From: Abyssibacter profundi
GTDB lineage: Bacteria; Pseudomonadota; Gammaproteobacteria; Nevskiales; OUC007
Assembly (NCBI RefSeq): GCF_003151135.1
Contig: NZ_QEQK01000005.1
Coordinates: 271,235 to 309,968 of the forward strand
DNA: 38,734 nucleotides
Direction of reading: 5' to 3'
The position numbers and the translations under genes were made by a program. The notes beneath the pieces are model-generated. The model had not been told where the DNA came from, made no database searches, and saw only the letters and a program-made list of their open reading frames with translations. The first letter of the stretch is position 1, and the number at the start of each line of letters is the position of its first letter. Of the stretch, positions 1 to 38,734 are shown piece by piece.

Positions 1-627
1 CGAGGCGCCCCGATTAATTGCATCGAGCAAGATTTTGTTGACGAAACGGACGACCGGGGCTGATTCGGTATCGGCGCGGGTGATGTTGTCGTCGTCGGCC
101 TCGTCTTCTCCATCGCTCAGGTCGAGGTTTTCAAGATCGTCATCGCCAACATCCAGCGAGGCCGCCTCGATGGCGTTGAGGACGGTCTCGATGGTCTGGT
201 CGAGCTTGTCGTCCTCTACCAGCACGGGCTCGGTCGCCAGACCGGTGTTGAACTTGATTTCATCCAGACCCTGAAGATTCGTCGGGTCGGACGTTGCGAC
301 GTAGAGTTTTTTGCCTCGCTTGTACAGCGGCAGCGCGCGGTGCTTGCGAATCAGCGTTTCACTGACATCGCCTGTGGGCGCGTACTCCATGTTCATGGCG
401 TTGAGGTCGAGTAGCGACAGCCCGAATTCCCGGCTTGCCGCCATGCCGACATCGACGGCAGAGGCCAGCTGATGCGAGACAATCCAATGCACCAGCGGCA
501 TACGCTCCTTGGCCGCTTTGGCCTGGGCGTCGCGTGCGGCGGCATCGGTCAACAGCCCCTCATTGATCAGGCGGCGGGCCAATCCCCCGATGTATCCCAC
601 CTGAACGGTCTGATCTCCGGCTGTCAC
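1..627 (-). CDS. pilB: Type IV pilus assembly ATPase PilB, N-terminal part (cut by window edge)
   Basis: PilB is the cytoplasmic hexameric ATPase that powers type IV pilus extension. Only the first 209 codons lie in the window; the reading frame is open to base 1 and continues leftward out of it. The N-terminal half fits the T2SSE_N (MshEN) domain: a helical start, then LYVATSDPTNLQGLDEIKF, typical of this fold. After an acidic linker rich in Asp/Glu (about residues 160-185) comes APVVRFVNKILLDAI, the conserved entry to the ATPase core. The start is a GTG at 625-627 with an AGGAG ribosome-binding site about 8 bases upstream. The Walker motifs lie outside the window, so ATPase integrity cannot be judged. 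The divergent neighbour comEA is also a natural-transformation gene, which fits a pilus/DNA-uptake locus. Confidence 0.9.
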   Translation of the reverse strand, partial: MTAGDQTVQVGYIGGLARRLINEGLLTDAAARDAQAKAAKERMPLVHWIVSHQLASAVDVGMAASREFGLSLLDLNAMNMEYAPTGDVSETLIRKHRALPLYKRGKKLYVATSDPTNLQGLDEIKFNTGLATEPVLVEDDKLDQTIETVLNAIEAASLDVGDDDLENLDLSDGEDEADDDNITRADTESAPVVRFVNKILLDAINRGAS

Positions 628-854
628 GACGGTCTCCTGCGGCTAAGTCGTTCTCAACCTGCTGGATGGTAGTCCATGCATGCAGGTGAACCAAATGCTT
701 CGAGGCCCTAGTCACGCCCGCGCGCACCAGGGCAGAGAGCGGGCTGCGCCCGACGAACGGTTGCGGGTGGCTGTCCTGATTGTTGTTTTCTCTGCGTTTT
801 ACACGATGTGGGTGCTGAGAGCCCACAAATTCACATCAAACACGGAGAACTACA
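628..854. other. Divergent pilB/comEA intergenic region
   Basis: This 227-base spacer separates the divergent pilB and comEA starts and should hold promoters for both. No convincing -35/-10 pair is visible on either strand. A short inverted repeat (GTGGG...CCCAC, 806-824) lies about 30 bases before the comEA start and could fold in its 5' leader. No RNA gene or conserved small ORF was recognised. Confidence 0.4.
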
Positions 855-1106
855 ATGAAAGCATTGATTGTCTTGCTCGGTTTGTTCTATTCGGTCGTCG
901 GCTTCGCCGGGCCGGTCAATATCAATACGGCGGATGCCAAGACCCTGGCGTCGGAGCTGGATGGCGTGGGGCCTGTCACGGCAGAACGCATCGTGGCGTA
1001 TCGCGAGGAACATGGGGTGTTCAAGTCTGCCGAAGAACTCAAGGCCGTCCGCGGCGTGGGCGACAAGACCTATGCCAAGAACGCCGAGAACATTTTGCTG
1101 AAATAG
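855..1106 (+). CDS. comEA: ComEA-family helix-hairpin-helix DNA-binding protein
   Basis: This 83-residue exported protein consists of a signal peptide (residues 1-18, ending near VGFAG) and a single (HhH)2 domain. VNINTADAKTLASELDGVGP is the first hairpin and ELKAVRGVGDKTYAKN the second. Periplasmic ComEA proteins bind incoming double-stranded DNA during natural transformation and help pull it through the outer-membrane secretin. The length matches the short gammaproteobacterial ComEA form without a membrane-anchored N-terminal region. The ATG at 855 has an upstream GGAG (ACGGAGAACTACA). The gene is monocistronic and divergent from pilB, and a strong hairpin follows the stop codon. Confidence 0.9.
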   Translation: MKALIVLLGLFYSVVGFAGPVNINTADAKTLASELDGVGPVTAERIVAYREEHGVFKSAEELKAVRGVGDKTYAKNAENILLK

Positions 1107-1114
1107 CGGGTTTT

Positions 1115-1139
1115 GCGGGGAGCCGTTTCGGCTCCCCGC
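1115..1139. terminator. Hairpin between convergent comEA and lpoA
   Basis: A perfect 11-bp stem (GCGGGGAGCCG / CGGCTCCCCGC) with a 3-base loop starts 8 bases after the comEA stop. The following T-tract is weak (TGTTGTG), so termination efficiency is uncertain. It lies in the 53-base gap between two convergent genes and probably serves both. Confidence 0.7.
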
Positions 1140-1159
1140 TGTTGTGCTGGGCCGCGGGG

Positions 1160-2626
1160 CTACAGCCTGTTGCAATCGGCGCGCCGTGCAATACGCCCGC
1201 CTACATCCTCGGATAATTGGCCGGTCTGCCCGTCGATGGATTGACCGCCGGCCAGCGAGCCGAGTTGGCTCGCCAGCGTGAAGGCATCGTGTCCCAGGGC
1301 GTAGAACTGGGGAAATGCACCATCGCCGGTTCCGCTGCCGCGCGGTCCACAAAGCAGTACCCCATCGAGGTCACGCTCGGCTTCGGTGTTGCTGCGCCCT
1401 CCCAAGGCGGCATCGGGTGCGTAAATTGGCAGGTCCACCGCATGATGAAATCTGAGTAGCGGCACGATCAGCCGCGCATCGCGCGATTTTGCCGCCAGAA
1501 AGAGCAAATCGATTTGCCGAGACCCTTGCAGACGATCCGGCCGCGTGTCCTGCCACAGCGGTCTGTGGGTGTCGGGTTGCAGCAAGTGCCGGACCGCGTC
1601 TTGGAGATCGGCGCCTCCAGGCCAGAACCGCGTTTGACGCACGATGTGGCCGCCCAGTGCCTCGAATCGGTCGAGAAAGCCGAGACCCACGCGTCGCCCC
1701 CAGTCATCATCGGCAAACAAAACGGCGGCCCTGCGCATGCCGCGGGCAATGGCCTGTTCGGCGGCTGCAGCCGCGTCGTCCTCTGGGGCCAGCCCGAACT
1801 GCCAAAGATTCGCCGCCCCCCAAGCGCTACGCGGCCCGTAGTTCAGCGCCAGCGTGAGTACCGACAGGCCACTTTGCTGCGCCAGACGCTCGACGGCGGA
1901 TTTATCCAGTGGGCCGATAATCAGGTCAGGGCGGTAGCCAGCGGCGGCCTGGTAAGTGGCCATGCCGCCGGACGGGCCACTGTCGAAGACTCGCAGGCTG
2001 ATATCCGGGTAGGCGCGCGACGCATCGAGCAAACCATCGACCAGCGCTTGGCCGGCCCCGCCCAGCGCGCCGCTGGTCGGGGCGACAACGGCGATGCGCT
2101 GCGGCCGCGGGGCATAGCTGTGGGCGCGGGGGTGCGTCGGTCGGTGCAGGGGCAGGTCGACCTGGAGCGTTCGCAGAATGGATGCACGCGCCGGATGATC
2201 CGGGTATTGCCGCTCCCATTGCCGCAGCGCCTCGGCAAGGTCCCAGTTCGAACCGGCGGCTTGGCGATGCGTCCGCGCGAGTGCCCACCAGCCCTCGGCA
2301 GTCCACGGTGTGGCCTGCGGCGGCCGGGCGAGCGCTGTTGATGGCAGACGTTGCAGCAGGCGCCAGATCTGGTGCGCGTTATGGTCGCGATGCTCCAAGC
2401 GGCTCAGGGCCGGGTGGGCCCACAGGCGCTCGACAATCGCGGCCGTGAACTGACCGCGATCCTCCAGGGTGCCGGCACTGGCCAGGCGCTGTGCGGCGTA
2501 GTCAGACTGGGCGCCGAGAGCTGGCGGCAGCGCGACGAGTGCAAGGCAGAGCAGCCGGAGCGCCACGCGCTGCCGGCTGGAATGACTAGAACATCTCCGA
2601 CTGATCGGCCTGCTCCGACGGTGCAT
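1160..2626 (-). CDS. lpoA: LpoA/LppC-family penicillin-binding protein activator, apparently without a lipobox
   Basis: LppC/LpoA proteins are periplasmic activators of class A penicillin-binding proteins. They have an N-terminal helical-repeat domain and a C-terminal periplasmic-binding-protein-like fold. Here the TPR-like part covers roughly residues 45-165. The C-terminal domain opens with RIAVVAPTSGALGGAGQALV and continues through LIIGPLDKSAVERLA and LWQFGLAPEDDA, both characteristic. The export signal reads ALRLLCLALVALPPALGA and looks like a signal peptidase I signal; the LRLLC cysteine lies too early and lacks the small residue needed for a lipobox. The start is uncertain: ATG at 2626 overlaps the end of ilvB by 41 bases and gives an Arg-rich n-region, while GTG at 2566 lies just after the ilvB stop. 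Neither has a clear ribosome-binding site. Its position behind ilvB, rather than near rsmI/yraN, is unusual. Confidence 0.78.
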   Translation of the reverse strand: MHRRSRPISRRCSSHSSRQRVALRLLCLALVALPPALGAQSDYAAQRLASAGTLEDRGQFTAAIVERLWAHPALSRLEHRDHNAHQIWRLLQRLPSTALARPPQATPWTAEGWWALARTHRQAAGSNWDLAEALRQWERQYPDHPARASILRTLQVDLPLHRPTHPRAHSYAPRPQRIAVVAPTSGALGGAGQALVDGLLDASRAYPDISLRVFDSGPSGGMATYQAAAGYRPDLIIGPLDKSAVERLAQQSGLSVLTLALNYGPRSAWGAANLWQFGLAPEDDAAAAAEQAIARGMRRAAVLFADDDWGRRVGLGFLDRFEALGGHIVRQTRFWPGGADLQDAVRHLLQPDTHRPLWQDTRPDRLQGSRQIDLLFLAAKSRDARLIVPLLRFHHAVDLPIYAPDAALGGRSNTEAERDLDGVLLCGPRGSGTGDGAFPQFYALGHDAFTLASQLGSLAGGQSIDGQTGQLSEDVGGRIARRADCNRL

Positions 2627-4418
2627 GACGAGACGGAATGTGGTCACCGGTGATCATCTGCGCATAGCTCATGCCCGGGCCGACCATCGGATAGACACCG
2701 GCTTCCGGATCGATGATGACCTCAAGAAACGCAGGGCCGTCGAACTCAACGAAATCCTTCACGACAGCGTCGATATCCGCGGTCTGGTCCAGGCGTTTCG
2801 CCCAGGGGAATCCGTCGGCCTCGGCGGCCTTGACGAAATCCTTCTTGTGCAGCGATTTGTCGGAGAAGGCGAAGCGACCTTTAAAGAACAGCCGCTGCCA
2901 CTGCTTGACCATGCCGTCGCCGTAGTTGTTCAACACCACGACCTTGACCGGCAGGTTGTAGGTCGTGACGGTTTCCAATTCGCCCAGGTTCATGCGGATG
3001 CTGGCGTCGCCGTCGATGTCGATGACGATTTTGCCGGGCTGCGCGAACTGTGCGCCAATCGCCGCGGGCAGGCCGAAGCCCATGGTGCCCATGGAGCCCG
3101 ATGTCAGCCAGAGCCGTGGTTCGCGGAAATCAAAATACTGGGCTGCCCACATCTGATGCTGGCCGACGCCGGTCGCGATGACCGCCTCGCCTCCGGTCAG
3201 CCTGTTAATGGCTTCCAGGACAGCATAGGGCTGAATCAACTCGCTCTCGCGGTCGTAATTCATGGCGTAGGTCGACTTCAGTTCGGCGATGTGGCTGTGC
3301 CAGGCCGAGAAGTCGGTTTGCAGCTGCCGGTTCTGGCCGAAGCCCAGCAATGCTTCGAGTGCTGGCGCCAGGCGACCGACATGATGCCAGTGCACCGGTT
3401 TGACCTTGCCGATCTCCGATGCGTCGATATCGAAGTGCGCGATGTGCTTGGCCTTGGGCGCAAAGCGGTCGGGCACGCCCGCCACGCGATCATCGAAGCG
3501 TGCGCCCAGCGTGATCAGAAAATCACAGTCGTCGACGGCATAGTTGGCGTAGGCCGTGCCGTGCATGCCGAGCATGTGCAGCGACCTCGGCTGGGTGGTG
3601 TCGTAGCTGCCCAGGCCCATCAGGGTCGTGACCACAGGGATCCCGTAGGCATCTGCGAATGCCCGCATGGCCTGGCTGGCCTCGCTGGAAATCACCCCCC
3701 CACCCGCGTAGATCAGCGGTCGTTCGGCCTGGTTGAGCAGGGCGAAGAAATCCTCGCAACGTCGTTCGGACAACTGGGCTGTCTCCACGGCGCGCAGGCG
3801 CTGCCGATAACCAGGGATGGGAAGCTCGCCGGCGCCGCGGTACGGGCCTGTCCAGTTCTGCACATCCTTGGGCACGTCGATGACCACCGGGCCGGGACGT
3901 CCGGTCCGGGCAATCTCGAACGCGGATCGCACGGTGGCTTCCAGGCGCTCGGGTTCGGTGACCAGGAACACATGCTTGGCGCAGTTGCCCATGATGTTGG
4001 TCACCGGGGCTTCCTGAAACCCATCGGTCCCGATGGCGCCGGTCGGAACCTGACCACAGATCACCACGATGGGGATGGAGTCGGCCATGCAGTCGCGGAC
4101 CGGGGTGACACAGTTGGTGGCGCCCGGTCCGGACGTGACCATCGCCACACCCACCCGACCCGAGGCGCGCGCATAGCCCGCAGCCATGAATCCGGCGCCC
4201 TGCTCGTTGGCCGGTACGATCAGCGGCATCGCGTCGGCGTGGTCGGCGTTGTAACGAAAGACCGCGTCGTAGGTGGGTAGAATCGCACCACCGGAGTAAC
4301 CAAAGATGACGTCGACCCCCTGCTCAGCCAGGACGCGGACGATGATCTCGGCACCCGACAGGGTCTCCGGTTCACGTCGCAGGGCAGAGTCGGCTGGGTT
4401 CACGGGCGCGCTCGTCAT
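2586..4418 (-). CDS. ilvB: Acetolactate synthase, large catalytic subunit
   Basis: This 610-residue subunit carries out the ThDP-dependent condensation of pyruvate to acetolactate, or with 2-oxobutyrate to acetohydroxybutyrate, the first common step of valine/isoleucine synthesis. The N-terminal domain has FGYSGGAILPTYDA and the catalytic Glu in NEQGAGFMAAGYARA. The central FAD-fold domain has ITLGARFDDRVAG, and the C-terminal domain has the metal/ThDP motif starting at DIDGDASIRMN. It is full length. ATG at 4418 gives a short non-conserved leader before LSGAEIIVRVLAEQGV; no good ribosome-binding site precedes it. It is transcribed away from its regulatory partner ilvH, across a 141-base spacer, although the two are normally one operon. 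An lpoA-type gene follows on the same strand. Confidence 0.97.
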   Translation of the reverse strand: MTSAPVNPADSALRREPETLSGAEIIVRVLAEQGVDVIFGYSGGAILPTYDAVFRYNADHADAMPLIVPANEQGAGFMAAGYARASGRVGVAMVTSGPGATNCVTPVRDCMADSIPIVVICGQVPTGAIGTDGFQEAPVTNIMGNCAKHVFLVTEPERLEATVRSAFEIARTGRPGPVVIDVPKDVQNWTGPYRGAGELPIPGYRQRLRAVETAQLSERRCEDFFALLNQAERPLIYAGGGVISSEASQAMRAFADAYGIPVVTTLMGLGSYDTTQPRSLHMLGMHGTAYANYAVDDCDFLITLGARFDDRVAGVPDRFAPKAKHIAHFDIDASEIGKVKPVHWHHVGRLAPALEALLGFGQNRQLQTDFSAWHSHIAELKSTYAMNYDRESELIQPYAVLEAINRLTGGEAVIATGVGQHQMWAAQYFDFREPRLWLTSGSMGTMGFGLPAAIGAQFAQPGKIVIDIDGDASIRMNLGELETVTTYNLPVKVVVLNNYGDGMVKQWQRLFFKGRFAFSDKSLHKKDFVKAAEADGFPWAKRLDQTADIDAVVKDFVEFDGPAFLEVIIDPEAGVYPMVGPGMSYAQMITGDHIPSRHAPSEQADQSEMF

Positions 4419-4559
4419 CAGAAGTCACAAGCTGTGTGGGGTGGAACAGCTCAGTTTATCGGAGGCCGGGTTGCGGTGCAGCATTTTCCGCCCGAATTCG
4501 CTTGATTTTCGGGGGCGGCCTGATTACCGTGCGCGACTCTTTAAAACCCGGGCCGGGCG

Positions 4560-6121
<1,562 letters not shown>

Positions 6122-6132
6122 ACCGACCGGAC

Positions 6133-6155
6133 GCCGGCGGGCCTGGCCCGCCGGC
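6133..6155 (+). other. GC-rich palindrome between ilvC and the PSD-like gene
   Basis: A perfect 11-base inverted repeat (GCCGGCGGGCC / GGCCCGCCGGC) surrounds a single T, forming a very stable stem 12 bases after the ilvC stop. No U-tract follows, so it is not a standard intrinsic terminator. It may protect the ilvC mRNA 3' end or lower expression of the downstream lipid genes. Confidence 0.5.
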
Positions 6156-6172
6156 GGCTCGTCGATCCCGCC

Positions 6173-6808
6173 ATGCGCGTTCGCACGTTTCTCCATATCC
6201 CTCATGAAGGCTGGCTGGTCGTGGCCGGCCTGGTGCTGTGTGTCTGGCTGGCCGTGCACGAGCAGCACTGGGTCATCGGGGCCACGCTTTCGATGGCCTG
6301 CCTGTTCGGCCTGGGCTACTTCTACGATTCGGAGCGCACGCTTTGTTCCAGCCCGCTGGCGGTTGTGGCTCCGGTCGATGGTCGGGTGGCATCGGTCGAG
6401 CTGGTGCATGACGACTATCTGGACCGAAACGCCGTCCGTATTCGCGTGCGGACGGCAGCGCTGGGAGCCTACTGCCTGCGTGCGCCCATCGAAGGCAAGC
6501 TCCGGGAGGCCCGCAGTCCTGAGGGAGACCCGAGCGAGCATGTGTCCTGGATTCAGTCGGACGAGGGCGACGACGTATTGATCGCCGCCGGGCGGGGTGG
6601 ACTCCTAGGCCAGCGACCCTGCATGGTGTCGGTGGGCGAGCGCGTCGGCCACGGTCGGCGATGTGGGCTGAGACGCTTGGCACGGCATATCGATGTTTAC
6701 GTCGACGAGTCGGCCCGGATCAAGGTCGGCCCGGGGCAGCGAGTCCAGGCCGGGCAGGACGTGCTGGCCACACTGGTCCGCAAGAGCACGGCGACGGAGA
6801 CGACATGA
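6173..6808 (+). CDS. Short phosphatidylserine decarboxylase homologue lacking the pyruvoyl processing site (putative pseudoenzyme)
   Basis: This 211-residue protein is collinear with short (type II) phosphatidylserine decarboxylases, which make phosphatidylethanolamine from PssA's product. It has an N-terminal membrane segment pair (about 14-50), then VAPVDGRVASVE and RAPIEGKL, and a C-terminal biotinyl-like end IDVYVDESARIKVGPGQRVQAGQ. Family members self-cleave at Gly-Ser in a segment such as GLIxFGSRVDVY to form the pyruvoyl cofactor. Here the ungapped equivalent is GLRRLARHIDVY (165-176), with Ala170-Arg171 at the cleavage site. The conserved His of the DVHVNRAP-type motif aligns with Tyr100. 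By family knowledge it should therefore be unable to mature. The frame is intact and overlaps the pssA start by ATGA, so it appears maintained, not decayed. The role is unknown; regulation or scaffolding of phospholipid synthesis is speculative. Confidence 0.75.
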   Translation: MRVRTFLHIPHEGWLVVAGLVLCVWLAVHEQHWVIGATLSMACLFGLGYFYDSERTLCSSPLAVVAPVDGRVASVELVHDDYLDRNAVRIRVRTAALGAYCLRAPIEGKLREARSPEGDPSEHVSWIQSDEGDDVLIAAGRGGLLGQRPCMVSVGERVGHGRRCGLRRLARHIDVYVDESARIKVGPGQRVQAGQDVLATLVRKSTATETT

Positions 6809-7590
6809 ACGAAGCAGACGACGGCAGCGTAGACACACCGGACCGGCAACGTCGCCGAGGTATTTACCTGCTACCCAATTTGTTCACGACGGCCACGCTG
6901 TTCGGGGGGTTCTACGCGATCATCGCCTCTTTGCGCGGCGAGTTTGTTCCAGCGGCCATGGCGATTTTTGCCGCCATGATTGCAGACACCCTGGATGGCC
7001 GTGTCGCGCGCCTGACCAACACCCAGACCGACTTCGGCAAGGAATATGACTCGTTGTCGGACATGGTCACCTTTGGCCTGGCCTCGGGTGTAGTGATCTA
7101 CATCTATACCCTGCATGCCCTCGAAGGGACGATTCCCTACGGTGGCAAGCTGGCCTGGTTGGGGGCGTTTGTCTACACCGCCTGCGCCGCACTTCGGCTG
7201 GCGCGTTTCAATGTCTCCACACATCTCACCGGTGGCAAGGGGTATTTCTTCGGTCTGCCCAGTCCGTCCGCGGCCGGCGTCACCGCTGGATTCGTCTGGG
7301 TGTGCGCGGCCATGGATGTGTCCGGCGAGTCGCCGCTGGTGGCCATCGTCGGGTTTGTGCTGACGATCATGGCGGCCCTGTTGATGATTAGTAACGTGCG
7401 CTTCTACAGCTTCAAGGATCTGAACCTCAAAGAGCGCGTCCCGTTCATTTATATCGTCGCTGTCGTCGGGCTGTTCGTGCTGGTGTCCTTTGATCCGCCC
7501 AAGGTCGCCTTCGCCGTGTTTCTGACCTATGCGGTGTCCGGACCGGTCATCACGCTGGCCCGCCGGCGTCGCAAGCGTCTGGCAACGTAG
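6805..7590 (+). CDS. pssA: CDP-diacylglycerol-serine O-phosphatidyltransferase
   Basis: PssA is an integral membrane CDP-alcohol phosphatidyltransferase that makes phosphatidylserine from CDP-diacylglycerol and serine. The protein has 261 residues. The signature DG-x2-AR-x8-G-x3-D-x3-D is fully present, running from DTLDGRVARL through TDFGKEYDSLSD. Several hydrophobic segments follow, and the Arg/Lys-rich C-terminus is typical. ATG at 6805 is chosen because it overlaps the previous stop (ATGA) and has ACGGAGAC just upstream; a longer open frame to 6661 runs through the preceding gene and is not real. The PssA start coupled to a PSD-like gene suggests a two-gene phospholipid unit inside the ilv-leu cluster. 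Confidence 0.95.
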   Translation: MNEADDGSVDTPDRQRRRGIYLLPNLFTTATLFGGFYAIIASLRGEFVPAAMAIFAAMIADTLDGRVARLTNTQTDFGKEYDSLSDMVTFGLASGVVIYIYTLHALEGTIPYGGKLAWLGAFVYTACAALRLARFNVSTHLTGGKGYFFGLPSPSAAGVTAGFVWVCAAMDVSGESPLVAIVGFVLTIMAALLMISNVRFYSFKDLNLKERVPFIYIVAVVGLFVLVSFDPPKVAFAVFLTYAVSGPVITLARRRRKRLAT

Positions 7591-7658
7591 CCAGAGCTCA
7601 AGTCCGACCCAGATCCGCCGTTGACGTAGTGAGCACGGCGGATACTCCGCCGGTTGGC

Positions 7659-7686
7659 TTGAACATTGTGAGACTGACGCTATAGT
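7659..7686 (+). promoter_or_regulatory. Sigma-70-type promoter upstream of leuA
   Basis: TTGAAC (7659-7664) and TATAGT (7681-7686) are separated by 16 bases, one of the best promoter matches in the window. Transcription would begin near 7692-7694, right at the ATG (7695) of a small ORF. It would give leuA its own transcript with a leader of about 245 bases, independent of the ilv/pss genes. Confidence 0.6.
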
Positions 7687-7694
7687 CCATGACC

Positions 7695-7793
7695 ATGAAG
7701 CCAAGCATCCTGACGTTTGATGCGCATCGCGCCGGCCGCAAGGCCCTGGCGCTGCTTTCGGCTGGGCATCGACTTCTGCCTTCGGGCAGCTAA
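7695..7793 (+). CDS. Candidate leu leader peptide (32 aa)
   Basis: A 32-codon ORF starts at or within a few bases of the predicted transcript start, so it would be read leaderless; an in-frame ATG at 7689 would give 34 codons. It has six Leu codons, five of them clustered as CTG-GCG-CTG-CTT and CTT-CTG in its second half; CTT is expected to be uncommon in a genome this GC-rich. Its position before leuA and its Leu content fit a ribosome-mediated attenuation sensor. However, the Leu codons are not one long run and no terminator with a U-tract follows, so the mechanism would have to be Rho-dependent or translational. Together with the rest of 7591-7938 it fills the longest interval without a recognised full-size gene in the window. 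Confidence 0.4.
   Translation: MKPSILTFDAHRAGRKALALLSAGHRLLPSGS
7776..7789 (+). other. C(UUCG)G tetraloop hairpin at end of leu leader ORF
   Basis: CTGCC-TTCG-GGCAG forms a 5-bp stem closed by the exceptionally stable UUCG tetraloop. It covers the last codons before the leader stop at 7791. A second weaker stem (CGGCGA...TCGCCG, near 7806-7825) follows. A ribosome stalled at the Leu codons or at the stop would change which structures can form. Confidence 0.45.
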
Positions 7794-7938
7794 TCGATCC
7801 GCGGACGGCGACCGCATATTCGCCGAACTCCAGTCTCTCGCGCGCCACCCCATGAATGGTCAATAGACCTGAGCCCGTGGCCAGCGCATCATGCAGTACG
7901 CCGTCGCGACGCGACGCTCCGAACGTCAGGAGGCCATC

Positions 7939-9633
7939 ATGGCGATGATCCAAGACCCCTCAAGCAAATACCGTCGATTCGACCCGGTTGGTTTGACCGA
8001 TCGGACCTGGCCCGATCAAGTGCTCACCGCACCGCCCATCTGGTGCAGTGTCGACCTGCGCGATGGGAACCAGGCCCTGATTGAACCGATGGATCGCGAG
8101 CGCAAGCTCGAGATGTTCGAGTTGCTGGTTGCGGTGGGATTCAAGCAGATCGAAGTGGGTTTTCCCTCGGCGTCACAGACCGATTTCGACTTTGTCCGCG
8201 ATTTGATCGAGCAGGATCGCATTCCTGAAGACGTCACCATCCAGGTGCTGACCCAGGCGCGCGAGCCGTTGATTCGTCGCAGCTTCGAGGCGCTGGAAGG
8301 CGCGCCTCGTGCCATCGTGCATTTCTACAACGCCACCGCGCCCGTGATGCGTCGCGTGGTCTTCAAGATGGAGCGCGAGGAGGTCATCGAGCTGGCGGTT
8401 ACGCATGCCCGCATGATTCGTGAACTGGCCGACGCCCGCCCCGCGACCGACTGGACCTTCCAGTATTCACCGGAGATGTACTCGGGCACCGAGCTGGATT
8501 TTTCACGGGATATCATCGATGCCGTGGTCGAGGCCTTGGGCAGCACGCCAGACAATCGCTGCATCATCAACCTGCCGTCCACTGTCGAGCGGTCCATGCC
8601 CAACGTCTTCGCCGACATGATCGAGTGGACGGGGCGACATCTGCAGCATCGCGATTCGGTGATTCTGTCCGTCCATCCCCATAACGATCGCGGCACCGGC
8701 ACGGCTGCTGCCGAGTTTGCGATGCTGGCCGGAATCGAGCGCGTGGAAGGCTGTTTGTTTGGCAATGGCGAGCGCACCGGGAATGTGGATATCGTCAATC
8801 TGGCGCTGAACCTGTACACCGATGGTATCCATCCGGGGCTGGATTTCTCCGACATCGATGCGATTCGTAGTCGGGTCGAGTATTGCAACCAGCTGCCCGT
8901 CCACCCACGGCATCCCTATGTGGGCGAGTTGGTGTACACCTCGTTCTCGGGCTCGCACCAGGATGCGATCAAGAAGGCGTTTGCCGCCCGCGAGGAAGGC
9001 GCCATCTGGGAGATGCCCTACCTGCCCATCGATCCGATGGATGTCGGTCGCTCCTATGAAGCCGTGATCCGGGTGAACTCGCAGTCCGGCAAGGGCGGCG
9101 TGGCCTACCTGCTCGAGCGCGAGCACGGGCTGGATTTGCCGCGTCGGCTGCAGATCGAGTTCAGCGGTGTGGTGCAGTCGGTGACGGATGCCACCGGACG
9201 GGAGATTACGGCGGCAGAACTGTGGAACATCTTTAACGACGAGTACCTGGGCGAAACCGGTGACTACCGGTACCGCGCCCATCAGCTGGTCGAGGACTCG
9301 GCCTCGGGACATGTTGATCTCAAGGTGCAGGTCGATGTGAATGGCCAGACCAGAACACTTTCCGCCCAGGGACGCGGGCCCATCGAGGCTTTCGTGTCGG
9401 CCTTGTCTGAGGAACTCGGCGAACCCGTGACCGTGGTCGATTACCACGAACACGCCATTGGTGGCGGGGCTGACGCCCGTGCGGCCACCTATATCGAGCT
9501 CAAGCTGGGGGCTGGACGTACCCTGTTCGGAGTCGGGATGAACGGCAACATCGTCACGGCGTCGCTGTCGGCCATCATCTCCGGTATTAACCGGGCGCTG
9601 GCGGCCCAGCGAGCTGATCGCAGCGCAGCCTGA
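7939..9633 (+). CDS. leuA: 2-isopropylmalate synthase, long (type 2) form
   Basis: LeuA condenses acetyl-CoA with 2-oxoisovalerate, the committed step of leucine synthesis. The 564-residue protein is the long form found in pseudomonads and actinobacteria. Its TIM-barrel motif is WCSVDLRDGNQALIEPM near residue 45. Metal ligands are in SVHPHNDRGTGTAAAE, and GNGERTGNVDIVNLALN and GELVYTSFSGSHQDAI are typical. The C-terminal LeuA dimer/regulatory domain covers about residues 430-555 and should confer leucine feedback inhibition. The ATG at 7939 is preceded by a perfect AGGAGG five bases away; an earlier in-frame ATG at 7891 lacks this. It uses the Val-pathway intermediate made by the upstream ilv genes. 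Confidence 0.96.
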   Translation: MAMIQDPSSKYRRFDPVGLTDRTWPDQVLTAPPIWCSVDLRDGNQALIEPMDRERKLEMFELLVAVGFKQIEVGFPSASQTDFDFVRDLIEQDRIPEDVTIQVLTQAREPLIRRSFEALEGAPRAIVHFYNATAPVMRRVVFKMEREEVIELAVTHARMIRELADARPATDWTFQYSPEMYSGTELDFSRDIIDAVVEALGSTPDNRCIINLPSTVERSMPNVFADMIEWTGRHLQHRDSVILSVHPHNDRGTGTAAAEFAMLAGIERVEGCLFGNGERTGNVDIVNLALNLYTDGIHPGLDFSDIDAIRSRVEYCNQLPVHPRHPYVGELVYTSFSGSHQDAIKKAFAAREEGAIWEMPYLPIDPMDVGRSYEAVIRVNSQSGKGGVAYLLEREHGLDLPRRLQIEFSGVVQSVTDATGREITAAELWNIFNDEYLGETGDYRYRAHQLVEDSASGHVDLKVQVDVNGQTRTLSAQGRGPIEAFVSALSEELGEPVTVVDYHEHAIGGGADARAATYIELKLGAGRTLFGVGMNGNIVTASLSAIISGINRALAAQRADRSAA

Positions 9634-9643
9634 GGCGTCTGTC

Positions 9644-10450
9644 TTGACCCGGAACCGGTCTGATTACCTGGCCCTGCTCGGTCTGACCGAGTGGGTGCGT
9701 CGTGATGCCTCCGGCGACCACCGCGAAACGGTCGAGCCGGACCTGGAGCGCGCCGTGCCGGTGGCATCGGCCGGGCCGGAGCCGGAGGCCGCGTCGCCGG
9801 TGCCGCCCCCTGAGGCGACGGCTTCGGCCGTCGTTTCACGCCCGCCGCCCCCGGTGGCTGCTACGCCGGTCGAGCGCGAACCCGTGGCCGAAGACTGGGA
9901 GGGGCTGGCCGCGCAGGTGGCGAGCTGCACTGCCTGCGCGCTGCACGAAACACGGACGCAGGCCGTGTTTGGTGTCGGGCAACGCCAGGCCGAACTCATG
10001 CTCGTGGGTGAAGGGCCTGGCGAGCAGGAGGATTTGCGCGGAGAGCCCTTTGTGGGTGCCGCGGGCCAGCTGCTGGATCAGATGCTGGCGGCGATAGGGC
10101 AATCCCGGCAGTCGACGGTTTACATCGCCAATGTCGTCAAGTGCCGGCCGCCCGGTAATCGCAAGCCGCATGCCGCGGAAGCCGGAGCCTGTCGCGATTT
10201 TCTGGAGGCCCAGATCCGGCTGGTGCAGCCCAAGCTGATCGTGGCGCTGGGCCAGGTCGCAGCGGCGGGTTTGCTGGGTGAGGATGCTCCGGTCGGCCGG
10301 ATGCGCCAGGGCGCACATGTGCATGCGGCAACGCAGACGCCCGTGATCGTGACCTACCACCCGGCGTACTACCTCCGCCAGCCGCTGGAAAAGCGCAAAG
10401 GCTGGGAGGATCTCAAGCGCATACGCGCGCAGCTGACCGCATCGACATGA
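9644..10450 (+). CDS. Uracil-DNA glycosylase family 4-like (4Fe-4S)
   Basis: This 268-residue DNA-repair protein has a variable, Pro/Ala-rich N-terminal linker (about 30-85) followed by a family-4 UDG-like domain. Cluster cysteines appear as SCTACALHETR, VVKCRPPGNR and ACRDFLEAQI. The uracil-pocket motifs are LMLVGEGPGEQEDLRGEPFVG and, at the C-terminal side, VTYHPAYYLR. Such proteins remove uracil from DNA. The N-terminus (DYLALLGLTEWVRR) is a conserved lead sequence in gammaproteobacterial homologues. The start is TTG at 9644 with TGAGG upstream. The stop overlaps rimI by ATGA, a frequently conserved pair. Confidence 0.9.
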   Translation: MTRNRSDYLALLGLTEWVRRDASGDHRETVEPDLERAVPVASAGPEPEAASPVPPPEATASAVVSRPPPPVAATPVEREPVAEDWEGLAAQVASCTACALHETRTQAVFGVGQRQAELMLVGEGPGEQEDLRGEPFVGAAGQLLDQMLAAIGQSRQSTVYIANVVKCRPPGNRKPHAAEAGACRDFLEAQIRLVQPKLIVALGQVAAAGLLGEDAPVGRMRQGAHVHAATQTPVIVTYHPAYYLRQPLEKRKGWEDLKRIRAQLTAST

Positions 10451-10920
10451 ATGCCGTCGCCAGCGCGTTGAGCTGGACCATCCGGCCGATGCGCCCCGCG
10501 GATGTTCCGCGCGTGGCCGCCATCGATCAGGCGGCTTACCGGTTTCCCTGGACCGCCGGCATCTTCGATGACTGTCTGCGCGTGGGGTACAGCAGCTGGG
10601 TTGCCCAGTCGGCCAGCGATCGCATCGACGGCTATGCCTTGATGTCGATGGCGGCCGGTGAGGGCCACATCCTCAATATCTGCGTGGACCCCGTGGTTCA
10701 GCGAGGTGGTTGCGGCCGGCAGCTGGTTGCGCACTTGTTAGATATCGCGCGAGCGGCCGATCTGCGCATCGTATTCCTGGAAGTCCGACCGACCAATGCA
10801 GCCGCGTTGGCGCTTTACGCCGGTTTCGGATTTGACGAGATCGGGCGCCGGCCCAACTACTACCCGGCGGATCAGGGACGCGAGGATGCCATCATGCTGG
10901 CCTGGGAGCCCGCCGTCTAG
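10447..10920 (+). CDS. rimI: Ribosomal protein S18-alanine N-acetyltransferase
   Basis: RimI is a GNAT enzyme that acetylates the N-terminal Ala of ribosomal protein S18. The 157-residue protein has the GNAT start WTIRPMRPADVPRVAAID, the acetyl-CoA loop VVQRGGCGRQLVAHLL, and LEVRPTNAAALALYAGFGF. YYPADQGREDAIMLAW is the usual RimI C-terminal signature. Its ATG overlaps the upstream glycosylase stop by ATGA, so translation is probably coupled. The downstream gene is convergent with only four bases between the stop codons. Confidence 0.92.
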   Translation: MNAVASALSWTIRPMRPADVPRVAAIDQAAYRFPWTAGIFDDCLRVGYSSWVAQSASDRIDGYALMSMAAGEGHILNICVDPVVQRGGCGRQLVAHLLDIARAADLRIVFLEVRPTNAAALALYAGFGFDEIGRRPNYYPADQGREDAIMLAWEPAV

Positions 10921-10924
10921 GGCG

Positions 10925-11938
10925 TCAGTTCGGCTCGCCCTGATTCGGTAGGGCTTGCAGCTCCACCCACTCCGCCGTGCCGAGTGTGCCCGTGTTCAGA
11001 TGCGCTTCCAGACGCTCGGCGTAGCTGATGGCTTGCTGATAGATGTATGGATCGGCCTCGGCCCGGATCACGTCCGGCAGGTGATCTTCCGGTCCGCAGT
11101 TGGCCCAGATGCAACGAATCTGCGTGGATTCGCCCATGGGCGAGCAATCCATCCCCAGCGAACAGGCCGCCAGGGTCCATGCCAGTTCGCTGATCGCCTC
11201 GTTAACCTGGGGCGGCTCTGGCGTTTGCAGGGCCAGCAGGCGCGGGGCTGTGGCCAGGGCGTCCGGGTGACCGGATTGCACCAAGGCGATGACCTGCGCG
11301 CGGCTGGGTGCGCCGATGTCGGCATCCATACGCCGGTCCAGCCAGCTTTTCATTCGGGCCGCCGGGTGGCCGGCTTCGGCCGCGAGCGTCTGCCAGATCT
11401 CGGCGTTCTCCAGCGCCTCGGGCGTCTGGACAAAGCCCTGGCAACGCTCGAACTGGCGTCGATGGTAGACGGCCGAGTTCGGCGGCATGGCCGAGATCAC
11501 GGTCTCCAGGCTGCGCCGAGCCTCACCTGGCTGATGGCCGGAGCCATATTTCACCGCCAACAGCTCACAGCTGTCGTAGATCCGGCCCAATGTCCACATG
11601 GCTTCCGCATCGCCTTCAATGGCCTGTGTCCGAATCGTCTCGGCCAGCTGGTAAAGATCCCGGCTGGCTGTGAACTGCTGCGCCAACGGCCAGTCAGTGC
11701 GCCGGGGAGGGGCGGCTTGAGTTGCTCGATTGTCGGGCCCGGTCGGGCGAATGCGGGATGACGTCGGCTTAGCACCAGCTGCCAGCGGTGGGTCATCGAC
11801 AGCCTCAGGGCCGGACGACGCGAATGGATCGGGCTGCTGGCTCGGGTCAGCCGGGCGGGTGGGTGTCGTGGCTGCGACCAACCACCACACCGCGATAGCC
11901 AGGACGATTGGCAGCCCGGCCAGCGCCGCGAATTTCAT
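10925..11938 (-). CDS. Secreted or membrane-anchored helical-repeat protein of unknown function
   Basis: No specific family was recognised with confidence. The 337-residue protein has an N-terminal hydrophobic segment (about 5-23, LPIVLAIAVWWLVAA), then a Pro/Ser-rich linker to about residue 80, then an all-helical domain. AIEGDAEAMWTLGRIYDSCEL and LAAEAGHPAARMK resemble degenerate Sel1/TPR units. The C-terminal half carries spaced cysteines (AACSLGMDCS, RCIWANC) as in secreted proteins from the Xanthomonas/Lysobacter group. A periplasmic location is likely. Its ATG overlaps the stop of the upstream voltage-sensor-like gene (ATGA), so the two are probably co-translated. Confidence 0.7.
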   Translation of the reverse strand: MKFAALAGLPIVLAIAVWWLVAATTPTRPADPSQQPDPFASSGPEAVDDPPLAAGAKPTSSRIRPTGPDNRATQAAPPRRTDWPLAQQFTASRDLYQLAETIRTQAIEGDAEAMWTLGRIYDSCELLAVKYGSGHQPGEARRSLETVISAMPPNSAVYHRRQFERCQGFVQTPEALENAEIWQTLAAEAGHPAARMKSWLDRRMDADIGAPSRAQVIALVQSGHPDALATAPRLLALQTPEPPQVNEAISELAWTLAACSLGMDCSPMGESTQIRCIWANCGPEDHLPDVIRAEADPYIYQQAISYAERLEAHLNTGTLGTAEWVELQALPNQGEPN

Positions 11939-12726
11939 GGTGTTGGCGCGTCGTCTCGCGGCTTGCGGCGGGCCAGGGACCGTTGGTCTTCGCGGGCTCG
12001 CACAGACAGGCGAATCTGCTCGATGTTCTCATGCAGAATGTCGGCCACCAGCCGATCGGTGCGCTCGTTTTGCAGGAACTCGATAATGACGCGCTGCGTG
12101 ACCTGCGTGCTGGTCGAGACGATGGCATCGAAAAACGGTAGCCGTTTGAGTCGTCCCAGATTCGGGTCGGCGTAGACGGTTTCACGCACGGCGCTTTCGA
12201 TTTCGTCGGTGTGCTGCTCCAACGCCCGAGCCACATTGCGCGTGTAGGTGCCCTTGTGCAGCACGTCGGCCACCTCGTCGAGCACGTAGATGGTGACGGC
12301 GCCGCCAATGAGATTGACCACCCACTGACGCAGCCGGTTCAGCAGGTTATGGGTGAAGGTCTCGCCGAATGCCCGGTCTGCGGCCATGCCGAAGCGTGAC
12401 AGCACGATCAGGATGCGAATGATGCGGAATAGCCGGAAGCCCCGAATTGCCGGATGCGAGACCGGAATCATGCCGAGAATTTCGTACCAGTTGACCAGCA
12501 CGAAGCGCCGGCTGAAGCCAAAGGAACGCCACCGCCAGATGAACTCGGCGGCGAAGATTGCGCAGATCGTCACGTCGGCCGCAATGATCATGGCGCGGAT
12601 GTCCTCGTCGGTCACCCACCAGGTTTCATAGGCCAGCAGGCCGATTGAAACGACGGCCAGCAGCAGCATCAGCCAGTCGATTAAGCGGATGCGGTGTTCC
12701 GGGTCTCTGGATTCGGCAATCACCAT
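11935..12726 (-). CDS. Voltage-sensor-domain membrane protein without a recognisable ion pore
   Basis: This 263-residue protein matches the four-helix S1-S4 part of voltage-gated cation channels. S1 is LIDWLMLLLAVVSIGLLAYE; S2 is DVTICAIFAAEFIWRWRSFG; S3 follows NWYEILGMIPV. S4 is GFRLFRIIRILIVLSRFG with Arg spaced every third position. After S4 there is one further apolar stretch (VVNLIGGAVTIYVLDEV) but no pore helix or TxGYG-type selectivity filter. The last 100 residues are helical and highly charged. It may sense voltage or anchor partners rather than conduct ions. ATG at 12726 is preferred because the conserved region starts soon after; a longer frame to 12798 overlaps ggt. It sits between ggt and a secreted repeat protein, apparently as one operon. 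Confidence 0.72.
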   Translation of the reverse strand: MVIAESRDPEHRIRLIDWLMLLLAVVSIGLLAYETWWVTDEDIRAMIIAADVTICAIFAAEFIWRWRSFGFSRRFVLVNWYEILGMIPVSHPAIRGFRLFRIIRILIVLSRFGMAADRAFGETFTHNLLNRLRQWVVNLIGGAVTIYVLDEVADVLHKGTYTRNVARALEQHTDEIESAVRETVYADPNLGRLKRLPFFDAIVSTSTQVTQRVIIEFLQNERTDRLVADILHENIEQIRLSVRAREDQRSLARRKPRDDAPTP

Positions 12727-12742
12727 GTCGTCTGCAATGCCC

Positions 12743-14506
12743 CTAGTATCCGGCCGCCTGGCCGTCCTTGCGGGACTCCGATGCGCCGAAATACACACCG
12801 GTCTCTAAGTCTCTGAGGATGGCCTGGTAACCACCATATGGTCCCCTGGCGGAATCGACGCGATGTCCACGGCCCATGAGCTCACGGATGACGGCGTAGT
12901 CGAACCCCGACTCCAGGTACAACCGACCGCCATCGGTCATGGTTGGACCCGTCGGGCTGGAACTGCCGTCGTGGTAGATCCGGGGTGCGTCGCCGGCTTC
13001 CTGCAGATTCATGTCGAAGTCGATCAGGTTGGTGACGATTTGCGCATGGCCCTGCGGCTGCATGGCGCCACCCATGAGCCCGAAACTCACCCAGGGCTCG
13101 CCGTTGCGGGTGATGAACGCTGGAATGATGGTATGGAACGGGCGCTTGCCGGGTTCGAATCGGTTGGCGTGTGTCGGGTCCAGCGCGAACAGCTCGCCCC
13201 GATTCTGCAGGATGAAGCCCAGCCCCGGTGGCGTCATGCCGCTGCCCATACCGCGGTAGTTTGACTGGATCAGCGACACCATATTGCCGGCCGCATCGGC
13301 CACCGTCAGGTAGATGGTGTCGCCTTGTTGCAGGGTGGCCGGGTCGGGATAAGCCTTGGCTGCGCGTTCGGGATCAATGCGTTTGCGCTGCTTGGCCGCG
13401 TACTCCTTGCTGAGCAGACGATCCAGAGGGGCCTGGGCGAATGCCGGGTCGGTGTAGTAGCGCGCCCGGTCTTCGAAGGCCAGCTTCTTGGCTTCGGTGA
13501 ACCAGTGAATATGGTCTGCGCTGCCGAAGCCGGCGCTGCGGAGGTCAAAGCCTTCCAAAATGTTCAGGATTTGCAACGCAGCGACACCCTGGGTGTTGGG
13601 TGGCAGTTCCCAGACCTCATAGCCGCGATAGTCCGTGGACACCGGCGCCACCCATTCGGAGCGGTGCTCGGCAAGGTCTTCCACGCTGAGAAAGCCGCCC
13701 TGGGCCTGGACATAATCCGCCATGGTCTGCGCCATCGGCCCCCGGTAGAAGGCATCGCGTCCACCGCCGGCGATCTTGGCCAGGGTGTTGGCCAGCCAGG
13801 GGTTACGCCAGATCTCGCCCTTGCGCGGCGCGCGCCCGTCGATGGTGAACTGCTCCGAAAAGCCCGGGTACTGTGACAAGCGGGGCACGGAGCGATCCCA
13901 GTAGTAGGCGATCAGCTCAGAGACCGGGAACCCCTCGCGGGCATAGCGAATGGCCGGGTCCAGCAGTTCGGACATGGGGCGCGACCCGAAGCGGTCATGC
14001 AGCTCGAACCAGCCATCCACACAACCGGGGACCGAGACCGGCAACGGGCCATAGGCGGGGATCGCGTCGTATCCCTGATCCAGGAACCACTGCAGGCTCA
14101 GGTCCCGCGGTGACCGCCCGCTGGCGTTGAGCCCGTATAGGGCCTCGGTGTCAGCATCCCAGACGATGGCGAATAAATCACCGCCGATGCCATTGCCGAC
14201 GGGCTCCATCAAGCCCTGTACCGCGTTGGCGGCAATGGCGGCATCCACCGCGTTACCGCCAGCCTTCAGCACATCCAGCGCAACCTGTGTGACCAGCGGC
14301 TGGCTGGTGGCGACCATGCCGTGGCGGGCGATGACCTCCGAGCGTGTGGCGAAAGGCAGGCCGGTGACGCGGTCGCCCCCCAGGGCCGTCCAACTGGTCA
14401 TGGCCGTGCTCAAGCCCAGTGCGAGCAGGGCGCAGGCCCGCGTCGCCAGCGGCTTGCGTCGGTGTCCCTGCGGTCGAAGTTGGGAAGCGGTCGTCGCATC
14501 ATCCAT
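12743..14506 (-). CDS. ggt: Gamma-glutamyltransferase (Ntn-hydrolase)
   Basis: The 587-residue periplasmic enzyme cleaves gamma-glutamyl bonds of glutathione and related peptides, or transfers the glutamyl group. An N-terminal signal (CALLALGLSTAMTSWTALGG) precedes the mature start. ALDVLKAGGNAVDAAIAANA and NGIGGDLFAIV are core family motifs. Autocleavage should occur before Thr397 in QGDTIYLTVADAAGN, creating the large and small subunits, and MGSGMTPPGLGFILQN follows. The processing site is intact. ATG at 14506 has AGGA six bases upstream; a longer frame to 14701 lacks conserved sequence. The pore-less voltage-sensor-like gene begins 16 bases downstream. Confidence 0.93.
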   Translation of the reverse strand: MDDATTASQLRPQGHRRKPLATRACALLALGLSTAMTSWTALGGDRVTGLPFATRSEVIARHGMVATSQPLVTQVALDVLKAGGNAVDAAIAANAVQGLMEPVGNGIGGDLFAIVWDADTEALYGLNASGRSPRDLSLQWFLDQGYDAIPAYGPLPVSVPGCVDGWFELHDRFGSRPMSELLDPAIRYAREGFPVSELIAYYWDRSVPRLSQYPGFSEQFTIDGRAPRKGEIWRNPWLANTLAKIAGGGRDAFYRGPMAQTMADYVQAQGGFLSVEDLAEHRSEWVAPVSTDYRGYEVWELPPNTQGVAALQILNILEGFDLRSAGFGSADHIHWFTEAKKLAFEDRARYYTDPAFAQAPLDRLLSKEYAAKQRKRIDPERAAKAYPDPATLQQGDTIYLTVADAAGNMVSLIQSNYRGMGSGMTPPGLGFILQNRGELFALDPTHANRFEPGKRPFHTIIPAFITRNGEPWVSFGLMGGAMQPQGHAQIVTNLIDFDMNLQEAGDAPRIYHDGSSSPTGPTMTDGGRLYLESGFDYAVIRELMGRGHRVDSARGPYGGYQAILRDLETGVYFGASESRKDGQAAGY

Positions 14507-14670
14507 AGGAGTCCTGTCGGTGTGAGGCGGGCCTGTTTGGGCTGCCCGCGTCACGTTAGCCGCTGATGGGCGCGTGTTCCAGCAGGCTAGACGCTCGTTA
14601 AGTCCCCATGCAACGATGCCACAGGAACCGGGCCGAGCGGCACCAGGGCCCGCCGGCCAATCAGGTATCC

Positions 14671-15921
14671 GTGAACACCACAGACAACCCAGCATTGACA
14701 CCAGAGGCAGAGAACCGGGCCGAGCTGCCCGAGTCGCTATTGCTGGCCCAGCTGGAACGGGGCCTTGGCGAATTGCAGTTTGTTCCCGCGCTGGAGCGGC
14801 CGTTCCGGCGTTATCTGCGATCCCGTCTGATCAACCACCTGCGTCTGGCCTGCGTCGCCGGCCTGGTGCTGATCGCCGCGACGCAACTGCTCAGCACCTG
14901 GGTGCTCGCGCCGCCTGCCGGCGCGCTGCAGTGGCAGGCGGTCTTGCTCTGCGGCGTGCTCGCGCCGGTGCTCGTGCATGCCATCTGGGTGCTGAACCGA
15001 CCCAGCGGCCTACGCTGGCTGGACGCGGTGGCGATGGCTGCGGTTGGGGCGCTGGTGCTGGTGGGGCTGGCGTTGCCCGCGATTTATCAGCAGCACGGCG
15101 CCGTGTTTCCGTTTCCGTTCACCGAGCTGGCGGTGGTCGTGATCCCGATTCTCGCCGCGCGACGCTTTCCCGTGGCGTTAGGCTGCGTCTTGCTGGTGCT
15201 GTTCGCATTGGCGCTGCGCGACCTGCTGCTTCAGCGGTTCGGTGTCGGGACCATGCTGCAACTCTTCAATCTCACGATGTTTGCCTCGGTCGCCCTGGCG
15301 GGCGGTTTCGTCCAGGAATGGGTGCTACGTCGTCACTTTCTGTCCGAGGGGCTGTACCTGCTGCGCTCAGTGCGTGATCCCCTCACCCAGCTGCTGAACC
15401 GACGTGGCTTTGATGCCGAGGCCCGGCGCATCTGGGCGACCGCCCGGCGGGAACAGCAATCGGTCGGGGTGGCGATGATCGATATCGACCATTTCAAGCA
15501 GTTGAACGACGCCTGGGGACATGCGGCCGGAGACCGGATGCTGAGTCGGCTTGCCGAAGTCTTGCGTTCGCAGGCCGCACGCCGGCCCATGGACCTCGTG
15601 GGGCGGCTGGGTGGAGAGGAGTTCGCGGTGCTTTGGTACGACCTGCCAGCCGACACGGTGGCCGCACAGGCCGAGCGCGTGCGCCAGGCCGTGGAGGCAT
15701 TGGCGCTCGACCATCCTCAGCATGCGGCCGTGACCATCAGCGTGGGTTGTACGCAGCTGATTCCACGGGGAGACCTCACCGTGTCGGACGCGCTGGCAGT
15801 CGCGGATTCCGCGCTTTATCGCGCCAAGTCCGGGGGACGCGACCGTGTCGAATATGCCGCGCCTCCGCGGGCGTTTTCCGCCGGTGGCAGCGGGTGTCAG
15901 CCGGCGGCCGCCAGCGATTGA
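14671..15921 (+). CDS. Membrane-bound diguanylate cyclase (GGEEF)
   Basis: This 416-residue protein makes c-di-GMP. About six transmembrane helices fill residues 55-225 as an unclassified sensor module. The GGDEF domain follows: DPLTQLLNRRGFDAE, MIDIDHFKQLNDAWGHAAGD and the active-site loop GRLGGEEFAVLW (GGEEF at 314-318). An inhibitory I-site, RPMD, lies exactly five residues before GGEEF, so product inhibition is likely. GTG at 14671 has a weak AGG upstream; ATG at 14608 would add 21 non-conserved residues without a ribosome-binding site. It is divergent from ggt and overlaps the convergent panE-like gene by 25 bases. Confidence 0.9.
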   Translation: MNTTDNPALTPEAENRAELPESLLLAQLERGLGELQFVPALERPFRRYLRSRLINHLRLACVAGLVLIAATQLLSTWVLAPPAGALQWQAVLLCGVLAPVLVHAIWVLNRPSGLRWLDAVAMAAVGALVLVGLALPAIYQQHGAVFPFPFTELAVVVIPILAARRFPVALGCVLLVLFALALRDLLLQRFGVGTMLQLFNLTMFASVALAGGFVQEWVLRRHFLSEGLYLLRSVRDPLTQLLNRRGFDAEARRIWATARREQQSVGVAMIDIDHFKQLNDAWGHAAGDRMLSRLAEVLRSQAARRPMDLVGRLGGEEFAVLWYDLPADTVAAQAERVRQAVEALALDHPQHAAVTISVGCTQLIPRGDLTVSDALAVADSALYRAKSGGRDRVEYAAPPRAFSAGGSGCQPAAASD

Positions 15922-16895
15922 CGCAGTTCGGCGGGTGCCAGGAACTCGGCAGGCTGCCGGCCCTCGCGCATGCGGATCATGGCCACAAGCTGACTGTTGA
16001 CAGGGGTGTCGATGCCGCTGAGTTCGCCCAAACGGACGATCTCGCCATTGAGCTGGTCGATCTCCGTGGGGCGACCCTGCACCATGTCCGCCACCATCGA
16101 CGGATAAGCATGTGATGACGCGGTGCGGTGAAATGCCGAGGCGCGTAAGGCCAAGCTGGGCGCCCGGTCCAGCAGTAGGCGAAATGCAGGGTAGGGCATC
16201 GAAGCGGGTAGCCGGTAGGGCGCCTTGGCCGCCTGCAGCACGCGCACCGCTTCATCCAGTGCGGAGGTGAAGCAGGTCTTGAGGTCATCGTTGCTCACCA
16301 CGTCATGAAAGCTGCTGTGGGTGAGTGCACAGATGGCATTGGCCAAATTCAACAGCAGCTTGCCCCAGGCCGCGCCTTCGCCGCGTACCCGCCGAACGCG
16401 TAGCCCGCTGCCGTTGAACAGCGACAGCAGGTCCGGGTCGCCGCTACGCAGTAACAGCGTGGGCTCCGTCGTGACCCGCGCATGGAGTGGTTGCAGCGTT
16501 TGTGCATTGAACATCACGGTCGCGGCCACGGGGTCCGATGCAGGAAAACGCTGGCGGATACGCTGCGCCGCGCCGACGCCGTTCTGGCATGGAATCAACG
16601 CGCAGCCCGAGGGGATGGTCGGGCCCAGTCCGTCGAGGACAGAGCGCAAGTCCGGGTGTTTGACGCAGATGAACGCGGCGTCCACGTCATGTAGATCCAT
16701 GCCGGTGGACAGCGGGGGCTTGTCCACGGTGAGCGGCGGTCCACCCGTGACCCGGTCCACGCGCAAATGTCGAACGCTTTGCATGCTGGGCAGATCGGCC
16801 TCGCGGATCGATAGCCGGACCGCATGGCCTGCGCGGACCAGATGAGTGGCCAGCACTGTTCCGACGGCTCCTGCCCCGATGACCCTGATACGCAT
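15897..16895 (-). CDS. panE: Ketopantoate reductase (PanE/ApbA family)
   Basis: Family members reduce ketopantoate to pantoate with NADPH, for coenzyme A synthesis, although many paralogues act on other 2-keto acids. The 332-residue protein has the Rossmann start RVIGAGAVGTVLATHLVRAGH and then PCQNGVGAAQRI. WGKLLLNLANAICALT supplies the catalytic Lys, and PSMVADMVQGRPTEIDQLNGEIV is the C-terminal signature. All these are intact. The ATG at 16895 fits the family N-terminus. No other CoA gene is nearby, so substrate assignment is tentative. The 3' end overlaps the diguanylate cyclase gene on the other strand. Confidence 0.82.
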   Translation of the reverse strand: MRIRVIGAGAVGTVLATHLVRAGHAVRLSIREADLPSMQSVRHLRVDRVTGGPPLTVDKPPLSTGMDLHDVDAAFICVKHPDLRSVLDGLGPTIPSGCALIPCQNGVGAAQRIRQRFPASDPVAATVMFNAQTLQPLHARVTTEPTLLLRSGDPDLLSLFNGSGLRVRRVRGEGAAWGKLLLNLANAICALTHSSFHDVVSNDDLKTCFTSALDEAVRVLQAAKAPYRLPASMPYPAFRLLLDRAPSLALRASAFHRTASSHAYPSMVADMVQGRPTEIDQLNGEIVRLGELSGIDTPVNSQLVAMIRMREGRQPAEFLAPAELRQSLAAAG

Positions 16896-17009
16896 GCCGA
16901 TGGACCCAAAGAAAAATTCTGCGCTCTAGTGTGGCGACATCCCCGCGGCCTGCAAGCCTGAACGGTGATGGCCCCGCACGACGATGGAATTCGGGATAAT
17001 GGAGGTTTG

Positions 17010-17147
17010 ATGCCGCATGGCGCACCCAATGGCGCCGCCCGACCTCCGTCGCTGGACGCCGGTGGTCCGGACACAAGCGGCGCGTCGGTGCGATATCACG
17101 GGTGGAGGCCCATGCAGCACAGTCAACAACCCGGAGCCGGGTCATGA
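17010..17147 (+). CDS. Candidate 45-residue upstream ORF of the TonB-like operon
   Basis: The ORF starts with ATG at 17010 after a strong GGAGG five bases upstream, and its TGA overlaps the hydrolase ATG (ATGA). The product is Pro/Gly/His-rich, without a signal peptide or recognised domain. GATAAT at 16995-17000 resembles a -10 element, but if used it would give a leaderless message and make the GGAGG irrelevant. No family resemblance was recognised. It may be a coupling or leader ORF rather than a functional protein. Confidence 0.35.
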   Translation: MPHGAPNGAARPPSLDAGGPDTSGASVRYHGWRPMQHSQQPGAGS

Positions 17148-17923
17148 AGCGCGATGTGGTCCTCATTCACGGCATGTGGTGTCGCGGGGAGCATCTCGAC
17201 GCCGTGGCCACACCACTGCGTGAGGCCGGGTATCGCGTGCACCAGCCCACGCTGCCTTTCCATGATCAGTCCGATCGCGAAGACATGCGCGAGGCGTTGG
17301 GCCGCGCCAGCTTGCTGGACTATGCCGATTACTGTCAGGGCGTGATTCACCAACTGAAGTTCGCTGAGCCGCCGATACTGATCGGCCACAGCATGGGTGG
17401 CCTGATCGCGCAGATGCTGGCTGCGCGCATGCCCGTGCAGGCCCTGATGCTGTTCACCCCCGCGCCCCCCGCAGGCATCTTCGCCGTTTCGCCCCGGACG
17501 CTGCAGGTGTTCTGGCGCCGGCTACTGAGTTGGCGGTTCTGGCGGCAGCCGCACAAGCTCACGGCTGAGCAGGCCCGTCGGTATGCATTCAATGGTCTCG
17601 ACGCGGGCCGGGCCGAGCAGCTCTACCCGACCCTGGGGTTGGAATCTGGACGCGCCTTGTTCGAAATCGCCTGTTGGCCGCTGGACCGACGACAGGCGGC
17701 ACGGGTCGAGGCCAGCGCCGTCAGCTGTCCTGTTTACGTGCTGGGATGCGAGGATGACTGACTGACGCCGGCTGAGACCGTGCGCAAGGTGGCCCAGCGG
17801 TATCCGCAGGCCACACTGGAGATCGACCCCAACCGGGGACACTGGATGATTGATGACGACCGCACCGCCCAGACCATGGCACGGTGCATCGACTGGCTCG
17901 ACAAGCACCTGGAGACCGCCTGA
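17144..17923 (+). pseudogene. Alpha/beta hydrolase interrupted by an in-frame TGA at codon 206
   Basis: The first 205 codons encode a serine hydrolase: VVLIHGMWCRGEHLD supplies the oxyanion region and GHSMGG the nucleophile Ser83. At 17759-17761 a TGA interrupts GCEDD-(stop)-LTPAETVRKVA. The same frame then continues for 53 homologous codons, including NRGHW with the catalytic His, to a TGA at 17921. The stop therefore separates the acid and His residues of the catalytic triad. No frameshift is needed; a single C-to-T change in CGA (Arg) explains it. The terminated 205-residue product should be inactive. The distal stop overlaps the next gene's ATG (TGATG), so the original gene was the coupled upstream member of the operon. 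A sequencing error, recent nonsense mutation or readthrough all remain possible. Confidence 0.8.
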
Positions 17924-18687
17924 TGCGGCACATTGTTTTCCTCTCTCTGCTCTTGGCCTGGCTGCCATTAACCGCCCAGGACCGAATCGAGCAGGCCATC
18001 GACACCAGCGAGCAGACCACGCGTGAGGCGGTCCGCTCGCAGAACCGGATCGACCGGCTGGATGACGAAACCCGTCGCAAGCTGGAGGCCTACCGGCAGG
18101 CGATCTGGGAGCGGCAGCAACTGGAGGTGTACAGCCAGCAGCTGGACGAGTTGCAGCGCATCCAGACCGAGGATGTGACCCGCTTGCGCGAAGAATTGGC
18201 GGAAGTCCCGCTCAGTGAAGATGACCTGATGCCGCTTATGCTGCGGATGGTCAACGCCCTGCAGCGCTTTGTCGACGCCGACCTGCCGTTTCTGCAGGAC
18301 GAGCGGCAGCAACGGCTGACGTCCTTGAAACAAATGCTGGGAGACGCCGAATTGTCGGTGTCGGAAAAGTATCGACGGGTCATCGAGGCCTATCAGGTCG
18401 AACTGGACTACGGCCGTGGTCTGGCCAGCGAGCGCACGGAGCTCGAGGTCGCCGGGCGTCGTGTTGTGGTCGACCTGCTGCGCGTCGGCCGCGTCGCCAT
18501 GTATTTCCTCAGCCTGGATGGAGGCACGGCTGCGATTTGGGATCACGCCCTGGGCCAGTGGTCGGAGTTGCCGGCCACGCATCGCTCCATGATTCGCCAG
18601 GGCATTCGCATCGCGCGGGAGGTCGCCGCACCCGAGTTGCTGGAGCTGCCGGTGCCGGCCCCGAGTTCAGAGGAGGCGCCGCGATGA
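17923..18687 (+). CDS. DUF3450 periplasmic coiled-coil protein
   Basis: DUF3450 proteins are found next to TonB/ExbB genes in many marine gammaproteobacteria, and their molecular role is not established. The 254-residue protein has a signal peptide (HIVFLSLLLAWLPLTAQ) and then a long helical, highly charged region (about 18-120) suited to coiled-coil formation. The C-terminal part, VDLLRVGRVAMYFLSLDGG followed by AIWDHALGQW, is the most family-specific segment. The ATG at 17923 overlaps the hydrolase stop (TGATG), while its own stop overlaps the following ExbB-like start (ATGA). It probably acts in the periplasm with the proton-channel proteins. Confidence 0.88.
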   Translation: MRHIVFLSLLLAWLPLTAQDRIEQAIDTSEQTTREAVRSQNRIDRLDDETRRKLEAYRQAIWERQQLEVYSQQLDELQRIQTEDVTRLREELAEVPLSEDDLMPLMLRMVNALQRFVDADLPFLQDERQQRLTSLKQMLGDAELSVSEKYRRVIEAYQVELDYGRGLASERTELEVAGRRVVVDLLRVGRVAMYFLSLDGGTAAIWDHALGQWSELPATHRSMIRQGIRIAREVAAPELLELPVPAPSSEEAPR

Positions 18688-20027
18688 GGTCATGGATGCT
18701 GTTAATCGCACTGGCTCTGCCCGCTGCGGTCCACGCCGACGCACTGGATGACTTGCTGGAAGATGTCCGCAAGAGCCAGCAACAGTCGGCCGAGATCAAC
18801 GAGGCCCGTGAGGCACGTTTTCTTGCGGAGCGGGATCAGCAGGATGAGCTGTTACGCCAGGCGCAGCGAGACCTGGCTGCGGTCAAGCGCCGGGTCGACG
18901 CCCAGAAGGCGGAGTTTCAGAAAACGGCCAAGGAAATCGCCGAACTCAAGGCCGAGATCAAGGAGCAAACCGGCGAGCTGGAGCAGTTGTTCGGCACCAT
19001 TCGGACGGCTGCAGGCGACACCCGGGCGATTGTTCGTGATTCGCTGACCAGCGCCCAGTTCGCAGACCGCCTCGACGAGCTGAACCGTCTGGCCGATGGC
19101 GAGCGTCGGATTAACCTGGGGCAGCTGGAACAGTTCTGGTTCATCCTGCAGCAGGAGATGATCGAGGCGGGTCGCGTCACCACCTTTCCGGCCGATATTG
19201 TCGATTCCGACGGTCAGGCGACTGCGGCGGCCGTGAGTCGTGTCGGCGTGTTCACGGCCGTGGCCGATGGCCAGTATCTGGACTATCTACCCGAGGCGCA
19301 GCGCCTACAGGCCCTGGCGCGACAACCCGGTGGTGGCGCGCAGGATCTTGCACGTCAGTTCGCTGCGGCCGAGTCCGGTCCTGTCGACATGCTCATCGAC
19401 CCGACCCGCGGCAATCTCCTGGCCTTGCTCACCGAGCGTCCCAGCCTGTCCGAGCGGATCAACCAGGGCAGTGTTGTGGGTTACATCATCATCGCGCTGG
19501 GTGTGATCGGTTTGCTGCTGGCACTGGGTCAGGCCGGCTATCTGCTGGTGGTGGGGCGCCGTATGCGACAGCAACTGGGCGACATTGACCAGCCACGCGA
19601 CGACAACCCACTGGGCCGATTGTTGGGTTCTTTGGATGCCGCACTCACCGCGGGCGAGCGCGACCTGGAATCCCTGGAGCTGAAGCTGGATGAGGGCGTG
19701 ATACGCGAGACGCCGCGTCTGGAACGGGCCCAGAGCATCGTCAAGTTGCTGGCCGGCGTGGCGCCACTCATGGGATTGCTGGGCACGGTCACGGGCATGA
19801 TCGCGACCTTTCAGGCGATTACCCTGTTCGGTACCGGCGACCCCAAACTGATGGCGAATGGCATCTCGCAGGCACTGGTGACCACCGTGCTGGGCCTGGT
19901 TGTCGCCATTCCGCTGCTGTTCCTGCATTCGCTGCTCGCCGCGCGCTCCCGCTCGTTGACCCGTGTACTGGACGAACAGGCGGCCGGGCTGATCGCGCGC
20001 CGGATGGAGTCGTCACGGCGTGACTGA
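18684..20027 (+). CDS. Long MotA/TolQ/ExbB proton-channel protein (TtpC-like)
   Basis: The 447-residue protein has a cleavable signal peptide (WMLLIALALPAAVHA), a periplasmic coiled coil (about 25-105) and a further periplasmic region to about residue 270. One transmembrane helix is VVGYIIIALGVIGLLLALG. The MotA/TolQ/ExbB core then follows, with APLMGLLGTVTGMIATFQAIT and NGISQALVTTVLGLVVAIPLL. This architecture matches TtpC-like proteins of TonB2 systems, which link TonB complexes to the periplasm. AGGAGG precedes ATG 18684 by seven bases. It overlaps DUF3450 and the next ExbB-like gene, showing tight coupling. Confidence 0.9.
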   Translation: MRSWMLLIALALPAAVHADALDDLLEDVRKSQQQSAEINEAREARFLAERDQQDELLRQAQRDLAAVKRRVDAQKAEFQKTAKEIAELKAEIKEQTGELEQLFGTIRTAAGDTRAIVRDSLTSAQFADRLDELNRLADGERRINLGQLEQFWFILQQEMIEAGRVTTFPADIVDSDGQATAAAVSRVGVFTAVADGQYLDYLPEAQRLQALARQPGGGAQDLARQFAAAESGPVDMLIDPTRGNLLALLTERPSLSERINQGSVVGYIIIALGVIGLLLALGQAGYLLVVGRRMRQQLGDIDQPRDDNPLGRLLGSLDAALTAGERDLESLELKLDEGVIRETPRLERAQSIVKLLAGVAPLMGLLGTVTGMIATFQAITLFGTGDPKLMANGISQALVTTVLGLVVAIPLLFLHSLLAARSRSLTRVLDEQAAGLIARRMESSRRD

Positions 20028-20556
20028 ACTGCTGGCCTGGTGGCAGGACACCTGGACACCGATCCGCAGCTTTATCGACGCCGGCGGCCCGGTGTTATGG
20101 GCGCTGCTGCCCCTGACCGTGCTGCTGTGGACGCTGATTCTGGAGCGGTTCTGGTACCTCGGTTTCCGGCACGGGCGGGTTTTATCGGCGTACCGCGCCG
20201 AGTGGCAGGGCCGGGCCGAGCGCAATAGCTGGGAGGCTCGACGCATTCGCGAAGCCATGGTGTCCCAGGCCAGGGATTTGCAGGACCGCAGCCTGCCGGT
20301 CATCAAATCGCTCATCGCGCTCTGTCCGCTGCTGGGTTTGCTGGGCACCGTTACGGGCATGATCGAGGTATTCGAAGTCATGTCGTTGCGGGGGACGGGC
20401 GATGCCCGTGGGATGGCCGGAGGTGTGTCGCGGGCGACCCTGCCCACCATGGCCGGTATGGTCGTGGCGCTGTCGGGTCTGTTCTTCGCCAACCGCTTGA
20501 CGCGACTGGCCGACAAACGCACCCATGAGTTTGCGGACTCGTTGCGGTTTCACTAA
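20020..20556 (+). CDS. exbB: Short ExbB/TolQ-like proton-channel protein
   Basis: This 178-residue protein has the three-helix ExbB arrangement: GGPVLWALLPLTVLLWTLILERFW, then a cytoplasmic segment, then SLIALCPLLGLLGTVTGMIEVF and MAGMVVALSGLFFANRL. The family Pro/Gly/Thr motif is intact. ExbB pentamers normally surround an ExbD dimer and use the proton gradient to energise TonB. The start is GTG at 20020, overlapping the preceding gene by eight bases. Its TAA overlaps the tonB ATG (TAATG), leaving no room for the expected exbD. The stator partner must come from elsewhere or be absent. Confidence 0.92.
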   Translation: MTELLAWWQDTWTPIRSFIDAGGPVLWALLPLTVLLWTLILERFWYLGFRHGRVLSAYRAEWQGRAERNSWEARRIREAMVSQARDLQDRSLPVIKSLIALCPLLGLLGTVTGMIEVFEVMSLRGTGDARGMAGGVSRATLPTMAGMVVALSGLFFANRLTRLADKRTHEFADSLRFH

Positions 20557-21242
20557 TGCGTTTTCTTGCCCTCCCACCGCTGGCCTTGCTCATTGCCATC
20601 GGCCTGTTCTGGTTCATGCAATGGCTGACCGCACCACCTGAGGTGCCGCTGAAACCGCCGGTCCCGGATCGTCGCGTCGAGATGGTCAAGCCGCCCGAGG
20701 AACAGGAACAGCCCGAGCCTGAGCCCACCGAGTTGCTGGAGGCAGCGGCGCCGCCGTCGTCACCGCCGTCCATGTCGGCCATCGACTTGCCGACGACCAT
20801 GAACCTCACGGCGGACAGCCAGCCGGGTTTGGAGATGAATCTGCCGAATCTCGACGTGCCGGTGAATTTCGGTGGCTCGTCGGGCTTTGGTGAGGCCTTC
20901 GGCGGGTTCGGCGGCCGCGGCAGCGGCTCGGGCGCCGGTGGGTTCGGCAGCGGGCGTGGTTTCAAGGGCGAGCGTCTGGTCCCGTTGTCGACCGCTCGCC
21001 CGCAGATTCCCGAGTACGCCTACAAGCAGGGGATCGAGGGCTGGGTGGAAGTGGTGTTTGTCGTGACCACCCGAGGCACGGTGGAGAACGTGCGCGTCAT
21101 CGACGCCGACCCCAAGGGCGTGTTCGAGGCGGCCACCGTTGAGAGCGTGTCGAACTGGCTGTACGAGTCCACCTCGCGGCCGCGAGAGGTTAAGCAGAAA
21201 GTGTATTTCCGCCTTGAAGATTACCAGTACAACTGGCGTTGA
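20556..21242 (+). CDS. tonB: TonB-family energy transducer
   Basis: TonB carries energy from an ExbB-ExbD motor to outer-membrane receptors. The 228-residue protein has an N-terminal membrane anchor (about 4-25) followed by a Pro/Glu-rich rod (PPEEQEQPEPEPTE). The Gly-rich stretch near 108-133 is typical of TonB2-like proteins. The TonB C-terminal domain reads RPQIPEYAYKQGIEGWVEV through WLYESTSRPREVKQKV. The anchor has neither the His of E. coli TonB nor an Asp that could replace ExbD. The ATG at 20556 overlaps the exbB-like stop, with coupled translation likely. Confidence 0.9.
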   Translation: MRFLALPPLALLIAIGLFWFMQWLTAPPEVPLKPPVPDRRVEMVKPPEEQEQPEPEPTELLEAAAPPSSPPSMSAIDLPTTMNLTADSQPGLEMNLPNLDVPVNFGGSSGFGEAFGGFGGRGSGSGAGGFGSGRGFKGERLVPLSTARPQIPEYAYKQGIEGWVEVVFVVTTRGTVENVRVIDADPKGVFEAATVESVSNWLYESTSRPREVKQKVYFRLEDYQYNWR

Positions 21243-21246
21243 CGGG

Positions 21247-23805
21247 ATGCGCCAAACCCTCTTCGCCACAGCTTGCGCGTGCCTGCTGCTCCATGCCGGA
21301 GCAGGTCTGGCTGCGCAGTACGAAAGTGAGGTGCGGGTGCTGGATGAGGTGCCCAAGGTCGAGCAGCCGAAGAATGACCAAGCCTTGATCGACTCGGTGG
21401 AAAATGACCCCTACGCCCTGGCGCTGACACTCCGTGAACTGGCTGCGCGGGCGGCTCGGTCGGGGGATGCCAAGCAGGCGGCGGCGTATCTGCAACGCGC
21501 GTTGGACCAGAACGCCCTGTCAGCTGTGGTTCAGGATCAGATGCGGCAGACCTTGGGGCAGCTGTACCAGAACAGTGGCGAGTACCAGCGGGTCATCACC
21601 ACCCTGGCGCCTGATTTGCGCAATCGGTCGGATGCCGATCCCCAGTTGCTGCTAACCGTTGCGGCGGCTTATGCGCAGCTCAATCAGCATCGCCAGGCGC
21701 TTCCGTTCATCCAACGGGCGGTCGAGGCCGAGTCCGACCCCTCGCGCGAAATGCTACAGGTGTACGCAGCCGTGCTGCTGGCCCTGAAGCGCTACAACCA
21801 GGCGGCTCCGATTGTCGAGCGGCTGGTGCGTGCGGACCCATCCGATCGACAGGGGTGGCTGCAGCTGGCGGCCTTGCATGCCCAGCGCAAGGATTTCGAT
21901 CGGGCGGCGGCGGTCATGGAGCTGGCGCATCGCCAGGGCATGCTGGAAACTCCCGAGGAGCGACGCCAGCTGGCAGGCCTGTTCGTCCAGGCCGGCGCGC
22001 CGTACGAGGCCGGGGCGCTGCTCAATCGCTGGATTGAGCGCGATGAGCTGCCCGCTGACGCCGCGACCCTGGGCATGCTTGCAGATGCCTGGAGTGCGGC
22101 CCGGGAGACGCCGCAGGCCATCCGTGCACTCAATCGCCTGAATCAGGTTGCGCCCAGCAGCCGCAGCTGGCTGCAGCTGGGCCGGCTGCAGATGGAGCAG
22201 GCGCAGTGGGCCCAGGCCGAGCAGTCGCTGACGCGGGCACTGGCCGAGGCCGAAGACATTCCCACGGATCAGACCTTGGTGGCGCTGGGCCTGGCCCGCT
22301 ATCAGCAGGCAGATATCGATGGTGCGCTCCGGGCCTTCCGTCAGGCTGCCCGCTCCGGGCGGGTGCGGCGTGCGGCCGAGCAATGGGTGGGTTTTCTGGA
22401 GTCTGGCCGCGCTCGCGAACAGGCGCTGGAAGCCACGCGTGAGCTGGTCGCGCGGCGTGGTGAGGGTGAGGTGGCCAGCCGCTTCAGCGGCATGGAAACC
22501 CGCGAAGCGACCCGCCCGGGTATGGAGGGTGTCGACCCGGACCTGCCCCCGCTGACCGAAGTTGGCGCCTTGCGGGCAGGGACCGCAGACGGCCGCATAC
22601 CGCCCTGGACCGGCGGATTGACGGCCGATCAGCCGGGCCTGCGCCGTGTCGACGGCCAGCCGGTCAATCCGTATGCCGACGATGCCGTGATCAGCACGAT
22701 CCGGTCGACCAACTACACGCAGTACGGCGAGGCCTTGTCCGAAGGGCACAAGGAAATGCTGCGCCGCTTCAACGACTATGAAATGCGGGTGTACCCAAGC
22801 CGCCGGCCCGTGGTGTATCCGGAGCCGATCCGCCAGGCCTCGGTGAGTAACCGTCAGACGGCCCGGTTGTTGGAGTCGGATTCGATTTCCGGTGCCGACC
22901 TGGGTGTGCCGTTCGCCGAGCCTCAGACCGGTGCCGAGGTCATGTGGAACCACAGGGTGCGCTACCGCGGTCGTACCCAGGACTTCTACACCGACGAGAT
23001 GGTCGTGTTCTCTGATGGTGACCGGCTCCAGACCTCACGTCGCGAACATGTGTTGTTCGTGTACGGCAATCCGGCGCGGGCCGGCGAGGTCGATGACAGC
23101 AATATGCTGCTGTACTACGTCGGTTCGGTGGACAACGTGCCGATTGTCGGTCGCGCGATGGCGATTGTTCACGAGACCGCCAACCAGACGAAGGAAAAGC
23201 GTCGTATCTGGATTTCCGCCGGACAAACCGGCCGTGTGCGGCGTATCCCGCCGGTTGGATTCGACTTTCCTCGGCCGGGGTCCGAGGGGCTGAGCTTTGT
23301 CGACCAGATCGATATGTACAACGGCGGATTCCAGCGCTATGTCTGGAAGCTGCGCGGGCGACGTGAAATGCTCGTGCCGTACAACAGCTACGACATCAAT
23401 AGTCCGGCACAGCGATATGACCAGCTGCTGGGGCCGGGTCACCTCGATCAAAGCCAGGCGCGCTACGAATGGCATCGCGTCTGGGTGGTCGAGGCCACCG
23501 AACGGGCGCCGGCGCGGCACAAGATCGGCAAGCGGGTGTTCTATGTGGACGAGGACTCCTGGACGATTTTGATGGTGGATGTCTACGACCAGGCGGGCAA
23601 CCTCTGGCAGCTGCAGGAAGGCCATCTCTATTTCGACTGGGAGTCGCAGGTGGCCGTGTCGGCCCCCATCGTCCACTACGACTTCAAACGGAACGCCTGG
23701 TACGCCAACCGATTGCTGAACGAGGCCCGAGGTGTGGTCTTCAACCAAGGTGATTACGCCCCGCCGGACTTCAGTCCAAATCGTGCGCCGCGAGTCTTCC
23801 GATAA
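21247..23805 (+). CDS. TPR-DUF1329 fusion protein, exported
   Basis: This 852-residue protein joins two parts usually encoded separately. Residues 1-23 are a signal peptide. Residues about 50-410 are TPR-like repeats (for example SGEYQRVITTLAPDL and KRYNQAAPIVERLVRADP), resembling the repeat protein that ends TonB2/ExbB operons. From about 435 the sequence becomes a DUF1329 domain: GALRAGTADGRIPPWTGGL, EALSEGHKEMLRRF, EVMWNHRVRYRG and VPYNSYDINSP. DUF1329 proteins are exported, outer-membrane-associated proteins often found near RND-type transporters, and their biochemical role is not settled. The reading frame crosses the junction without interruption. ATG 21247 lies four bases after the tonB stop. 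The fusion suggests direct work between a TonB-linked periplasmic complex and an outer-membrane lipid-binding-type module. Confidence 0.88.
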   Translation: MRQTLFATACACLLLHAGAGLAAQYESEVRVLDEVPKVEQPKNDQALIDSVENDPYALALTLRELAARAARSGDAKQAAAYLQRALDQNALSAVVQDQMRQTLGQLYQNSGEYQRVITTLAPDLRNRSDADPQLLLTVAAAYAQLNQHRQALPFIQRAVEAESDPSREMLQVYAAVLLALKRYNQAAPIVERLVRADPSDRQGWLQLAALHAQRKDFDRAAAVMELAHRQGMLETPEERRQLAGLFVQAGAPYEAGALLNRWIERDELPADAATLGMLADAWSAARETPQAIRALNRLNQVAPSSRSWLQLGRLQMEQAQWAQAEQSLTRALAEAEDIPTDQTLVALGLARYQQADIDGALRAFRQAARSGRVRRAAEQWVGFLESGRAREQALEATRELVARRGEGEVASRFSGMETREATRPGMEGVDPDLPPLTEVGALRAGTADGRIPPWTGGLTADQPGLRRVDGQPVNPYADDAVISTIRSTNYTQYGEALSEGHKEMLRRFNDYEMRVYPSRRPVVYPEPIRQASVSNRQTARLLESDSISGADLGVPFAEPQTGAEVMWNHRVRYRGRTQDFYTDEMVVFSDGDRLQTSRREHVLFVYGNPARAGEVDDSNMLLYYVGSVDNVPIVGRAMAIVHETANQTKEKRRIWISAGQTGRVRRIPPVGFDFPRPGSEGLSFVDQIDMYNGGFQRYVWKLRGRREMLVPYNSYDINSPAQRYDQLLGPGHLDQSQARYEWHRVWVVEATERAPARHKIGKRVFYVDEDSWTILMVDVYDQAGNLWQLQEGHLYFDWESQVAVSAPIVHYDFKRNAWYANRLLNEARGVVFNQGDYAPPDFSPNRAPRVFR

Positions 23806-23934
23806 TGCGGTCGCCGTGCCAGAGGGCCGAGGGCCGAACGGGCTTGGGGTTTGCGTACAATGCGGGTCAAACGTGCTGATTGCGGTCGATCATGCCGCGC
23901 AGCAAGATTTGAGGCTGGCCTGTAGGAGGCAGCC

Positions 23935-24963
23935 ATGAACGGGGCTACTGTGTTTACACGAACGCTGGATTCCGAGTCATTGCACAAGTTTGCGGCAGTT
24001 GAGGGGCTGGGCTCCCTAACCGCCGAGCCGTTGGATGTCCGCCTGGAGCGGATCACGCGTCTGGCGCGTCGCGCGCTGAACGCGGGCGGTGTTGTTGTCA
24101 GCTGGAAGGGGGACGACGGCCAGTGGATGCATTGTGGCTCCGGGCCCATCGAACGTGTCACCAGCAACGGTGATGCACCTGTCTGGTTGGAGCCGCTGCA
24201 GCAGCAAGACCAGTGGGTCCAGCGCGATGGTGACGTCGTGCCCTACCTCACGGCCATTCGCCTGGCCAGTTCGGATCGTGAGCTGGTTGGCGCACTCGTA
24301 CTATTTGACGATGCGGCCAAGCCACGCGGCAAGCATGACCATGATCGCATGCGTGATTACGCGTCCTGGGTGGAAACCGAACTGAGGGTCCAGCATCTCT
24401 ACCGCGGCCAGGAGCGATTGCTGGAAGAGCTGTACATGGCGCGGCATCAGGCGCTGAAAGATCAGCTCACGCGGCTGTGGAATCGCCACGCCATGGTTGA
24501 ATTGATGTCACGAGAACTGCAGCGGGCCGAGCGTCAGGTGATCGGTACCGGGCTGCTCATCGCAAGCCTGGACCAGATCGATGCGGGCGCAGAGCCGGAG
24601 ACCGCGCAGGCAGATGCCATGTTGAAGGCCACGGCAGATCGCATGACGACGGCGGTCCGCCCGTACGATGCCCTGGGTAAGTTCGGCGGCAATGAGTTTC
24701 TGGTGATGCTGCCGTCCTGTCCGGCCGGTGCCGTCAATGATGTGGCCGATCGCATGCTGCTCAGTGTCAGCGTCGAGCCCTTCGATACCAACGAGGGACC
24801 GATCCAGCTGAGCCTGAGCATTGGCACCGCCCACGCTGGGCCGAACGCGCGACTCGATCCAGAGGATTTAATCCGCGCTGCTGATTCGGCCCTTAGCCGG
24901 GCGCGCGGCGCCGGCGGCAATACCGTTGAGGAAGCCGTTCCGACGGACTACGACCCGATTTAG
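23935..24963 (+). CDS. GAF-GGDEF protein with degenerate cyclase site (GGNEF) and intact I-site
   Basis: This soluble 342-residue protein begins with a GAF-like domain (about 30-155), then a helix and a GGDEF domain from HQALKDQLTRLWNRHAMVE. The active-site loop is KFGGNEFLVML (GGNEF at 251-255). In MIDIDHFK-type cyclases the first Asp binds metal; here the aligned residues are ASLD, with Ser211 at that position. Both changes predict loss of cyclase activity. RPYD (242-245) lies exactly five residues before GGNEF, so the c-di-GMP-binding I-site is kept. It therefore resembles PelD-like c-di-GMP receptors more than a synthase. ATG 23935 follows TAGGAGG closely. It lies just downstream of the TonB-like operon but has a 129-base spacer. 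Confidence 0.85.
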   Translation: MNGATVFTRTLDSESLHKFAAVEGLGSLTAEPLDVRLERITRLARRALNAGGVVVSWKGDDGQWMHCGSGPIERVTSNGDAPVWLEPLQQQDQWVQRDGDVVPYLTAIRLASSDRELVGALVLFDDAAKPRGKHDHDRMRDYASWVETELRVQHLYRGQERLLEELYMARHQALKDQLTRLWNRHAMVELMSRELQRAERQVIGTGLLIASLDQIDAGAEPETAQADAMLKATADRMTTAVRPYDALGKFGGNEFLVMLPSCPAGAVNDVADRMLLSVSVEPFDTNEGPIQLSLSIGTAHAGPNARLDPEDLIRAADSALSRARGAGGNTVEEAVPTDYDPI

Positions 24964-24985
24964 CAGCCGGGCGCCGGCCTGCCGT

Positions 24986-25429
24986 TTACGCCGGGAGTCG
25001 GGCCTGGACCAGCGCCGCCAGCCTGGGCAGGATGGCCCGCACCTCTTGACCGGCCGTGCCGCGCAACTGGCGGTACATTTTCTTGAAGGTCTTGTTCTGG
25101 CTGTGCTCGGCGCGGGCGTCGGTGACCGACAGCATGGCCTCCTGGATATCCTCCTCTCGTTGGCTGACAAACCGCGGGAAATCGGTTTCGTCACTGGCGA
25201 GAAAGGCTTGGAAGTGCGGTTCGAGCGCTTCGCAGAAATCCGGCAGCAGGCGGTTGATCACCACCGGCAGAATGTCGGGCCGGTTGGCCTTGGCCATTTT
25301 CAATGCGGTGCGGATGCCCGCGCCTGACAGACCCTTGCGCTTGGCGATCTGGTCTTCGACCACATCGCTCACCTGCGCGACAACCGTGTCGCGGTAATCC
25401 TCTGCCAGTAGAATATCTGCAAGCTGCAT
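24986..25429 (-). CDS. DUF6918-like small protein of unknown function
   Basis: The 147-residue protein has the pattern of DUF6918 proteins, which I recall mainly from actinobacteria: LADILLAEDYRDTVVAQVSD near the start, then NRPDILPVVINRLLPDFCEAL, and KTFKKMYRQLRGTA near the C-terminus. It has no signal peptide or transmembrane segment and appears helical. The ATG at 25429 begins the conserved part; an in-frame upstream ATG at 25507 adds 26 unconserved residues. It is divergent from an ABC1-family kinase and close to a DUF2505 gene. The function is unknown; the family name is from memory and should be treated as tentative. Confidence 0.68.
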   Translation of the reverse strand: MQLADILLAEDYRDTVVAQVSDVVEDQIAKRKGLSGAGIRTALKMAKANRPDILPVVINRLLPDFCEALEPHFQAFLASDETDFPRFVSQREEDIQEAMLSVTDARAEHSQNKTFKKMYRQLRGTAGQEVRAILPRLAALVQARLPA

Positions 25430-25611
25430 GTCGCCGTTGATCTCCGTCAGAACGTGATGCGAGGCGGCGCGACGGCGAAATGGGTCACGGAGTTCGTGAA
25501 TCGCCAATGCGGTTTGTTAACGTGACAGCCCGCTCGTCCCGGGTCGGCAAAGTGCCGGCGTCAACGGTCGAGCGTCGAGCATCGATAACAGCTGCGCCAC
25601 CAAGGATTCGG

Positions 25612-27009
25612 ATGAGTGAAAACGGCGGCAAGCCTAGCATACGGCGGTTGAAGACCCGCCCCCGCGATCGCAACTGGGCGATGACGCGGATGGGACTGTC
25701 AGCAGGTGCCCATTTTGCAGCCCATTCGGTGGGTAATTTCTTCCGTTCGGGCTCGGATCGAGACGAGCGCAACCGGCAGTTCTATCAACAGCAGGCCCAG
25801 TTTCTGGCCGAGCAGCTGGGCGAGCTGAAGGGCTCGGTCATGAAGGCCGGCCAAATGCTGTCGCTCTACGGCCAGTACTTCCTCCCGCCCGAGGCCGTGG
25901 ATGTGCTGTCCGGCCTGCAGGATGACACCACGCCGGTGGACTGGTCGTTTCTCCAGCCGGTGATCGAGGACCAGCTGTCCGCTGCGCGTCGGGCCGAGTT
26001 GGAGATCGACGAGCGACCGATTGCCGCGGCTTCGCTGGGTCAGGCTCACCGGGCACGTCGCAAGTCCGACGGGCTGGAGCTGGTGATCAAAATTCAATAC
26101 CCCGGCGTGGCCGATGCCATCGACAGCGACGTCAAGACCATCGTCCGGCTGCTGTGGCTGTCCAAAATGGTGCCGCGTGAGTTGTCGCTGGACCCGGTGA
26201 TTGCCGAGGTGCGGGACATGCTCCGGCGGGAAGTGGACTACGAGCATGAGGCGCGGGCGACCCAGGCCTTCGCGGCCAAGCTGGCCGATGACCCGCGTTT
26301 TGTCGTGCCCCGAATCCTGCCCGAGTACTCCGGCCGGTCGGTGCTCACCATGACCTACGAGCAGGGCGTGGCGTTGCGATCCGAGCAGGTGCGCAACCTG
26401 CCGCAGACGCAGCGCGCTGAACTGGGTCGCTCCTTCATCTGGCTGTTCCTGCGCGAGTTCTTCGATTGGAAGATGGTCCAGACCGACGCGCATTTCGGGA
26501 ACTACCGTGTACGTCTGTCAGAGGGGCAAGCGCCACAGCTGGTACTGCTGGATTTCGGTGCAACCCGACACTTCTCCTCGGCATTCGTGGCCGGCTATCG
26601 CGAGGTCGTGGCCGGCGCGGTCGAACGTGATCAACAGCGGCTTGTCGCCGGTGCCGAGTCGATTGGATTGATGAGCAGCGGGTTTCCGGCCGACACGCTC
26701 AAGGCGTTTGCCGAGCTGTGCTACACCATTGTTGAGCCGTTCATGATCGGGACCGACCATCCACCACCGGCTGCCCTGGTCGGGGATCTCGGGTACCGCT
26801 ACGGCCAGACGGACCTGCCGCGCCGCGTCACGCAGCTGATGTCGCGCGCGGCGCTTTCGCGATATTTTCGAATCCCACCGCGTGAGATCGTGTTTCTACA
26901 TCGCCGCATGGCGGGTGCATTCATCGCCCAGACCGTGCTGGACGTGGAGTGGGATGCCCGCGAGCTGGTGCTCGACGCGCTGGGGGCGGCGGCCGACGAG
27001 GCCACCTGA
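25612..27009 (+). CDS. ABC1/AarF/UbiB-family atypical kinase
   Basis: ABC1 proteins are atypical protein-kinase-like ATPases linked to isoprenoid lipid or ubiquinone biology. The 465-residue protein contains the family KxGQ motif (KAGQ, 78-81) in LKGSVMKAGQMLSLYGQY, followed by FLPPEAVDVLSGLQDDTTP. The Ala-rich loop reads IAAASLGQAHRA, the ATP-binding Lys lies in LVIKIQYPGV, and catalytic/metal residues occur in QTDAHFGNYRV and LLDFGATR. No C-terminal UbiB transmembrane hairpin is evident, so it is probably a non-UbiB member. ATG at 25612 has AAGG upstream; the longer open frame to 25480 crosses the divergent promoter region. DUF2505 follows after 41 bases. Confidence 0.9.
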   Translation: MSENGGKPSIRRLKTRPRDRNWAMTRMGLSAGAHFAAHSVGNFFRSGSDRDERNRQFYQQQAQFLAEQLGELKGSVMKAGQMLSLYGQYFLPPEAVDVLSGLQDDTTPVDWSFLQPVIEDQLSAARRAELEIDERPIAAASLGQAHRARRKSDGLELVIKIQYPGVADAIDSDVKTIVRLLWLSKMVPRELSLDPVIAEVRDMLRREVDYEHEARATQAFAAKLADDPRFVVPRILPEYSGRSVLTMTYEQGVALRSEQVRNLPQTQRAELGRSFIWLFLREFFDWKMVQTDAHFGNYRVRLSEGQAPQLVLLDFGATRHFSSAFVAGYREVVAGAVERDQQRLVAGAESIGLMSSGFPADTLKAFAELCYTIVEPFMIGTDHPPPAALVGDLGYRYGQTDLPRRVTQLMSRAALSRYFRIPPREIVFLHRRMAGAFIAQTVLDVEWDARELVLDALGAAADEAT

Positions 27010-27050
27010 AAGCGCACCATCACAACAACAAGCAGAGAACGGGAGAGAGC

Positions 27051-27548
27051 ATGAAATTTCAGCAATCGCTGCAGTACAACAAGCCATCGGACGAAGTCAT
27101 CCAGCTATTCGGTGACCCCAGCTACTTCGAGCGCAAGTTCCAGAAGCTCAATGCGCTGGCCTTCGACGTGCTGGATCAGTCCAGCACCGGTGACCAGTTC
27201 TCGATCAAGATGAAGCTGACGTTCCCGCTGAGTGTGCCGGTGCCGGGTTTCGCCAAGAAGGTGGTCGGTGACACCACCACGCTCATCGAGCAGGACAGCT
27301 GGGATCTGGCCGCCAAGACCGGCACGCTGTCGGTCGATATTCAGGGCGCTCCGGTCAAGGCGGTCGGGCAGATGAAGCTTGTCGACCAGGCCGGCGGCTG
27401 CGTCAATGAAATCAGTTGGGATATCAGCTGCTCGGTGCCGCTGATCGGCAAGAAGATCGAAAAGCTCATTGCCGATGACATCCAGGCCAAGGGTGCTGAC
27501 GATGCACGTGTCACCAATGAACTATTGGCAGACAACGCCGGCGCATGA
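27051..27548 (+). CDS. DUF2505 family protein (START/SRPBCC-like)
   Basis: The 165-residue protein matches the layout of DUF2505: an N-terminal beta strand/helix beginning FQQSLQYNKPSDEVIQLFGD, a central beta region with LTFPLSVPVPGFAKKVVGD, and the C-terminal SCSVPLIGKKIEKLIADDI. Such proteins have a predicted SRPBCC-type hydrophobic-ligand cavity, but no reaction is known. ATG at 27051 has a strong GGGAGAGAGC upstream. Its TGA overlaps the DUF2970 ATG. Linkage to an ABC1 kinase and DUF6918 suggests a shared lipid-related role, which is inference. Confidence 0.8.
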   Translation: MKFQQSLQYNKPSDEVIQLFGDPSYFERKFQKLNALAFDVLDQSSTGDQFSIKMKLTFPLSVPVPGFAKKVVGDTTTLIEQDSWDLAAKTGTLSVDIQGAPVKAVGQMKLVDQAGGCVNEISWDISCSVPLIGKKIEKLIADDIQAKGADDARVTNELLADNAGA

Positions 27549-27778
27549 CGGAATCCATGCCAAGCGCGCAGGGCGACGATGCGCCGCCAAGCTTCTGGCA
27601 AACCGTCGGCAGCGTGCTGGCGGCGTTCTTCGGCGTACAAAGCTCGCGCGCACGCAAACGTGACTTCACGCGCGGCCAGCCCTGGCACTACGTGGTGATG
27701 GGGCTGGTCGTGACCATCGTCTTTGTTGCCGTGCTGGCCGGCCTGGTGCGGCTGGTGCTGACCGTCGCCGGTGTTTAG
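27545..27778 (+). CDS. DUF2970 small membrane protein
   Basis: The 77-residue protein fits DUF2970. It has a soluble N-terminal part with FWQTVGSVLAAFFGVQSSRARKR, then a single transmembrane helix (about 50-73, VVMGLVVTIVFVAVLAGLVRL). The family is widespread in beta/gammaproteobacteria and uncharacterised. It overlaps the upstream DUF2505 gene by ATGA. It is convergent with mutS, with 12 bases between the stop codons and no obvious terminator. Confidence 0.85.
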   Translation: MTESMPSAQGDDAPPSFWQTVGSVLAAFFGVQSSRARKRDFTRGQPWHYVVMGLVVTIVFVAVLAGLVRLVLTVAGV

Positions 27779-27790
27779 ACCCGTGTTTCC

Positions 27791-30379
27791 CTAGCCGTCT
27801 GCCTGACTGAGCTGCTTGAGCTGATAAAGCGCGTCCAGCGCCTGGCGCGGAGACAAGGCATCCGGATCGAGGGCCGCCAGGGCATCAAGCAGCGGCTGAT
27901 CCGGGTGCTGCTCGGGCGCTGGGGTGGCCGGTTGCTGTGACGGTTCGAATAAGCCGATCTGCGGCCCACCGGCGCGATGGTGCTCGGCTTCCAGCTGCTT
28001 GAGGTAACGCTGGGCCGCGCGCACGACGGGCCGAGGCACGCCGGCCAGCGACGCCACCTGCAGTCCGTAGCTTTGGTTGGCCGGGCCGGGCTTGACCCGA
28101 TGCAGAAACACCAAACGCCCACGGTGCTCGGTGGCGTCTAGATGCAGATTGACGGTGGTGGGCCACTGCTCGGCCAGTTCCGTTAACTCGAAGTAGTGGG
28201 TGGCAAACAGCGTGAAACTGCCGATGTCGGTGGCCAATGCTTCGGCAGCGGCGCGCGCCAGTGACAGGCCATCGTAGGTGCTGGTGCCGCGGCCGATTTC
28301 GTCCATGAGCACCAGGCTGTTAGGCGTGGCGTTGTTGAGAATGTTGGCGGTTTCCTGCATCTCGACCATGAAGGTCGAGCGACCACCGGCCAGATCATCC
28401 GCCGCGCCTATACGGGTGAAGATGCGATCAATCGGGCCGATCCGTGCGGACTCCGCAGGGACATAGCTGCCGGTATGGGCCAGCAGCACGATTAATGCAG
28501 CCTGGCGCATAAAAGTGGACTTGCCGCCCATATTCGGGCCGGTGATCACCGCGAGTCGCTGCGTGTCGTCCAGGTTGAGGTCATTGGCGACAAAGGGCTC
28601 CGTGGTGGTCTGCTCGACCACCGGGTGACGCCCCGCGCGGATATCGACTCCCGGCTCGTCGTCCAGCTGCGGTGCGGTGAAGTGCAGCGCGTTGGCCCGT
28701 TCGGCCAGGCAGAGCAGGACATCCAACGTGGCCAGGGCCTGTGCCGCCCGGGACAGTGGCTGCATGTCGGCGGCGATGCGCTCCAGCAATTCGGCGTACA
28801 GCTGCTTTTCGCGTGCCAGCGCGCGTTCACGCGCCGAGAGCACCTTGTCCTCGAACTGCTTGAGCTCGGGTGTGATGAAGCGCTCGGCGTTCTTGAGTGT
28901 TTGCCGCCGTGTGTAGTCGTCTGGTGCTGCGCCCGACTGCGAGCGCGGCAACTCGATGTAGTAGCCGTGCACGCGGTTGTATCCCACCTTCAGGCGGTCG
29001 GCACCGAGTCGCTGCCGCTCCCGTGCCTCCAGGTCGCGCAAATAGCCGTCCGCGTTGCGAGACAGGCCGCGTAGCTCATCGAGCTCGGCATCGAAGCCTT
29101 CGCGAAGAACGCCGCCGTCTCGAATCAGCAGCGGGGGTTCATCAATGATGGCGCGCTGCAGCAGGTCTGCCAGCACGTCATGCCGGCCCAGTGCCTGGAT
29201 ACAGGCCTGGGTCAGCGGGGCTTGGCACACCGACAATGCATCGATGAGTTCGGGCAGGCAGGCCAATGTGGTCGACAGGCCGGTCAGGTCTCGTGGGCGG
29301 GCGGAGCGAAGCGCCACCCGGCCGAGGATCCGTTCCACGTCGGCCACCTGACGCAGGAGATGCCGCGCGGTGTCGGCGGCCACCCCGGGGGCATCTGCCC
29401 GCATGAAGTCGCCGATGGCGGCATGGCGGTCACGCAGCACGGCACGGTCACGCAGTGGCCGACCCAACCAGCGCCTGAGCTCGCGGCTGCCCATTGCGGT
29501 CTTGCACTGATCCAGCAAGCCCACCAGGCTGAACTTGGCGTCACCGGCCAGCGACTGCTCGATCTCCAGATTGCGTCGCGTCACGCTATCCAGGAGCAGC
29601 GCATCGGAGGGCTGTTCCAGGCTCAGGCCCGACAACAGGGGCTGTGCATCGCGTTGGGTCTCGGCGACAAAGTCCAGCAGCGCGCCGGCCGCTGCCACAG
29701 CAGCGGTGCAATCCTCGCAGCCGAACCCGTCCAGGTTCTTGACGCCGAAAGCGCTGCAAACCCGATCGCGTGCGGCATCCGGGTCGAAATGCCACGGTGG
29801 GCGGCCTCGGCAGGTGGCCGTCGTGTCGACCTGAACATCTTCCGGTAACAGCAGTTCGGCCGGGTTGAGCCGGGCCAGCTCGGCCTGCAAGGCTTCAGTG
29901 GTCGGTGGCTCGCTGAGCACGAAGCGTCCGGTGGATAGCTCCAACCGGGCCAGGCCCCATCGCCCGTCCAGTTCACAGGCAGCGGCGAGCAGGCTTTCCC
30001 GTCGTGCATCCAGCAACGCCTCGTCGGTGAGCGTGCCGGGGGTCACGATCCGCACCACCTTGCGCTCGACCGGGCCCTTGCTAGTGGCCGGATCTCCGAT
30101 CTGCTCGCAGAGGGCGACCGACTCGCCCAGTCGGACCAGCCGCGCCAGGTACTGCTCGACCGAGTGATGGGGGACGCCCGCCATCGGAATCGGTTGTCCG
30201 GCCGACTGGCCGCGATTGGTCAGCGTGATGTCGAGCAGCTCGGCGGCGCGTCGCGCGTCGTCGTAGAACAACTCGTAAAAATCGCCCATCCGATAGAACA
30301 GCAGCAGGTCGGGATGTTGCGCCTTGAGCCCGAGATACTGCTGCATCATCGGCGTATGGGCGGTGCTGGACTTCGTCAC
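27791..30379 (-). CDS. mutS: DNA mismatch repair protein MutS
   Basis: MutS recognises mismatches and recruits MutL. The 862-residue protein is full length. The mismatch-binding Phe-x-Glu is F34-Y35-E36 in [13 protein letters not shown]. The core/clamp domain includes [14 protein letters not shown]. The ATPase has Walker A GPNMGGKS at 614-621, then [19 protein letters not shown] and [12 protein letters not shown]. The C-terminus has a linker and the final helical region [18 protein letters not shown]. The start is GTG at 30379. It is divergent from pncC, across a 156-base spacer in which no clear promoter pair was identified. Confidence 0.98.
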
Positions 30380-30535
30380 GTTGGGTCTGGGCTGGCGATC
30401 AAACGCGATATGCTAGGGCAACGCTGATCGATCCGCATTGCCTCGGCGGCCGCGGGTGCTGGCCGACCCCGCGTTGCAAGGCACGATCAGTCGATTGCAA
30501 GCTGATGTCCTTTGTCCCGACTCCGGATGTTCCGC

Positions 30536-31048
30536 ATGCCAATCACTTCCGCGATGGGCGCTCAGGTCGCGACGCTGGCCGCCCTGCTGCAAGCCCGACG
30601 AGCGACGCTGGCGACGGCCGAATCCTGCACGGGCGGTTGGGTGGCCAAGGCGCTCACAGACCGTCCAGGCAGCTCGGCCTGGTTTATGGGCGGCATCGTC
30701 TGCTACTCGAACCAGGCCAAGCAGGATTTGCTCGGCGTGCCTGCGGCGATGCTGGCCGAGCATGGTGCGGTGAGCGAACCGGTGGTGCAGGTGCTGGCGG
30801 CCGAGGCCCGGCGCCGCTTGGGCGCCAGCCTGGCGGTTAGCATCTCCGGCATTGCCGGGCCGGGTGGGGGCAGCGCGGACAAGCCTGTCGGGCTTGTGTG
30901 GTTTGGCTGGGACGATGTGTCCGGTTCCAGCACGGAATCCCGTGTGTTCGAGGGAGGCCGCGAAGCGGTTCGGGAACAAAGCGTGCGTCACGCGCTGGCG
31001 GGTTGCATCGCACGCGCAGAATCTATGGCACAATGCGCCGACTACTGA
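30536..31048 (+). CDS. pncC: Nicotinamide-nucleotide amidohydrolase (PncC/CinA C-terminal domain)
   Basis: PncC deamidates nicotinamide mononucleotide to nicotinate mononucleotide in NAD recycling. The protein, about 170 residues, is the stand-alone CinA C-terminal domain. [23 protein letters not shown] includes the conserved Ser/Cys/Thr cluster. [18 protein letters not shown] and [21 protein letters not shown] are signature motifs. The start is not certain: ATG 30536 is preferred, ATG 30554 is also possible, and TTG at 30512 would be longer; none has an ideal ribosome-binding site. recA begins 13 bases after its stop, and a LexA-box-like site covers the stop codon, which fits the conserved cinA/pncC-recA arrangement. 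Confidence 0.9.
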
Positions 31049-31062
31049 CGGAATAAACAGTA
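31043..31062 (+). promoter_or_regulatory. LexA (SOS) box overlapping the pncC stop and recA start
   Basis: TACTGACGGAATAAACAGTA is a 20-base near match to the gammaproteobacterial box TACTGT-N8-ACAGTA, with one half-site change (CTGA for CTGT). Its left half contains the pncC TGA and its last base is the A of the recA ATG. A weak promoter (TTGCAT at 31003, TATGGC at 31024, 15-base spacer) lies just upstream. LexA bound here would block recA transcription or start-codon access. Confidence 0.7.
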
Positions 31063-32093
31063 TGGATGAGAATCGTAAGAAGGCTTTGGCCGCCGCGCTA
31101 ACCCAGATCGAGCGCCAGTTCGGTAAGGGGTCCGTGATGCGGATGGGCGATGCCGGTGCATCGCGGGATATCGCCTCGGTCTCCACCGGCTCACTGACGC
31201 TGGACGTGGCCCTGGGCATAGGTGGCCTGCCACGTGGTCGCGTCGTCGAAATCTACGGACCGGAGTCTTCCGGTAAGACCACGCTAACGCTGCACTGCGT
31301 GGCCGAGACACAGAAGGCCGGTGGCACGGCCGCGTTCATCGATGCCGAGCACGCGCTGGACCCGCAGTACGCCGCCAAGCTGGGCGTGAATGTTGATGAC
31401 CTGCTGGTCAGCCAGCCCGACACGGGTGAGCAGGCGCTGGAGATTGCCGACATGCTCGTGCGTTCCAACGCCGTCGACATCGTGGTCGTCGACTCGGTGG
31501 CCGCCCTGGTCCCCAAGGCGGAAATCGAAGGCGAGATGGGTGATTCCCATGTCGGCTTGCAGGCACGGCTCATGAGCCAGGCGCTGCGCAAGCTCACGGG
31601 CAACATCAAGCGCTCGAACACCATCGTCATTTTCATCAACCAGATCCGTATGAAGATCGGTGTCATGTTCGGCAGCCCGGAAACCACCACCGGTGGTAAT
31701 GCGCTGAAGTTCTACTCCTCCGTGCGCATGGATATTCGCCGCATCGGTTCGGTGAAGAAGGGCGACGAGGTCATTGGCAACCAGACGCGCGTGAAGGTCG
31801 TCAAGAACAAGATGGCCCCACCATTCCGTCAGGCGGAGTTCGAAATTCTCTACAACGAGGGTGTGTCCCGCCTGGGCGAACTCATTGATCTGGGTGTCGC
31901 CAACAACATCATCGACAAGTCCGGTTCCTGGTACAGCTACGGCAGCGACCGGATCGGCCAGGGCAAGGAAAACACCCGCGTGTACCTCAAGGAGCACCCG
32001 GAGATGGCCGAGGAAATCGAGGCCAAGGTTCGCGCAATTCTGCTGCCCAAGCAGAACCCCGAGCTGGCAGAGGCGGAAGCCGCCGAAGGTTGA
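31062..32093 (+). CDS. recA: Recombinase RecA
   Basis: RecA forms filaments on single-stranded DNA, performs strand exchange and triggers LexA cleavage. The 343-residue protein is of normal length. Walker A is GPESSGKT at 66-73, and [22 protein letters not shown] is the conserved L1 region. [21 protein letters not shown] includes L2, with the usual acidic C-terminal tail. ATG 31062 is supported by the start [21 protein letters not shown]; a longer open frame back to 30852 runs through pncC. recX follows after two bases. The LexA-box-like site at the start codon predicts SOS induction. Confidence 0.98.
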
Positions 32094-32095
32094 GC

Positions 32096-32548
32096 ATGAC
32101 GGCTGAACCCGCAACCGCTGATGTCGTACGCGACAAGGCGGTTGCGCTGCTGGCGGCTCGCGAGCATTCCGCTCGCGAGCTGCGGCAGAAATTGCGAAAG
32201 CGCTACCAGGATCACGACCTCATCGATGAGGTGATCCAGCAACTCGTGGAGGCGGGCTACCAGTCCGATGCCCGCTTTACCGAAGCGCGGGTGCGGGCCT
32301 CGCTAGCCAGAGGCCACGGGCCGATGAAAATACGAGCCTTGCTGCGCGAAGCCGGTATCGATAGTCACCTGGTTGATGCGGCCATTGAGGAAGCGGCACC
32401 CGACTGGCGAGACTTGGCCCGCGAAGCGCTGCTTTCCAAGTTCGGACCATCGCCGGCCAGTGACCAACGCGAGACCGCTCGACGTGCCCGGTTCCTGGCC
32501 AGCCGGGGGTATCCCTCCAGCGTGATTGGCGACCTGTTGCTGGGGTAG
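32096..32548 (+). CDS. recX: Regulatory protein RecX
   Basis: RecX binds RecA filaments and restrains their growth. The 150-residue protein has three-helix RecX repeats: ALLAAREHSARELRQKLRKR, LVEAGYQSDARFTEARVRA with GHGPMKIRALLREAGI, and ARRARFLASRGYPSSVIGDLL. ATG 32096 lies two bases after the recA stop, with GAAGG inside the recA end serving as ribosome-binding site. Co-transcription with recA is expected, so it should also be SOS-controlled. Confidence 0.95.
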   Translation: MTAEPATADVVRDKAVALLAAREHSARELRQKLRKRYQDHDLIDEVIQQLVEAGYQSDARFTEARVRASLARGHGPMKIRALLREAGIDSHLVDAAIEEAAPDWRDLAREALLSKFGPSPASDQRETARRARFLASRGYPSSVIGDLLLG

Positions 32549-32628
32549 GCCTGCCGGGGGCGGTGGTTGGACGTGTTTAGAGCGGGACGACGACGCGCGA
32601 GGATGTCTTTGGCGTGGTTGACCGTGCG

Positions 32629-34105
32629 CTAGTAGGGCAGGCTGTCTAACGGCAGGCGTAGCGCGCGCTGATTCTCATAGGCTTGCAGCCGGTGGGTGGC
32701 GTCATCGGTTGGAATCCCTAGTTTATTCAGCTGCTTGATCGCGGATTGTTGGGCTGCGATGGCAGTCCGCCACTGGCCCGTTTCTGCTAGCGCAGCGGCG
32801 TGAATCTCGTGCCAGGCCGCTTCGTCAAGATAGCTCTGCTCGATGGAGTTGATCAGGTCGAGCGCGCGACGGCCCTCGCGTGCGGTGTCGTCGTCAATCG
32901 TCGCCAGCAGCCATGCGAGTCGTGCTGTATCCGTTGGGCGACCGCCCAGCGCGCTTGCGCCGCGTATGTAGAAGATCGCCTCAGCGGGTGAATCCGATCG
33001 AGCGGCCTGCGTGGCGAGATCGCGCAGGGCGTCAGGCTGTCCGTGTGCGGCTGCGATGCTGCGCCACCGGTCCGCCTTGGTCGGGTCTGCCTTGCAACCC
33101 CGGCCGCTCCGTAGGCGCTGACTGACGTCGTACATGGCGTCGCGCAGGCCGTGGACTGCAGACGAGTAAAGCCACTGCAGTGAGGTGCTATCGCTGAGCG
33201 ATGCATGATCGGTCGGTAGCGATTCAATGGCCCATGCCAGTCTGTACATCGCGGTGACATCACCCTCATGGGCCTGTTCCTCGAGGTGCTGAATGACATC
33301 CGCCAACATGTGCTCGTGACGAGCACTACGGTTATTGCTGAAGTTGAACCGCTGTGAATACGTCCGCGTGAGGCCGGTACGGCGAAGCGTGAATGTCCAG
33401 TGTCTGAGGGCATCGGCCGCCGCTCTGGCAAATTCGGGTTCCGTACTTGCAATCAAGCGCAAGTCTCTCGGATGCCCGTGATCAGGCAGCAGAAACTGGA
33501 TTTGGGCCCAACCCTCGACGCCACGACTGGCGAGTCGGGGGGGGATAGCTCGGCGCGGTTCGCTCGATGGCCGTGAGATTGCGAAGACTCTTCCAGTCTT
33601 CCGAATCGGCATCCGATGTCTCATAGTCGGGTTCGATGCTCTGCATGACCGCCCGCTCCGAGAATTGAGATGTCCAGGATTCAGCCAGTTTGTGAGCGAG
33701 CGCCAGTTGCGCGGAATCCTTCAGCAGCGCTTCCGCTCGTGCTTGTAACGCCTGGGCCTGCGAGTCGCCTTGCGAGGCCGCCACAGTCAGCCAAGCGTAG
33801 GCGGCGGGCAGGTTGCGATCACCTCCCTCGCCCTTGACCAGCATGACCGCCAGATTTCTTTGGGCAGACGCCTGCCCAAGATGCGCCAAGTCTTCGAATC
33901 GTGCCCTGGCGCTTTCAAACGCTTGATTGTTATAGGTGCCGAGTGCGAATTCGAACGGCCCGCCAGGGCTGGCTGCTGGGGCTGACGGGCTTGCCGAGAC
34001 GCGCCCCGCGCATGTCAGCAGGACGAGCCCGATGAAAACGCCGGCTCCACCCTGGCGTCGAGTGTGATTTCGTCGGCGGACAGGCATTCGGGTAAAGGCG
34101 CGCAT
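32629..34105 (-). pseudogene. Frameshifted TonB C-terminal/Sel1-repeat secreted protein
   Basis: Two overlapping minus-strand frames are parts of one gene. The 5' frame starts near 34105 with a signal peptide (GAGVFIGLVLLTCAGRVSA) and has a Sel1 repeat (LGQASAQRNLAVMLVKGEGGD). It ends in AIERTAPSYPPPTRQSW. The 3' frame contains the matching continuation RLASRGVEGWAQIQFLLPD and ASTEPEFARAAADALRHW, a TonB C-terminal domain, followed by helical repeats. Removing one C from the C8 run (bases 33537-33544) restores a continuous 491-residue protein. With eight C, translation ends at 33482 after about 207 residues. It may be a pseudogene, a phase-variable gene or a read error. The start could also be 34114 or 34087. 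It is divergent from alaS. Confidence 0.8.
33537..33544 (-). repeat. Poly-C8 tract causing the frameshift
   Basis: Eight consecutive G on the plus strand (C8 on the coding strand) sit inside the TonB-domain codons Tyr-Pro-Pro. Seven C join the two frames exactly; eight put the downstream domain out of frame. Homopolymers of this length are prone to replication slippage and also to sequencing errors. Confidence 0.85.
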
Positions 34106-34130
34106 CGTATCCATCCGGAATGGTCGAAGT

Positions 34131-34160
34131 TTGGGATTTGCTGCTGTCCTACCGTATCCT
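34131..34160 (+). promoter_or_regulatory. Probable alaS promoter
   Basis: TTGGGA (34131-34136) and TATCCT (34155-34160) lie 18 bases apart, 36 bases before the alaS ATG. They sit in the divergent spacer with the Sel1/TonB gene. Confidence 0.4.
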
Positions 34161-34196
34161 TTCGCGCCTTTTTCACCTAGCCAACACCGGCCGAGC

Positions 34197-36812
34197 ATGA
34201 TCACACTCGCGCAAATTCGACAGCAGTTTCTCGACTACTTTGCCGAGCAGGAACACGCCGTCGTGCGGTCCAGCTCGCTGGTGCCGGGCAATGATCCGAC
34301 CTTGTTGTTCACCAATGCAGGGATGGTGCAATTCAAGGAAACATTTCTTGGGCAGGAACGTCGGGACTACAGCCGTGCTGTGAGTTCGCAGCGCTGTGTC
34401 CGTGCCGGTGGCAAGCACAACGATCTCGATAACGTCGGCTACACCGCGCGGCACCACACGTTCTTCGAAATGCTGGGTAATTTCAGTTTCGGGGATTACT
34501 TCAAACGCGAAGCCATCCACTTTGCATGGACCTTTCTGACCGAGAAGCTGGGTTTACCGCCCGAAAAGCTTTGGGTCACGGTGTTTGAAGAAGATGACGA
34601 GGCTGCATCCATCTGGCTGGACGAGCTGGGAGTTAGCCCCGAGCGCTTCTCGCGGATCGGCGCCAAGGATAATTTCTGGACCATGGGCGATACGGGGCCC
34701 TGCGGTCCCTGTTCGGAAATCTTCTACGACCATGGACCCGAGGTTCCAGGCGGCCCGCCGGGAACGCCCGAAGAAGACGGCGACCGTTACATCGAGATCT
34801 GGAATCTCGTGTTCATGCAGTACGACCGGGCGGCCGATGGCACGCTGGCGCCGCTGCCAGCACCGTCCGTGGATACCGGCATGGGCCTGGAGCGTTTGGC
34901 CGCCGTGCTCCAGGGCGTGCATTCGAACTACGAAATCGACTTGTTCCAGGCCTTGATCCGGGCCGCCGGCGCGATTGCCGGCCAGAAGGATCTGGAGCAT
35001 CCCTCGCTCAAGGTCATCGCCGACCATATCCGGGCCACCGCATTCCTGATCGTCGACGGCGTGCTGCCGTCCAATGAGGGCCGTGGTTTTGTCCTGCGGC
35101 GGATCATGCGTCGGGCGATCCGGCACGGGTACAAGCTGGGGATCGACGAGCCATTCTTCGACAAGCTGGTCGCGCCGCTGGTGGAGCAAATGGGCGCGGC
35201 CTACCCCGAATTGGCCAACGCCGCATCGCATGTGGAGCAGACCATTCGCCGCGAGGAGCAGCGCTTTGCCGAGACCCTGGCCCAGGGCATGCAGCTACTG
35301 GAAAGCGCGCTGGCCGAGGTGGACGGCCAGGTGCTGCCGGGTGAGGTGGCCTTCAAGCTCTACGACACCTATGGATTTCCGGTCGACCTCACCGCCGATG
35401 TCTGCCGTGAGCGCGATGTCACCGTGGACATGGCCGGTTTTGAGTCCGCGATGGAAGCCCAGCGCCAGCGTGCACGCGCGGCCAGCCGTTTCGGCGCGGC
35501 GGAATCCGCCGTGGCGGTGACCGAGGCGACCGAGTTTGTCGGTTACGCCGAGGTCGAGGGCCAGGGTCGGGTCACAACGCTCATCGTCGACGGCGACATA
35601 GTGGAATCCATCCAGCCGGGACAGTCGGCCATTGTGGTGTTGGATTCGACACCGTTTTACGCCGAGTCGGGCGGCCAGGTGGGCGATACCGGCGAACTGC
35701 GCTGCGGCGAGACCGTGTTCCGTGTCACCGATACCCGCAAGCAGCCGGGTGGGGCCTTTGGCCATCACGGCTCTGTGACCGGGGGGCGCCTCGCCGTCGG
35801 TGATGTGGTGGACGCGCGTATCGATAGCGCGCGGCGGGCGGCCATCATGCGCAACCATTCGGCGACGCATCTGCTGCATGCGGTGTTGCGCGAGACCCTG
35901 GGCGAACACGTGGCGCAGAAAGGCTCTCTGGTCGCTCCAGATCGTCTGCGCTTTGACTTCTCCCAGCCGGAGCCGGTCACAGCCGAGCAACTGGCCGAGA
36001 TCGAACAGCGTGTGAATGCGCGCATTCTCACCAACACGGCGGCGCAGACCCGCGAGCAAAGCTATGACGATGCCATCGCCTCTGGCGCCATGGCCTTGTT
36101 CGGAGAGAAGTACGGCGACAAGGTCAGGGTGCTCCAGTTCGGCGAGTTCTCGACCGAACTCTGCGGCGGCACGCATGTCCAGCGTTTGGGTGATATCGGC
36201 CTGTTCAAAATCACCTCGGAATCGGGCGTGGCCGCCGGGGTGCGCCGCATCGAAGCCGTCACCGGGCTCGACGCCCTGGACTGGGTTCGTGGTGCGCAGG
36301 CGCGGCTGGACGGCATCGCCGGGCTGGTCAAGTCCTCACCGGATGAAGTGGAAGGCAAGGTGGCCGGTCTGGTCGAGCGTAGCCGCCAACTGGAGAAGGA
36401 GCTGGAGCGACTCAAGGGCAAGCTGGCGTCGTCACAGGGCTCCGATCTGGCGAGTCAGGCCGTAGAGCACGGCGGCGTCGCAACGCTGGCCGCGCGCCTG
36501 GATGGCGCTGACGTCAAGACGCTACGCGACACGGTCGACCAGCTGAAAAACAAGCTGGGTACCGCCGCCATCGTGCTTGGAGCGGTGCAGGGCGAGAAGG
36601 TCTTGCTCATCGCCGGCGTGTCCAAGGACGCGACCGCTCGCGTGAAGGCGGGCGATCTGGTCAACATCGCGGCGGCTGAAGTCGGCGGGCGTGGCGGCGG
36701 CCGTCCCGACATGGCGCAAGCAGGTGGCAGCCAGCCGGAGGGACTCGACACCGCGCTGGATGCCGCGCGGCGATGGCTGCAAACCCAATTGGCCACGGAG
36801 GCAGATGCCTGA
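34197..36812 (+). CDS. alaS: Alanyl-tRNA synthetase
   Basis: AlaS charges tRNA-Ala and edits mischarged Ser/Gly. The 871-residue protein has a class II catalytic core: [35 protein letters not shown] and the motif-3 region [17 protein letters not shown]. The editing domain has [18 protein letters not shown] and the zinc motif [15 protein letters not shown]. The C-terminal C-Ala domain ends with [18 protein letters not shown] 34197 begins the conserved [14 protein letters not shown]; the open frame further upstream to 34131 crosses the promoter. Its TGA overlaps the lysC ATG (TGATG), a conserved gamma pairing. Confidence 0.97.
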
Positions 36813-38041
36813 TGGCGTTGTACGTACAGAAATTTGGCGGGACATCCGTCGCCACGGTCGAGCGCATCAAGCATGTCGCCAGCAAGGTGGCGGCGAGTCG
36901 GGCGCAAGGCCACAAGGTGGTGGTCGTGGTGTCGGCCATGTCCGGCGAGACCGACCGGCTGATCGGCCTCGCCCGCGAGGCCAGCGCCCAACCTGAGCCG
37001 CGTGAAATGGACGTGCTGCTGTCGACCGGCGAGCAGGTCACCATTGCGCTATTGGCCATGGTGCTGGAGCAGATGGGCGTGCCCGCGCGGTCCTACACCG
37101 GCGGGCAGGTGCGCATCGTCACCGACGAAGCGCATGGCAAGGCCCGTATCCAGTCCATTGATCGTGAACGGATCGACGCTGATCTCGAAGCCGGTCGCAT
37201 CGTGATCGTGGCGGGTTTCCAGGGCGTGACCGAAGACGGAGACATCACGACCCTGGGGCGCGGAGGCTCCGATACCACGGGGGTGGCGCTTGCCGCCGCG
37301 CTCAAGGCCGACGAGTGCCAGATCTTTACCGACGTGGATGGGGTGTACACCACCGACCCGCGCGTTGAACCCCGCGCCCGCCGTATGACCCGCATCACCT
37401 TCGAAGAGATGCTGGAAATGGCGAGCCTGGGCTCCAAGGTGTTGCAGATTCGCGCCGTTGAATTCGCTGGTAAGTACCGCGTGCCCCTACGCGTGCTATC
37501 GACCTTCCAGGATGGTCCCGGCACGCTGATTTCCCTCGATGAGGAAGACGAAATGGAACAACCGCTGATCTCCGGGATCGCGTTCAATCGGGATGAAGCC
37601 CAGGTCACGGTCAAGGGCGTGCCCGATCAACCCGGTATTGCCTCCTCGGTGCTGTCGCCGGTCGGACAGGCGAACATCGAAGTCGACATGATCGTGCAGA
37701 ACGTGGGTTCCGACGGGACCACAGACCTCACGTTTACCGTGCATCGCAATGACTACGAGCGCACCCTCGACGTGCTGCGGGCGGCCGCCGAACGCGTGGG
37801 TGCAGGCGCGGTGCTCGGCGCCGTGGATATCGTGAAGATTTCTGTGGTCGGAGTGGGTATGCGCTCACACGCGGGCATCGCCGGACGCATGTTCGAGACG
37901 CTGGCGCATGAGGGCATCAACATCCGAATGATCTCGACCTCCGAAATCAAGATCTCGGTTGTTGTTGAAGACAAGTATCTCGAACTCGCCGTGCGAGCCC
38001 TGCACGCTGCGTTCGGATTGGACATCGAAACCGCGATCTAA
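36812..38041 (+). CDS. lysC: Aspartate kinase (lysine/threonine/methionine pathway)
   Basis: LysC phosphorylates aspartate as the first step to lysine, threonine, methionine and diaminopimelate. The 409-residue protein has the N-terminal LYVQKFGGTSVATVERI, then LLSTGEQVTIALLAM. The kinase core motif is TLGRGGSDTTGVALAAALKAD and the nucleotide site is FTDVDGVYTTDPR. Two ACT domains follow (from about residue 265 and 345), consistent with feedback control by lysine/threonine. The single-function type matches pseudomonad LysC. ATG 36812 overlaps the alaS stop; a GGAGG lies 11 bases upstream inside alaS. Confidence 0.96.
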   Translation: MALYVQKFGGTSVATVERIKHVASKVAASRAQGHKVVVVVSAMSGETDRLIGLAREASAQPEPREMDVLLSTGEQVTIALLAMVLEQMGVPARSYTGGQVRIVTDEAHGKARIQSIDRERIDADLEAGRIVIVAGFQGVTEDGDITTLGRGGSDTTGVALAAALKADECQIFTDVDGVYTTDPRVEPRARRMTRITFEEMLEMASLGSKVLQIRAVEFAGKYRVPLRVLSTFQDGPGTLISLDEEDEMEQPLISGIAFNRDEAQVTVKGVPDQPGIASSVLSPVGQANIEVDMIVQNVGSDGTTDLTFTVHRNDYERTLDVLRAAAERVGAGAVLGAVDIVKISVVGVGMRSHAGIAGRMFETLAHEGINIRMISTSEIKISVVVEDKYLELAVRALHAAFGLDIETAI

Positions 38042-38057
38042 CACGCCGCCGGCGTTC

Positions 38058-38150
38058 TGATATTCTCGGAAGCCTTGGCAAGGGGCGTCACGAGACGGCC
38101 CAAAGGGACCTTGGGACGGCAACATTGCGGTCTGTACATGGAGTACAAGC
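38058..38150 (+). promoter_or_regulatory. csrA promoter and GGA-rich leader
   Basis: TG-A-TATTCT (38058-38066) is an extended -10 element with no good -35, placed after a short palindrome at the lysC end. The leader has GGA motifs at 38106, 38114 and 38140. The last lies within the ribosome-binding site GGAG, seven bases before the csrA ATG. This pattern is the known arrangement for CsrA repressing its own translation, as in E. coli. Confidence 0.5.
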
Positions 38151-38342
38151 ATGCTCATTTTGACCCGACGTGTCGGCGAGACAGTCATGATCGGTGACGA
38201 GGTCACCGTCACGGTTCTGGGCGTCAAAGGCAATCAGGTACGTCTTGGCGTCAACGCACCGCGCTCGGTCGCAGTGCACCGACAGGAAATCTACGACCGA
38301 ATCCAGAAGGAAGAAGCGGCCAACGAGCCCGTCGACGAATAA
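38151..38342 (+). CDS. csrA: Carbon storage regulator CsrA/RsmA
   Basis: CsrA is a dimeric RNA-binding protein that blocks or stabilises mRNAs by binding GGA motifs. The 63-residue protein matches the family: [35 protein letters not shown] and [15 protein letters not shown], including the RNA-contacting Arg near the C-terminal strand. The ATG has GGAG seven bases upstream. Position after lysC and before tRNA-Ser is conserved in gammaproteobacteria. Post-transcriptional control of biofilm/c-di-GMP functions is typical. Confidence 0.97.
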
Positions 38343-38426
38343 GCGGCTGGCCCTCAAGCGCCGCGCCGCGTACAATCACGCCCGCTTTGGCTGGCGCGAC
38401 ACCCGCGACATCCAAGCCAACCCTAC

Positions 38427-38519
38427 GGAGAAGTGGCCGAGCGGCTGAAGGCGCTCCCCTGCTAAGGGAGTATGGGGTTTATAGCCTCATCGAGGGTTCG
38501 AATCCCTCCTTCTCCGCCA
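38427..38519 (+). tRNA. tRNA-Ser (anticodon GCT), CCA encoded
   Basis: This 93-base class II tRNA reads AGC/AGT. The acceptor stem pairs GGAGAAG with CTTCTCC, followed by G and an encoded CCA. The anticodon arm is CTCCC-CTGCTAA-GGGAG with GCT at 38461-38463. The variable arm is long, as in tRNA-Ser, and the T-arm has GAGGGTTCGAATCCCTC. It follows csrA after 84 bases. Confidence 0.96.
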
Positions 38520-38558
38520 AATGAGAAAGCCCCGCGCCAGCGGGGCTTTTTCGTTTGG
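38502..38558 (+). repeat. Direct repeat copy 1: tRNA-Ser 3' end plus terminator
   Basis: Bases 38502-38558 match 38678-38734 at 56 of 57 positions (G at 38536, A at 38712). The repeated segment starts inside the T-arm, includes the 3' acceptor strand and CCA, and covers the terminator. Duplication of a tRNA 3' end is typical of integrase attachment sites. Confidence 0.85.
38529..38551 (+). terminator. Intrinsic terminator of tRNA-Ser
   Basis: A 7-bp GC stem (GCCCCGC / GCGGGGC) with a 4-base loop and five T immediately after forms a standard Rho-independent terminator ten bases beyond the CCA. Confidence 0.9.
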
Positions 38559-38594
38559 TGGGGAAGGGGATTTGGATGAGAGCCCCCGGTTCGA

Positions 38595-38619
38595 CGATTG
38601 GGCCAGGACGGCCCAATCG
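38595..38619. repeat. Perfect 10-bp palindrome between the direct repeats
   Basis: CGATTGGGCC and GGCCCAATCG flank an AGGAC loop. A weaker version, GGGCC-AGGAT-GGCCC, occurs at 38657-38671 with nearly the same loop. The two are separated by GCGCAGCG-rich sequence containing CGCAGCG twice. This looks like a REP/BIME-type intergenic element. No gene is supported in 38559-38677. Confidence 0.6.
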
Positions 38620-38677
38620 GACGCGGGAGCGCAGCGACGGCGCCGCGCAGCGGCGAGGGCCAGGATGGCCCGAGTCT

Positions 38678-38734
38678 ATCCCTCCTTCTCCGCCAAATGA
38701 GAAAGCCCCGCACCAGCGGGGCTTTTTCGTTTGG
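38678..38734 (+). repeat. Direct repeat copy 2: partial tRNA-Ser 3' end plus terminator
   Basis: This is the second copy of the 57-base repeat, 176 bases downstream of the first and ending at the window edge, so its true length is unknown. It has only the last part of the T-arm, the 3' acceptor strand and CCA, so it is not a tRNA gene. The sequence before 38678 has no tRNA body. Confidence 0.85.
38705..38727 (+). terminator. Duplicated intrinsic terminator in repeat copy 2
   Basis: It has the same 7-bp stem and T5 tail as the tRNA-Ser terminator, with one loop base changed (ACCA for GCCA). It may back up termination or mark a former tRNA or integration boundary. Confidence 0.8.

Follow-up and report, generated by a model that had tools for sequence, protein, structure and literature searches.

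What does a DUF1329 domain do at the end of a TonB operon? DUF1329 proteins recur with hydrocarbon and detergent metabolism and their function is not settled. The locus studied here lies in a 38,734-nucleotide stretch (the window, to whose positions all coordinates refer) of Abyssibacter profundi contig NZ_QEQK01000005.1, and the order concerned is one we take to be Nevskiales. Genomes, families, genera, loci and contigs are labelled G, f, g, L and C where they need to be told apart, the window's contig being C5. The genes discussed first are the following.

17923..18687, + strand: ttpB (DUF3450), first conserved gene of the motor operon (PF11932, 252 bits)
18681..20027, + strand: ttpC, ExbB with a long N-terminal region (PF01618, 101 bits at residues 324-430)
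20020..20556, + strand: exbB, second MotA/TolQ/ExbB protein (PF01618, 84 bits)
20556..21242, + strand: tonB (PF03544 TonB_C, 48.1 bits)
21247..23805, + strand: ttpD::DUF1329 fusion, with predicted signal peptide, TPR superhelix, linker and DUF1329 domain (one frame, Pfam, model)
21247..22458, + strand: TPR half, TtpD-like (Pfam TPR models; matched by unfused TtpD paralogues of the same genome)
22540..23805, + strand: DUF1329 half, predicted LolA-type fold (PF07044, 332.9 bits; domain model; structure matches)

The fused protein and its predicted fold

A single open frame on the + strand runs uninterrupted from an ATG at 21247 to a stop at 23803-23805 and encodes 852 residues, in agreement with the original prediction that the TPR and DUF1329 parts share one frame. 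The product carries a predicted signal peptide and is thus a putative exported protein. Several Pfam TPR models match between residues of about 60 and 370, and this half is also matched by unfused TtpD paralogues of 412 and 437 residues in the same genome. Failure of the second half to hit DUF1329 had been named in advance as a sign against the fusion; the domain search instead gave a match to PF07044 at residues 484-836 (E 3.8e-99, 332.9 bits against a Pfam cut-off of 23.1 bits) that spans positions 1-356 of the 368 in the profile and is far beyond chance. The DUF1329 half alone had no match in NCBIfam. When the window gene was compared with three relatives, dN/dS was 0.12-0.25 for the TPR half and 0.09-0.20 for the DUF1329 half (0.13 and 0.09 between G000 and G002); purifying selection acts on both halves. 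The residues shared without exception by fused and solo DUF1329 domains are retained in the window protein, itself one of the rows of that alignment.

The full-length AlphaFold2 model (pLDDT 83.8, pTM 0.57) is helical over residues 44-404, falls below a pLDDT of 50 at residues 403-424 and continues from there to the C-terminus as a beta-rich domain. As modelled, a TPR superhelix and a DUF1329 domain are joined by a short, loose linker. A structure search with the full-length model was swamped by TPR proteins and the DUF1329 domain was therefore folded alone, giving a model with a pLDDT of 89.1 and a pTM of 0.91. Its best structural match was LolA3 (9tp6; Z 19.8, rmsd 2.9 over 233 residues), with a solved DUF1329 structure (4z48) at Z 17.6 and 3bk5 at Z 17.1. 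Matches to classical LolA reached a Z of only 7-9, and those to RseB and MucB were weaker (Z 6-7). Identity in the structural alignments was 14% to LolA3 and about 4-8% to classical LolA. The model thus places the DUF1329 half in the LolA/LolB fold superfamily, as a predicted LolA-type barrel. It would share with the LolA/LolB carriers and with Porphyromonas LolA3 a barrel fold with a hydrophobic groove, as given in the available part of the LolA3 report (PMC13103446); unlike LolA3, the fused domain sits on a TPR arm.

A TonB2-type operon that has lost ExbD

The fusion is the last gene of a compact operon in which DUF3450/ttpB, ttpC, exbB, tonB and the fusion follow each other on one strand. 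The genes from ttpB to tonB overlap by 1-8 bases and a 4-base gap separates tonB from the fusion. A DUF3450 protein (TtpB) comes first, TtpC is accompanied by a second ExbB, TonB has its C-terminal domain and the TPR protein TtpD is last, though fused to DUF1329; by this gene content and order we assign the operon to the TonB2-type (TtpB/C/D) systems. Residues 7-194 of the ttpC product show a weak DUF3450 match, under the Pfam cut-off. The same arrangement, TtpB-TtpC-ExbB-ExbD-TonB-TtpD, is described for Vibrio TonB2 and TonB3 in the accessible text of PMC6957404, where DUF3450 is TtpB, the first gene of the TonB2-type operon. In contrast to the Vibrio operons, TtpD here bears a C-terminal DUF1329 domain, ExbD and an adjoining receptor gene are absent from the window operon, and LolA-like/MMPL genes are linked to the operon in part of the relatives with the fusion. 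DUF1329 is not mentioned in that Vibrio paper, nor is the domain found in any paper on TonB, ExbB, TtpD or tetratricopeptide among the matches listed, which cover open papers. The C-terminal domain of TonB is intact, as for ordinary receptors, an observation that runs against the reading we prefer below.

The original prediction of a terminal gene in a TonB/ExbB operon holds for its position after tonB, but it missed that the operon is without exbD. In the window tonB overlaps exbB by one base, leaving no exbD in the operon, and no ExbD was found on contig C5; seven ExbD genes lie elsewhere in the genome. Among 39 fused loci with both exbB and tonB in view, exbD is present in 35. In the window's family (f1) the exbB-tonB junction can be seen in three genomes (G000, G002 and G003), none of which has exbD in the operon; they carry 7, 9 and 7 other ExbD genes, respectively. 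ExbD has been lost from the operon in the window's family, and the other ExbD genes of the genome may replace it. A move of ExbD from the fused operon to another place was also considered and is not shown; the ExbDs of relatives' fused operons best match C11:48274, which is part of an unfused operon. Family f117 likewise has the operon without exbD while keeping the remaining motor genes. For a clade of f1 and f117, with a shared loss, the AU test (p 0.25) speaks neither way; a first tree grouped f117 with f3, with a long-branch warning.

Distribution and origin of the fusion

The original prediction looked to recurrence in several genera for support, and the fusion does recur: it is found in 58 of the 85 genomes of the order, many of them from isolates, and in one more (G007) a contig end truncates it. 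Among the carriers are sequenced strains of Solimonas, Hydrocarboniphaga, Fontimonas, Panacagrimonas and Sinimarinibacterium. All 40 named loci fetched with a TPR half were fused, a count that favours fused loci because the search patterns derived from fused rows. In wider samples, drawn evenly, it was seen only in G000, G006, G151 and G267 among 369 genomes of the class and only in G000 among 398 of the phylum; since only two candidates per genome were scored, misses are possible. Outside the order these samples showed the fusion in one further family only (f117).

Separate TPR and DUF1329 genes in close relatives had been named as a sign of an assembly artefact, and no such pair was seen in the stretches fetched. 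We searched 18 of the 26 fusion-less genomes of the order for the TPR protein and found seven TtpD matches in five of them, all unfused and each belonging to an operon that has a tonB and an exbD of its own. No DUF1329 frame stood beside these seven in the stretch fetched downstream, which was 0.9-1.5 kb for three and at least 8 kb for the four in G016 and G011. An artefact or a chance read-through of two genes is refuted, because the same fusion is present in many independent genomes, strains included; nothing was found in its favour.

In the DUF1329 tree the 43 fused domains and the truncated one make up one side of a branch with full support (SH-aLRT 100), and it is therefore likely that the fusion arose once. 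The class was represented in this tree by 26 solo domains, and 24 loci, most of them second copies from genomes already represented, were excluded before it was built. Derivation of the fused domain from an adjoining solo DUF1329 gene is not favoured, the neighbouring solo copies falling in another clade. The best reading of the gene is thus a TtpD TPR subunit of a TonB2-type motor and a DUF1329 domain that were joined once, early in the order or before. This conserved fusion says that TtpD and DUF1329 act at one place, and a structure or interaction study of the fused protein could therefore inform both.

Neighbouring genes and possible function

What the motor would do with a LolA-type domain can be approached through the genes around the operon. 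Four genomes (G006, G010, G013 and G021) have a LolA_like gene (PF17131) and a gene for an MMPL protein with a cNMP-binding domain directly upstream of ttpB. This LolA-like/MMPL (RND pump) pair upstream of the fused operon is a new observation. At a threshold of E <= 1e-60, an MMPL homologue is present in 56 of 58 fusion genomes versus 6 of the 27 others of the order, one of these six being G007 with its cut fusion. In 18 of the 58 (nine genera, three families) it shares the strand of the fusion and lies at most 25 kb upstream of it; in 10 it is farther off on the same contig, in 28 it is on another contig and in 2 it is missing. Where both are on one contig the MMPL gene is upstream and on the same strand in 27 of 28 pairs, and a LolA_like gene precedes it in all 11 stretches with that sequence in view. 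Phylogeny shapes this co-occurrence, as 16 of the 21 genomes that lack both come from two genera, g7 and g15, of a single family. The control for the link is weak: the six unfused operons examined are all in G000, G011 and G016; no MMPL homologue passes the threshold in G011 or G016, and G000 has its fused operon unlinked too. The window's genome itself does not link MMPL to the fusion, its nearest homologues, at 37% identity to the query, being on contigs C1 and C3, and 19.9 kb seen around the f117 fusion contain no LolA-like, MMPL, ABC1, DUF2505 or solo DUF1329 gene. The original prediction of an undescribed system for hydrophobic or lipid substrates gains some support from the upstream pair in part of the order, a link that it had missed, but the DUF3450 protein that it counted in is already known as TtpB (PMC6957404).

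DUF1329 proteins have been tied to RND-type pumps and hydrophobic substrates before. In the accessible portions of the reports, AmeB is a DUF1329 protein that goes with an RND pump in monoterpene metabolism (AmeABCD of Castellaniella; PMC6394551), growth of P. putida on Tween 20 needs DUF1302 and DUF1329 proteins and an RND-type pump (PP_0765/PP_0766/PP_2018/PP_2019), with transport proposed (PMC10866462), and nanopod clusters are further DUF1302-DUF1329-MMPL systems (PMC3110197, PMC13101534). The genetic tie of DUF1329 to an RND/MMPL pump is common to these and to part of the relatives studied here. Unlike them, the fused operon joins DUF1329 to a TonB-motor subunit and has no DUF1302, and the upstream MMPL of relatives has a cNMP-binding domain and pairs with LolA_like (PF17131). 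Of 22 fused regions only one showed DUF1302 (among frames of at least 560 residues), which is usually the partner of DUF1329 in the outer membrane. Five of the seven strong solo DUF1329 genes in the window's genome have DUF1302 within 3 kb; contig C5 has none, and the fusion there has neither an adjacent DUF1302 gene nor a linked MMPL/RND gene. An association of MMPL and LolA-like parts is also seen in Thalassolituus TOL_3187, a single protein raised on long-chain alkane that physically joins the two and, as described in the part of PMC6304351 at hand, has no TonB-motor subunit.

Our preferred explanation, at a probability of roughly 0.5, is a TonB-type motor turned to the transport of lipids or other hydrophobic molecules, in which DUF1329 would be a tethered carrier and whose mechanism, cargo and direction we infer. 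The ExbB/TtpC motor would draw on the proton gradient, and TonB and the TPR arm would span the periplasm. The DUF1329 barrel on its flexible tether could then pick up a hydrophobic or lipid molecule and pass it on. One end of the transfer would be an MMPL (RND) pump in the inner membrane, with its LolA-like partner, and the other end the outer membrane; we lean towards transport from inner to outer membrane. The pull of the motor may load or release the carrier or open an outer-membrane partner. Fusion and linkage suggest that TonB energy may act on DUF1329. More tentatively, the whole could form a trans-envelope machine for lipids or other hydrophobic molecules, whose motor would act on a tethered LolA-like carrier, either in place of a TonB-dependent receptor or in addition to one. 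An MMPL/RND pump and a second LolA-like protein would work with it. Should the MMPL link be functional, a TonB-type motor can drive lipid or hydrophobe traffic across the envelope, and a tethered-carrier machine, if true, would add another role to receptor opening and Tol-Pal in this motor family.

These proposals have to be weighed against ordinary TonB2-type uptake of iron or other nutrients through receptors, with DUF1329 as an accessory that aids receptors, for instance by capturing a hydrophobic ligand on its entry into the periplasm. The other parts of the operon match that of Vibrio TonB2, in which TtpD2 is essential for the system and for siderophore uptake, and alkane uptake has been linked to TonB-dependent receptors (available sections of PMC6957404 and PMC6304351, respectively). 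The TonB_C domain is intact, and 17 matches to the family of receptor barrels were found genome-wide. We nevertheless find this explanation rather doubtful: in the window's genome a receptor gene stands 2-4 kb upstream of each of the two unfused Ttp operons, but within 125 kb of the fused operon on its contig there is none; only one receptor occurs among 65 long frames (at least 560 residues, uncut at region ends) of 22 fused regions; and it is the LolA-like and MMPL genes, not receptors, that stand directly upstream in the four genomes.

It is unlikely that the operon serves outer-membrane upkeep like Tol-Pal, or senses envelope damage with a LolA-type domain that binds a lipid signal as RseB-like domains do. 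Tol-Pal also combines a TPR protein with motor proteins, and the weaker fold matches include RseB and MucB; their Z of 6-7 is within the background of the search tool, however, versus 17-20 for LolA3 and DUF1329, and the MMPL link, where part of the order has it, speaks for transport. Decay in the window's family, leaving the fused gene a relic, appears more improbable still. It would fit the absence of operon exbD in all three f1 genomes with the junction in view and the in-frame stop in the coupled hydrolase of the window, but dN/dS is low in both halves (0.13 and 0.09, G000 versus G002), the invariant DUF1329 residues are retained, the f1 genomes have other ExbD genes, and f117 keeps the rest of its operon without exbD. 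The genes flanking the operon are listed here.

17144..17761, + strand: alpha/beta hydrolase frame, cut short by an in-frame TGA at 17759-17761 (PF12697, 56 bits; sequence)
23935..24963, + strand: GGDEF protein just downstream of the fusion (PF00990, 78.6 bits)
24986..25507, - strand: DUF6918 protein, common neighbour on the opposite strand (PF21893, 145 bits; neighbour table)
25480..27009, + strand: ABC1/UbiB-like kinase, conserved downstream neighbour (PF03109, 190 bits)
27051..27548, + strand: DUF2505 protein (SRPBCC lipid-binding type), conserved downstream neighbour (PF10698, 108 bits)

The hydrolase had been proposed as a part of the system, a proposal that its interrupted frame in the window's genome does not support; longer, uninterrupted relatives exist (260 residues in L064/L128). 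Among the fused loci in the neighbour table, a match to the GGDEF protein occurs at the same place only in family f1. Of 32 named loci that extend 5.4 kb or more downstream, 21 have the kinase there and 20 the ABC1-DUF2505 pair, versus none of six unfused Ttp operons. The presence of the pair in these 20 counts for the preferred explanation and its absence in the other 12 against it. A DUF2505 protein, AhfA, is needed for mycolate synthesis, according to the available part of PMC9671496.

Fusion protein and motor operon

The stretch at 21247-23805 is a single stop-free frame of 852 residues in the window sequence. That a TPR protein and DUF1329 share one uninterrupted frame, as the original prediction had proposed, is borne out by Pfam, with TPR models covering about residues 60 to 370 and a DUF1329 match at residues 484-836 (332.9 bits). 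Each half is already known and neither is new. By eye the N-terminus resembles what we take to be a signal peptide without a lipobox; residues A22, Q24, Y25 and S27, where the mature part begins, hardly vary among relatives. The full-length AlphaFold2 model, from an alignment of the window with 37 of the 40 named loci (38 rows), had a pLDDT of 83.8 and a pTM of 0.57. In it residues 44-404 are helical, 403-424 are of low confidence, and the remainder up to the C-terminus forms a beta-rich domain; the low pTM is compatible with two rigid parts joined by a loose tether. The DUF1329 half modelled alone (46 rows) gave a pLDDT of 89.1 and a pTM of 0.91. Its top structural match was Porphyromonas LolA3 (Z 19.8, rmsd 2.9, 233 residues), a protein with a hydrophobic groove according to the available text of PMC13103446. 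The solved DUF1329 structure 4z48 matched at Z 17.6, the Vibrio LolA-like domain 3bk5 at Z 17.1 and classical LolA at Z 7 to 9. The fusion is a DUF1329 protein and, judged from its model, has the LolA fold.

Upstream of the fusion the operon comprises:

17923-18687, plus strand, DUF3450 gene
18681-20027, plus strand, ExbB-like protein with a long N-terminus
20020-20556, plus strand, ExbB
20556-21242, plus strand, TonB

These genes overlap by 1 to 8 bases, and 4 bases separate TonB from the fusion. The order is that of the Vibrio TonB2 operon, TtpB-TtpC-ExbB-ExbD-TonB-TtpD, but no ExbD is present at the exbB-tonB junction around 20556 and TtpD carries DUF1329. The Vibrio TonB2 system cannot function without TtpB2 or without its TPR protein TtpD2 (PMC6957404, for the operon order also, in the part available). 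Most relatives have the gene content of the TonB2 type; the window operon departs from it in having no ExbD within the operon, and because of this we describe it as a variant of that type, working like it and deriving from it. Among fused loci with both exbB and tonB visible, 35 of 39 have exbD; it is missing from L128 and L129 (the window's family, f1) and L090 and L091 (family f117, outside the order Nevskiales). The window, a further exbD-less case, is not counted among the 39. By genome, exbD is absent between exbB and tonB in all three f1 genomes with a visible junction and in both f117 genomes. Genomes with an exbD-less fused operon carry 4 to 9 ExbD matches elsewhere. A motor gene without adjacent exbD or tolR is called highly atypical in the available text of PMC12204202.

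Between tonB and the fusion, locus L149 has a sodium/proton exchanger family gene (PF00999; 5697-6932) and L146 a similar frame (5766-7001), and a gap of similar size occurs in several further Nevskia-group loci.

Distribution and origin of the fusion

TPR and DUF1329 stand in one frame in 58 of the 85 Nevskiales genomes, with one more (G007) cut at a contig end; 16 of the 26 genomes without the fusion come from two genera of family f6, g7 and g15. A scan of named genomes with the TPR half yielded 40 loci, 40 of them fused, a result biased to the fused kind because the patterns were built from 13 fused rows. These loci include Abyssibacter (81-82% identical to the window), Solimonas, Nevskia, Hydrocarboniphaga, Algiphilus, Fontimonas and Panacagrimonas, and tonB precedes the fusion except in L130, at a contig end. 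Recurrence in several genera beside tonB, which the original prediction had said would support function, is found. With two candidates scored per genome, a class sample of 369 genomes gave the fusion in two f117 genomes and two order genomes, and a phylum sample of 398 in the window genome only.

A quick tree built from 99 DUF1329 domains, several of its branches long, puts the 43 fused domains and the truncated G007 domain together, split off by a branch with SH-aLRT 100. Solo DUF1329 genes, often just downstream of the fusion, are separate from this group. A single origin of the fusion is likely, and both halves are under purifying selection. Nei-Gojobori dN/dS of the window against G002, G001 and G003 was 0.127, 0.118 and 0.254 for the TPR half and 0.085, 0.090 and 0.195 for the DUF1329 half, ratios that are rough because synonymous sites are near saturation. 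Over 50 invariant columns are common to 35 fused and 11 solo DUF1329 domains in the alignment.

Neighbouring genes and a partially linked pump

The fused operon of the window is flanked by:

17144-17761, alpha/beta hydrolase ahead of ttpB, frame stopped by an in-frame TGA at 17759-17761
23935-27548, downstream, GGDEF, DUF6918 (opposite strand), ABC1 kinase and DUF2505

Upstream relatives of the hydrolase were seen in 19 of the 40 named loci, some with short flanks; the uncut relative in L064 and L128 has 260 aa, and the TGA is either a real mutation or a sequencing error. Past the fusion, where 32 named loci extend for 5.4 kb or more, ABC1 kinase and DUF2505 occur in 20 of them and a solo DUF1329 in 15. 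The DUF2505-family lipid-pocket protein AhfA is required in Corynebacterium mycolic acid synthesis (available part of PMC9671496).

Pfam, run on 65 long frames (at least 560 aa) from 22 regions around fused operons, detected MMPL in 5. These MMPL proteins are RND-type with a C-terminal cyclic-nucleotide-binding domain, and a LolA_like gene (two confirmed by Pfam as PF17131, the remainder by a model derived from these) lies ahead of MMPL in 11 of 11 stretches where that sequence is visible. In four genomes (G006, G010, G013, G021) this pair immediately precedes ttpB in the same orientation. At the level of loci the arrangement is seen in:

L041, 913-4427, LolA_like and MMPL pair directly before the DUF3450 gene
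L082, 14933-18499, LolA_like and MMPL pair directly before the DUF3450 gene

With one MMPL protein as query against the 85 order genomes (E <=1e-60), a homologue was found in 56 of 58 fusion genomes versus 6 of 27 others, G007 among those 6. In 18 of the 58 (9 genera, 3 families) the homologue is encoded on the operon's strand no more than 25 kb upstream; by our own estimate, chance placement of a single gene would give such a position in well under 1% of genomes this large, though the surveyed genomes are related. In the remaining fusion genomes MMPL is farther along the same contig (10), on another contig (28) or absent (2), and 27 of the 28 same-contig pairs have MMPL upstream on the same strand. 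The window genome carries its LolA_like-MMPL pair on contig C1, unlinked to the fused operon, and the 19.9 kb seen around an f117 fused operon hold no MMPL, LolA_like, ABC1, DUF2505 or solo DUF1329.

The window genome has two further Ttp operons, on contigs C11 and C14 (stretches L084, L085); both include ExbD, and their TtpD (412 or 437 aa) is unfused. Around these two and four other unfused operons (three from G016, one from G011), MMPL, LolA_like, ABC1, DUF2505 and DUF1329 genes were absent from stretches of 18-20 kb. For ABC1 and DUF2505 this contrast is fair, since at least 7 kb downstream is visible. As a control for MMPL it is weak, because no more than about 4-7 kb ahead of ttpB is visible, no MMPL homologue reaches the threshold in G011 or G016, and the window genome's own fused operon is unlinked to MMPL. 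Tandem ExbD pairs occur in unfused Ttp operons of the order (L177, 3-650; L180, 3490-4095), one ExbD of each pair being cut by the stretch end, and one Ttp operon of G016 has an extra ttpC-like gene and an ExbD before its ttpB (L203, 3801-5671).

Possible function

From the observed fusion, its conservation, model fold, operon and partial pump linkage, we give a probability of about 0.52, barely above even, to a TonB-type motor adapted to moving hydrophobic or lipid molecules with MMPL/LolA-like partners, in which the motor would drive the carrier step. Against this reading are the pump being unlinked at the window locus and in f117, the weak MMPL control, the absence of the downstream ABC1-DUF2505 pair from 12 of 32 named loci, and the influence of a few large clades on the co-occurrence of MMPL and fusion. 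We consider an ordinary receptor system, with DUF1329 as an accessory domain, less likely; a TonB-dependent receptor lies 2 to 4 kb upstream of each unfused operon on C11 and C14, and within 125 kb of the fused operon on its contig there is none. In the open-access literature searched we found no description of the fusion, its conservation, the loss of ExbD or any tie between a Ttp operon and MMPL/LolA-like genes.

As to DUF1329 in other systems, the available parts of the respective reports describe AmeB (DUF1329, LolA superfamily) and the RND pump AmeD as functioning in monoterpene metabolism (PMC6394551), and Pseudomonas putida growth on Tween 20 as requiring DUF1302 and DUF1329 proteins, a periplasmic protein and an RND-type pump, with a transport role proposed from co-folding (PMC10866462). 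A Thalassolituus MMPL protein with a LolA-like domain is raised on a long-chain alkane (PMC6304351), and deletion of a Delftia DUF1329 gene impairs growth on phenanthrene, as reported in PMC13101534, again in the parts available. We rejected an Ame-type system for the window operon because DUF1302 is absent from its contig. The only DUF1302 among the long frames (at least 560 aa) of the 22 fused regions is in G005, 6.6 kb downstream of the fusion (L081, 17426-19501).
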